A DNA stretch of 64,000 nt from Protonemura montana (lineage: Eukaryota; Arthropoda; Insecta; Plecoptera; Nemouridae): assembly GCA_947568835.1 (NCBI GenBank), contig OX387603.1:6174701-6238700 (forward strand), written 5' to 3'. The position numbers and the translations under genes were made by a program. Shown here one piece after another: positions 1 to 64,000 of this stretch (position 1 is the first letter of the stretch; the number at the start of each line of letters is the position of its first letter). A model generated the notes under the pieces. The model did not search any database, had not been told where the DNA came from, and was given only the letters and a program-made list of their open reading frames with translations.

Positions 1-294
1 TATTCCTGTCTATTCTTTCTGTAATTTCTGTCTGCTGAAGTTTTCAACTGCCTTCTTATAAGACTTGGATCACTTGGATATTGAATCTATGGTTGAATGG
101 AAGACATTGTTGCTGGCTGACAAGCTTCAGATTTCAGCTTCATCTGGATGAACTGTCCATATTCTTGGGCGATCTTCAACAATATTTATATATATTGTTT
201 ACAATCAATATTTTTTTTCCAGCACTGTTTCTCTACTGTGGTTGGTCACTGAACCCAATTGTGCCAATACTAACATTGTTTCAATCATTTTTGC

Positions 295-492
295 AGCACC
301 AGAATACAGTCAAGCAGCTGATGTGAAACCTGACTTGGAAAACCTACTCAAACCTGAGAATGAATTCATAAGTAAGGGAAAGCTCAAAAATGTAAAAAAT
401 AAGCAAACATCCACGCAAACATCACCTCGAGAAGACTATCTAATAATTGCCGTCTATGTATACAGACCCAATCTCTCTCTGATCATCTTTGG
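295..492 (+). CDS. Possible internal exon of an unidentified gene
   Basis: This segment is bounded by a good acceptor (a T-rich tract ending TTTTTGCAG) and a consensus donor GTGAGT at 493. One frame is open throughout and gives about 65 residues, starting with a Lys/Glu/Asn-rich stretch and ending in REDYLIIAVYVYRP followed by a hydrophobic run. I do not recognise the family. The composition is protein-like, but the neighbouring exons cannot be placed with certainty, so the gene would extend left of the window or into the 1213-1310 segment. It could also be a chance ORF with fortuitous splice sites. Confidence 0.35.
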
Positions 493-1212
493 TGAGTCCT
501 CTATATTTAACTTTACTTCAACTTTGTAATTTTATTCATTTTAAACAACTCAAACTATTTTCTATCTCTGTATTATCTCGACAACGCCGATGAAACGTAA
601 ACTTTGTAGATTCTTTTTAGCCTTTTCAGTACCGCAAGTCAATTAAAGCATAGCAATACCTTTTCGCACAACCCCATCTACCCACGACTGTGAACTACTT
701 TGCCAATTCATGTAATTGTTTATTTTTAACTGTTTTTTGTTCAGTTATTTCTTAACATTTCAGATCTTGGAATATGTCTTTAAACAACTTCCTAGAACTC
801 TGAACATTCTTTATCACCTGGTTCCAATCACTTAAATCTGTTCCACTCGTAACTTCTTTCTAAAATTCCAATCCCTTTACCAATTATTCTTCCTATTAGT
901 CTCCCCATTAGCTTTTATTCATGTCAAATATACAACTTTTTTATGTTTGATCGTAAGGCCTGGGATTCACTCAATGCAGTTTATGCTTAAGCACAGAGTT
1001 TCAGTATTAATTGATTCTTTGTTTGTAGCAAACTGAGCCCAACTATGGCTTCTAACACATTGTTGGATTCAGTAGAGATTCTAGAACCACCGACTCACTT
1101 GCAACTGCTTTCAATTCAACTTTACACGAGGTTAGTTAAATCACACAAAATTGCTCTGATAAGCAACCAACGTGAAGCTGTCGATGTCTGAGCCGTGAAT
1201 TCTTTCATCTAG

Positions 1213-1310
1213 ATTGCCGTCGACGGCTGCTGGAGACCTGCTCTTGTGAAAGACCAACAACAGAGACTGCCCCCGAGTTTCCTTTCACAAAGCTTGTCAT
1301 GTCTACTGAA
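1213..1310 (+). CDS. Possible internal exon, unidentified
   Basis: A pyrimidine-rich acceptor (TTCTTTCATCTAG) precedes the segment and a GTGAGC donor follows at 1311. One frame reads about 32 residues containing CRRRLLETCSCERP and ending TKLVMSTEG. It may belong to the same gene as the exon-like segment at 295-492, because the strand and splice quality agree, but no family was recognised and the reading phase between the two was not established. Between them (493-1212) I see nothing definite. Confidence 0.25.
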
Positions 1311-1664
1311 GGTGAGCAATTCAGAGCAATGCTAGATATAAATATTTTAACAATTGTCACTATTTTTTACCTCAGTTAAATGAAGATTTCTAGAGCATAC
1401 ATTTTACAACTAATTCTAGACAAAGACTGTTAAAATTTTAATGAAACATAAAAAAGTTAGACCTTTATTTAATAAACACTTTCTGTATTACCTGTAAGAG
1501 TGCCTTTGTGATTGCATGCCAGGTATGTTTGAACCAGCTTTTAGCCAGTTTTAACTGGACGATGAGCATGCCGTGACATTTGCAAAAGGATTTTTGAAAA
1601 ATAAACCAGATGGATGGCCAGCGACACATTTTTTTTCGCTAATTATCGATATCGTTACACTTTC

Positions 1665-1780
1665 CCTAGGTTAGTTTAGTTTCATCATCACCCACTCATT
1701 CACCGACGCCATTAGACCAGTGCCTCATAGACTGTTGTCAAAACAGTGCTTTTTTTTATCCCAATAATCAAACAACCAGA
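1665..1780 (+). repeat. SINE-like family, 3' end fragment
   Basis: This matches the 3' part of the roughly 400-bp repeat seen complete at 28140-28545 and 33866-34275. The shared core runs CACTCATTCACCGACGCCAT, then TTAGACCAGTGC, then TGTCAAAACAGTGC, and ends in a CAATAATCAA-type tail. Only the 3' portion is present, as expected for 5'-truncated retroposed copies. Confidence 0.7.
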
Positions 1781-2244
1781 GTTGCAACCTGCTTGCTTGC
1801 CAGTCTGGCACAGTTGGCTATCCTGGTGTGCCTTAATGTTTCCGCATTTTGCAGTTTGGCGTTCCCTCCCCTCTTGGCCGTGAAAGTCAACCCGCTGCAC
1901 CCATGTTATAAGGATAGTATACCATGCGCTGCACCCAACGGAAGGAGAACTCGACTGGGGAAACATCGATCTACGTCGATCAAGACCAGTCGCTCAGTCC
2001 ACTCTGTCCAAAATTAGTTGTTCTTCACTCTGCATTCATAAAACATAGTTGAAAGTAGTTTTTTCAAATGCGACTTTTTTACTGCTTGTAATCATCAAAT
2101 GTATTGCCATGACTAACAATAAAAACAAAGTTTTGCTTACACAGTTCTTTGTATTTCAAAAAACGATTATCCTTTATACTGTCCTTTATACTTGTCTTTA
2201 TCCTTTATCTGTATACTGACAGATTTGTTATCAATATGCAAGTC

Positions 2245-2645
2245 AATAAAACAAGATGTAAATAAATCACTTCTAGCAGTAATATTTATGTGTGCATCCT
2301 GATAGGTAGGCCACTCATCATACACGTGTGCACTGACGTTGTGTCTACAATCCAGGCGTTGGGAGTCAAGGAACCAGGGGAATTCTCAAAAGGAAATCAA
2401 GAAAAACGTGGTAAGTTTCCATCGTAGGTTCAAACAGGGGGTTGAATTCAACTCCCCTTGAAATTCTACCCCTGTTGACACCCCTCGCGGGTCAAAATCC
2501 ATCATTTGAATTTCCACTCAAAAAATATTTAAAAAATCAATGGACGTTTTTTACGTTTCTTACATTTTTTCTTGATTTTTGAAGATTCGCCTATACTGTG
2601 GTCTATGGGGTAGTTTGCACTCCCGAACACGATGGGCTATTATGG
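2245..2645 (+). repeat. Dispersed repeat R1, upstream copy
   Basis: About 400 bp here are clearly similar, in the same orientation, to 6570-6985. Shared landmarks are ATAAAACAAGATRTAAATAA, CCAGGCGTTGGGAGTC, AACTCCCCTTGAAATTCTA, a CGCGGGTC motif and GATTCGCCYATACTG. The two copies flank the tRNA-like cluster. Part of the unit recurs again at 7075-7275 and 7365-7420. No coding potential was seen. Confidence 0.75.
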
Positions 2646-3039
2646 GCACGATTCCGTTATTTTATAGTTTCAAGGTTGGCAGCTCAGCAAGGTGGGTACA
2701 CGGGATACCGACCGATGGCCGTGATTTATCGACATTTTAATTGATCAAGTACATTTGATATCCAACAGACGGCGTTTGCGATCACTTTGTGCTTTAACTC
2801 GACTGCTGGTTCGGTAATACTTGTTTGGTATGTTTGACCAGGGGACCTGACTGCGAGCAACGGGGTTCGACTGGCGTTCCTCCAGTCGGACTTCAAGGCT
2901 TGCATTTTCGCGTTAGATCGTGGCAACTGGTGAGAGCCCATTTTTTGGAGTGGCCGCGTGCCTCAGCACTGCTTGGTGTTGCGGTCAGGTCCGGCATTTA
3001 CACATTGTGTAAAAGCGAAGCCTTCTTTCTCTATTAGCG

Positions 3040-3165
3040 CATGGTTGATATTGTGGTGGTGGTGATATTGGTGATGGTGGTGGTGGTGATGTTGGTAATG
3101 TTGGTGATGTTGGTGATGATGGTATAGCTGTTGGTGGTTGTAATAGTGTGGGTGTTATTAGTGTA
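3040..3165 (+). repeat. GGTGAT/GTTGGTGAT simple repeat
   Basis: A purine/pyrimidine-skewed tract made of GGTGGTGAT, GTTGGTGAT and GATGGT variants, ending around TAATAGTGTGGGTG. It is an imperfect microsatellite. The surrounding DNA from 2646 to 3480 holds no gene that I can support. Confidence 0.8.
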
Positions 3166-3481
3166 CGTTGACTTCTTTATATTGCTTGTGGTAATGATTG
3201 TTAATGGCTATTTATATGTCGCATGATTATATAATATAAATAGAATTCCGAATAACTCGTGTATAAATTAAATTTTCCCCCTTTTCCTACTTCTTCTTAT
3301 ATATTTAGATTCCTTTTCCTTTTAGTATCAGTAGCCAATTTTTCATTTAGCGTTCCCCACCAAAGCCAATATTGTTTCGTCGATGCTATCACCCCCTGGT
3401 AGCCAGGCTAGTAACTAAAACATAATTTGAAATTTTTTTTCTTGCCCTGGAGGATGATTGGTGTGATTAAAAAAAGATGTA

Positions 3482-3558
3482 GGCAACGAGGATCGAACGC
3501 AGGACGTTTGATGCCTGATGCACCCACATAAACCGCTCGACCACAAGACCCGCTCTCC
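3482..3558 (-). repeat. Degenerate tRNA-like sequence 1
   Basis: On the minus strand a good A box (TGGTCGAGCGG) is followed about 40 nt later by a good B box (GCGTTCGATCC). The acceptor and T stems do not pair well, so this looks like a tRNA pseudogene or a tRNA-derived SINE head, not a working tRNA. It is the first of eleven in one orientation. Confidence 0.55.
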
Positions 3559-3848
3559 ATGATGCGTTTTTCTGGGATACAAAAACTGTTCAACTGTGAC
3601 AACTCTGTCAAAATATCCGAAAAAAATCTCAAACACTGCCTCCATGATTTCCAATAAAAGATATTTCGACGAAACATTATAAACATCAGCTTCAGTATTG
3701 CCCATCATCATACAAAATAAAAAATACATTCGAAGTCTTGCACAGTTTACTCATCCTGGATCTTTCACTATGTATGAACAGACTGTCGTATAACATCACT
3801 TGGACACCCAGGACGACGGTGCCATACTCTGGCGCTGGCCCTTAGGTC

Positions 3849-4121
3849 TAGCATCAAGCGTATAGGAACGATTATAATGAGTGTTACGCATCATCAGCGC
3901 CACCTGTTGACAGGATTTTGTACTACACTTTGGACAAATATGTTGATATTTTCCTGCTGTATTTTCATGGTTTTTTTTCCGATTAGTTAATGAATTAGAT
4001 TAAAAATCAGACTTGGCAAATGTCTTCAATTATTACCAGAGTATAGTACAAAATTCTGCCAACAGGTGGCGCTGATGATGCTTAACACTCATTAATATCG
4101 TTCCTATATACTTGATGGTAA
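3849..4121. mobile_element. Foldback/MITE-like element with long inverted repeats
   Basis: About 90 bp at 3849-3938 are repeated in inverted orientation at about 4032-4121. By eye the arms are roughly 85% alike; both carry GCGCCACCTGTTG (or its complement), GTACTA/TAGTAC AAAAT and the CATCAA outer end. About 90 bp of unrelated AT-rich DNA separate the arms. There is no ORF. The layout is that of a non-autonomous foldback element; no certain target duplication was identified. The hairpin array starts directly to its right. Confidence 0.7.
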
Positions 4122-4135
4122 ACGTAGGAGCCCGG

Positions 4136-4390
4136 GTGCGTGAGCGACTGGCGCTCCGCGCCAGTCGCTCACGCACGCTGCTGGGCCCTGGCGCTTCGCG
4201 CCAGGGCCCAGCAGCGTGCCGGTGCGCCCGTGCACCTGAGCGCGCTTCGCGCGCTCAGGTGCACGGGCGCACCGGTGGGCATCCAAGCGCGCCAAGCGCG
4301 CTTGGACGCTCACGCGCGCGAAGCGCGCGTGAGCGCTATAAAATTGCAGAGCGCGACTGGCGCGGAGCGCCAGTTGCGCTCTGCAATTTT
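4136..4390. repeat. Array of six consecutive perfect hairpins with 3-nt loops
   Basis: Six inverted repeats lie almost end to end. Stems and loops are: 4136-4154/4158-4176, 19 bp, loop TCC; 4173-4194/4198-4219, 22 bp, loop TTC; 4220-4245/4249-4274, 26 bp, loop TTC; 4282-4292/4296-4306, 11 bp, loop CAA; 4307-4319/4323-4335, 13 bp, loop GAA; 4340-4363/4367-4390, 24 bp with one mismatch, loop GGA. Five of the six are perfect. Stem tips are all GCGC-rich and the region is far richer in GC than its surroundings. ORFs across it are by-products of the palindromes. I know no element family with exactly this structure. Confidence 0.95.
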
Positions 4391-4465
4391 CGTGGTATCT
4401 ACACTGTGCGCTGAAAAAAAAAAGAGGTAGTTATTTGAATTGTCAGAGTCAGAACTGCGGTAGTT

Positions 4466-4551
4466 GTGCGGACGGGATTCGAACCCGGGATCCCGGCAAT
4501 CTCATGATCATTAACAAGAGGTAGTGCCTTGTACCGAGCGACCACGCGGAC
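4466..4551 (-). repeat. Degenerate tRNA-like sequence 2
   Basis: The minus strand reads GTCCGCG then TGGTCGCTCGG (A box) and, about 50 nt on, GGGTTCGAATCCC, a perfect B box with a mostly paired T stem. The spacing suggests a long variable arm, as in Ser/Leu tRNAs. The acceptor ends do not pair. Confidence 0.6.
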
Positions 4552-4654
4552 ATCTAGTTGTAGAGGCATTTTTATGGTATATAATTTCTTCAGACTGCAG
4601 CTACCATATGTGAATAATTTGAATTTCGTATTCCAATAGAAAAAATATCCTCTC

Positions 4655-4731
4655 GGTGAGTGGGATCGAACCAGGTCACAATATAGCTTGATGGTTTCGA
4701 AGTAACGACATGTCCATTGTGCTACGCAGAC
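4655..4731 (-). repeat. Degenerate tRNA-like sequence 3
   Basis: The minus strand begins GTCTGCG, has A box TAGCACAATGG and B box GGTTCGATCCC, and is followed by a T-run (ATTTTTTC) that could serve as a Pol III terminator. The start resembles copy 2 (GTCCGCG), which suggests common descent. Confidence 0.6.
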
Positions 4732-5212
4732 GGTCGCCCCTGCTGTGGTAAACTGAATATATTTTAATTTCATATCTGATTTCCCTGTTTACCGGGTTGA
4801 CTATAGGCACATGTCACTGACGGCACTCCATGTATACTACGGTTCGGAGTCGCATTCTTCTTTGCGTTTCAGTGAACTATCATTTAAGAAATTCAAGATA
4901 TTATGACCGACTATGACAGACTTACGCAGCGAGCAAGAACTGGACCTGACCCCCGCACCAAGTAATGCAGGGACAATCGTCCACTCCTAAGATACGGGCT
5001 ACCACCAGTTGCCGCGATCTAGCGTGAAAGTGTCAGCTGATAGCGCCCTCTGCAGGGACGCGAGCCACACCCAGTTGCTGGTTTGTCGTTTTTTTTTTTG
5101 CCTTCTTATCCGACCCCGGCAGCATGGAGATCGCTTCACACTACATCGCCTCTGCCATGCACTATCAAAGGTTGTGCAGCCCGTTGCAAGCTATGTCGCG
5201 TAGAACAAAAAG

Positions 5213-5290
5213 CGGAGCGGCCAGGAGTCGAATTTGGTCTCATCCGGTAAGTTCATACGAGGAGCGACTTTTGATATCGGCCATCGAGAC
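5213..5290 (-). repeat. Degenerate tRNA-like sequence 4
   Basis: The minus strand begins GTCTCGA then TGGCCGATAT (A-box-like) and carries B box AATTCGACTCC. Its 3' end runs CCGCTTTTTGTTC, a T5 Pol III-type terminator shared with copies 8 and 9. Confidence 0.5.
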
Positions 5291-5349
5291 GAGATGATTG
5301 TGTGTGGAACAAAGAGATACATGAAAAGCAGAAGCCGCTTCCAAAACTG

Positions 5350-5432
5350 ACATATTGGCCGGATTCGATCCCAGGAAAAGGATTCCTCTCCCAGCTCTGA
5401 AGCTAGCACTTTACTACTGACCCACGATGCCC
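5350..5432 (-). repeat. Degenerate tRNA-like sequence 5
   Basis: The minus strand has a paired CTAGC/GCTGG arm in the anticodon position and B box GGGATCGAATCC. It is plainly a paralogue of copy 6, about 173 bp away: both share the CTAGCTTC arm, the GAGGA variable region and TTCCTGGG before the B box. Confidence 0.6.
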
Positions 5433-5522
5433 TTACATCATGAGGTTGGTGGAAGTCGTATATAGGCACTTGATTTTGGATCTTGATCTTGATTTTGATT
5501 TTGGAACCTTGTCCCAAAAGAG

Positions 5523-5605
5523 TTATTGTACTCGGATGCGAACCCAGGAACATAAATCCTCTTCCAGCCACGAAGCTAGTACGTTACCACGGGGCTACGC
5601 TGCCC
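5523..5605 (-). repeat. Degenerate tRNA-like sequence 6
   Basis: The minus strand begins GGCAGCG, has A box TAGCCCCGTGG, an anticodon-type arm CTAGC/GCTGG with a 6-nt loop TTCGTG, a GGAA/TTCC variable arm and B box GGGTTCGCATCC. It is the clearest partner of copy 5 and the most tRNA-like fold of the group, although the acceptor stem is poor. Confidence 0.6.
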
Positions 5606-5737
5606 TAATGATAGTGATGTGATTAGGGTCGTATCTTTACCATCGATTTTGGACTTAGTAAAAAAAAAATGTTTAAAATTATACTTCGGATCGTCTCTCC
5701 ATCCCTTCAGTATGTGTAGGCTCCAACAGACAAAATT

Positions 5738-5809
5738 GAGGGGCGCCAGGAAGCGAACTGCAGACCCCACGCACTGTAGCTCCCGACCATCCAACTGTGC
5801 TGCGACGAC
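5738..5809 (-). repeat. Degenerate tRNA-like sequence 7
   Basis: The minus strand begins GTCGTCG with A box CAGCACAGTTGG and B box GCAGTTCGCTTCC. The first half resembles copy 3 (CAGCACAGT versus TAGCACAAT). Confidence 0.5.
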
Positions 5810-5897
5810 TGATATCACCTGACAGATTTGTTTGAAACAAGTGATGCAATCTGTCTCTCAGAACAAATACCTGTTGCTACTTTCTGAAGAACAAAAA

Positions 5898-5978
5898 GCG
5901 AAGCTGACAGGATTCGAACCCGGTCAAGTTCGGATTGACTTGCCGAGTAGCGACTCTTCCAAACAGCTACCGTGACGT
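5898..5978 (-). repeat. Degenerate tRNA-like sequence 8
   Basis: The minus strand has A box TAGCTGTTTGG inside a TAGC/GCTA D-stem, a CAAGT/ACTTG arm and a perfect B box GGGTTCGAATCC, followed by CGCTTTTTGTTC, the T5 terminator shared with copies 4 and 9. Confidence 0.6.
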
Positions 5979-6130
5979 GATAAATACGTAGGGAAATAAG
6001 AGACATATGAATTGCAGAAAACGGCTTCAGTGTAATGAAAATAGTACTCTGTGAGTTTGATGGATGAACCCGTGATGCAACACTTGCAGCATACAATGAA
6101 TACCAGTTGCCACTTGATGAAGAACAAAAA

Positions 6131-6212
6131 GTGGACCACGCAGGAATCGAACCATTGCCACTTACTTTGAACACTTGCAGAAGTGACCGTCCCGCTCGGC
6201 CTCCGATTAACG
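6131..6212 (-). repeat. Degenerate tRNA-like sequence 9
   Basis: The minus strand has A box AGGCCGAGCGG and B box TGGTTCGATTCC and ends ACTTTTTGTTCTTC. The terminator and the downstream AGTRGCAACWGGTATT sequence are shared with copy 8, so the duplicated unit includes flanking DNA as well as the tRNA-like part. Confidence 0.6.
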
Positions 6213-6347
6213 CCCAATACTGGAGGAAATAACATGTACTTGAATAGCAGCTGGCAGGCAATACACCATGGAGAAGAGAGGAAAGTTTTCTCTGTAACGA
6301 TTGATACATGTCCTGCAGGTATATACACACATGGAATGATATCATGT

Positions 6348-6426
6348 AACTTACCTGATTCGAACCAGCGACCCTCTGCATCTTGGCGCTGGCACGAGAG
6401 CGCTTGTAACTGGCAGCCAAACGGAC
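6348..6426 (-). repeat. Degenerate tRNA-like sequence 10
   Basis: The minus strand begins GTCCGTT, continues GGCTGCCAGTTACAAGCGC and carries B box GGTTCGAATC. The A box is weak. Confidence 0.45.
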
Positions 6427-6499
6427 GCTCTGGAGGACGGCGAATGTTTCTTGACAATACTTTAAAAATCTTGGTAGGTGATTGTTTCTAAGTTAAAAA

Positions 6500-6575
6500 T
6501 AGTGTACCAAGTGGGATACGAACTCGGCCCCGTTTCTCCTCCGTTCCGTTATCTCATACCTTTCGCAAGAAGTAA
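6500..6575 (-). repeat. Degenerate tRNA-like sequence 11
   Basis: Only the B box (GAGTTCGTATCCC on the minus strand) is convincing; the A box is eroded. It is the last member of the series, next to the second R1 copy. Confidence 0.35.
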
Positions 6576-6985
6576 ATAAAACAAGATATAAATAAATCGC
6601 ATCTAGCAGTGAATCCTGATGGGTAGGCTACACCATGTCTATGTCTATGTCCATGTCTATGGGGTAGGCATTGTACACAAATGCGCTCATGTCATGTCTA
6701 CAGACAGCCCAGGCGTTGGGAGTCTAGGAACTCGGAGATTTCTCAAAAAGAAATCAAGAAAAGCGTGGTAAGTTTCCATTGTAGGTTCAAACAGAGGTTG
6801 CATTCAACTCCCCTTGAAATTCTATCCCTGTTGACACCCCTTCGCGGGTCTAAATCCGTCACTTGAATTTCCACTAAAAAATATTGAAAAAATCAATGGA
6901 CGTATGTTTTTTCTTGATTTTTTAAAGATTCGCCCATACTGTAGTCTATGGGGTAGTTTGCACCCCCGAACATAATGAGCTATTT
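6570..6985 (+). repeat. Dispersed repeat R1, downstream copy
   Basis: A direct repeat of 2245-2645 with the same order of landmarks, including ATAAAACAAGATATAAATAA and CCAGGCGTTGGGAGTCTAGG. A short CCATGTCTATGT microsatellite has expanded at about 6635-6665. The 3' half (from about 6790) is also the first monomer of the 288-bp tandem array. Confidence 0.75.
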
Positions 6986-7420
6986 CGATTTTGCGTAAGC
7001 ACCATACCTTAGCCGCTATATTTATTTGAAACATAAAAAGACGAATAACCCCATTAATATTACTTTGAGACAAAATCAGGGGGTGTGCATTGAACTCCCC
7101 TTGAAATTCTACCCCTTTTAACACCCTTCGTGGGTCAAAATCCGTCACTTGAACTTCCACATCAAATATTTGAAAAATCGATGGACTACGTTTTTTCTCG
7201 ATTTTTCAAGATTCGCCCATACTGTGGTCTAACTTTAAGGGGTAGTTAGCGCCCCCAAACACGATGAGCTATTCAAATTTCGCTTAAACATTATATTTTT
7301 GCCGCTATACTGATTTTTTACGTTAAAACTACCGTAATTTCAATCTAAGGGAAAAACAGAGTTGTGCATTCAACTCCCCTTGTTATTTTACCCCTGTTGA
7401 CTCCCCTCGCGGGTCACTAG
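6790..7420 (+). repeat. Tandem array, about 288-bp monomer, 2.2 copies
   Basis: The marker CATTSAACTCCCCTTG occurs at 6801, 7088 and about 7377, giving periods of 287 and 289 bp. Each monomer also has a CCCTKTTRACWCCC motif, a GCGGGTC/CGTGGGTC motif and ATTCGCCCATACTG. The last copy is cut short at about 7420, where the 152-bp array begins. ORFs across it are not conserved between monomers. Confidence 0.8.
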
Positions 7421-7810
7421 CTTTTAACGTACAGTATCTTCTATGAAAAATTATATAAAATATTTATAAATAATTACATTTTTGCGCAAATAAAAGTAAA
7501 CGAAATTTTTGTACATGTCAGGCTTTTTTTGTCCAGGGCTGGGCCAAAAATTAAAACTATGACGGATCGAAAGCTTGTCACGTACAATATCTTCTGTGAA
7601 AAATTCAAGGAGGTACCACCCCTTCATTTTCGCGCAAATAAATGAAAACCTTGTAAATGATAGCCTTTTTTGTTCAGGGCTGGGCCAAAAATTAAGACTA
7701 TAACGGATCGAAAGCTTGTCACGTACAGTATCTTCTGTAAAAAAATCATTTTTGCGGAAATAAATGAAAACCAAAATTTTGTAAATGTTAGCCTTGTTTT
7801 CAATGCTTGG
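7421..7810 (+). repeat. Tandem array, about 152-bp monomer, 2.5 copies
   Basis: The marker ACARTATCTTCTRTGAAAA occurs at about 7431, 7584 and 7735. Each unit also has GGGCTGGGCCAAAAATTAA and ACGGATCGAAAGCTTGTCAC. The 136-codon minus-strand ORF across it (7451-7861) is simply the repeat read through; indels between units change the frame spacing, so I do not call it a gene. Confidence 0.8.
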
Positions 7811-8819
7811 CAAAAGTTGTATAGTATGGCAGTATAGATAGCTGGTCTTGTGCTTTATCATCCCTATAATAATTACGGGGTTCCGTTGTACGTTTAGGTG
7901 TTAAAAAGTGAGGAATAAAATGGGAGGAATTCTAATTTATTCTAATTTATTCTAATTTAGAGCAATTGCGTGTTATGGATGCGATGTGTTGACTGGGTGC
8001 CTGTTGATCGCGTTATAGATTTTGCGAGCTAAGTATCCACTAGTGTCCCCCTCCTGCTACAACTCCGCCAGTGTCAGCGTTTGGTGACACCTTGGTGGCA
8101 CCTCTGGGTGGCACATTTGCGTGGATTTGTCGTCGGAACCGGTCGGAACAATGATTCGTAAGGAATAGAAATACGAAAGAAAAAAATATAGAAATACGTT
8201 CGATTATTTAAAATTTTACCTGCAAATACTGTTATATAGTTGAACAGTTGTAAACTGTAAATTTAGACTACGAAGTTCTAATTTTAAGATACCTCATACC
8301 ATAGAAGAAAGACATTAGGCTCTGCTTTAGGTTATATACTGTTATTTAAGGTTATGTTTTACATTCAATCAATTGGATCGTAATTATAATTACGATTGTG
8401 TTAGATATATATTTTTTTTAAATTCTTTTCAAAGCCGCTTTGATTCAGGTATCTACGACTGTTTGTTATGTATGTTATACCTTACTGTATTACTAGAAAT
8501 ACCAACTGACACTACACCAAATACCTTTAAGCAAGTGATACATTCGGTCAATACCTTTGATTAAAGATAGCTTATTCTTACTCTAGTTACTCTAGTTATT
8601 CTAGTTATTCTAACTCTTATATTCTATGTAAATACAAGGCAGTGTATATTTCTTAGGCTCAACAGTTCACGTGAAAGTATATTCAAACTTAATTAGATAC
8701 GGATAAAATCATAGAAAAATGATTTTATTCCATGATACAATGGTCATGGACTCCAAAGAGCTATTTTTCCATTCTTTCATTACCTTAAGACACCATATTC
8801 CATACCAATAAGTTAATAA
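7811..8819. other. Gene-free stretch before the zinc-finger exon
   Basis: AT-rich DNA with two small tandem tracts: three copies of TTCTAATTTA near 7930-7962 and four of a TTACTCTAG-type unit near 8578-8615. No exon was recognised, although the 5' end and promoter of the zinc-finger gene may lie here. Confidence 0.5.
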
Positions 8820-8837
8820 ATGAATGTATTTCTTGCA

Positions 8838-9809
8838 GGTAGCATCAGAGATAAAAGCTCTAGTAAAATCTCTGTTAGCATCTTCCGCTGCTCACGATGT
8901 ATGTTGGCCTTTACTAGTAAAACGAATCGCGACCGCCATGAGATCCTTTCTTGTACCCAACGTCTTTTCGACGAGCCTGTGATTCATGTGTGGCCGCCTA
9001 AAGATTCCCACAAGTGCACGAAATGCAGCTTCACCACGAAAAAAATTTCTAAATTCAAGAGGCACGTTTCAACTCACAGAACCGAGATCTCCTTTACATG
9101 TCCTCATTGTGAGTACAAGACCAGTTCTAAGAGCAAGTTTGTCAGGCATCTCGTTAGACACTCAAAAGTCAAGATCATTGCTTGCCCATATTGCGACTTC
9201 AACGCTGAAAATATGAGCAGCATGTCAAGGCACAAGAGCCTTCACAGAAGAGAACTTCTTTCGTGCCAAAAGTGCAGCTTCTGTATTAACAACAGGAGCA
9301 TTTTTAAAAATCACATGCTAACTCACAAAAGCCCTAAAAAAGATCTGCTCAGTTGCAAAGTGTGCAGCTTTTCCACAATTTACGCTAGCAAACTCTCACA
9401 ACACGAGACTACTCACACCAATGAGCGCAAATTTGCCTGCACTCAGTGTGTCTACAAAGCTAATACTCCATTTCTCTTGGCAACCCATCTCAAAAGGCAC
9501 AGTGATAGAAGGGACTATGAATGCACTTTATGTAACTACAGGGGCTTACAAAAAGTACATATATACGTGCACATGCAAATGCACGCCCAAGATAAACCAT
9601 ACCAGTGTGGAGAGTGCAAATACCGTGGCAGAACAAAAGAACACTTGAGCAGACACAGTCGCTACAAGCACTTAAAGGAACGTCCATTTGCCTGCGCCTT
9701 ATGTAAACTCACTTTTGTAGAGACTGGCACGTTGAACCGGCATTTGCGTCGCACACATGAAATCACTGACATGTGTCGCCAGCAGAATATCACCAGAAGA
9801 ATTATGTAG
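8838..9809 (+). CDS. C2H2 zinc-finger protein, about ten fingers
   Basis: One open exon encodes a chain of C2H2 fingers, probably a sequence-specific DNA-binding nuclear protein. The finger starts are CSRC, CTKC, CPHC, CPYC, CQKC, CKVC, CTQC, CTLC, CGEC and CALC, with histidine pairs such as RHVSTH, RHLVRH and HLKRH. The first finger is unusual, ending H-x4-C (HEILSC). Many finger linkers are close to the short TH/RH-x5 type, and the fingers have aromatic Y/F residues two or three after the second Cys (CEYK, CDFN, CNYR), a pattern common in REST-like multi-finger proteins. An in-frame ATG lies at 8820, but TATTTCTTGCAG just after it is a strong acceptor, so the exon more likely starts at 8838 with upstream exons not found. 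The stop is at 9807-9809. No KRAB, BTB or SET domain was seen. Orthology is not assigned. Confidence 0.85.
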   Translation, partial: GSIRDKSSSKISVSIFRCSRCMLAFTSKTNRDRHEILSCTQRLFDEPVIHVWPPKDSHKCTKCSFTTKKISKFKRHVSTHRTEISFTCPHCEYKTSSKSKFVRHLVRHSKVKIIACPYCDFNAENMSSMSRHKSLHRRELLSCQKCSFCINNRSIFKNHMLTHKSPKKDLLSCKVCSFSTIYASKLSQHETTHTNERKFACTQCVYKANTPFLLATHLKRHSDRRDYECTLCNYRGLQKVHIYVHMQMHAQDKPYQCGECKYRGRTKEHLSRHSRYKHLKERPFACALCKLTFVETGTLNRHLRRTHEITDMCRQQNITRRIM

Positions 9810-10470
9810 TTATTTAGCACCATTACATGTTCCGGCAGATACCACTGTATCATAATAAGGGTTTTTTATAATTATATTTTAATGATACGTTTTTCAAATC
9901 CAACTGGCGTGTCAAACAGTATTGTGATAAAGACAGATATAGCGATAGGGACAATTGTTGTATAAGATTGTGTTGGGCTGACAGCAATCAAGTGCTCGTA
10001 GTTTCTTGATAAAAATACATAAAATTTCAAGATTTATCTATGCCTACAAATTTTTTTGTACCTTAAGGTGATCCTGTCCCAAAATTTGGCCTTTCAGCAT
10101 TGGATGTGGATTTGCACATAAGTAATAATTGGGACCAAAATGTAATAACAACCTTGGTTTTCAACATATATATTTGAAAAATCCTGCTTCTGCAAATTAA
10201 TTAATTTTCAAACTGACATTTATCACACAGCCAGCTCCATGGCTCGCACGAGTCCGATAACTAACAATTTTTTCAAACACTGGTATCTCGCTGAGTATAT
10301 TTAAATTACTGCGTTGACTTGTCCTGAAGTGGGTATATTGGGTATCTGGGATCAAACAAGGACTGGAAACTTAATTTTAATTTAAAAGTAGTTGAAGGGT
10401 TTGGGTCCTGAATGGGATGATAATGTAAGTTTCAAAATGGTTCCTAATTTTTTTTATAGCCCCCCCACTA
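9810..10470. other. Gene-free AT-rich stretch
   Basis: This contains the 3' flank of the zinc-finger gene. No AATAAA lies close to its stop and no other feature was recognised. Confidence 0.5.
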
Positions 10471-10700
10471 AATTTATCTTTATTAATGCTAATTTCAACA
10501 ATTATTAATTTACATTTGTCAATATTTTGAGTCGTAAATATTTAAATGAAGAGGTTTGTTAAAAACGACGGCCGCAAGCGATGTCGAGTGGAACCTACCA
10601 TTACAACGTGTTACTGGCTCATTTACTCAGCAGGAAGTCTTAAATTAACACTGGCCTCTTTTACTAAACCTATAAACTCGATGCTAGCAGTGCCCAACTT
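10471..10700 (+). repeat. Dispersed repeat R2, copy 1
   Basis: About 220 bp here match 46225-46440 in the same orientation. Shared blocks are ATCTTTATTAATGCTAA, CAATATTTTGAGTCGTAA or near, ACRTGTTRCYGGCTC, CTCAGCAG and CCTATAAACTC. No ORF was seen. The CTCAGCAG block is faintly A-box-like, so a tRNA-related origin is possible but unproven. Confidence 0.65.
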
Positions 10701-10799
10701 TGATGATAAGCTAGCCATGTAACTTGTTCTCACTGCTGGCCAACCACTAGAGCAGACCGACTTCAATTTGGGGTCTTGTACGATAACGCCTGCAACCTA

Positions 10800-13700
10800 A
10801 AGTTTGTTTGTTTGTTTGTTTGTTTATTGTTTATTTTCCATTGTAAAAAATGATTACATGCCATGATCGTTGTCACATAAAACAGTAAAAACAGGCTTTG
10901 GAAATTGTCAATTGCTAATTAAAATTTGTACATTGATCATTTTTGTTCTTTCACACAATATTTACAATCGCAACCATTCAGACTAGTATATTCTAAGATA
11001 GTGTAAAACGAATGTTGAATTAAAAAATCTTTGACCATTCCTTTAAAGCTTTCCATGCTAATTGTTTTTTCCTTTATCTTGCGGGGTAATTTATTGTATA
11101 AAATTGGTCCCATAAATGTTACATTCTTTCTCCCTATTTCTAACAAGCTTTTTTTTTGTCGTATATCGTCTTTTTTTCTAGTATTTTTATTGTGAATATT
11201 TTTGTTTTCTTGAAACATGGTCGGGTTGTCTCTAACATATAAAATTGTCTCTAGTATATAAAGGGAAGGTAATGTCAGTATGTTAAGGTCTTTGAACGCT
11301 TTTCTGCATGTGCCTCTTTTCATGATTTTTCCAAGTATTCTTATTGCCCTTTTTTGTTTAATGAATATTTTGTTGGACTCGGCTGATATTCCCCATACCA
11401 TTATCCCATAATTTAATTTCGACTGTATATATGCGTGATACATTAATTTTAGTGTATTTTTGCTAACTTGATGAGATAGTCTTTGTAACATGAAGGATGC
11501 TGTGGCTAACTTTTTGCTTAGGATGTTGATGTGTGCCTTCCATTTTAAATTACCATCTATTTGTATTCCAAGGAAAGGGCTTTGGTACACTACTTTTGCA
11601 TTTAATTTCTTGCTTGACGACACTGTCATTTTTCCTTTGTTTTTGAACACTATGATGTTTGTTTTTTGACAGTTTAGTTTCAGCTTGTTTGGTACGAACC
11701 ATTCGTTCAAGTCTATAAGTGTGCTGTTTACGTTTTTTATTAATGTGTTATCATCGTCAGCGGTCAATAAAATGCTTGTGTCGTCTGCGAATAGAATTGC
11801 TTTCCGGTTGTCATCTCTGATATAATTGGGGAGGTCATTTACGTATAAACTAAAGAGAATTGCCGCTAGTGGGGCGCCTTGCGGGACTCCGGTTTTAATA
11901 TCCTCTAAATCCGATAGCACACAGCCATTATTAGAGTTTATCGACACTCGTTGCTTTCGCCCCGTCAGGTATGACTCGATCCATTCCCCTGTCGTGCCTA
12001 CTATGCCGTATCCTTTTAATTTTTCTAGAAGTATCTTGTGATTTATTGAATCAAAGGCTTTCGATAGATCGCACATGATTGTTGCGATTGCTTTTTTATT
12101 TTCTAGTGCATCAGTGATTTGCCTTATCATACTGACAATTGCTGTATTTGTTGAGCGTCCCTTCCTGAATCCGTGTTGTACTTCGTCTATAATTCTATTA
12201 TTTTCTACATACTCATTTAGTCTGACAAGAAAAGCTTTCTCAAAAATTTTTGCAAAATTTGTTATGAGTGCTATTGGCCGGTAGTTCTGCATCTCTGAGG
12301 TAGCCCCTTTTTTCAGAATCGGTTTGATTATAGTAAGCTTCGCTAACGATGGGAATTCACCTGATCTAAACGAGAAGTTGCAAATTTCTAACAGTGGGTA
12401 GGCTATTTCGTTACATACTCTCTTTATTACTTGGATCGGGACTTCATCCCACCCGGTTGATTTCTTATTTTTCAATTTTGTTATTATTTCTATAATTTCG
12501 GCCCTGTTCGTGTTCCTTAAAGTCATCGTTGTTTCGATTCTTGACATTCCCGTCTTCATTTTGGTGAGGCATTCATCCAGGGTATCTTCCATGTCATCTG
12601 TTGTTTTTTTTGCTATTGTCGCAAAAAAATTGTTGAAGTGGTTTGCCACCTCTTTTGCGTCTTTGATTTCTTTTTCCTTGATTTCTAGGACGATGTTCTT
12701 TGTTCGATTTTTCTTGAATTTTCCAGTGTGTGCGTGTATTATTGTCCAAGCCGCCTTCATCTTATTGTTTGCTTTATTGATAAAGCTGTCATTGCTTTTC
12801 TTTTTTGCTCGACGTGTTTGCTTGGTGACCATTTTCTGTGCTGCTTTAAGATCTTTTTTAAATCTTGCGCCGCCCTTTCTCCTAGTGAGTATCAATAATC
12901 TCCGTTTTAATTCGCATGTCAATTTTATTTCGTCTGTTATCCAGTCATTATTCTTCTTTCGTTGTCTGACTTGACATCGTTTCTTCGGAAAGTGTTTGTT
13001 AAAGGTGTCTAGAAAGATTTCCAGGAAATTTCGGAACTTTTCATCTGTGGTGGTTCTCGCTAAGACACCTTCCCAATGTTTCCCTCCAATATCTTTTGCA
13101 AAGTTTTCCAGGTTTACATCGCTTATATTTCTAGTGTAGGTTAACTCTCGTTTTTTAATTATCGGTGAGATTGTGATGTTTACCAGTAGTCCCACGTGGT
13201 CAGATAGCCCAGCTTCAATGGGGTGTGGCTCTTCGTCTAGTGTGAAGTTGGTAATAATGTTATCTATCGTTGTTCTTGTCCCTTCCGTAATTCTGGTGGG
13301 AAAATTGACATTGGCCCACATATTAATGTCTGCGAGGAGGTCTTCAAACTTCTCTCTGGAGTAGCTGTTTGTGTTTCCTAGCAGGTCAATGTTTATGTCA
13401 CCTATGAGCACTATTCTTTTATCTTCTTTTTTGAGTTGCTTTATTAGTCGTTTTATTTTAATAATGAAGGCGTTGATATTTTTACTATCGGGTGTCCGGT
13501 ACACCACAATAATAATTATCGGGTTGCTTTCTTTCAATTCGATGCTACATACTTCGAATACCCTTTCTTTTGCTAATTGGTCTATGTCAGGTCGGTTTAT
13601 CCACTTTAATGTGGTGTCGCGGATGTATATAGCAGTCCCGCCACCTTTTGCCTTGTTTCGCGCATAGCATGCGGCGAGTTCATAATCTCCAATTATTACT

Positions 13701-14122
13701 GCGTTCTCGCGTCCTCGTGCCAGCCAGTGTTCAGAGAGACATAAAATATCAATTTCCTTTTCTGGTGTTTGTGAGTCAATGAAAACTTCTAGCTCCTCTA
13801 CCTTGTTTTGGACACTACATATGTTTAGGTGCATTATAGTAATGTTTGTTGACTTACGTGTATCAGTCTTCTTTTCTTTATTCTTATTCTTATATTGATC
13901 AGTCTTCTTCTTATCAGTCTTACTTGAATCAGTCTTCTTTTTGTTTTTGTCAGTCTCTTCAGTTTCTTCAGTCTCTTCAGTTTCTTCAGTCTTTTTTGTC
14001 TCTTCAGTCTCTTCTTTGTCTTTCTCCTGCTTTTCAGTAGTTTTTTCATATGTATATGGTAACGTTGTTTCACTAACGTGTGTGACTGTGCTAATCTTGC
14101 GTGGCCTATTAATAAGTAATTG
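10800..14122 (-). mobile_element. LINE (Jockey/CR1-group non-LTR retrotransposon), ORF intact
   Basis: The element runs right to left. Its 3' end is marked by a tandem tail, five or more copies of TTTG on the plus strand at about 10802-10826, typical of CR1/Jockey-type LINEs that end in short repeats. The coding part is uninterrupted. The 5' limit is uncertain: an in-frame stop at 14123-14125 precedes the open frame, and no separate ORF1 with zinc knuckles is visible, so the copy is probably 5'-truncated or its ORF1 is reduced to the acidic leader. No target duplication was found by eye. Confidence 0.9.
10937..13834 (-). CDS. LINE ORF2: apurinic-like endonuclease plus reverse transcriptase
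   Basis: This 965-codon ORF encodes the protein that nicks target DNA and copies the LINE RNA into the nick. The endonuclease occupies about residues 1-220 (HLNICSVQNK, LSEHW, GGGTAIYI, IVVYRTPDS, GDINID, SDHVGL). The reverse transcriptase spans about residues 450-750, with NYRPIAL, CDLSKAFDSINH, GVPQGAPLAAILFSLYVNDL and the catalytic FADD box. The C-terminal part has W-G and PRKIKE motifs usual in this clade. The frame is open for a further 96 codons upstream of the ATG at 13834, to 14122, and reads a Thr/Glu/Lys-rich leader with repeated TEE units. An intact ORF points to recent activity. The clade name is inferred from motifs, not from a tree. Confidence 0.93.
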   Translation of the reverse strand: MHLNICSVQNKVEELEVFIDSQTPEKEIDILCLSEHWLARGRENAVIIGDYELAACYARNKAKGGGTAIYIRDTTLKWINRPDIDQLAKERVFEVCSIELKESNPIIIIVVYRTPDSKNINAFIIKIKRLIKQLKKEDKRIVLIGDINIDLLGNTNSYSREKFEDLLADINMWANVNFPTRITEGTRTTIDNIITNFTLDEEPHPIEAGLSDHVGLLVNITISPIIKKRELTYTRNISDVNLENFAKDIGGKHWEGVLARTTTDEKFRNFLEIFLDTFNKHFPKKRCQVRQRKKNNDWITDEIKLTCELKRRLLILTRRKGGARFKKDLKAAQKMVTKQTRRAKKKSNDSFINKANNKMKAAWTIIHAHTGKFKKNRTKNIVLEIKEKEIKDAKEVANHFNNFFATIAKKTTDDMEDTLDECLTKMKTGMSRIETTMTLRNTNRAEIIEIITKLKNKKSTGWDEVPIQVIKRVCNEIAYPLLEICNFSFRSGEFPSLAKLTIIKPILKKGATSEMQNYRPIALITNFAKIFEKAFLVRLNEYVENNRIIDEVQHGFRKGRSTNTAIVSMIRQITDALENKKAIATIMCDLSKAFDSINHKILLEKLKGYGIVGTTGEWIESYLTGRKQRVSINSNNGCVLSDLEDIKTGVPQGAPLAAILFSLYVNDLPNYIRDDNRKAILFADDTSILLTADDDNTLIKNVNSTLIDLNEWFVPNKLKLNCQKTNIIVFKNKGKMTVSSSKKLNAKVVYQSPFLGIQIDGNLKWKAHINILSKKLATASFMLQRLSHQVSKNTLKLMYHAYIQSKLNYGIMVWGISAESNKIFIKQKRAIRILGKIMKRGTCRKAFKDLNILTLPSLYILETILYVRDNPTMFQENKNIHNKNTRKKDDIRQKKSLLEIGRKNVTFMGPILYNKLPRKIKEKTISMESFKGMVKDFLIQHSFYTILEYTSLNGCDCKYCVKEQK

Positions 14123-17100
14123 CTATATTTCCGACTCGCTGTTATACCTTCGTAGACACACTCAACAGTTCGGAGCCAAAGACACATGTACGAAGTGTAC
14201 AGCGTACGAAGGACGAGCTTAATACAATATTGAAGCGATTGATGAGGTCATGGTTGGGAGTGAAGTGTTCTATAAGACCTATTTCAACCATTATGCAATA
14301 GATTCCAAAGAATATGTCCACGAGTACCATGGGTAAGAGATATGAAACCCATTCTTCTACGGTTTATTATCTATTGCTTACTAGTTCAATGTTTAAGTCA
14401 TTGTATTAACATCAAATACATATTTTTTGGATCAAAATGCTTAAATTATCTATGACCCGACTCGATGTGAATAAAAGCCTTGAGATTTCCAAAATTCTTG
14501 AGGAACTCTTCCAATGTTAATAGTTATTGCCTGGACACTACCTAGACCTACGACACTACCTGGACACAACCTACCTAGACACTGGTTATATGTTCCGTTC
14601 TTCATATTAGCTTTAGTTCACTCATGCAGCTCTACTTCTTAATTTTCTTCCATGGATTCTTCAAGAAGAAATGAACCAAAAGACAATAATGATTGGCAAG
14701 ACAAAGAAATTTTGGGATAAGGGTTAAAAAATATGCAGCATCAATTAACATTCTTCATAGATAGCTTTATTTCGTTTCTCGTTTGCCACATTCCCGAGTT
14801 GAGAAAAATTCCATAGTTTCGGGAAGGCTCGATTGGAATTGACTCCGACCACACGAACATCTATGCACCAATCCAGGCTTCCGTGCTTCACACAACGCAT
14901 ACAGCTTCAATATTCAAATGTAGAACCAAGTCGCACGTGCTGAAATTAGTTTTATGTACTATCATTTTCTTACGGCAGACTAGTCTCAATTCAAAGAACT
15001 TGACAAGCTGTTATATCCACAGTTGCTTGGCACAGATTCCACGATTTCTTGTAAGGGAAAAGTCTGCAAGAAGCATCGATGCTTCCTTAATGTGTTTCGG
15101 AACAACCAGACCTTTCTCGTAATCCTTAACGAATCATGAGAAGTCTTCACAATGTGTCCCAAAGCAGAGACTTAATCTTTGCTAACATCAATGAAGATGA
15201 CCAAAACTAATTGATGTCATTTTATTCTCGCTTCAATGACGAGTCATCTCTTGTGGTGGAAACTGTCGAAGAATCCGTTGCTATTTTGACCACTCTTTCT
15301 GCCAGTCACTTTCTTTCAAGAACAGTGCTGCCTCACTGCAATCTGATGAAATAAATACAATTTTCACTTTGGCTCTTGTGTTTCGTCGGTCGGTATTGAA
15401 GATTCAGGAGCAAATTATTAATAAATGCAAGCGACTTTTATGTCTCTGCAATTTCATCAGGATAAAATCTACACAATACAAATCAATAGCACTGCTCCAA
15501 CAAATCTCGAGCTGTTAAAGTTGCCGATATGAAACTATTGATGAGCACAGAGCTTTGTGCTGGCCGAGAGTTTGATAAAATGGCGGAACACCATTCAAGA
15601 ACTGAATGGCCGTGAACAGAAAACAATGCCATGCCATGGGCAAAAAGCAGATACCCTCTTTACGGCATTATTAAAAAACGCTTGGCACCCCTGTGAAACA
15701 ACAAATACTTGACAAGACTTTGAAACAAAGCATTCAGCCATCCTTGGTTTTTACTTCATTTGGGCAAAACGTCCGCAAGGGACGACAAGGTTCTTTTCCA
15801 CAAGAAATGGAAGGTATCTCATTTCCAGAGAGGATCTTTTATGCTAGACCGACAGATATGTAGTTGCAAAGCAGCAACTAGTTTGCCAGCTTGCTTATCA
15901 CATACTCCCCTTTCCCATCCAATATTTCAGCAAACAGTTGCCTCACAGTCACAGGTTCTTCTCCCATATGCAAACAAACCCCTTGAATTCGTTGTCAAAT
16001 TTTTGGCCACTTCCCTCTAAGCGACATGCTTGCAATGCAGTGACAGAAATTACGTTGTCAAGAAAAGCTGTCAAATAAAAAGTCATCCAAGAACCTCAAG
16101 ATCACAAACGTTGTGAGGAACTTCTTGTTGATCATTTTGGTGTCAAAATGAGTTTAGCACAAATCCACATCCTTCGGGACAGTTTTTCAGTAGTTCTTTA
16201 AAAGCTCAACAATTTGTTAGCAAGTTGACCACAGCCTATCAGACGCTGCTATTTTTGCCCACATCGTTAATTTCTTAAAGTTCCACTGAGAACCTGACTC
16301 CAACAAAAATGCAAGGGAATGCAAAAACACCATTTAAAATTAATGATCTTGTGCAGTTGAAATCCAAGAATAACTTATAAAGCTGTTGCCATTTGTTGCA
16401 ATTTAAGCAGTCCAATTTTTGAGGTTTTGGTTTGGACAGGGAAAAGTGGAATTTACAAAACTTGATTGAATTCTTTTGCTGGTTCACATCAAAAACCTCC
16501 ATCAAAACAGGGCACATCTTAAAACAATTGTCATAAATCCAGTTCTTGACACTTGGTAAAAGTTGAACTGTTTAGAATGCAAGTCTGCAGCTGAGTGTCT
16601 TTCACTTATTTCTTTCCAGCCCAGGCATAAATTCCACAACCTTTCGTACTCCATTAAAGAGCAAACAGTATAACCAACGATATATCTGGCCCATAGCATG
16701 GAATTTCAGCACAAAATCGACTGTGAGTGCCCAATCCTTTCCAGGGACTGAGCAGCAACAAGGTCAACTCTCCTTGTTTGAGGATAAGCCTGGTTTCTTG
16801 AAGACATGGCGAAATCCGGTCGCAGCGTTTTTGTCCGTTGACGGTGCGGAGGAAAAGTAACATGAAGCGAGAGTCTCGGAAAACGAGGGCAGCGACTGCT
16901 GTTGTAATATAATTCTCTGCCACGATTAAAGATCTGCAGAAAGAAGAACAGACAAGGAGTTGTTGGTCTCAGAAAGCCGATAGCTCAGCAATTAAAAATA
17001 CATTACAACGGCAAAAGCAATTGGCAACATGGTTGCCACAAAATACCACATATTTGAAGTACTGTTTGTTCTCAATGTTTCTCAGAACTCATTTGGTAGG

Positions 17101-17284
17101 CATTATTTTGTCCCTTGCTCTTGCATCTGTAAATTACTGTTTAAGTAATGTTGAAATTAACAGTGTTTTCGAAAAGGGTCCGATATCCCCTCCACCAAAT
17201 GCATTTCCTTTCGTTAAGTAACTCAACCAGCTGCTATTTCTGACATCTGAATTTGATTTTTGTGTCGATTTTTGAGGGTTTCCC
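14123..17284. other. Long AT-rich stretch without a recognised gene
   Basis: Short ORFs occur on both strands (for example 15760-16020 plus and 16275-16923 minus), but none has a recognisable domain, good splice context or repeat support. It may hold eroded transposon sequence. I can support no feature here. Confidence 0.5.
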
Positions 17285-17430
17285 ATTCTAGCCTTCAGTA
17301 GATTCATTGTCATCATCACCCTCTCATTCACAGACTCCTTTAGACCAGTGCCACAGGATCCATTGTCAAAATAGTGCATTGTTCAACAGAACAATGCCAG
17401 AAAGCAATCAATAAGCTCAATCAATCCAAT
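17285..17430 (+). repeat. SINE-like family, 3' end fragment
   Basis: This matches the 3' core of the family at 28140-28545: CATCATCACCCTCTCATTCA, TTTAGACCAGTGCC, CAGGATCCATTGTCAAAA, then a CAATCAATAAGCTCAATCAA tail. It lies just beyond the 3' end of CNOT4. Confidence 0.7.
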
Positions 17431-17552
17431 ACACATTCCCACTAAGTAGTTCTCTAACCCAGCCAGCAAAACTGCTCATGCAACCAAATTCAATGTCTCA
17501 ATTCCCACCCAATCCTTTCAGACAACTCAACAATCTTGGATCCCACAAAAGC

Positions 17553-17558
17553 TTTATT
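17553..17558 (-). terminator. Likely CNOT4 polyadenylation signal
   Basis: AATAAA on the minus strand 100 nt after the CNOT4 stop at 17658. Confidence 0.55.
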
Positions 17559-17657
17559 TCAAGTGTAGCTCAAAATGAAACTACCAGCACTCAAATACAA
17601 ACTAAGGCTAACCACAGAAAACAAACGAAGGTATGTTATGTGTATTGCAAAACAAAT

Positions 17658-20600
17658 TTAGCACCAGTTAAACTTACTTTCCATCTTTGCCTCCCCTACT
17701 TTGGCAGCCTGTCGTACGCCAAAGCCCGGTGGAGGTGCGGCCCAGTCTGGCTGTGCTGCCATTCGCTCTGTGCTAGTGTTGGCAGGCCCTGCCAGGAATG
17801 CCGTCTCCTCGAGACGACGCAGCCAATGTGCCGTCGGGAAAACGTTAGCACCAGCTGTGCGCGAAGACGACACAATCGCCGGGTCCAACGTTGTCCAGTC
17901 GTTGCACGGGCCTGTCCAGCCTGAAAGATTATGGCTCATTCTTAACCTGGGTCCAATACCAACCAATATCTGTAAGACTTTAACCCATTATTAACCAGTT
18001 TGAGGCCTAAATAGTTAAATAAAAAAAACCATCTCTGATAGATAAGGAAATTATTAGACCTAACATTTTCAGCTTTCTACAAGTAACAAACTCAACCGCC
18101 CGAACGTTATGTTAACTTAAAACTATCGAGACTACCACCATTGGTTTGCTTCTCTTGATACTAACTTTTGCTCCAATGTTCTCTTCCCCTTATATAAATC
18201 CAGCCTTTTGACAAACTAAACACCAACACAATCAGAAAGAACAAAACTTGGCCACATTTCAAGGACTACATGCGACGACGTTGTCCTACCTTTGCCTTGG
18301 GCAGTCTGTTGCTGTCCTGGCGCAGAGGAAAACCTGTTATGTGTCGCTGGCGAAGTGGTTGACGCCGTGGGGAAAGTGTGCAGATTCTCCGCCCAGTCCT
18401 TGCACCTGTCAAACGAAGATCAAGCAATATTAGGACTGAAAGACAAGCTGTGCAGGCAATAAAACATTCTGCCTTTAAATCCAGGGTTTAAGTCAATTTT
18501 TGGAATACAGAAATGATAGTTTCAAACTGCATGTAACTACCTCCTTTTTTCTAAGAAAAGACAAGGATAGAAGATAGAAAAACATTTTATCATTAAGATA
18601 TAGGATGACAACAATAGAACAAAAGCTTCCGTCTGGAAAAATGAACAGAAATACCCCAGGAAACAACCAATATGTATAAAAATAAAGAACCAGAACCTGA
18701 AACAGTACCGCTATTAATTTAAGATCACAATTTCTGGTTCAAACGAGTTTGAACGGCAGCTATTAGAACATTTTCCCCTGATGTCTTGTAAGTGTTGTAA
18801 ATTGTAGAATCTACAGTGAAATACTTTAAAAATTGAAAACAGTACGTGGATAGAAAGAGTTAGAGGTGGTAATCACGGTGTTGAATTAAATACTTCTCAT
18901 AGGCTTAGGGTAGAATCGTAACATATAGTGGCCTTCTTGGTTAAGGGTCTGCTTGCAAACGCTGACAAGACAAGCAAATGCAAGTGCATACGTTATAAGA
19001 CTCACCCGTTGAAAGCGGGCAGTGTGGGTGGATACATCTGCGACTGTGGCGCCGCGGCATTGGCAAACTTTGAGCGTGGGATTCCGAGGCCGAAGGCGTT
19101 CATGTGGTTAGGCTGTGAGAACCCGGGCGGCGGGAGACGTGGTCTGGCCGGCGCTCCCGAGTTCCCTGAGCCAGGGCCCAGCCCTAGGCCATCCAGGAGT
19201 CGAGAGCAGCCAGAAGCTGGCCTGCAATATCCGGTACTTAGAATTCTAGACCGATGTATGATGTGGATATATTCCACAAACACTATAATACTGCAGAGAA
19301 AGTGGAGCTCTAAATCGATAAAGAAGCTGTAGGTTTATTGACACATCAATGAAGGTGACTTCAATTGGCAGAAAGTGGGAAAGAAATTTATTGCACAGCA
19401 CTTACACCTCTTATTGAATTTGGTTTCTTCTAGGGATGCCTCCAGGTAGTGATTTTCAGAAACAGGTACCCAGTTTCAATACCCAGTTCCTACCCAGTTC
19501 ATCGCCCCCCCCCCCCGACCCCCCAAAAAAAAAAAAAAAAATCGAGTTTGATTTGAATCTGATTGATTAGGCGTTTCAATTTTAATTGATTTGATTTGTG
19601 AAAAAATACAAATTTTGTTTGAAAATGAAATCTTGGAATACATAACATATTTTATTACATAGGTATTGCACATGACAATTCAACTTGTATGGCCGATTTG
19701 ATGTTCTCGGCCTTTTTGACGATTATTGCCTTTATGCCATCGTAGTTAGTCGGCTTATAGTGCGGTTCACCATAGAGCACTACCACAGACGCCATTCGAG
19801 TCGACTCGACTGTCAAGTGTCACTGATGTCTGAAATCGCACTGAGACTCTAGCGGCAAGTCAGCTGTTTGGGTGGAGGGGTAGTGCGAGTGGTAGTGGAA
19901 GCTGTACAGGTCGGGAGGGGCGGAGATGGATTCGAGCGACCAATCGGCTGCGTGACTAGAGAGGTAGGGCGAGTGAAGGCACGCTATACCGTCCAGGAGC
20001 CGGGAGGGGAACTTCGCCGCGGTGTTTCAAGCTAGCGCGGCAGGGTACAGCGGAGTAAATTCCCTGACGAAAAAACGAACAAAACCCAGATCCCAAACGT
20101 TGGAACCGGGTTTGTCATTACCCAGAACCGACTCGGGTACCCGGGTATCCGAAGGCATCACTAGTTTCTTCTAAGGTGCGCCATCAATTTTAACTAGCAA
20201 TGAAAATGTTGGGATTCTTGCTGAGTTCTGGGATGCCTTTAGGGGTGCATAGTTCCAATTTTGAGTTGCACTTTTTTTTTGTCAGCAAATTTACTATTTA
20301 CCTGTGGTTGTTCTGTGTGGCCTGTTGCTGTCCGCTGAAACCGGCCATTAGCTTGCTGCCGCCAAAGGCAGGTGCGCCAAATTGGCCACCGCCTCCTCCG
20401 CCACCGAACCTTCCACCCGCCTCTTTCTCCATCATCTCCGCCAGCGCTTTCTGTGTCTCGTGGAATAAGTCGAAGCCCCAATCGTCGGGCGCCGGGCATT
20501 CCACCAACTCTGTGGGAGGGGACTCTGTTCGGCCTCGAAAGCCCCCTAGCGTTGGAGGCTCGCGGAACTCGGTGAAAGACCGCGGGGCAGGGTCATACCT

Positions 20601-23600
20601 GCCAGTTGTCAGTTTACTTTAGAATCTGGACAGGGGTTAGCCAACCTCAAGGAATGGTTGGCAAATATGGTCTTTAACTTGATCAAAATAGAAGCACATC
20701 ATCGTAAGTAGAGTTAAATAAAACACACTAAAAATCATATAAAATGTTCAAACAATCAAATCCTGAATTATTCATGAAAAAAATTAAATGTCATTCTATA
20801 AAAATTTAGAAATTATCTAATTCTTCCAAATGAAATAGGGATACATTTTAAGTGTACTAGCACCTGCACCTTCTGGCAACCTGCATGGTTCTTGTAAATA
20901 CTAGGATTTTGTTCAAGTCTTACACAAAATGAGTGTCTGCAATATCTTCAAGTCCAATGCATTAGTATTAAGTCAGGCAGCTCACCTAGGGTGGTAATCC
21001 ATGTGTTGGTTGGGTCCTGGCCGCTTGAAGGCGAGGGGGGCGGGGGCGGGGGCTTCGGGGGCTGCAAACTCGCGCTGTGTGTGGTAGTCGGAGAAGAACT
21101 TGGACGCACTCGTGCCGTTCGTTCCGTCTGGCGAAAACCTGTGTCTGTCGCGACAAGCAAAGCACAGGTTGTGGAAAAAAGTAGGCAGCGGAAAAATGGT
21201 AGATATAATTAATGAGAGTTTATCACTACCTAGAACAGTGGGATCAATGGGAAACTCTGAAGTGACTCCAATCCCATTTTCAATTTCTAGTTAGTCGCTC
21301 GGCTATGGATGAAAATGTTGTACATTTTGGACACTTCATTTTTTTTAGTTTTATTAAACATGCAATAATTACAGGGGTTTTATAGACATTCACAGCTGAT
21401 TTGCTATAAAAAAAAAAGAGGCCACCTAAAAAAATATGTAATAAAAAAAATTGGAGGATGGTTGAGTTTTTACAGGTAGGTACAATAAGGAAATCTCTTT
21501 AAATTTGAAACTATTTTTTTATTTTTTTTTGTGAGAAAATAATGAGCGCCTATTTTTTTATTTTCTTCTAAATCCAATTTTGAATAAAATATACCTGTTA
21601 AAAAGGTTGGCGTTTCAATCTCGTACGAAAACGAGGGTCGCCATTTTTTATGACATATAGTGAAATCTGACGTCAGTATGACGTCAAAAAATGTCAAGAA
21701 ACAGTAGCGAACGCAAAGGAGACCCAAAATGACGTCAGAACAGTAGTTCTGACTTCACAGCCCGTTTTCATCCCGCCACAAGAATTTATATTTTAGCCAT
21801 TCTTAAAACAAATATAAATAGAAAAGTTATGATCGGATTATAAAAAGAAAAAATACGTCAGATTTGATTTTAAACGCGTATTTGAACACAATTCTAATAA
21901 TTAAATAATAATCTTAAAGAGATTTCCCTATTCTTGTACAAGTAACTTAAAAAATGTGTTATAACTCGACACTATTAGTTCAACACCGTTAATCCTGGCA
22001 CTGATTCTTTCCACCTACCTGTAGTGTTGCGTCTGATGAGAGGCCGGTCCGTTGCCTGCAAAGTGCATTGCAGCAAACGCGTTCGCTTCGTGCGCCGGTC
22101 CGTCGAACGGGACGGAGCCGGGAGTGTGACGCTGCGGAGCGTGTTTTGCGTGCTCCCCCATGGCGTGAGGCGGGTGTCCCATGGGGTGAGGGACGTGTCC
22201 TCCCAGGGACGGGTGCTCACCCATCGGGTGGGGCGGGTGCCCACCAGCAGGGGGAGACAGCGGCCGAGCCACAAAGCCGAACGCCGCCTGCCAATCTTCC
22301 GTCGGATGCACGGTCGGCATCAACGAGTCGGGCATGTGTGGTGCAGACAGTCCGTTGCTTTGCCACTCTACGCCTTTACATACGAAACTGTGGTCAGTTG
22401 CTATCATAATTATGTTCTTCTAGAGAAGAAACTGACGTCAGAAAATAGGTAAAACCACAGATATTATATTCTAGCAGAGGTTAAGCAAAAAAATAGGTGT
22501 TCGGAGGTTACCAATTTGGCATTGCCACAAGGGATTTCCAATCACATGGTCAATCTTACGTTTAATGCGTTTTTTTTTTTTTTTTTTTTTTTTTTTAACT
22601 CTAGGCGTTCTCAGTTTTAGTAGAGAGAAATAGAAGGAGCAGATGCAGGAGCCAAAGAAATGCTTATGCAAAGAATGCTGGTAAAACGTTTTTTGAAATG
22701 GGTGAAAAAAGACTGGTAAATGGATTGGGGAAGGGGAAAGAGTGAAAAGCTGCATAATCAATCTATTGCCACAAGCTCCACGTTGGGATTGTGCAGATGG
22801 TCATAAGATTTTTAACAAACTAAAGGCCTAATAAGTGGTTTTAAGTCAAGTCTGAAACATTCCTATTCTGCTTAAAGTGCAAGTAAGATAGATGTAATAC
22901 CATTCCCCTTTCACCAAGCGGAGAAAGGATTCCAGCCAAGACCTTCACCCAATAACTAAGCTAGAATAAGTGTCTGCAACAGATTAATCTTGCCCCGAAT
23001 GACTTACCAATGCCGAGTGGTGCTGACGCCAGCTTTGTAAAGCTGTTTGCGGAGAAGAACGAGTTGTTGTCTGGTTCGAAGAGCGCAGCACCGACAAGCC
23101 TAGAGGTGGGCGCAGCCTTCGACGGCTCAGCCCGGCACGACTCGTCTGACGAATCAGCCGAGTCTGTCGTTGACGGTGCATCGCCTGTGTCCTCGTCACA
23201 TGATAAACTCTCGGGGTCCACGTCTTCCAGTGACGGCTCCTTGGGTTTACTGAAGAAGAATGGCAGAGAAATGTTGAAGCTTGGTTTAGAATAGTTTTCA
23301 AGCCATGCCTAGAGCTGGGTTTTTCGGGTTTCCTTTCAATTGTAACACATGTGTTAAGACAGGGCTAAAGGCTGCGAGTTATAACTTGCAAGTTATGCAA
23401 GTTTTGCAGGCTAACATGTATTATTTGCCACTTTTACTTTTTAGGCAAACTTTGCTTTGCTGTTCAACAGCTTTGTTTATCATTTCAGATATTTTTGGCC
23501 TGTCATACCAAGATGATCCTGACCAAACACTAAGCACAATCCAATTATACAACTAGTTCAAGTGGATTTGTCAAACCGAGCGTGCTCACCCTCTGTGTTG

Positions 23601-26600
23601 ATCTGGTGATGCGTGTCTCTTTTTGTTGTTTTTCGTACAGTTCTGTTTTCGTCCGTTCTCGCCTTTCGTTGTGTTGTTGTTGCCATTTGTCGTTGCCATA
23701 CCGTTCGAGCCACCTTTGGAGAAATAACAAAACCCATTGAAGCACAATTATGCCCTCTTTTAAAGATGATGTACCCATTTACGCAAGCATTGAATCAAGT
23801 CATTAACGTCAAGCAATAGCCAGTCTTAGCAGAGACACACACAACAAAAAAACACCGATTATCTATACTGCAACAGAAAGTGAAAAGCAATAGCCAGCCT
23901 GTTTTCTCCACAAAATTTGACATCTCTGCAACACTATCAGTCTTAAGTTCTTAACCTAATGCTGCATATCATGCTTATTACCATTTCCATTGCTGCCAAT
24001 TGGCAAGGCTGTATTGAGCGAAGGCCACGCCTCCTTGCCAGCTGTGTTGGGGGTGGGGGCGGGAGCAGGGGCAGGAGGAGTGACTTGAACCGACGCTGCC
24101 GACGGGGCAACTGAGACCGCCGGCGGCGACGGAGTCGGCTTGCGCGCCCCGCTTGCGCTTATCAACGCATCGTGCAGCTTCTTTTCATACTCTTGGTGCT
24201 TGCCTTGCTGCATTTCTTCCTTTGTAAAGCTGGCTTCTGTGTCACCTGCAAGAACACAGTGGGTCATGCGTAACCTCAATCCATTCTACCTCTCTTGCTC
24301 GAGAGAAATAGAATTTCGACAGTGCATTAACTAGGTGATGTTGTTCAGCAAGAAAAACACAACATCAGTAATGGACCCATTTTCTAAAGATTTGGGAAGA
24401 GTCGAGATCTTCGTGACACTCACTTTGCTATCGGCCTAAATACTTTTTCATTTCGCATATAAAGTTCACTATTGTCATACATTGTAATTAAAAAATTTTT
24501 TTTTTAGAAGTGTTGTCATCACACGCAAGGAATTGGTACTTGCTCTTGAGTATATGAACTGCCCTAGTGAAATAATAGATAGAAGTAAAATGAAAATGAT
24601 TCAGAACTAAGGGAGTGAAACAGGTGCATTGGATAAGCCCTCAACCGGGACCTAAAAATATCTCCACTTATTTCCGACATGTGAAGAAATAGTGTTTATA
24701 TAGTGTTTTTTTCTGCAGGTTCCATAAAATCAGCTACCAAATATATCAATGTTGGACCAAGGATTCGTTTAGACCAATTTTGGCTTCAAAAAAAAAAAAC
24801 TCATTTGATTAGCACAAGCCTTGATTAATGTCCCCGTTTGGGCATCAATTTTTGAAACCTTTAAAGTGTTCATAATAATTAAAAAAAAGGAAGACTTGGT
24901 CAACTGTCTAAAGAGGGTAGCATTTCCCAGGGTAGTTAATCCTTCACTGGTAATGATATGAAGATAGACACGTACCTTGCTCATGCAAGTACATGCAGTC
25001 GGGCTTGGGGCACGACTGGTTTTTCATGAAGTGTGAGCAATACTTGGTTGTGCCCAGCGAGCTTTTCACCGACCGACCGTCCACAGAGATGTTGTTTACC
25101 GCCTGTAAAATAAAAAATCGTTGCCATCATATCGTACTCTATTGTATACAAAAACTAAGCTAAGCGCTAGTTCACGACGTATAGTTAAAATGACGTTTGC
25201 TTATGATGAAAATAGAAGTGTGATCGTAGAGTCTTTTACTGGTAGTTACCTATTTAACCATGCGCTGTATAACTGGCATTTAGGGTGGCCAGTTTGAAAC
25301 ACATTTGGTCACATAGGTTGAACCAAGGTTAGTAAGAGAGGGAACTTCGATAGGCTGACTTTGAAACTAGTCTTGGGGCTCTGCGATTCATGCTTGTGAG
25401 GGTCTTTGGCTTTACCCAGAATGTAGCAGTGGCAAAAGAATATGTCTCAATATATGGTCGTTGAAGGTTGAAATTCTCAAAGAAGCACTGCTCTCTAACT
25501 TGCAGCAATACATGAAAAAAGATATCTCCAATTGTTGCAATTAACAAAAACTCTCTTTCAGTGGCGGTTTGTGCATAACGCCTGTGGTATAGGGCCTCCC
25601 CAATATAGAGAAGAGAGGATGAGACATTTTGATCATCCTTCAGTTCCTCGACAGTTTTTTTTTAGAATTTCCTGTGCCCGCTAAGTTTGTAACGCCTTGT
25701 TCATTCTCAAGCCGGCAACATATCGCGCCAGTGTTACCTGTATAGCGCGCAGGGCGTCGTCACCCCGCTGATACGTGACGTACGCACTGGCACTGGGTCC
25801 CTGCGTGCCCGCATACGATGTGCACTGGTTGATCACCACCTTGTGTATCTTGCCAAACTTGCCAAAGTACTCGTGCTTCTTCAAGGTCTACCGGCGAATA
25901 GAGAGCAGTCAGTACATATGCATAGGTTGGCAATGCTAAGAACTTGTCTGAATTGCTAAAAGAATAACCTAAAATGATTTTAACATGTCTCAATTCAAGT
26001 TTGAACTATAAACGCTTGTGATTGATAGGACCTTTTATTTAGAGGAATTCTAATACTTTCTCACAAAGTGACCCATTTTTTTAGAGGGAATTAGTGGTCT
26101 TAATAATAAATTGAAATCGATACATTTCTCGTAAGTGCTTTATCTATTTGCGACAAGGTTGAACAGAAATGTTTCTACACAAGTTCCGAAAGTGCCTCAC
26201 GAAGCAACTTCTTAGTAGGCACAAATGGATGATACCAAATCAACATTTTAATTTTTTTTTCTTAGTGGAAAAAAATTCCATGGAAAGCCAGACTGTTACT
26301 AAATATTATATCTATGCCTTGATATAGACAGAGAAAAAAGAGACAGACGAATTTGGAAAGACGTTACCTCCGAGTCCGCCAACCGCATTGGAAGGCCGAC
26401 GACGAAAACCAGGTTCCGCTGGACGACTCGAACGTTGGCCAGATGTTTGCGATTCTCTGTCACTTTCTGCTTCCGCTGCTGGTCCTGAAACATTGCAACA
26501 AGCCTTGATTTTAGTTGCAGTTCACTAGAAAACAGACTTTTAGACCTAGATCACAATGACATTCTTTACAGATGCATCAATTTGCCCCCCCCCCCCCCCT

Positions 26601-29600
26601 TCTCACACAGAAAATTTGGTATTATGATATTTTTTGCCTAACGTTTAGTTCACGTTTGTGTTCACCTGTAAAAAGGACAAAAAACAAAAAAATATGTTTC
26701 TCTCTGTTATCAATCCATTGCCACTTTTCTGCTGCTTTCACTGATTTCTTTAAGAACTAAAGAACTAAACAAAAGTACCCCAGCCATCAAATCACACTCT
26801 CCGAAGAGTACTAAAAAAAAGTTTTCCTTTCCATCCAGTTCACATTTCATGCAGACCAAAGTAAGTCCAGACTCTTAACAAAAACATTCTCTACACAAGC
26901 TAGGTAATTCTCAAGCTGCTAAATGGGAAATGTCAGCGTTGTCTGTTGATGTGGAATGCCCGTGACATGGAAAAATAGCAGTTGACCAATCCAGGGCCTC
27001 CACTCCACATCTCCAATGCTATCATACCACTGCTTGGCCCTGGCTACTATCAAGCCACTATCACGCAACACTTTTGGGCAATTATCATGTAGTGCTAAAA
27101 TATACGTTTCAAGGACCAGATTTTGGGAGCTGAAAGCAAGTAATGACTTAATTTGGCACCTACAGAAAGAAAGTCCGTCAAAACATCTCAAATATGACCC
27201 TTCCATTGAAGCCCCTTAGATATCCAATGCCACATCTTTTATTATATATCCACACAAAAATACTTAAGCAACATTCACTTTTCTTGGCAGAGTTGATTTT
27301 TGTTTTGCTTACTTAGTCTTTACCCAATAGTGCCCTCTCAGTGTTAGTTTCTAATTAAGCTGAAAAATATGGCTGTTGCCAAGCATTTATTGGTGTCAAA
27401 TCAGTTCCAAAAGATTGAGTTCAAGTAGAATAGTTCAGAATTTTCCTAAACTAGCATAGGAGGTGGTATAAGCTAAGAAATAAAAAATTTATAAATAATA
27501 ACTTCTCTGTTCTTACCTAATACATTTATAATACTGGCAAACAAAGCTTATTTTAATAGTTGCCAGCTATAAAAACAATCCATAATTCTAAATATGCTAC
27601 TTGAGTGTTTGTTTCAGAAAAAGTTTGCTGACCCACATTTAAATTTTCACTCGTGCATCTTTCCCGTCATACAACCAACACAAATAGCAGCAAATCAATA
27701 AAGTTTAAATTATAATGTAGCAACTGTACACAAGTGTCACAGGCTGCATACATAGGAGAAAGTTGGGGCCAGTAAAAATATGAAGCGCCATGACTTATTA
27801 ATTTGGACTTAAATTACATATGTGTTTTCAGGAAGAGACCCAAAAATCAATAGTGAATCTCTTTGATGAGTGGAGACTCTGCTTTTGCATAGTTAGAATC
27901 AAATGGTTCCGCTAACACTATGGAATTTTTTAGATTCATGCACTTAATAACATGCTCAATAGCTAGTGTAATCTCGGTTGAGTCAACTGTATTGTTATTA
28001 AAATAGAAAAGGCTCGATGGCAACTGGCAACATTAGCATACCACCAGTAGAATTTTGGCTTCAACCTTTAAACTACCGAGTTATGTTTGACTAAAATCTA
28101 ACACACTGCTTTCTTGTTTAAAAAATTTTAATTATGGAGTTGAAACGACCTGACCTGACAGGCTGCTCAAACCTCAACACTATGCTGGGTCAGGTATTGA
28201 ACGGGTGACCATCAAACACATGACCAGTTCTGTTTTGGAGAGAGGTTGGCAGGATGAAAGTTAGTACAGCAACTTCCTTCGCCTTGCTTATCAACCTCTC
28301 GACAAGATGGATTTGTGGAGGAATCCTGTTGTTCGCATTGTACCGATTTTCGGAAGGGACTTGAAGCCGGTGATCACTTGGTGCTATTTGACAGAAGTAG
28401 GCTACGTGCTAGCCTTCTAGGCTAGGTTAGGTTCGTAACATTCACATCATCATCCACTCAGTTACCGACGTCATTAGACCAGTGCCGCATGGCCAAATGT
28501 CAAAACAGCGTGTCCTTAAACCCAAATAATCAATCTTAAACCTCAAAACCCTCAGTCAAAATCGGGCAACTATAACCTAGAAAACATGGGGGTGTGATAT
28601 GGGTGTGTAGTGAAACAATTAAATAGTAGGTGTGTGTATAGCTTACAAACCTCTGGAACACTGGCTTAAATGTGTTTAATTGCAATGTAAAAAACTATGA
28701 GACAACCAGATGGACATGATTATCATTTGTTATGCAGATCAAATATTTATTTTAAAAGGATGGAATTCTTGCTCCTGGGAAAAAGCACATAGGCCACTGG
28801 ATAGCCTGGAATGCCAAGTGTTGGTAGAGGAAGATATCAAAATCTAGTTCCACTGTACCTTGTGTCGTTTCTCTGCTTTTATCTTGGCAACCTCTTCTTG
28901 TGAAAGTGGTTTAAAATCAGCAGGATTTTCTGGATAGCCTTTCCGACAGGCAGGGCACAGCCCATTTTCGTCTGTCCGGATTCGATGCCAGCAGAACCGG
29001 CAAATCTGAAGAGAGGACGAAGGCATTTAAGACAGTGGTGCATTGTTGACCACCTTTATCTCCAACAATTAGAAACATTATATTTGTCTCAATATTTTAT
29101 CACTCTCTTATGCTGTTCTTCTTGCCGTTTTGTGATTGCTAAGCAATTTCTGTAGTTTGAGTAGTAGGTTGACACATAAATTTCAATTCTGCAAGCATTT
29201 AAGGTTAATTCCATGTCCAAGCTGTCAGAACATAGGTACTCATTCCCACTTAACTAAACAAAACAAGGACAAACATCTACGGAACTCAACACATGATAAG
29301 AATGCTGTAGTACCCAACGCAGTTAGGTATTTAGAACTTAACCTCGAAACTTAGTTTTCATACAAAGTAACAAGTAGTCTGATCATATCTGACAAGACAA
29401 CACACTTCTGCTATGGGTATATTCAGGTATTTTACAATGTAGAAAATGAGAAACACTCTTACATAGAAATTAGAATATTGTAACCAATACCCATTCCAAT
29501 TTCAATACGTAGATATATCTAGTAACCTACCTGATAGCCACAAGTGCATGGGAAGAAGTTTAGATCATCGACTTCCAGCGGTTCCATACACAGCGGGCAC

Positions 29601-29638
29601 TCCACCTGCTCCTCTCCACTCTGATTCAACACAGACAT
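17658..29638 (-). CDS. CNOT4: CNOT4: RING/RRM E3 ubiquitin ligase of the CCR4-NOT complex
   Basis: Fourteen coding exons, read right to left, join in phase: 29531-29638, 28859-29005, 26368-26484, 25738-25887, 24976-25102, 23982-24245, 23590-23713, 23008-23249, 22019-22373, 20986-21138, 20302-20598, 19006-19221, 18290-18405 and 17658-17920. The protein is about 890 residues. Residues 15-65 form the C4C4 RING (CPLCMEPLEVDDLNFFPC through CPACRKGYPE), the E2-binding module. An RRM follows (RNLVFVVGLP, FGKFGKIHKVVI, AYVTYQRGDDALRAI), then a CCCH zinc finger (YCSHFMKNQSCPKPDCMYLH). The long tail is low complexity, rich in Pro, Gly, His, Asn and Ser, with PPPGFSQPNHMNAFG and a DWAAPPPGFG end. The family acts in mRNA decay and co-translational quality control. 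AATAAA at 17553-17558 (minus) supports the stop; GTAAGT just before that stop could instead be a donor to an unseen last exon. The N-terminal exons are certain and the tail exons are supported by phase and composition. Confidence 0.93.
19431..20163. mobile_element. hAT-type non-autonomous DNA transposon (MITE)
   Basis: This 733-bp insertion sits in the CNOT4 intron between the exons at 20302-20598 and 19006-19221. It is bounded by a perfect 8-bp target duplication, GTTTCTTC, at 19423-19430 and 20164-20171. Its ends are imperfect inverted repeats, TAGGGATGCCT on the left and TAGTGATGCCT on the right, 10 of 11 bases identical. An 8-bp duplication and a TAG-G-TG end are hallmarks of hAT elements. 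Inside are a C-run and an A-run near 19504-19542 and GGTACCC-type subterminal motifs at both ends, but no transposase. The intact duplication suggests a fairly recent insertion. Confidence 0.88.
21470..21955. mobile_element. Possible MITE with inverted ends in a CNOT4 intron
   Basis: The left end contains AGGAAATCTCTTTAA (about 21487-21501), and the right end contains its inverted counterpart TTAAAGAGATTTCCCTAT (about 21914-21931). The block lies wholly in the intron between the exons at 22019-22373 and 20986-21138. It encloses three TGACGTCA palindromes. Target duplication and family are not established; it could also be chance inverted sequence. Confidence 0.4.
24826..24880 (+). repeat. Half-copy of the 40.6-kb palindrome
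   Basis: This stretch, CCCCGTTTGGGCATCAATTT through AAAGTGTTCATAATAAT, matches the right arm and right flank of the palindrome at 40584-40655. Only one arm is present. It lies in the CNOT4 intron between the exons at 24976-25102 and 23982-24245. Confidence 0.7.
28140..28545 (+). mobile_element. SINE-like element, full-length copy A
   Basis: About 400 bp collinear with 33866-34275: TGAAAGTTAGTACARCAACTT, CTTGCTTATCAACCTCTCGA, GATTTGTGGAGGAATCCTG, TTGTACCG, then GTAGGCTACGTGC, GGTTAGGTTC and the CCACTCAKTYACCGACG end with a CAATC-type tail. The head contains GAACGGGTGACCATC, which resembles box C of 5S rRNA, so a 5S-derived (SINE3-type) origin is possible. It lies in the second CNOT4 coding intron, antisense to the gene. 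Confidence 0.75.
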
Positions 29639-30602
29639 CGCGACTCTCGGCCTGGAGAAAAAAACGCAGTCATTGTTATGAGCTCACTGGATTTTTGAGA
29701 ACAAAGTAGATATTTTTCAAATTCATAGTTGACACATACCTACAAAACTTCATTTTCTGTAAGTATTGAAACCATACGAAGCAGTGCTAGACTCTCTTTT
29801 AATATAGTTTGAACTAAATGAGCCAGAGACACTAGTTATACTAGCTACCTATTCCTAAGTGGAATAATAACAAATTAAAGTTTGTTTTGTGCACTAATAT
29901 AATGGTACTATCAATCCAATTGGGTTTTACAATGAACCCATTGTGTCTAAGATAATGACATTGTTTTCTTTGTATTTATTATCAGTGAACTCACTTTACG
30001 AAATATACAGTAATGAGTAAGCCTAATCTTGCCTCAGGCTAAAATAATCTGATAAAAGTGAAAAAACAGGAGAATCATGATGTGGGTGTCAGATCGAATT
30101 GTTGACACTTCCTACATTACGGCATTGATAGAGGAGAACCACGATATTGAAACAGTTTCGATGATTGGTTGCAAATATTTAATAATTAATCATTGTAATA
30201 ATATATTTGCCAGATTGGATGTATGCTGTCAAACTGCCATGTTGCTTATTTTCACTGGATCTTTACTCAAGAGATACTTCCGCTTTCGAACTACGCCCAG
30301 AATATTTAATAAATTGACATCAATTCAGAATAATAAGCAAAATCAAAAGAATTGTTTTAACAGTACCTCAAATGTTTTTCGAGTTATCTAGAAATATGCC
30401 AGTTACCTAGATTTTTTGTGTTCAATAGTGTCGTCCTCAAACCGAAAGAGAACTTGCCAGATATTTTTGATAAATAAATCAAAGTGACTGCAAGCGCTGT
30501 AGGACTGCGATAGAATATATTAGAGAAACCCAGGAATAAGTACAGGTTGCCAAGAATTAAAGGCAATAGTGAAAGAACGCCAGAATTGTCAAACGACTTA
30601 CG
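29639..30602 (-). promoter_or_regulatory. CNOT4 5' UTR intron and possible noncoding first exon
   Basis: An acceptor (TTTTTCTCCAG) ends at 29652, 13 nt before the CNOT4 ATG, so the 5' UTR is interrupted by an intron. A matching donor, GTAAGT, lies at 30601-30596, which would make a noncoding exon end at 30602. The promoter would then lie near 30610-30750, upstream of which the DEG/ENaC-like gene starts in the divergent direction at 31732. The first-exon placement is inference. Confidence 0.4.
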
Positions 30603-31731
30603 TTATTTTACTTTTACTCGAAGTAACCACCAGGAAATTTATGCTTGACGAAAAACAGTTATACGCGCAGCTGTTTGACGCAGGATGATGAGTCAAATTA
30701 ATCACTTTTCACAATGTATACGAAGAATTTTATCAGAATTGTGCGAACAAAAATGCTAGGCTAGCATCAAATACGGCTTGTACGATCCTAAAGTGCTTAA
30801 CTAGAAACGTATGGCATTTATTTCAGTTTACTTTTAATCTAAATGTCACAAAGACAGATGACTGAATCGCTACTAGCGATTCTAGTAGCAAGTAATAGAA
30901 CCTAAGGAGAAATGCACACGACTGCCTCATTTATATTTCATTTTAATTGAATCGCTAACAAATCACCGTTTTTTTCAACTATTACCGTGTATGTTTTTAT
31001 GCAAAAATGCACCAATATGTATGTTTTCCAGGTTAGTAGCGAAATGTATATTACTGTTAAAATTCAACGGCTTGACGATTCGACATGACCTATTGCTAAA
31101 CGAGCCAATAATTTTACCATGCGACTCGTCGACGATATACGGCATAATATGGTTTATATTTCATAAACAAACTAATTAATTTAAACTACTAAGAGTGACC
31201 ACTAGTGGGGAATACATACGTAATGTGTTCAACAGAGTTACAAAACTATACCGGTAAACTAAACTGAAAAATTAGACCAATTCCTATTTGTCAAGAGTCA
31301 AGATATAACGAAACTAAACCGGGACCTGAAGTCTGCATGAGGTTATCTTTCGATCCATTCTGTTAAGGACCAAAAGATACACTCATCCTCCACCACGATT
31401 CAAATCCCATTTGCCCCCCCCCCCCCTTCCCTTCACGTGACGGTTCCTGGGAGGGCGCCTGCAGAGCCAAGCAATGATATAATATGCAAGCAGTGCATGG
31501 GCATGATGCAAGCAAGAGCATGCAATGCGATAAACTGCATTAATTAAATCAATAATGCATTCACCGTTGCAGCCGTGTTTTGGGAGCATCGCGAAAGTTT
31601 CGAAGTGGCGTCAAGGAGACCAGAATAGTCGTGCGTTTGTACATCATAACGAAGACGAAAAGCAGAGTAAAGACTTGGACCATTACTTCCTCTAATTGGT
31701 AAATAAAGGTGCATGATAAAACTTCTTCGCC

Positions 31732-34700
31732 ATGCTGAGACTTTTAAAAGAAAATCATCATGTCGACGAAATTGCTCTAGAAGTCACTGCTCTTGAAAAT
31801 CATCCAAAGCTTGCGGCGTAAGTAGATTGTGGTGTAGAGATAGTTTTGCGATTTCGTTTTTATGCATTGGAGAGCACTCAACGTACTGTCTAGAGAGGAG
31901 AGAGCGGAAATTAATTGACGATATGGTATGTCCTTACAATTGGCAAAGCACTTCAAACCTATTGCCTCAAAACATGCTGATGAGTTAAGTTGTGATCATA
32001 GTATAATCGTCATCGTTGTCCACCATCGTAACGCACCGTGTATTGACGCACTCCAAGGCAACAAGACTCTCAAATGTTCTGTCGTCAATCCGCTCTGATG
32101 CATCCCGACCAAGCCGGGCCAGTCACCCTTTAGAAATGTGTCCACCTTTTCGATCTAGCGGAGGAGTCTATTGGTTATACCTAATTGTCCAGAGGTAAAC
32201 TGCCCGCCTCAGGGTAGTGAATAAAAAGGAATACCTCCAAACCAACCCAAATTTTTCTCGGAAAGGTGCTGCTTGCTGCTACACGGAATGGCGTTCGCGT
32301 GCTTTGCGTGGGTCGTCGCCATGTTCGCCACAAGCCACGCTGAATTCAATGGGGTTGAGTTTCGACTCGATACCGACTTCCTTCGCTGGGACACCAAGCT
32401 GCCTGCCATATCCGTCTGCCAGCGCCACGGGAAAGTCGCTCCCGTACCCAAGGTACGCGTGCCTGTTCGTTTTTTTCTTGGGGAATAAAATCAGTCGAAT
32501 ATTTTGGAAATACATTGCAAATATTGCTTTAAAGAGGAAGGAAGTCGTGTCAATCTCTTCTTCTGTGCACTGATTTGGGTTGCAGAACTCTCGTTCGTGC
32601 AGGGAACTGTTCCTGGAGTGTTCGTGGAACGGTCGTCAGTTCGCGTGCTGCGAGCATTTCAAGGAACTTATTCTGCAAGACAGCCGCTGTTTTAGTCTTA
32701 ACTCGCAGCAGACGTGAGTTAGGGGAGAACGGAGAGGGATGGAAACGTGGCAGATTATATTTAAACTATCTCTTGAGTTCAGGAAGGCTTGAAAACTGTT
32801 AGCCGTCACCATAGTGGAGCTTTCTCTACGTGACTACGTATTTACCTGAGCCGACTGCTCTTCATGAGCAGGCAATGTATAATTATGCTACAATGCATAC
32901 TGCCTCACCTAAACAGTGGAACGGATATTTATGGGAACAATTAACCTAGGCTTCTGTATTATGTTCCACATGGATAATTAATAATATTTTTATTGTCCAT
33001 GAATTGGGAACAGGACCTGAATTATAAGATCTGTGTGACTTGTGAAAAGTGTAACTTTTACTTATTTTCAGAGAAGACAGCGTAGAAGACACGCCGTTCG
33101 TTATCAATGGACTGGACGGACATGCTAAGCTTGAATTCCAATTCTCAGCGGCAGTGCAAGTAAAACCTCTTATTTGTTTAAGTTGAAATCGAATCCAAGA
33201 TTTCCAAGGCATCCAAGATTTCAAACATATCAGTCCCAATGATTCTTTGTTTGATAGTATTAACCTGAAGCAAGGCCACTAAAATCAAATTTTTGGACGG
33301 TTATTTTTGTAGCCAACTTTGAGAAAAATCTTTGAAGCATATGAGATTCAATGGTAAGATTCAACTTTTGGTAGCTTTGGAGATACTGAGATCGTATACA
33401 AGCAGATTTTAGAATATGCTTTCTTATGTTACTGTGGGTAGAGAATCAACTTTCAATCCCTCCAACCCTTGTACTGGTCAGGCGTTATTACAAGGACGCC
33501 ATCCCAACAACCCCTTTTCGTGCTGCACCATTGTCACCGTGTGACACCATTTTTATAATTTTAAAAAATGTTTTGTTTTGTTCTAACGACTCAATGTGTA
33601 TTGGACTTACGTGTCCAAGGTTATGTGTCCTTACTCGGCGCATGCGCTCGGTAGCTGCAAACAATTTCTGTTTTGCAGATATTCGTACACGACCCCAAAG
33701 CCGTAAGCTTTTCGGCCAACGTCTCAATGCCGCGAGAGCTCCGACCACCAGGTGACCACCACGTTGAGTTCGTTACGTTAAAGTTGTTTGTTGTCTATTG
33801 ACAGAGAACGCACTCAAAAACAAATTTCAAGAATAAGAATGTGTATCCTATGCTATGAAAATGTTATGATGGGATTCGTTGTGGGATGTCGAACGCTGGC
33901 CCGAGATGGGTAACTATCATACACATTACCAGTTCTGTTCGGCAGGGGAGTTGGAGGGATGAAAGTTAGTACAACAACTTCACTCGCCTTGCTTATCAAC
34001 CTCTCGACAGCATGGATTTGTGGAGGAATCCTGCTGCTCGAGTTGTACCGTCCTTCGAAAGGGATGTTAAGTCGGTGGTCCCCTTAGTGCACTAAAACAT
34101 GAGTAGGCTACGTGCCGGCGCCGAGTTCCCCCTCCTTCCTTCTAGGCTATGTTAGGTTCATTATCATTCATCATCCTCATCATCATCCACTCATTCACCA
34201 ACGCCATTGGACCAGTGCTGCGGGGCCAGTCGTCAAAACAGTGCGTCGTTAAACACCACAAATCAATCAATCAGCTGGTCCGAGACCGTTTATTTGGGTT
34301 GCAAATCTCATCTAAACCTATAGATTCCGAGAGGAATTCACAAAAATAACAGCTATCTATACAGCATTGGAAACAATCACCAACCATGATTAATAAGGGC
34401 CGAGGAAGCGACAAATCGTCAGGTGCCAAGCAATACAAGAGTGCTATTACGTAAGGTTGGATTGGAGGTGAGGTTGCTTTGGATTCAGAACTTTTTAGTT
34501 TAGCACTACAGCTATGATCATCCTCAATTTCACCCCCAATGAAAAAAGCACTCGTGTGCATTTTTGTGCGAGCTTTTGTTCGATCTCTACCGGCCAAACG
34601 CCAAACGACTCCGCCAATTTTGACCTTTACGAACATTTCCTTTTTTTTAAATCCAATTTTCTTTACAAAAACGGCGATACTTGCTGTGGTTGTAATTTGC

Positions 34701-36176
34701 AGAAATTTTTTCCATGACGGAATTGTGTAATACATCGACAGAACCGAAAAAATAACGAGGGATGCTGAGGGACTGGGCCCCCTCCCTCGCAAAGAAATAA
34801 CCGCTCATCTATAACTCAACGTGAACCCCAAGCCAAGTTTGCAATCACCAACCTAGACCCGAACTTTTCAGGCGTCCTTCGGCACCTAGAGCTGGCTTTC
34901 ACCTTCAAGGAGCTGCTCGCCGAGGAAAGCGTGCGCACTCTAACCACGACACAACGCGCTTGCGTGCTACCTGGGGAGCGAACGCTGCAATACCACCCGC
35001 GTTACAGCGAGTCTGCATGCCGAGTCGAGTGTCTCATGCAGAGGCAGGTCGAGACTTGTGGGTGCTCCTCTCATTTGCTGGCGTTAGGTAGGCAGAGTTG
35101 CGCATGCTGCATGGCCGCATTACCTCACGATAACCCACAATTGACATAGCAATAAGCACAAGCACTAGCACAGCGACATTGCGAATTTAAAGGTCACGCA
35201 GTTTTCCAAAATGAGTCTTTGGGTTTTGAATGGCTTGGCTTTGAGGGAATGATTAGTGAAATCTAACTTACCTACTCTCTGTACCATCATGTATGTACAT
35301 TTTTTTGCACAGCAGCAGCAAACTTCTAGTTTCGAAAAGGATCTTGGTCTGCAAAAAGCCCACAGATTGCTTCAAAATGGACATAATACAAAATAAATCC
35401 GTAAATCGTTACAGTAGAGAGCGACGATAGATTTTTTAACGAATAGATGCGAATTTGCCAGAGTTGACCACCTATAGTCCAATCAATCTGCTTGCCCTAT
35501 CCTAGCATTGTGGTCGTGGCGGTAACTGCTTGTGATTGACACAGGATTGCGGTGCGACGAGCGCGGTGCGCGGTGTCTTGCACTGGCGCGGCAGAAGCTG
35601 GCAGACGATGGCGCTCAGTGCGCTTGCCCCACCGAGTGCGAGGTGGTTGATGTCACAATCGTGCGCTACTCTCTATCGCGGTGAGCAGCTCAAACTGGCA
35701 CTTGAGCCCCACTGTCTCCTTTTTAATGGTTCGACATCGAATTCAAAATCCCACTAACCCCTTTGCCACAATTTCCTTGCGGTGACTTCAAGGTCATGAT
35801 CAAGGACTTATAAGCCACGGATGCCATGATAAAATGACTCCAAGGTCTTCATAGAATAGTAACGTACGGTATGAGAGGAGCGGGTAAATACATAGCAAAC
35901 ATACACACAGTTCTCGGTAATTCTCCTATACTCGCGGCCAGCTTGCGACTACAGCCCCTGCGCTAGTCTCGCGACTACGGCCACGGCACTACGCTCTCTT
36001 CCTGCAAAGGTAGCAACCCTTGCAGTACTGAATGACACGTACCGATGTGGGTCATGGTATCTAGGTTCAATGTTTCAGCGGCCAGCCGAAGCGGCATTCA
36101 GCAAGGCTCACTCTCCTGTCGCCGCCGAAGGAGAGGCTGACGATGTACGCGCGGGCCAGCAACCTGGACGCCCTGG
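31732..36176 (+). CDS. DEG/ENaC (pickpocket-like) channel gene 1, no second membrane segment found
   Basis: Eight exons join in phase: 31732-31817, 32266-32452, 32586-32713, 33072-33159, 33679-33751, 34872-35087, 35545-35680 and 36079-36176, about 337 codons. Seen features are a hydrophobic TM1 (CCLLLHGMAFACFAWVVAMF), the post-TM1 LPAISVC box, the Cys-rich finger region (SCRELFLECSWNGRQFACCE, DSRCFSLN), IFVHDPKAV, and the palm/knuckle cysteines (QRACVLPGE, YSESACRVECLMQR, CGCSSH, CACPTECEVV). These are extracellular parts of trimeric amiloride-sensitive sodium channels. The N-terminal HG gating motif is not evident, and the exons for the last beta strand and TM2 were not found. A short open exon at 37297 (CPDCPYERAA) fits the phase but ends in a stop without TM2. 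The first exon and the 33751 donor are the least certain. It is either a decaying tandem duplicate or a gene with unseen last exons. Confidence 0.75.
33350..33430 (+). repeat. Short dispersed repeat R3, copy 1
   Basis: The block TTCAACTTTTGGTAGCTTTG through TGCTTTCTTATGTTACTGTGG matches 40929-41010 (TTCAACTTTTGGTAGCCATG through TGCTTTCTTATGCTACCACA). Both are about 80 bp and in the same orientation. The family is unknown. Confidence 0.6.
33866..34275 (+). mobile_element. SINE-like element, full-length copy B
   Basis: Collinear with copy A over its whole length, with a head containing GATGGGTAACTATCATAC, the CCTTGCTTATCAACCTCTCG core and a CAATCAATCAATC tail. It sits in the intron of DEG/ENaC gene 1 between the exons at 33679-33751 and 34872-35087, in the gene's orientation. 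Confidence 0.8.
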
Positions 36177-37296
36177 GTACGACAGTATTTCTTACAAAAA
36201 GGCTTGTTTTTGTTGCCTCAGTTTAGTATTGAAAAGCTAGCTCCAATTTCAAAAACGTTTACAGCAGTGGCAGCTGGTAAGACATTTCGGTTCCGGGGCA
36301 AAGATAAAACCCAATTATGGTAAAGGGCGGTCGAAGAAAAAGGGGTTTGGTGGTATTAGACCCCCCCCCCCACAATCATTTTTGTTTGTTTCAAGGATAT
36401 TTTAGGAGACCATCTGTGCGTTTTACGTATAGTTTGGGCCAGAAAACCCATCTACAAAATCCATTTTTACATCTGATTTTTGTAGGTAAGAAACTTTATT
36501 CCCAGAATATGAGACGCCAAATCCTAACTGAAGAAATTGTTCTCAAATACTTGTTTAAAGCTTCTAACTATAGACCAAAAATAAGTTATGTTGAAACAAT
36601 TGTTTTCAATTATTTAAAAAACAACTTCCTACAAATATTCATTTGACCTCAAAAACTATATTATACCTAATCGGATGAATGCAAAGAGCTAGTGGGCATG
36701 CCCATGCTGCTTGCTGGGCACAAGACCGACGACAAACGCGCACCCAGCTCGTAAAATTGAATATCTCTGATGCAGAGTTATACTGTATTTTAGTTCAAGC
36801 TTCAATTTGATATGAAATTCGATATATTTGCTTCACTTATAGCCAGGTATTCGAGCATGGAAGTGAATTAAGTTCTTCGAATGTTTTGCGAGACTTTCAA
36901 TTGGATTGAAAGTGAATTTTTTAGCTTCATAGATAAAATTAACATTACGTTCGTACATATAATGCACAGTTGGTCAAATTTTCAGGTATGTAAGCAAATT
37001 CACCGTCTTTCTGTTGATATTTCTTGGCTATCGCCGAGAGCCGATATTTTCGCCCTATCCGAATCAGCAAGGGCCTGCCTCAATATTTGGTCCAGCGAAC
37101 GTAGATTTCCTATCCTTTTAATACTGTCGAGATCGGAGCATTATCTAGGCGGTCCAGAGCGGCGTGTGTCTAGTCGCGTCTTGACAAAGAAAGTCACGAG
37201 AAGAATACATATCCAGCAAAAACTTAAAAGTCAGTATATTTTATAAACATTATTGTAACTCTCTTCCCTTTTCTCACTTCTCTCGCCACCTACCAG
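36177..37296. other. Stretch searched for missing DEG/ENaC exons
   Basis: Where the last beta-strand and TM2 exons of gene 1 should lie, I see only AT-rich DNA, an 11-nt C-run at 36361-36371 and ORFs without a GLFLG-S or similar selectivity motif. Confidence 0.5.
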
Positions 37297-37419
37297 GGCC
37301 TTGTCCCGACTGCCCTTATGAGCGAGCTGCTGACAGGAAAGAGGCAGAAATGGAGAGCATAGAATTTACTTTAGATTTAGCACGTATCAAGACGAGAAAT
37401 ATAACATTTTACGCCTAAT

Positions 37420-38560
37420 CAGTAACTCAGTTGTACCTAAATTCGCAGAACTTGCCAGGTACTGGCTGGATGGTCAACTGTTGAAATATGTTGTACAGTT
37501 GGAAGTGGCGTATTGTGGATCGTGGATCGAACAATAGGGAAGGAACCAAAAAATACTCACCACGCAAACTTCTGTCGGAAGTTAGGGTTGACACGCCAGG
37601 AAAAAATGTGAAATTCTCGTGCGTTTCTTAGTTTATCGTCATATTTCCAACGATGGTCATGTTGCTCTCGGGAATTACCCTTGTCGGCCGAGCAGACTCT
37701 CGAAGTGGTAAGCGTCTCCCGCTAAGCTAGCAAGCACGCCGGTTCTGAGAAATTTGCGACTTATGTAGTTCATTTTGTACTAGCACTTGACCACATACAC
37801 CTGGTCATATTTTTTTTTCACTTTACCACCGGTAATTCACTCGCATCGCATCTCTTGTACCAATTTGGTTAAAACGATCGGATTTACGCATCTATACTAG
37901 GCAATATTAGACAATGGCGGTCGAGATCGGCCTTGGCCGGCCACCGCCAGTGTTAATTTTCACGCGCTCTAACAAATCTCGTCGTGGCAAATATAGAAAT
38001 TCATCCATCATGTCTATGTTAGGTTCACACAGAAATATTATCACACACTGCACATCACAGATACCGAAATCACAACTCACAAATCTGACAAACTACTTAA
38101 ATTCCACTGTACAATGCACTAAAAAATGTCAAAAAACTACCCTGGCCTGGTGGTCAGAGTCGATGAACCCTCGGGCAGGGTCTATCGGCGTTCGGGTGCC
38201 TTCGGCACCTCTTACGTCACCAATGTGTCTTTTTTACCTCTACGATTGGCTGAATCAGCGCGCCGATTTGGGACTGGGAGATTTCGCCGTTGCACGCTGT
38301 GCCGCCATAGCGCTAGGTAAAGCGGGATGCGTACATTTAAGGGGCGACGAAACTGCGTTAATTTATGGCGTATTCGACTGGACGGAGCGCTCTCGCTAGG
38401 AGCTGGTGTAAGTCCAGTGGAGATCATTACGTTTTGAGACATTTTCAAACCAGCCCTGGTGCAAGCCAGTCGAAAACGCTATTAGAGCTAGATTGATTCT
38501 ACAACAAAACTCTCTCTCTAGTTATTTTCATTTAATTTCCTGGAGCAGTTATGACTCCCC
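37420..38560. other. No supported gene
   Basis: The plus-strand ORF at 37914-38399 has no recognisable domain. A tRNA-like A box (TGGCCTGGTGGTCAGAG) at about 38144 and a GGCCGAGCAG motif near 37687 hint at more eroded tRNA-derived sequence, but no convincing B boxes were found. Confidence 0.4.
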
Positions 38561-38599
38561 TGCCCTATGCCGCCACTTCTGGTAGGGCTAGTAAACCAT

Positions 38600-38781
38600 T
38601 CATGGAAAAGCCCCAGCCAGAGTTTTCACTGACTTGTTGATTTCGATCCCCAGTGGCGTTCGCTTGCGTGTCTCGGCTTTTGACAAACGCCAACTTGTTG
38701 TCGGCTACCGAGACAGTTGTCTCCCTCGTCCGGAGGGTGCGCAATCGCGGGGCCGCGCCACTTTCACCGGTGGTCGCCATG
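38600..38781 (-). CDS. Possible first coding exon of an unidentified minus-strand gene
   Basis: A GC-rich island reads from an ATG at 38781 as MATTGESGAAPRLRTLRTRE and on, for about 49 residues, to a possible donor GTCAGT. Composition and base content stand out from the AT-rich surroundings. No following exon was located and the protein is not recognised. The ORF runs on to 38565 if unspliced. It may be a chance ORF in a CpG-rich segment. Confidence 0.25.
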
Positions 38782-38894
38782 GAGCTGACTATCAGTGGTG
38801 ACAAGGAGAAACTGCTATGACAGCCTCGCCGTGGACAACCAATCAGGAGGCTGGGTTTTAAGTTCGGAAACTTTTGCTTTGCTGTGTTTTGCGA

Positions 38895-39190
38895 CGCACT
38901 GTTTTGACAACGGATCCTGTGTCACTGGTCTTATGGCTTCGGTGAATGATTGGGTGATGCTGGGGATTATGTTGAATCTGAACTAGCCTAGAAGTGAGCA
39001 GGGGTAATTGGCGCTGGTGCGTAGCCTACTCTTGACGAAGATTATAAAGGGAACCACTGGCCAAAGAATGGTCCTATTCGAACAAGCTTTCTCCACAAAT
39101 CCATGCTGTCGAGAGGTTGATAAGCAAGGCAATGAAGTTGCTGCACTAACTTCCATCCCTTCAACCTCTCCCCAACTGAACTCGTCATAC
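38895..39190 (-). mobile_element. SINE-like element, copy C (inverted)
   Basis: Read on the minus strand this has GAAGTTAGTGCAGCAACTTC-type core, CTTGCTTATCAACCTCTCGA, CATGGATTTGTGGAG, then CAATCATTCACCGAAGCCAT and GACCAGTGACACAGGATCC. It is the only inverted copy in the window. The 5' head is incomplete. Confidence 0.75.
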
Positions 39191-40583
39191 TTTAAATCCT
39201 GTCTCCGCTCTGTGTTGTTCGGTAATCTCATAAGAACCGGTGTTTCCAATTTGCCAATCCGTTCGGTCTGCAACTTTTTACAATCCATATCTTTTGGACA
39301 TAATCGCACGGTAAGAAGTACGAGTTTTACTTTAGATGTAAGCAAATCAATGTTAATAGGCGTGAGTTCGATATTTTCCATCATCTAGCTCACGGCGACG
39401 ATGGGGTTTTATGCTAGCTTGCAAAATAGCATTCATTCTCAAGGCGACATTCACTATGGTGAGCCATTCCAGGATTTGCTCACCCATGCACTAACATGGG
39501 TAGAAAGAGGAATGCTTCAAAGAATGTGACAGGTCCATTAATCAGGATCGATATCATTTCTACCGTCCACAACGCCGTGCTATCAAAACATATCTAGTAT
39601 TGGAATTGTGACATGGAATTGAAATCTGTGTTGTCACACCAAACAAACCAGAAGCACTAAATCGGTGTGGACTGCAATAACAATACTAATATTGGAATAT
39701 CATGTTCGTGTCAAAATTATGGTAAAATATCAACATGTCAAGCACAAGAATCTGCGCAGACAATACTTTGGCTCTAATAGAGTGTTCATTAATTGTTATA
39801 CACTGTATTTTTTGGCTTTTGCATTGTGAGTGAAAATATTTCAGTGACATATCTCTGTGCGTGAATACTGTTTGTTTCAATAAACATTTAAATGTCTGTG
39901 ATTTTGTGACTGTAATTTTTCTGTTGGATGCCATCAAGAGGTAGTTGCTGCAAGTTCTGACTAAATCACAGCACTGATCGGCCGATGAAGGGCGGTTGGA
40001 ATTCTGAGAATATATTCTAGGTGGACTTGTGCTTACATTTCATAGAATTTATTTGCAGGCTTTTGGTAGGTGACACATAAAATCATTTAAATTATCAATA
40101 AAGCTATACCTACGAACACGACATGAAACAGTCATAAATTAAAACTAAACTCAATTAAAGCCTCAGCATAAGTCGGTGCAGGTAATCATGGTCACGAAGA
40201 ACAATTGGAAATATGGAACTGGATTTTATAATTGATGCCCATGAGTACGTATGGAATACGAAAGACTTTGTTCGACATTCAATTAACTTTTATCCTATGT
40301 ATCTGTTTGACAATAATAATTGATGTCACTTTTTCCTATCGACTGGATCAAGCAAGAATTGATTTGCGTGCATACCGCTTGAGGTGCCTGAGCCTTTGTT
40401 TATTTCACAACAGGTATACAATATAACACAAGTGTGAAATAAAATACCTATTTTTTCACAAACTGCGCAATAAAAGGATTACTTATTTTCAACCTGCTAT
40501 CAATTGTGAACGCTCGGTGCTAATTTTGGGTGTTTCTCGCCAGGTAATTCGACAAGGAAGTACCTTTTATCGTAAAAACTATA
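39191..40583. other. No supported gene
   Basis: AT-rich DNA with only short ORFs; nothing recognised. Confidence 0.5.
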
Positions 40584-40655
40584 ACCGTCTCAAAAATTGA
40601 TGGCCAAACGGGGCATCATCCCCGTTTGGGCATCAATTTTTGAGACGGTTAAAGT
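40584..40655. repeat. Near-perfect palindrome, about 30-bp arms
   Basis: The left arm, ACCGTCTCAAAAATTGATGG then CCAAACGGGG, is followed by CATCAT and the inverted right arm CCCCGTTTGGGCATCAATTT, TTGAGACGGT. One base differs between the arms. It is flanked on the right by TAAAGTGTTCCTAATAATAAT, which also flanks the half-copy at 24826-24880, so this is a mobile or copied palindrome, possibly a tiny MITE. Confidence 0.85.
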
Positions 40656-40928
40656 GTTCCTAATAATAATATATCCCGCGCATTGCAAGCGTTTGCAATT
40701 TACATAAGATTTCAGCTAGAATTTACCTATTTGTGCATTCACTGCGTCATCTTTTTGTCAGCTTTTAGACTGTTGCACCTCATGTTTCTTGATAGCTGAT
40801 GAGGACGTAGCATTCCTAAAACTTCGCTTAAAACTGTGCATCAGCAAAAAGTACTAAAACGTTTCTAAGATAGCCCTTTTCGTTGCCAGCTTTAAAAAAA
40901 AAAACTATTAAGCATAGTTTTAGTGGTG

Positions 40929-41010
40929 GATTCAACTTTTGGTAGCCATGGTGGTGCTGAGATCTCCGTTCACAGATTCTAATTTCTGCTTTCTTATGCT
41001 ACCACAAGTA
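40929..41010 (+). repeat. Short dispersed repeat R3, copy 2
   Basis: The partner of 33350-33430. The TTCAACTTTTGGTAGC start and the CTTTCTTATG block are conserved, with the middle more diverged (GGTGGTGCTGAGATCTCC). Confidence 0.6.
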
Positions 41011-42553
41011 TATAGCTTATGGATTCGCGAAACACCCAGCGTTTCAGGCATCCCATACAGCGCCGGCCGCCTATGCATGTTGCACCAACAACACGTTTAA
41101 CTTAAACTGCAGGTGCATGTATGCATTAATTGCATGCAAGTGTATAGTGCAATTTGTTCGACGCAGAGCAAAAAGAGCGGTAGAGCAAAAAATGTGTCCC
41201 ATTGAGACCATGGGACCTTCTGCGTAGGCTTGGTTGGGGATCGAATAGCGGACAAAGCCTCGAGGCACCGTTTCCAAGGGCTGTGAAGACAAACCTGAAG
41301 ACAGAAAGTGTGCTGGGGCAATCACGTAAGTCGCGTTTGTTTTCTTCCATTGGCAACATCGACACCCAGTGGAGGAGGTAGATTCTCGTTTCTTCTCATC
41401 AAGAGAAAAACACCCAATAAAAGTAACAAGAATAACAGGACGTATAAAACATTGTGATGCTGTTATATTAGGTTAGGAAACAGAAATGAAGCTGTTTTGC
41501 AAGCAGGTAATGCAAGTAAAACACTTCTGTGCAACCATATCATAAGCCAAAACTTAATTTTAAATTTCCTTTGAGGATTGGTCACCCAACGCGTTCCCTA
41601 TGGCCGTAACTCTGTAACCTTCGCGTTTAGTTCCATCACTGGCCATCTGATTAAGAAAGGTAAAGAAGATTAATTGCCAAAAGATTGTTAAGTAATGGGT
41701 TTAAATAAGTACACAAACGAGGTTCAATTAAGCAAGGCACTATAGCGGACGGAAAGGACATTTTTTCGCGAGGTTGCGGATGTAATTCTAATAGAATTCT
41801 ATTGGCTCTGATTAAATGGACACCGATCACGCTAGGTGTACAATTGTGCATCTAGCGGTTTGCAACACACCCCTTCCTCAGCGAGAGGGGTGTAAAGGGG
41901 GTCTCTAATGCGTTCAATTTCAATCCTATTAACGAGCTCGCCGAGGCTGCACGACAGAGCTGGCGTCAAGTGTAGCCATTGTTGACACTGAAAGTTACAT
42001 ATAAGTCACTGCAGCAGGGTTCGGTAATGGAATTGTATAGAAAACTCAGTGGTAATAGCTTCCATTTAAGACAATTTATTAAAGCATTTTCAAAAGATAA
42101 CCTTTAGTTCGGTACTGTAGTGTCCGAGTTGACTTCTTGCAGCACGACTTGCGAATTCAGTACTTGGTTCTACTAACAAGTAACATATGAAAATACTATA
42201 CCATTTTTGACTCCGAATTAAAGCAGTGCCCCAGCTCTTAGGTTGGAGAAGCTGGATAACAATTGAAGTTCTTTTGAAACAGCTTCACGATTATCAAGAC
42301 TTTTTCCGGATCTTTTGTCATTAGGGTTACCTCTATGGTATACCTGTTTTCAGCGTAGGTACTACAACTTTTTAGGCAGGCATTCTAGTTAAGTAATATT
42401 TTCCGTTTTCGTGCTTTCTGTTCAGAAGTTCCGAGCTTGGACACCACTGACAATTGTTGAAACGCCTGAGCGCAAATTGTAATCGTTTTAAATTCTTACA
42501 TTTGAAGTTCAAAACTTTTCCTCGACTCGGATTGTCCATCTCTTCTCCCATTA
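41011..42553. other. Upstream region of DEG/ENaC gene 2
   Basis: No exon was recognised. ORFs on the minus strand at 41071-41365 and 41651-41851 lack domains and splice support. An upstream coding or noncoding exon of gene 2 is likely here, because the exon at 42555 begins right after an acceptor. Confidence 0.4.
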
Positions 42554-42571
42554 GTGCGCAGTGGCCGATGT

Positions 42572-45500
42572 ATGCAGCAACCCTCTGCAGCTAGACTCAC
42601 CAAGAACGCGAAAGTCGCGTCTAACCAAACTATGGAGGACAGCCTGAGGCCGAGGCGGACAGCCGTCTGGACCACGATCTACGACAAGAACACCTCAATA
42701 CCCGGTAGGTCACAGACAGCAGTAGGATTAAATTCGATTGAAGTGTTCAAGAACGCATTTTTTTAACAACGGGCCCTTTGGTACTATTCCAATGGTGTTA
42801 GAGTATAGATAGGTGGTAATGATAATGATAATTAACCTAGCCTAGCCTCTAGGATGAAAACTCGGTTCCGGTAGGTGACTTATTATTTTATCAAAGAGCG
42901 CCAAGAAATCCATCGACATGATATCCCTTCCAAAGGACGGTAAAAATTCAACCAAACTTGCCAGTTTGTTTACAAACAACGCGAGTGAAGCTGTTTTACT
43001 TACTAGAATAATCTCGGGACACATGATCAGGACGTAACCAGACCTAACTGTTCAAGTAAACATTTCCAAACATGATTACAGCGCTTCCAACGTTTCGGAA
43101 CGTCTTGTACCGGTTTCTTCAACAAGAGTCAAGTGAAAACTGAACAAGTTTCAAAATTACGAAACATTGTGAACATATTTGACTTCGGTTATAATTCGGT
43201 ATAATTCGGTTCTCAGCATTCAATGCCCAGTTTGGAAACGTTTCTTGTAACTAGGACCTTGGTCAGATAAGGTACACTTGAGTCTGAAAATCGCATCCAT
43301 GGGCGTCGTGTAGCATTGCAGCAGGGACCAGACAGGGTAATGCAGTGCGAGAAAAACCCCGTCGTCCTTTCGTCGTCCAGGCTTATTTCTGGGGAACAGA
43401 AACATGGGCTGCATTTCGACGCCAGGTTCATAGCTTAGCACAGTTTCACCATCAGGCTGATCTAAACACTGGAAACGGTGGCTGGCTCGATGTGCGATAT
43501 GGGTCAAGAAACTACAACTTTTCTAGGCTAGGTAATTTGGCTAAGCCAGCCATTTAGGTACATCGCTAACACTCATGTCAAGCCAGTGATTGAGCTACAA
43601 CAATGATTCGCCTACAGACCAGTTCCGGCGGCTGCATCTCTTCGACAACGCCACGAGCAGAGCGGCAGAACGCTCGACCGACCTAAAGGTCAGAAAGCAT
43701 AGATCGGCCAAACACGAGCCCATTACCTTCGGGGACGCCGTCAAGGACTACCTAGAGAAGTCGTCCATGCACGGACTGCGTTACGTCGGGGAGTCGAACC
43801 TGCACTGGGTGGAACGGTAATTTGTAAAATTGCTACTACAATGCATATAAAATACAAACGGAATGTGGTTATACGCGGTATGGTTTTGTTTGGAAGACTG
43901 GTCTGAGAATTCTTCTTATTAAGGTGCTACAGCACCTTAAGGAATCTGGCTGTTTGAGTAGTACTATCCTCCAGAAAACCCACTAAACCTGTGGCCTGTC
44001 TTTTCTCCCTAGCACATTCTGGGCGATCTCCTTCTTGATTGCCATGGCAACATCGTTCTACTTCATCACGAGTCTGTACCAGCGATGGGAGCAGGACCCG
44101 GTGATTGCCTCGCTATCGCCGACAGCCACGCAGTTGACGGAGATCCCCTTTCCGGCCATCACTGTCTGCAACATGAATCGGGCGCAGCGCTCCAACGCCC
44201 AGGACATCGACAAGCAGTACGTGTCTCCAAATTCCCCAAATCATCGCACAAGCTTCGATTCGGCCACTGCGCCGGATCGGGCCTAGTTAGTCTTCCTGTC
44301 CGGCAAAAGTCTCTACCAGATCGATTCGGCCATTGCAACTCTTCCGATAAGAACTTATTTAAGTCCTTTACAACACCTCTACGCTGCAGGAAGAACGTGA
44401 GTCGGAGAGAACTTGAGCGCGCCCTGCTGGACGACCTGTGCAACCACGAGGAGGGAAACTTGGCCAACATGTCCGGCGACTCTGACTCCAGGACTGCGGA
44501 GGCGGGAAAGTGGAAGAACATCAAGGAGTTTATGATCAAGGTAGGCACTCATGCTAGATGACCAGCTACCTAAAATGTGACCACCGATGATATGTTAAAA
44601 AGTCCTGGTCAAACAATCAAAACTTAGTTGAGATGGGAACTGAAGGCGAACCCGATGTCAAGACGGTTGGCTCCCGGTGAATGGCAGGGCGATTATAAAT
44701 GCCGAGGGTCGATGATCGAGAGAGGAGACGTTGGTTATCACGTAATCTGCTTCAAACCAAATACATAGTTGGCTTAGCAACTGCATATTACCTTTTCATA
44801 TATAAAGAAAAACATTGAAACATCTTAACTTAAATTTATTCACTATTCCTAATGCCAAACTAACAAAAGAGTCTACAATAGAACCTTGCCGGTCGCAGCC
44901 ACCAGAGACATCCACATGAAAAAGTACTCCATTCGTTTGTGAACGCTACGTCCCGCAGCACAAAGTCCATAATATTTCTCACTTTTCCTGAAGCCCTCAC
45001 CACACTCTGAGTACACGAGACCCACTTTGTAGACGTCCTGCCTCTCCTTATTTCCACTAGGACTGTACACACAAACCAAAGTAGCCCTTTCGAAGCCGTC
45101 ATCGGCCACGAACCGAACACGGGAGCATCCTACCCTCTCCGAATCCGCCCACATCAACTGTGTGAACCGCGCAGTATTCATATTAAACGTGTAATTGGCC
45201 AACTGCCCCTTGCCGACGTTGAAGCCTTCGAAAAACCAGTTCGGAATTTGGTAAACATCTTTGTTTGTCAGAGGATTCTTCCCACTATCTTTGTAAGTTC
45301 CTATTATCATTCCGACTTCACTTCTGTTCAACGCCGGTGTGCAAATGTTTTCTTTGTGACCTTGGCATTGATAGATCCAGCGTCTTGCAATTTCGGCCAA
45401 ATCAGCGTCCCAGGCGAGTTCCTTCATATTTGAAGACGATGGTAGACGTGAAGTCAGCCCCTGAGCAAGATGGCTGCGGTAATCGTTGTGCAGTTTTAAG

Positions 45501-48500
45501 ATTTCACGCTCAGTTTCTTGAGAAATTATGGTCCACTGACTGGGAGGGATGCAAGGAAGCTGCGGTGTCAAGTTCGGGTATTTGCAAGACCGTTCCGTTA
45601 TCTTGAGACTGTCGTCTTCACAGTACAGCGTGCAGTAGGGCGACGACACTGAAATTCCGATAGTAATTGAGAGAATTAACGCGACTGCGTGGTTTATATT
45701 CATGGTAAGTTGACAGTTTGTAGTAAATCGTTACTCTTCAATCGAGTCCTGAAATGACAATTCTCGAGTTTGCCTACGCACACGGCCAATTAGAACTTTA
45801 TTCTTTCAGTGCCGATGACACAATTCCAGAGTTAAAAGTAAAAAAAAATACATAAATTAGAAATAAAGCAGCTGTCTTAAACACATGACCGTAAATGACA
45901 GTAAGAATAGAAATATTCTAGTGCCTTCACCGTAATCATCCTCAGCTCCGCTTTAGGTCAAGGTGGCATCAGCTGCATAAACATCTGCACGCAGTGCGTT
46001 CAGGAGAATTTGACAAATTTTGTGAAGGTTTAAATATGCTGTAGGTGATGGTTACGTTTCACCGTAACAGTCTTGATGACTGTCATCACGTAAAATGGTC
46101 GCCAAAATTGACTACTTACCGACAAAAAACGGAGGAAGCTTCTAGGTGGAGTAACCGTCTTTTCGAGTGTTCAAAAATTTTATTTTGTAATTTCTCGCAG
46201 ATTACTCGCATCTGAGACTTGTTTAAAATCAATTAATCTTTATTAATGCTAACCTCAACAATTGCTAAACTTGAATCGATATTTTGAGTCGTAATTATTT
46301 CATCGTGGAGGTATTTTGAAAGCGCCATCGGGTGGCACCTAAAATTACTACGTGTTGCCGGCTCGTTAGCTCAGCAGAAAAAATTCACTTTTACTCTGTC
46401 CCTCTGATCTTGCCTATAAACTCAATGGTTTCACTACAACGAGAGTGACTATGAATGGGTGACTATCATAATCATGCTTGTACCATCGACAAAGAAGCTT
46501 TCTATGGCTACTGGCGTCACGTGACGGCGACACTTGTTTTTAGGTGGCTCAGCCGTGCCAGGAACTGCTAGTAGCGTGCAAGTTCGGTGGAAAGCTGGAG
46601 AACTGCTTCAACCTGTTCAATACGGCACTGACTGACGAGGGCATGTGCTGCACCTTCAACGGGGTCCACCGCGACTTCTTGCTGCGCAATCCGTGAGCTA
46701 CTAGGGTGGGGTTTTCCAGTGGGGTGCCAGATAAACACAACTCTGTGGGTTCGATTTTTTTTTCCTGTTTTTGATTTTGTTAAGCTTAAAGTTTGACATT
46801 GCATTTGACCCGAGAAGGTCCTATGAGATACAATTTACACGTTTTTGGGCGCAGATTCCAGCTCCGCCTCAGCCAGACAGGAGAAATTTCGAAATCCATT
46901 AACTACCCAACGTGAGTGGAAAAATATCTTTTATGGGGCAGCTTTTGTGGTGCTAAAGTTAGTGGACGTTACCGCGAAATAGATGATCCACGACTCAAAG
47001 CGAGAGAGAGTGTGCACGCATCTCAAATTGTCGTGCATGAACGTGCAGGGCATTCAGTCACGTGTGAATCGCGACACGCGTTTCACACGGTGAGGATGGT
47101 CCTGATTCAAATTATTACAAAATGCGCATCCTTGCGTTGAGATTTGGATCATAAAAACTGATAGGTGAGACCGCGAAACAAAGTTTTGTCACTGCTCAAT
47201 GGTTATCAATCAATTTTCGCACAAAGACGTAGTTTTTTTTTTTTGTATAATTGTCCAAGTAGATTGGCAAATAGTATTTTTTGTTCATGCAAACCGCTAA
47301 TAGTGACGCCCATGATTATGACTGCAATATTAAGAATTGTTTGAATATTTGTTGTGCGTGAGCGAGCGTGAGTGTGCATTGTCTAAGAAATGCGTGCGTG
47401 ATTGTGGACAAAAAAATGATAGTTCATGAGTTGTGACCCGGGGTGAATGGATTCCCACTCACACGAGTCGCGACCACTTCTACCGTGAAACATCTTTCTA
47501 CAACTCGTTCATCCAAGCCTTCTCTCCTGTCTTTTCAAACCTTTCTTCCCATGTCGATGCAGTCGCGACCTATCCGACCTGAACGTGAGCTTCCCGGCGC
47601 CTACCATCGACTGGACGCCCCAAAAGGGGTACGCCAGGCGCCACCTGCCGGCCAACACGGTTCCTCGACGTCCTGTCGGTGCAGGCAGCCATCTTGGACT
47701 TACCGTCGTGCTGGATGCCGCCAGGAACGACTATTACTGCACGTCAACAGCCAGTGTGGGCTTCAAGGTGCCAAAGATGCCAATTATGACTCTTACTAAC
47801 AGAGGCAACAAGTTTGACCATCATTTGTTCTTGTTAGTATCGTAGGTGTTTCTGCATGCCCTTGAGGAGGTTGATTTCCCTGACTGTGATATTTGTGTTC
47901 TTAAAAAAAGTTTATTCCTCCTGAAGATGTTGGTTTTTGCCATCGAAGAGGGTGTTACCCATAATGATTGGGGTTTTTGTTCTTAAGGAAGTTGTCTACT
48001 CTCAAGGTAATGGTTTTTACCCTAGAGAAGGCTGCTTGCCCTGTAGATGATGCTGTTTATTCTTGAGGAGGTCGCTTGCCATGAACACGATGGTTTTTGT
48101 CCTTGACATCGTTGTTTATCCTGCAGATGGTGCTACACAGTCCCGTGGAGACCCCGAAGATTGCAGGCTTCGGGCTGGCGATCGCCCCGGGACTCGAGTA
48201 CCAGGTGGAGATCTTGCCTCGGATGACCGGCGTGCAGAGCGTCGATAAGATCAGGTGCGTTCTTGAGCAGGAGGATTTGCGGGAGGAAGTTGCTTTAAAC
48301 ATTTCGTTAATGAGTGCTAAAAAGCACCGGTGCTGATTCCATGGACAGCATTCACACAGATGAGGTCTGTTACCTGGCCTCGAGGGCCAGGGGCAGTTGA
48401 GGCAGTAGAAGCCTGAGAGGCAGTTGCTATTCTAACTCTCATTGCTTTCATCTAACTCCCAATACTCTGAACCGTTCGGTTTCTCTCAACTCATCTTTCA

Positions 48501-51500
48501 GAAAATAAAAATACAGGTCAGAGTCCCTACGCTAGCAGCAAATGACATCTTTGAGCAAGCACCTGATGACCCATATAGGCTGATCGCGATTAACAAGCGC
48601 CAGTGTGTGTTCGAGGATGAGCGCTTCCTGAGGTTCTACCGAACGTACACGCAACGCAACTGCGCGCTGGAGTGCGAGGCCAACTTCACTCTTGACGTCT
48701 GCCTCTGTGTGCTGCCGTATATGCCTAGTGAGTCGAACAACACCAATTAAAAGCTTGTCTTCGAAACTGAACAGTGCCCACACCACTAACATTTATTTAT
48801 TGACAAGGAATTTAACAATTTCACACTCTGCCACTTGGCCACTTGATGCATTACTTTGCAACCTAGCACCTTGGCAGAACGGACTTAAATCTAAAATCTC
48901 ATTTTGGGACCATTGGCAGTGTTAAACAAGGGCATAATATTTATCAACATTTTGGTCATCTTGATCTCTTTCTGGGACCTAAGATTTTCAACATTGACAA
49001 AACAGTAGGTACAATCAATACTGGTATCGGTGCTGAAAGGACATAAATATATCCTCGACGTATATCCACAATTTTAATCCAATGTTTATGTCTTATAACT
49101 AACTAGTATGATAATATGGAATAGTTTTGAGTTACATGCGGTTGCAAATTATTATTATTAACAAAATTGTGGGACAAAACAAACTTAGTTTGAAGGCAGA
49201 CGCCACCGCCAGTGGTACAAGACCAATTTCGAATGCCGCCACGCTTCCTGTCGCTACACTGTTGTCTGTTGTCAAGTTATAGTGGTGATCTAGCCAAGTT
49301 GGTGTTAATCAGAGGCTCCTTATCTAACATGCTCGTATTAGTTCCTATGGTAGATTTAACCATCTAGGGAATAGAGTTACAATTGTTGAACGGCACAGAA
49401 CCAACGCCAAAATTCAAGGTCATGTATTAGACATATCTTCATTGAAGGGATTTGTGCACAAATAAGACGGCGGTATTTTGATAGGCAACAGTTGTTCGTA
49501 GATGAGTTGTCAGAAGTCTGCTAGAAGAGCCATCTGCTATCGTAGTGCAGCTTTAGAGAAGAGAAAAGGTAGAGCCTAGAGAAAAGTGATCGCGAGTGTT
49601 TTGTTTCAGAGGACGAGAATACGAGGATATGTGGGCAAGCCGACGAAAAATGTGCCTACGAAACCAAACGTGAGTCTAATTCGTTTTGATCCAACTACTC
49701 GTCGCTGTTAAAGTAATTACCATTTCAATGTCAGCAATCCAAGAACATAGGACTCCTTTCTATCGGACTGGATCAAGTTGGAGTTCTGAGGCTAGAGAAG
49801 TAAAATTCCGTTGCGATATTTCTTGGCACGTACCTTTGCAGTAATGTTATTGATACGTTTAGATCGCGACCATGTTTTAATTTCATTCTTTTACAACGTG
49901 TTACCCACAGTAGATAACCCACTGAGAGTGGTGATCTGTTGGGAATAGGAACGTTAGCCCCCTCGGGGCCTGGATAATGCTATAGAACATAATTCCCATT
50001 GCAAACATATTTAATACATGTGTTAACAGATGGTGTCCTCCATCTCTGTCTCTTTCTTTGCATATCGATCCTGACGCCGACGCCGGCAGACAAGATCGAG
50101 GTACGCCTGGTGCATCACGATGAAGCCGACGGTGGCGACGCCGACGAGGGCAACTCGTCGCGTGGGGACACTGGGTTGGCGCCACGTTGCGACTGTCTGC
50201 CTGCTTGCACTGAGACCAATTACCGGGGGCAGGCAACTTCAACGCCCCTGCTCCCCATAAACCTGATTGCCGCCAAGAACTACCTGGAAAACATCACGGA
50301 CTCCAAGCGTTTTCAGTGAGTGCAGATAAATGCCAGATTAATTGCGTTTTTTTGCCATAGATCAATCGTGATCGGCCTCATTGTGTCCGTTGAATTTCTA
50401 TGTTCCTTTCGGGGAATAATACGGCTAAAGCGGCAGTCGCCTTTACCGTCAGAGAGAAACGGGCACCTAACATGATATCTGGAAGTGTAGCCAACGAGAG
50501 ATGATGTCAAGAGACTAAGTCCCCTGTTCCCTGAGTGTCCCCTGCATTGGTACCAAACCAACCAACGAATTAAATATCAGAAGCGATTTCAGAGGCGAAA
50601 TTCGAAAATATCCATTAACTCTGAAAAAGCATTTTCAAGAAGGCCAAGATTATCTCGAAAAAATTCGAACTGTGATATAACTTATGATACCGCGAATGAA
50701 AGCGAATGACGGATATCAACCGTGATGATTTCAATTTTCTTACAGTTTTCACTTGGCCTGCATGGCCCCCCAAAACACTGGTAGCGCCTCTCAGAAAACT
50801 AACTTCTCCCAAAAAATTTAAATTGAGTATAACTCCCAGCTAGTCATAATAACGTCAAGCTTACGTTTTACCGCACTCTCCCCTTCACAGAGCTGGCACA
50901 CGTATCCAACAAGTTCAACTTTGTTAATTTCAAGATGCCAGTCTATTTTTCCGTTTACTTGTTTGGTTTTTAGAGCACAGTAAGACGGAATATCATTCCA
51001 AGATTTGCTACGGATGATGCCTTTGACTGACGTTGACAGTCTCGGTCTTTCTTTTCAGAGAGGACATGGCCGTCGTCCACCTGTTCTTCACGCAGACACA
51101 GTTCACACGCGTCGAGAAAGGCGAGCTTTTTGGCCAGACCGACTTCATTTGTGAGTATCTGGAATCTGACGCAGTGCGTGTGATATTTTGGGTAGGACAA
51201 GCCATGCAAACACCTCTATTGTCACTTGATTTAATTTTAATAAAGATATGTGGCTTGCATAATTCAAAAGTACCCGTTGCAGATGCTAAAACTGAGGGAA
51301 CACTTTCAAAACGCTGAACAGATATGGTTATTCGATGATTTTCCGTCAAACTGTGGAATAATAATAACTGTGGAAGCAATAATTGATGACATTTTCAAAA
51401 ATGTTGCAGCGATATTAAATTCTCGAAACGTTTACAACAATTCATTATTTGTTTACGTCTGTGCTGTGCACCCGTGTTTTGAAGGACATAACAAGCTCGA

Positions 51501-51878
51501 CAGAGAGTTTTTAAAACTTTGCTTCTCGCCTAACATTGGAGGCTTCTTATGTGTAGAATCCTTCTCTCGAGGTAGAAGTTAAGTTTGAACTTAGTGGGAC
51601 TGGTTGGACTCAGAAGGCAGATTAAATTAGAAACTTGAATGAGACAGGTGGAACTTTCCTTCCTTCCCTATGTTTTCCTGCTTCCAGCCAGCACCGGCGG
51701 TCTTCTGGGTCTCTTCATGGGCTTCAGCTGTCTCAGTCTGATCGAGATCGCCTACAATTTGTCTCTGAAACTGTTGTGCTCCGTCCTCCGTGAGCGAAGG
51801 GGCGAACGAACGGAGAGGAGACGCGGCGACGGCGAAAGGAAAACCACGGTCGTGCCGATTTACCCGTTCTCGCAATAG
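42572..51878 (+). CDS. DEG/ENaC (pickpocket-like) sodium channel gene 2, complete
   Basis: Twelve exons join in phase: 42572-42704, 43618-43816, 44013-44216, 44390-44540, 46544-46692, 47563-47767, 48127-48254, 48579-48727, 49610-49669, 50090-50315, 51059-51150 and 51688-51878. They encode about 628 residues, typical for the family. In order: a cytoplasmic N-terminus with the SSMHGLRYVG gating motif, TM1 (TFWAISFLIAMATSFYFITS), the IPFPAITVCN post-TM1 box, CQELLVAC and MCCTFNG in the finger, HSPVETP, the knuckle cysteines (RQCVFEDE, NCALECE, CLCVLPYMP, ICG, CDCLPACTETNY), and TM2 GGLLGLFMGFSCLSLIEIAY with the G-x-S selectivity filter and conserved downstream Glu. The product is a trimeric plasma-membrane cation channel subunit. 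The start at 42572 is provisional, because the exon opens after an acceptor and could continue a frame from upstream. A CAP gene lies antisense in the intron 44541-46543. Confidence 0.93.
44873..45703 (-). CDS. CAP-superfamily secreted protein (antigen 5/venom allergen-like), intronless and nested
   Basis: A single 276-codon ORF starts with a signal peptide (MNINHAVALILSITIGISVS) and so is probably secreted. The CAP domain spans about residues 60-240: LKLHNDYRSHLA, MKELAWDADLAEIARRW, the CAP1-like RFTQLMW and the CAP2-like LVCVYSPSGN. Paired cysteines before and after the domain match antigen-5 proteins. RFTQ replaces the usual HFTQ, so one of the two cavity histidines is missing. AATAAA at 44840-44835 (minus) lies about 33 nt after the stop. 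The gene has no intron, lies wholly in an intron of DEG/ENaC gene 2 and is transcribed the other way, which suggests arrival as a retrocopy or an intron-poor lineage. The function is unknown; relatives occur in venoms, saliva and cuticle. Confidence 0.92.
   Translation of the reverse strand: MNINHAVALILSITIGISVSSPYCTLYCEDDSLKITERSCKYPNLTPQLPCIPPSQWTIISQETEREILKLHNDYRSHLAQGLTSRLPSSSNMKELAWDADLAEIARRWIYQCQGHKENICTPALNRSEVGMIIGTYKDSGKNPLTNKDVYQIPNWFFEGFNVGKGQLANYTFNMNTARFTQLMWADSERVGCSRVRFVADDGFERATLVCVYSPSGNKERQDVYKVGLVYSECGEGFRKSEKYYGLCAAGRSVHKRMEYFFMWMSLVAATGKVLL
46225..46440 (+). repeat. Dispersed repeat R2, copy 2
   Basis: The partner of 10471-10700; see the shared blocks there. A GAATGGGTGACTATCATAATC stretch follows at about 46453-46473 and resembles the head of the SINE-like family, so two repeats may be adjoining here. 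It lies in the same DEG/ENaC intron as the CAP gene. Confidence 0.6.
47840..48126 (+). repeat. Degenerate 40-41-bp tandem repeat ending at a splice acceptor
   Basis: About seven units with a shared pattern CTTGAGGAGGTYGCTTGCCM-TGAAGATGATGGTTTTTGTT fill the end of the intron before the exon at 48127. The last unit runs into the real acceptor TATCCTGCAG and the exon start ATGGTG. Earlier units hold matching false acceptors, such as CCTGTAG-ATGATGC and CCTGAAG-ATGTTGG. Confidence 0.8.
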
Positions 51879-56145
<4,267 letters not shown>

Positions 56146-56617
56146 CCGCAGTTCCCGAGTTTACGTGAAACAATTTCCTATCAAATTTAGGTATTACAGC
56201 TTGGTTTGAGCTGTTGGTATTGAAATGTGAATTAAGCCTCATTTATAGTCAACCACGGCACCGATACTGTGCCGTGAACTGACCAAGTCATTGACAGGAA
56301 ATTAGGCCATATTTTTGCTCAGTTGTCATGTTTGTTTCTATGCTTTTCTAGTGCTCCAACATAAATCAGCAAATGTGGTCTCATCCAAGATAAGTTTTGA
56401 TATTTCACAGATATTTCCTTATAAAACTTAAACTCCTTCATTCTTTTGCAAGTTCTTTACAGCAACAATTACACTTGCAACGATAGAATTGTTTTCAAAT
56501 ATAAACTGAAACCAAACAATGAACTCATGGCAAGCATTTCACACCACCGGGTCAAACAGATTGTCTTTTGTATGATTGGCTAAATATGAGTCTCGCTCCT
56601 CACCCATAAGAGTAGGT

Positions 56618-56634
56618 AATAAATGAACAATAAA
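56618..56634 (+). terminator. RUVBL1 polyadenylation signals
   Basis: Two AATAAA hexamers 11 bp apart, about 475 bp after the RUVBL1 stop, followed by a T-run. Confidence 0.75.
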
Positions 56635-56639
56635 AGTTT

Positions 56640-57510
56640 TTTTTATAAATGATGTGGTTTGTGTTGTTTTTATTTACCTCATACCAGTGTATTTGATAAG
56701 TGTGAAACAGGGCTGTGGAGTTCCTCTCAACCCAACGTACAAGGGGACATAAAGTCCTCTCATGATTTGCCACAATCATCTGTTTTGCTGTGATAAGACA
56801 CTGTCACAATATGCAAATTTGATTGCTTTTTCAACTTATTGCTCAATGTTCCATGAGCCAGAGATAAGAGTTATATGGAGTATTAACGTTCTTTTCTACG
56901 ACTAAATTAAATGAGTATTTTTTTGGAATCATAACTCCACCAGAAAGTCCAAATTCAGAAAAAAGTATCGAGCAAATTTCAATAAAATTGGAGATTTTTC
57001 TCCTGTAAAACACGAAACAAACGTACATAACCGAAAAACAATAGTGTTTCTTTACGGGGTGGCATAACTTGAGATTCCCTTTACTCAGCAACAAGCATTC
57101 AAAGTGTCTTCAAAAATGACCCACCAGCCAGCAAATTTACATATCCATGTGAATTCATAAGCCAACAATCCCACTAAATTGTTGTGATACTTTGTTGTTG
57201 TGTTAGTGTGACCTGGATTTGAGCAATGGGTTGCATAAAACAAAAATTTGATTAGTTACTTAAGTTAACCTTTATCTGTCACTAGTTTAAACTGGGTAAA
57301 GAAGTAAAATCTTACTATTACTGCTGAAATAAAATTTTTTTTTAATTGTATTTTTGGCTATGGAATAGAGAATAACAAATCGGTACAATATTACCATTTT
57401 ACCTACATTTAAAAATCTACTAGAATAGGCCCATACAACTACAATGTAATTGTCAGTAGCCAATTAACAAAAAAAAAAAAAAAAAAAAATATATATATAT
57501 AAACCTTTTC
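56640..57510. other. No supported gene
   Basis: AT-rich DNA, with an A-run and a short (AT)n tract at about 57470-57500. Nothing was recognised. Confidence 0.5.
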
Positions 57511-57564
57511 AGTATTTTTTATTGTGGTTTACTTATGCGACAACTGTTGCCTTAGTAGCCTATC

Positions 57565-58152
57565 TTATTTTGCCATCGTTGCTTCGTTGGCTTGACACAA
57601 CTTCTTGTTCCGTTCCTGTTTGGCTTTGTCAATGACAAAAGCATCAATTGTTTCCAGACATACATCAGTGCGGCTTGTTGACAACTCGGCATCAAACACG
57701 GGGCTGGTTTCACATACAAACATTTGCTCGTAGTGGCAGACACCTTTAGATTTAATTTCCTTCATCAAGTTACCCATCAGATTATTTGGTTCAGAAAAAT
57801 TTTCTGCGGGTTTGGAAGTGTCTCCTGCCAAGGGCTCATCAGGTAAGGCTATGGTTTCCAACACAAAAACGTGTTCGGAATGCACGAGCTCATCGTCACT
57901 ACTCAAAGACCCAATTGTCGGTGAAAATTGGGGGATATTATTTGCTGATTGATTGGGCAAGGCCAACCTTTCGTAAACAAACACCTCTTCAAATGGAAGT
58001 GGAGCTTTTTCAGGGAAAAGGACTACCGGAGATTTTCTGATGCGGAAATATTTCCTATCGTTGGCTCCGACTTGTAAGGCATGATTTACTTCTACGCTAC
58101 AAGAACTTAATGCGTTACTGGCCATGGCTTGCTTTGAAAGTTTTGGGCACAT
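57565..58152 (-). CDS. Unknown protein ORF with repeated E-x-x-F-V-x-E motif
   Basis: A 195-codon ORF without a recognised domain. It is acidic, and a motif recurs at residues 55-65 (EEVFVYERLAL), 93-103 (EHVFVLETIAL) and 142-152 (EQMFVCETSPV), with a trace at 163-173 (DVCLETIDAFV). The motif spacing is irregular, which argues against a recent tandem duplication and for constrained short linear motifs. No signal peptide or membrane segment is seen. AATAAA on the minus strand at 57523-57518 lies about 42 nt after the stop, supporting a real 3' end. An acceptor (AAATTTTCAG) ends at 58232; the exon from there reads in a different frame as a Lys/Glu-rich peptide (VAEKKPLQEEAEKKLLASGK), so the true start and frame need care. 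It may be a single-exon or terminal-exon gene. Confidence 0.5.
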   Translation of the reverse strand: MCPKLSKQAMASNALSSCSVEVNHALQVGANDRKYFRIRKSPVVLFPEKAPLPFEEVFVYERLALPNQSANNIPQFSPTIGSLSSDDELVHSEHVFVLETIALPDEPLAGDTSKPAENFSEPNNLMGNLMKEIKSKGVCHYEQMFVCETSPVFDAELSTSRTDVCLETIDAFVIDKAKQERNKKLCQANEATMAK

Positions 58153-58232
58153 AGCACGACCTCTGGCTTCTTGCCAGAGGCAAGAAGCTTCTTCTCAGCT
58201 TCTTCTTGCAGAGGCTTCTTCTCAGCTACATC

Positions 58233-59004
58233 TGAAAATTTCAACCTAAAAACTAACAAAGCGTTTGTATATTAGATGAATATATTTGTACATTTTGGTT
58301 TAAAACACACCATCAAGCTGATTAAGTAAAAGATTGTAGTGGATCAGATCAGAGTTTAGAGATTTTAAAAGTGTCCAGCAAATTTCATCCTAATCTGACA
58401 TGTTGTTTGGTCAATATTGCACTTTTCAATCAATAATGCGATTGTATTATAAAAGTAGCAGTAAGTTCAAATATTTTGTAGACTTTTCAGGCTAATTTCA
58501 TCTAGATTAGAGATAAATGAGTGATTTTAATCTGACACAGGCTCAAACAGGAATAAGCGATTGATATATCGGGGGTCAGGAAGTTAGACAAAGTGAGAAA
58601 TCAATGTTTTTTCCACATATTTGTACCTTAGCTCACGAAATTTCATCTTTGATTGTAACTAGTACTTTGCAACACAATTCGAAATGAGCCAGAGATAAGC
58701 ATAGTATATTTTCTTCAAAATGTATTTATTTTTAATTGGTAATAGAGGAAAGGTGTACAGGCAGAGGACCCAGGAAATAAAAAAATCCAGGTAGAAAGAT
58801 TTAATATTTGTTTTGTTTGCTACAATCATCCAATTATATCCTACCAAATAATACATTACTATTACCTTTTTATCAAGCAAAAGAGGGTAAAAAAATTGAA
58901 ATTGGACTCAAATGTCAAATTTCGTTGCTCTGTTGCAAAGGTTATTATCCCAACATTTTAAAAACAATTTCCACTTTTGAAACTTCTCCATAAACAATGC
59001 AGAT
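58233..59004. other. No supported gene
   Basis: AT-rich DNA between the unknown ORF and the decayed LINE; nothing was recognised. Confidence 0.5.
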
Positions 59005-60640
59005 CTACCAGTAGACTGGAATACAGCGACCATCAGACCCATATTTAAAAGTGGAGCTCGCGATGATCCTGCAAACTACCGACCGACCTCGATACCACGC
59101 AAGCTGATGGAACACCTAATTGCAGACTACATTCACAACACACGGGAGGGACAACAGTGGCTGTTCAAAAACTAGCATGACTTCAGGAAAGGTTACTCCT
59201 GTGAATCTTCCCTCACAGCCCTTGCTCCCAAGTCCGTGGACCTGGGTGAGTCAATCTGGGTCAATCTGGGTACCTGGATCAATCTTACTTGACTTCTCAA
59301 AAGCTTTCGATGGGGTACCGCATAGTCGGCTCATAGACAAAGTCACGGTAATGGGATTCGACAGTAGAGTCACCACTTAGGTTTAGGCATTCCTCTCAAA
59401 CAGAACACAGAAAGTTCAAGTCAGACAAACTCTATCCGACTCCAGAAATGTTGAATCTGGTGTGACAGAAGGGAGTGTGTTAGGCCCAGCCCTCTTCATT
59501 GGTTATATCTATGACTTGACAAACGATATTAAGTCAAACATTCGACTGTTTGCCAATGATTGCATCAAATATAAGACCTGTGATAAGACCATAAAGTCTG
59601 AGGAGGACCAACAGACCCTGCAGGGGACCTGCATAAGATCAGCACCTGGGTGGAACTCAACGGCATGAGACTGAACGCATAAAAAACAACAGTCATCAGT
59701 TTCACTAGCACACTGCACCAACTGAGTATGAAATGCAAGGTAACGCACTAGCAAAAGCCTTAAGCTGTAAATACCTTGGTGTAAATGTCACCTCAAACCT
59801 GAGTTGGAACGACCACACGGAAAGGATGGTGAGTAAAGCAAAGCGGAGCCTGCAGTTCGTCATACCAAACATCCGAGGCAGTGCCAATGCCACAAAAATA
59901 GATGCATTTGAGTGACTCATCAAGCAGCTATTGGAGTACTGTAGTGGGGTATGGGACCCGCACACGTCAACCGCTGTCAATAAAATTGAAAGTGTCCAAA
60001 GGCGAGCTGCTAGATATGCCACAAACAATCATAAGAGGTGGTCCACAGCAAGGCGGCGACCAAATGTCAGTGTCACTGCCCTTCTCAAGAACTTGGATTG
60101 GGAGTCCCTGGCGTCGAGGAGAGTAGCGTTGAGGTGCCTCTACAAGACAATATTGGTAACTCCAGCTTGGAATGATCTCCTGACACTAACAACTAAAGCG
60201 GAGCGTCACAGCAGGCACGACCACCAAAACAAGCTGCTCCTGAAAAGATACCATACTAATATCAGTCTTTCCTTGGTAGATCCACCAGGCTTAGGAACAA
60301 CCTACCAGCTAAAAGCATGGACAACCTGCCCAGAAAAGGATCATTTGAGCAGACCATAGCATTAGCACATAGCAAATAAGTAGCACTAGACTAACAGCAC
60401 GGTACAAACTTGAAACCAAACTACTTGGTAATACGTATATATTTTTCAACATTAATTATTATTCGTTAAGTTACGCTTATTTTATATTATGATACTTTAT
60501 TGTGTAATCATACATGGTGCTAAAAAAACACAATAGACCTAGAAACTAGCATAGGCCAGATTGCCTACTAGCACTAACCACCAGTATCTTCCGGTATACT
60601 TGTACCGAAGATAGGAATCAAGAAATAAATAAATAAAAAC
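59000..60640 (+). mobile_element. Decayed CR1/L2-group LINE fragment
   Basis: The 3' part of a non-LTR element survives as reverse-transcriptase pieces in more than one frame: DWNTATIRPIFKSGA and NYRPTSIPRKLMEHL near 59015-59110, LLDFSKAFDGVPHSRL near 59285-59330, a SVLGPALFIGYIYDL block near 59475, LSCKYLGVNVTSNLSWNDH near 59760-59815 and the YCSGVWDPHTSTAVNKIESV to NLDWESLASRRVAL thumb region at 59935-60140. The catalytic FADD appears as FANDC. Frames shift and stops interrupt, so it is dead. The 3' end is an AAATAAATAAATAAA-type tail at about 60620-60640. It is a different lineage from the intact LINE. Confidence 0.9.
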
Positions 60641-60708
60641 CGATGTCAGTACACCATCATCAATAAAATGTATTCTATTGTAGAAGGTACCTAGTAATTT
60701 TTATTTTT

Positions 60709-60825
60709 TTACTCAAAAAGATCAATTTGCTTTGCTCCAAGTCTAGCAGCATTCAACCCAGCGATTCTTTCTCGTTCATTCTTTTTTTTAGCTTGCAGAT
60801 ATGCTCTTCGTTTCCTCCTTTCTTC
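60709..60825 (-). CDS. Terminal exon of an unidentified basic coiled-coil-like protein
   Basis: A clear acceptor (CTGCTTTTCAG) is followed by 38 codons, EERRKRRAYLQAKKKNERER then IAGLNAARLGAKQIDLFE and a stop, with AATAAA within about 10 nt. The Lys/Arg/Glu-rich helix and sharp end look like a genuine protein C-terminus. Upstream exons on the minus strand would lie at higher coordinates (60826-62580), but none was identified. It is just beyond the 3' tail of the decayed LINE, on the opposite strand. The family is not recognised. Confidence 0.45.
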   Translation of the reverse strand, partial: EERRKRRAYLQAKKKNERERIAGLNAARLGAKQIDLFE

Positions 60826-62624
60826 CTGAAAAGCAGAATCCATTTTGAGTGATAGAGCACGAAATTAGCCTTTGCAAACAGAAGTATTCAGTAAAGGAAG
60901 TATGTAACCATAATGTAACCTAAGTGAGGGATAAATTCTGTAAATGACTGTGAGCGACCTTCACAAGCAGCAGATAGCAACTATGGATTCTTATTAACCA
61001 TGTCCACTTTTTAGAAAGAAGCTGAACAACACAGAATAAAGTTACTCATTGCAAGGCAGCTGTTGTCCTGACCCTAATCGATCGTGCTATCATAGAAAAA
61101 AATATTTAGATTGCTTAAAAAACACTTCCTCGACCTATTGTAGGTTATGTGCGACAACATGACCAACTGAGGGCCAATTGTAATTTAAAAATCAATATAA
61201 ATCATCGCTGATGATATCTGCCATTTAGCTTTGCAATTTGTTTTCGTCATGCCAAGCTGTTATTTTTGGCGTTTCTTGCTGATATCTCTACTGATATGTT
61301 GAGCACTTTGAAATTCCACCACTGATATCACCGTTATATCACTAGTAAAATTTGTATCAGTTGTTAGTAGCAGCTGTGGAAAACAGCATCCTGCCACACA
61401 GTAATGTAATGGGGGTTGCCTCGACAGAAACCCATCTCAATGACCTAAGTTTTCAGGTACACGTGTCTCTCACGGAGGTTTTTAATAGGAGTTAGTTTCG
61501 CTACCTTAAAGAAATGATAGGATGCATACTTTCCTCACGTGCCTCGGTGCTTATGTTAAGAATCAAACAGCCTTCTCGTCCTCGAGAAATATTTTGCAAA
61601 GACGCTCGATGCTATTTAAGCCCTGCAAATATTTCAGACATGCCAAGAACGTAATGCTTAATAATGTGCGAGGACGAGAACATTTATTAAAAAATAAAAT
61701 TCCAGTCATCTTTTACATTTATTACGTATAATAAAAAAATGTACATGAAAATGTTCCATCTCTCTCTCGTTTTCTTAAAACCTCTAAGACTTCGGTGCAA
61801 AATACCTGGCACCGCTGCTCGCGATGAAGAGATGAAATGCCATCGGCGAAACGCCCGTTACCTTGCAGCCGATCAACAGCAGCTGGCGACAAACGCTGTC
61901 ACGCCCAATTGCAAGCTGTTGTCGACTAAACCTAAGCAACGTGCAGTTAAATACAGTTTAATAAGTTCATCACAAAACTGATGAATGCACTTTCAATTTT
62001 GATCGCTGATTCTAGTCTCAACGATTATTTCTTCGCCTCGAAACAAGTGAACACGCTGAATAAATTAAGTTACGACGCGAACAGAGCGCTTACGCTCGTT
62101 TAAACGCTAGGTCATACGCAAAAAAAACAACCCTCACGAGAATTTTTATGAAGGTCGCTGGCAAAAACCGGCGACCAATCGGCTCTGAAAATGTACTCTG
62201 AGTCGGAAACGTTGGATACGCGAGACCCACGGATTTTCCGCTATGAATCAAGAGAACCATGTTTGTCTGGCTCTTTAAATGCGCCTACTATCTGTAACAT
62301 TTCGCTTATTCCACACTCGATGTCATCCGGATTCTTTAGCTCCTGATGGCTTCAAGTTAATTTGAAACCATTCGCAAAGAAACCAATATATGAACTTGAC
62401 TTAATCTGAACTGAACAATGCAAAAGTTCACATAGTTCAGATGAAAAATTTATCTTCATTAAAGTTCATCAAATTACAAGGAGAATCCTGATCTTATCTG
62501 GGTACAATATGGCAATCTCAAGGATTGTTCCAAGACAACACTAACGCCATAGAAGTGAGACAACCGAACCGACACCGAGCGTTAACAGCAGAACAGGCCG
62601 CAGAAACCACGTCGATACGCAGAT
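60826..62624. other. No firmly supported gene
   Basis: This stretch may contain upstream exons of the 60709-60825 gene and the 3' UTR of SEC61A. A plus-strand ORF at 61739-61981 reads an ordinary-looking peptide (ARDEEMKCHRRNARYLAADQ) but has no domain or splice evidence. Confidence 0.4.
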
Positions 62625-63934
<1,310 letters not shown>

Positions 63935-64000
63935 CTGTTGAGTTGGGACAGGGTTAGCCTTAGAGCGAATACAAAGGTAAAAACAGGTTTCCTAATACAT

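Follow-up and report, generated by a model that had tools for sequence, protein, structure and literature searches.

A dispersed repeat of Protonemura montana carries six adjacent hairpins with conserved C(GRA)G tips, a putative folded-DNA module

The window, a 64,000-nt stretch of contig OX387603.1 from Protonemura montana, carries six side-by-side hairpins at positions 4136-4390, each closed by a loop of 3 nt (Table 1). This array is real as originally predicted, except that its third stem has 27 bp rather than 26. Hairpins 1 and 2 overlap by 4 nt and hairpins 2 and 3 by 1 nt. When folded as single-stranded DNA, the segment 4120-4405 reaches -170.6 kcal/mol versus -83.1 +/- 4.1 kcal/mol for 200 dinucleotide shuffles (z = -21). 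Outside the array the window holds one perfect stem of at least 10 bp with a 3-nt loop, at 58166-58188. The suggestion that pieces are reused between hairpins was correct: a 25-nt segment of hairpin 1 recurs in inverted orientation in hairpin 6 with 96% identity. The imperfect inverted repeat adjoining the array on its left may be a foldback or MITE-like unit in its own right; used as a query it gave 483 first-look candidates, of which 40 were scored, with nearly full-length reverse-strand matches at 72-77% identity. The window also encodes C2H2 zinc fingers and a LINE-type frame of 965 aa (10937-13834, minus strand) whose domains include an endonuclease and a reverse transcriptase, all of which give it a eukaryotic character.

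Table 1. Coordinates in the window of the hairpins and of the repeat segments around them.
Feature	Position	Characteristics
Hairpin 1	4136..4176	19 bp; loop TCC (minus strand GGA); tip CTGGCGC/GCGCCAG
Hairpin 2	4173..4219	22 bp; loop TTC; orientation differs among copies
Hairpin 3	4219..4275	27 bp; loop TTC; tip GCGCGC/GCGCGC
Hairpin 4	4282..4306	11 bp in the window; loop CAA; stem longer in most other copies
Hairpin 5	4307..4335	13 bp; loop GAA
Hairpin 6	4340..4390	24 bp including one mismatch; loop GGA; related to a genome-wide hairpin family
Imperfect inverted repeat adjoining the array on the left	3840..4125	Arms 76% complementary; high copy
Repeat portion common to other copies	2502..5334	Offsets -1618 to 1214 from 4120; about 87-95% identity; 97% to L032
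Distal repeat portion, terminus ..CATCTAG	5876..6606	Offsets 1756 to 2486; about 74-86% identity to copies

A search of the genome (258 Mb, 34 contigs) with segment 4120-4400 yielded 36 near-full matches on eight contigs, the window included, with 79-100% identity (40 of 162 candidates were scored). Further runs of 3-nt-loop hairpins thus exist in the same genome in the form of other array copies; in 102 kb scanned around the copies there is no second array, just scattered hairpins. The array lies in the interior of a dispersed repeat some 3.9 kb long. In a comparison of twenty 10-kb loci, homology reaches far past the array, its limits in a typical copy lying near -2.1/-2.2 kb and +1.8 kb. 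The outer flanks mostly differ among these 20 loci, those of L048 and L049 being alike over 8.4 kb. Palindromes are hard to sequence, which was counted in favour of an assembly artefact or a product of snap-back synthesis at this locus. We consider either very unlikely, to the point of being negligible, given the number of copies, their spread over eight contigs and their mostly different surroundings. A single-locus snap-back origin is rejected because the block is common to 36 places. The original proposal of strand switching is not supported on this point, since the block and its flanks were inherited within the dispersed repeat rather than built by six local snap-back events; another part of that proposal fares better, as described below.

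Both ends of the repeat were recognised in seven of the 20 loci, where it spans 3605-3990 nt from (C)AGTGTCGGACTGGCC through CATCTA(G). Flanking repeats of 5-6 nt border two of these seven two-ended copies (L040 and L045) and are lacking in four; in L036 a third match, TAGCC, runs into the sequence of the element itself. Helitrons begin with 5' TC, end with 3' CTRR and make no target-site duplication. The ..CTAG end of the repeat does fit, but assignment to Helitrons was rejected on account of its (C)AGTG 5' end and of the flanking repeats of L040 and L045. The end motif CAGTGTCGGACTGGCCAGGGCAGCC is also found in tandem, at spacings of 34 bp or multiples thereof, at C5:921508-921668 and C13:1499782-1500452. 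The copy in the window has diverged: its left end is distinct, and it carries additional sequence past 5334, likewise present in its nearest relative L032. The array seems absent from at least one repeat copy: its flanks lie about 0.2 kb apart at a locus on C3 versus 0.65 kb elsewhere.

The repeat is unlikely to code for protein, and the absence of a gene is likely but not proved. The longest stop-free frames have 112-175 codons in the seven two-ended copies. Some frames of about 100-160 codons recur between copies, the copies themselves being about 90% alike, and six of the recurring frames, taken from L031, L033 and L048, match no Pfam family at an E-value of 0.01. Stretches resembling tRNA by eye are found at 4470-4555 and 4655-4735 of the window and at about 2900-6600 of L048; a few words resembling the B-box occur in them, chiefly on the minus strand. 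ARAGORN found zero tRNA genes in the window and in four loci. Segments resembling 5S rRNA (Rfam RF00001) lie near the repeat but outside it, at 9330-9450 (+) and 1236-1356 (-) of L048 and at 7865-7985 (-) of L033.

Sequence was retrieved for 32 of the 36 array copies. The alignment comprises 29 copies, L029, L049 and L050 being omitted. L016 and L017 were kept in the stem and loop counts and removed from branch counts and flank statistics for poor flank alignment. The window copy lacks a 14-nt stretch that precedes hairpin 5 in L002. In L029, hairpin 5 is enlarged by repeats of a GCGCGCTC-like unit, which suggests slippage at the hairpin.

The original prediction that every loop has 3 nt holds for length, but the loops also follow a rule in sequence: 169 of 171 read GNA on either the plus or the minus strand. 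The two exceptions are CAA in hairpin 4 of the window, where the nearest copy L002 has GAA, and GAC in L027. When all loops are oriented alike, the first base is G in 170/171, the last is A in 170/171 and the middle is A (103) or G (68). Among the 29 aligned copies, the orientation is fixed in hairpins 1, 5 and 6 (TNC on the plus strand in 29/29 for hairpin 1, GNA in 29/29 for hairpin 6). GNA is found on either strand in hairpin 2 (GNA 18, TNC 11), hairpin 3 (GNA 5, TNC 24) and hairpin 4 (GNA 13, TNC 15, CAA 1). The GNA tri-loop is favoured in DNA rather than in RNA. With DNA folding parameters all 64 tri-loops receive equal scores; because the folding model is blind to loop sequence, the stability of GNA loops rests on the literature and on general knowledge.

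The rule extends to related tips throughout the genome. CTGGCGC-NNN-GCGCCAG occurs at 703 sites versus 0 for the reversed pattern, and 680 of them carry GNA, 348 on one strand and 332 on the other. GCGCGC-NNN-GCGCGC occurs at 131 sites versus 34 for its reversed control, with GNA in 107 of the 131 and in 17 + 6 of the control. These sites are related by descent, hence their loops are not independent and no probability is attached to the counts. The variant GACTGGCGC-NNN-GCGCCAGGA, which has a tandem GA/GA mismatch, makes up 566 of the 703 tips, 551 of which have GNA on the same strand. Tandem GA/GA steps are stable DNA features. The tandem GA/GA variant is found in four of the 32 array copies read, so that most genome tips lie outside the array. 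L051-L054 are relatives of hairpin 6 situated outside the repeat, with own flanks that are similar in 4/4 pieces and a tandem GA/GA mismatch on the GAA-loop strand. Among the places listed for C1, some tips form opposite-facing pairs about 0.4-0.6 kb apart and others head-to-tail runs with a spacing of about 1.0 or 1.7-1.8 kb. In the 28.86-30.89 Mb region of C1, tips of the hairpin 6 type form head-to-tail runs with 4-9 tips per run, spaced every 1.7-1.8 kb or so.

The core common to the hairpins is GCGC-GRA-GCGC, and the tips are under near-absolute constraint in the array copies. Hairpin 5 gaps aside, the innermost pair is C:G in every hairpin of the 29 copies. Pairs 1-5 counted from the loop are all invariant, with 0 broken among 855 cells (hairpin 5 is gapped in three copies). 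Over the first 7 bp, 2 of 1197 cells are broken and the mean pairwise difference is 0.009. It rises to 0.072 for pairs 8-13 and to 0.092 from pair 14 outward, compared with 0.068 in the flanks, and beyond the first 7 pairs 73 of 2193 cells are broken. Pairs 8, 9 and 10, in which 19 of 513 cells are broken, exceed the flank mean, with 0.16, 0.14 and 0.09 per site. Little variation is also seen in pairs 11-13 (0.012-0.018), so that quiet positions are not limited to the tip. The tip thus keeps its letters, and much of the outer stem varies while remaining mostly paired. Genome-wide, when at most one mismatch is allowed, 163 of 843 tip sites carry one, which speaks against an absolute constraint. 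A random turn-back after 3 nt, as had been imagined, would not predict tips constrained in sequence, yet these are.

Hundreds of related tips in the genome could provide donors for interlocus homogenisation, in which tips would convert one another and palindromes would be copied in either orientation, leaving tips fixed and loops inverted. Such exchange is visible, perhaps, in hairpin 6 of L016, L017, L019 and L023, which has the GGA variant that characterises the other family. The stems just beyond the tips stay diverse, which would impose very short conversion tracts of about 15 bp, and we give homogenisation only a slim chance of accounting for the tips.

Pairing in the stems is maintained, with covariation of the two arms. 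Standard pairs occupy 98.3% of 3390 pair cells in the 29 aligned copies. Both sides have changed in 24 of 119 pairs versus 8.2 +/- 1.9 in shuffles, none of 500 shuffles reaching 24, and a register shift of 1-3 columns lowers the number of such pairs to 1-4. In hairpin 4, for example, L025 and L027 have TTT/AAA in place of CCA/TGG, and hairpin 5 occurs with CTCACG, CTTACG, CTGTCG or CCCAAG, each with its matching partner. Covarying stems are what a structured RNA would display if the repeat were transcribed and the hairpins were selected as processing sites or small-RNA precursors; the tRNA-like segments and B-box-like words make transcription conceivable. Mismatches are divided between G-T (18) and A-C (21) with no clear strand bias, whereas an RNA made from one strand should tolerate G-U, and the loops of hairpins 2-4 invert freely. 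A search of Rfam 15 at the gathering score found no family inside the element in L048 and L033, the three 5S rRNA matches falling outside; by E-value the L048 element has 12 matches, mostly to miRNA families and all below gathering. We regard selection for an RNA structure as quite unlikely.

The history of the stems was followed by parsimony on a 27-tip tree of the flanks. Terminal branches carry 17 compensated stem changes and 48 single-arm breaks, compared with 16 compensated changes and 11 breaks on internal branches. When all breaks are counted, the ratio of compensated to broken is 17:50 on terminal and 16:11 on internal branches (p = 0.0036). The 17 terminal compensated changes correspond to 14 distinct pair-and-outcome combinations, and the three that recur in two tips may be older single events. 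Terminal branches may also include evolution that preceded insertion. Eight sister pairs differ by 31 single-arm stem changes and 3 compensated ones. Stem substitutions total about 94 on terminal branches versus 154 predicted from the flank rate, and 43 versus 43 on internal branches. If copies with intact stems were the ones that spread, breaks between sisters and compensation on internal branches would be expected. The excess of compensation on older branches is predicted alike by selection in spreading lineages and by slow strand-switching repair. Two observations favour constraint: compensated drift is absent from the tip sequence, and the loop retains its G and its A although its middle base and its orientation vary.

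Loops invert as well. With inversion costed as one step, parsimony on the same tree finds 13 pure loop inversions, a count that exchange between copies could inflate, and two further steps that combine inversion with a substitution. Five inversions are found among the eight sister pairs, in 3 of them, with loop length kept, and hairpin 2 is inverted between the members of a ninth pair, L030/L049. Three simultaneous point changes are not credible as their source. From the sequence comparison, the inversions fit a template switch, or recombination, at DNA that is folded. Inverted loops and compensatory changes of several bases have been attributed to template switch mutations (PMC8794818), and snap-back extension by polymerase theta (PMC11292364) could also give rise to inversions. 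Strand switching thus seems to act on the hairpins, as loops invert between similar copies and stems covary, and to this extent the earlier proposal stands.

Neutral template switching could go further and explain the array with no function at all: stalled replication would copy the other arm, repairing mismatches, generating compensated changes and inverting loops. The 13 inversions and the 17 terminal compensated changes (14 distinct) are in its favour, less than one compensated change being expected by chance in a rough hand estimate. Arm-to-arm copying should, however, allow compensated drift of the tips, where the innermost five pairs are invariant. Nor would it account for the lack of inversion in hairpins 1, 5 and 6 of the aligned copies, or for the predominance of single-arm over compensated changes in sister pairs. 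Template switching as the whole explanation appears unlikely to us, if less so than an RNA role.

Several known systems share features with the array. The early-promoter hairpins of phage N4 have the same C:G-closed 3-nt loop, whose closing pair, 5' G and 3' A are all required for extrusion and stability, and in addition a sheared G:A and extrusion from duplex DNA (PMC4496689). They differ in being phage promoters for the virion RNA polymerase, whereas the array belongs to a nuclear repeat and has six hairpins with stems of 11-27 bp. The template-switch hairpins of Monttinen and Loytynoja (2022) also combine compensatory changes and loop inversions, but they were described in RNA genes; the array has fixed tips and a fixed loop class within a dispersed repeat (PMC8794818). 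Inverted repeats maintained in nematodes likewise conserve structure more than sequence; they are long and associated with gene pairs, and the abstract mentions no rule for tips or loops (PMC1803023). Mitochondrial repetitive hairpin-forming elements, double-hairpin elements and GC clusters are dispersed, often GC-rich, in some cases tandem, and conserve their stems. Substitutions in the sponge elements fall in loops, whereas in the array the loop rule is strict and the outer stems covary (PMC2800124).

The REP and REPIN sequences of bacteria are likewise short dispersed palindromes (PMC3116915). Like the RHE, DHE and REP mobile palindromes, the hairpins studied here are dispersed at many sites. 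REP and REPIN are bacterial and are mobilised by a RAYT protein. As to a mobile unit, the array lies inside the 3.9-kb repeat and the related single hairpins lie in another context, with similar flanks in 4/4. The mini-hairpin d(GCGAAGC), an oligonucleotide motif, has seven letters identical to those at each GAA tip of the array, which is a genomic element; we take it to be the 2-bp hairpin that melts at 76.5 C. This melting temperature is listed for a 2-bp example of an extraordinarily stable DNA hairpin in PMC10527192. Among the literature matches listed for nuclear hairpin arrays in transposons, there is nothing close.

The array is thus real, inherited and spread through the genome, and more regular than the original description had shown. 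We lean, with little more than even confidence, towards the hypothesis that the array is a DNA-hairpin module of the dispersed repeat, with conserved C(GRA)G tips, putatively read or processed in folded form. Each fixed tip GCGC-GRA-GCGC would fold on one strand into a tri-loop hairpin of the C(GNA)G type; small DNA hairpins of this type are exceptionally stable and can extrude from a duplex. A factor of replication, transposition or chromatin, or a nuclease, could then recognise the folded tip or use it as DNA, and the copies that keep intact tips would be those that spread. Replication or repair might switch strand at the folded hairpin, loop inversion being a by-product. The decay of outer stems, with its 48 terminal single-arm breaks, counts against the hypothesis of a hairpin module. 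As far as sequence can tell, the regularity of tips and loops suggests that the cell uses folded DNA or copies along it. A bolder version, which we hold as doubtful though worth stating, is that the folded DNA is the signal of the repeat: the tips would extrude and be read either way by a protein of the host or of the element needed for spread. The GNA strand, together with the tandem GA/GA step in the larger side family, would then define the folded strand, and loop orientation would record how often each hairpin opened.

It has long been asked whether animal-like nuclear genomes make use of hairpin or cruciform DNA. The fixed tip, the DNA-stable loop class and the inverting loops provide a readable evolutionary signature of possible DNA folding. 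If the hypothesis of a hairpin module is right, the repeat would serve as a reporter, natural and present in many copies, of hairpin extrusion and strand switching, and could lead to a protein able to recognise DNA in folded form.
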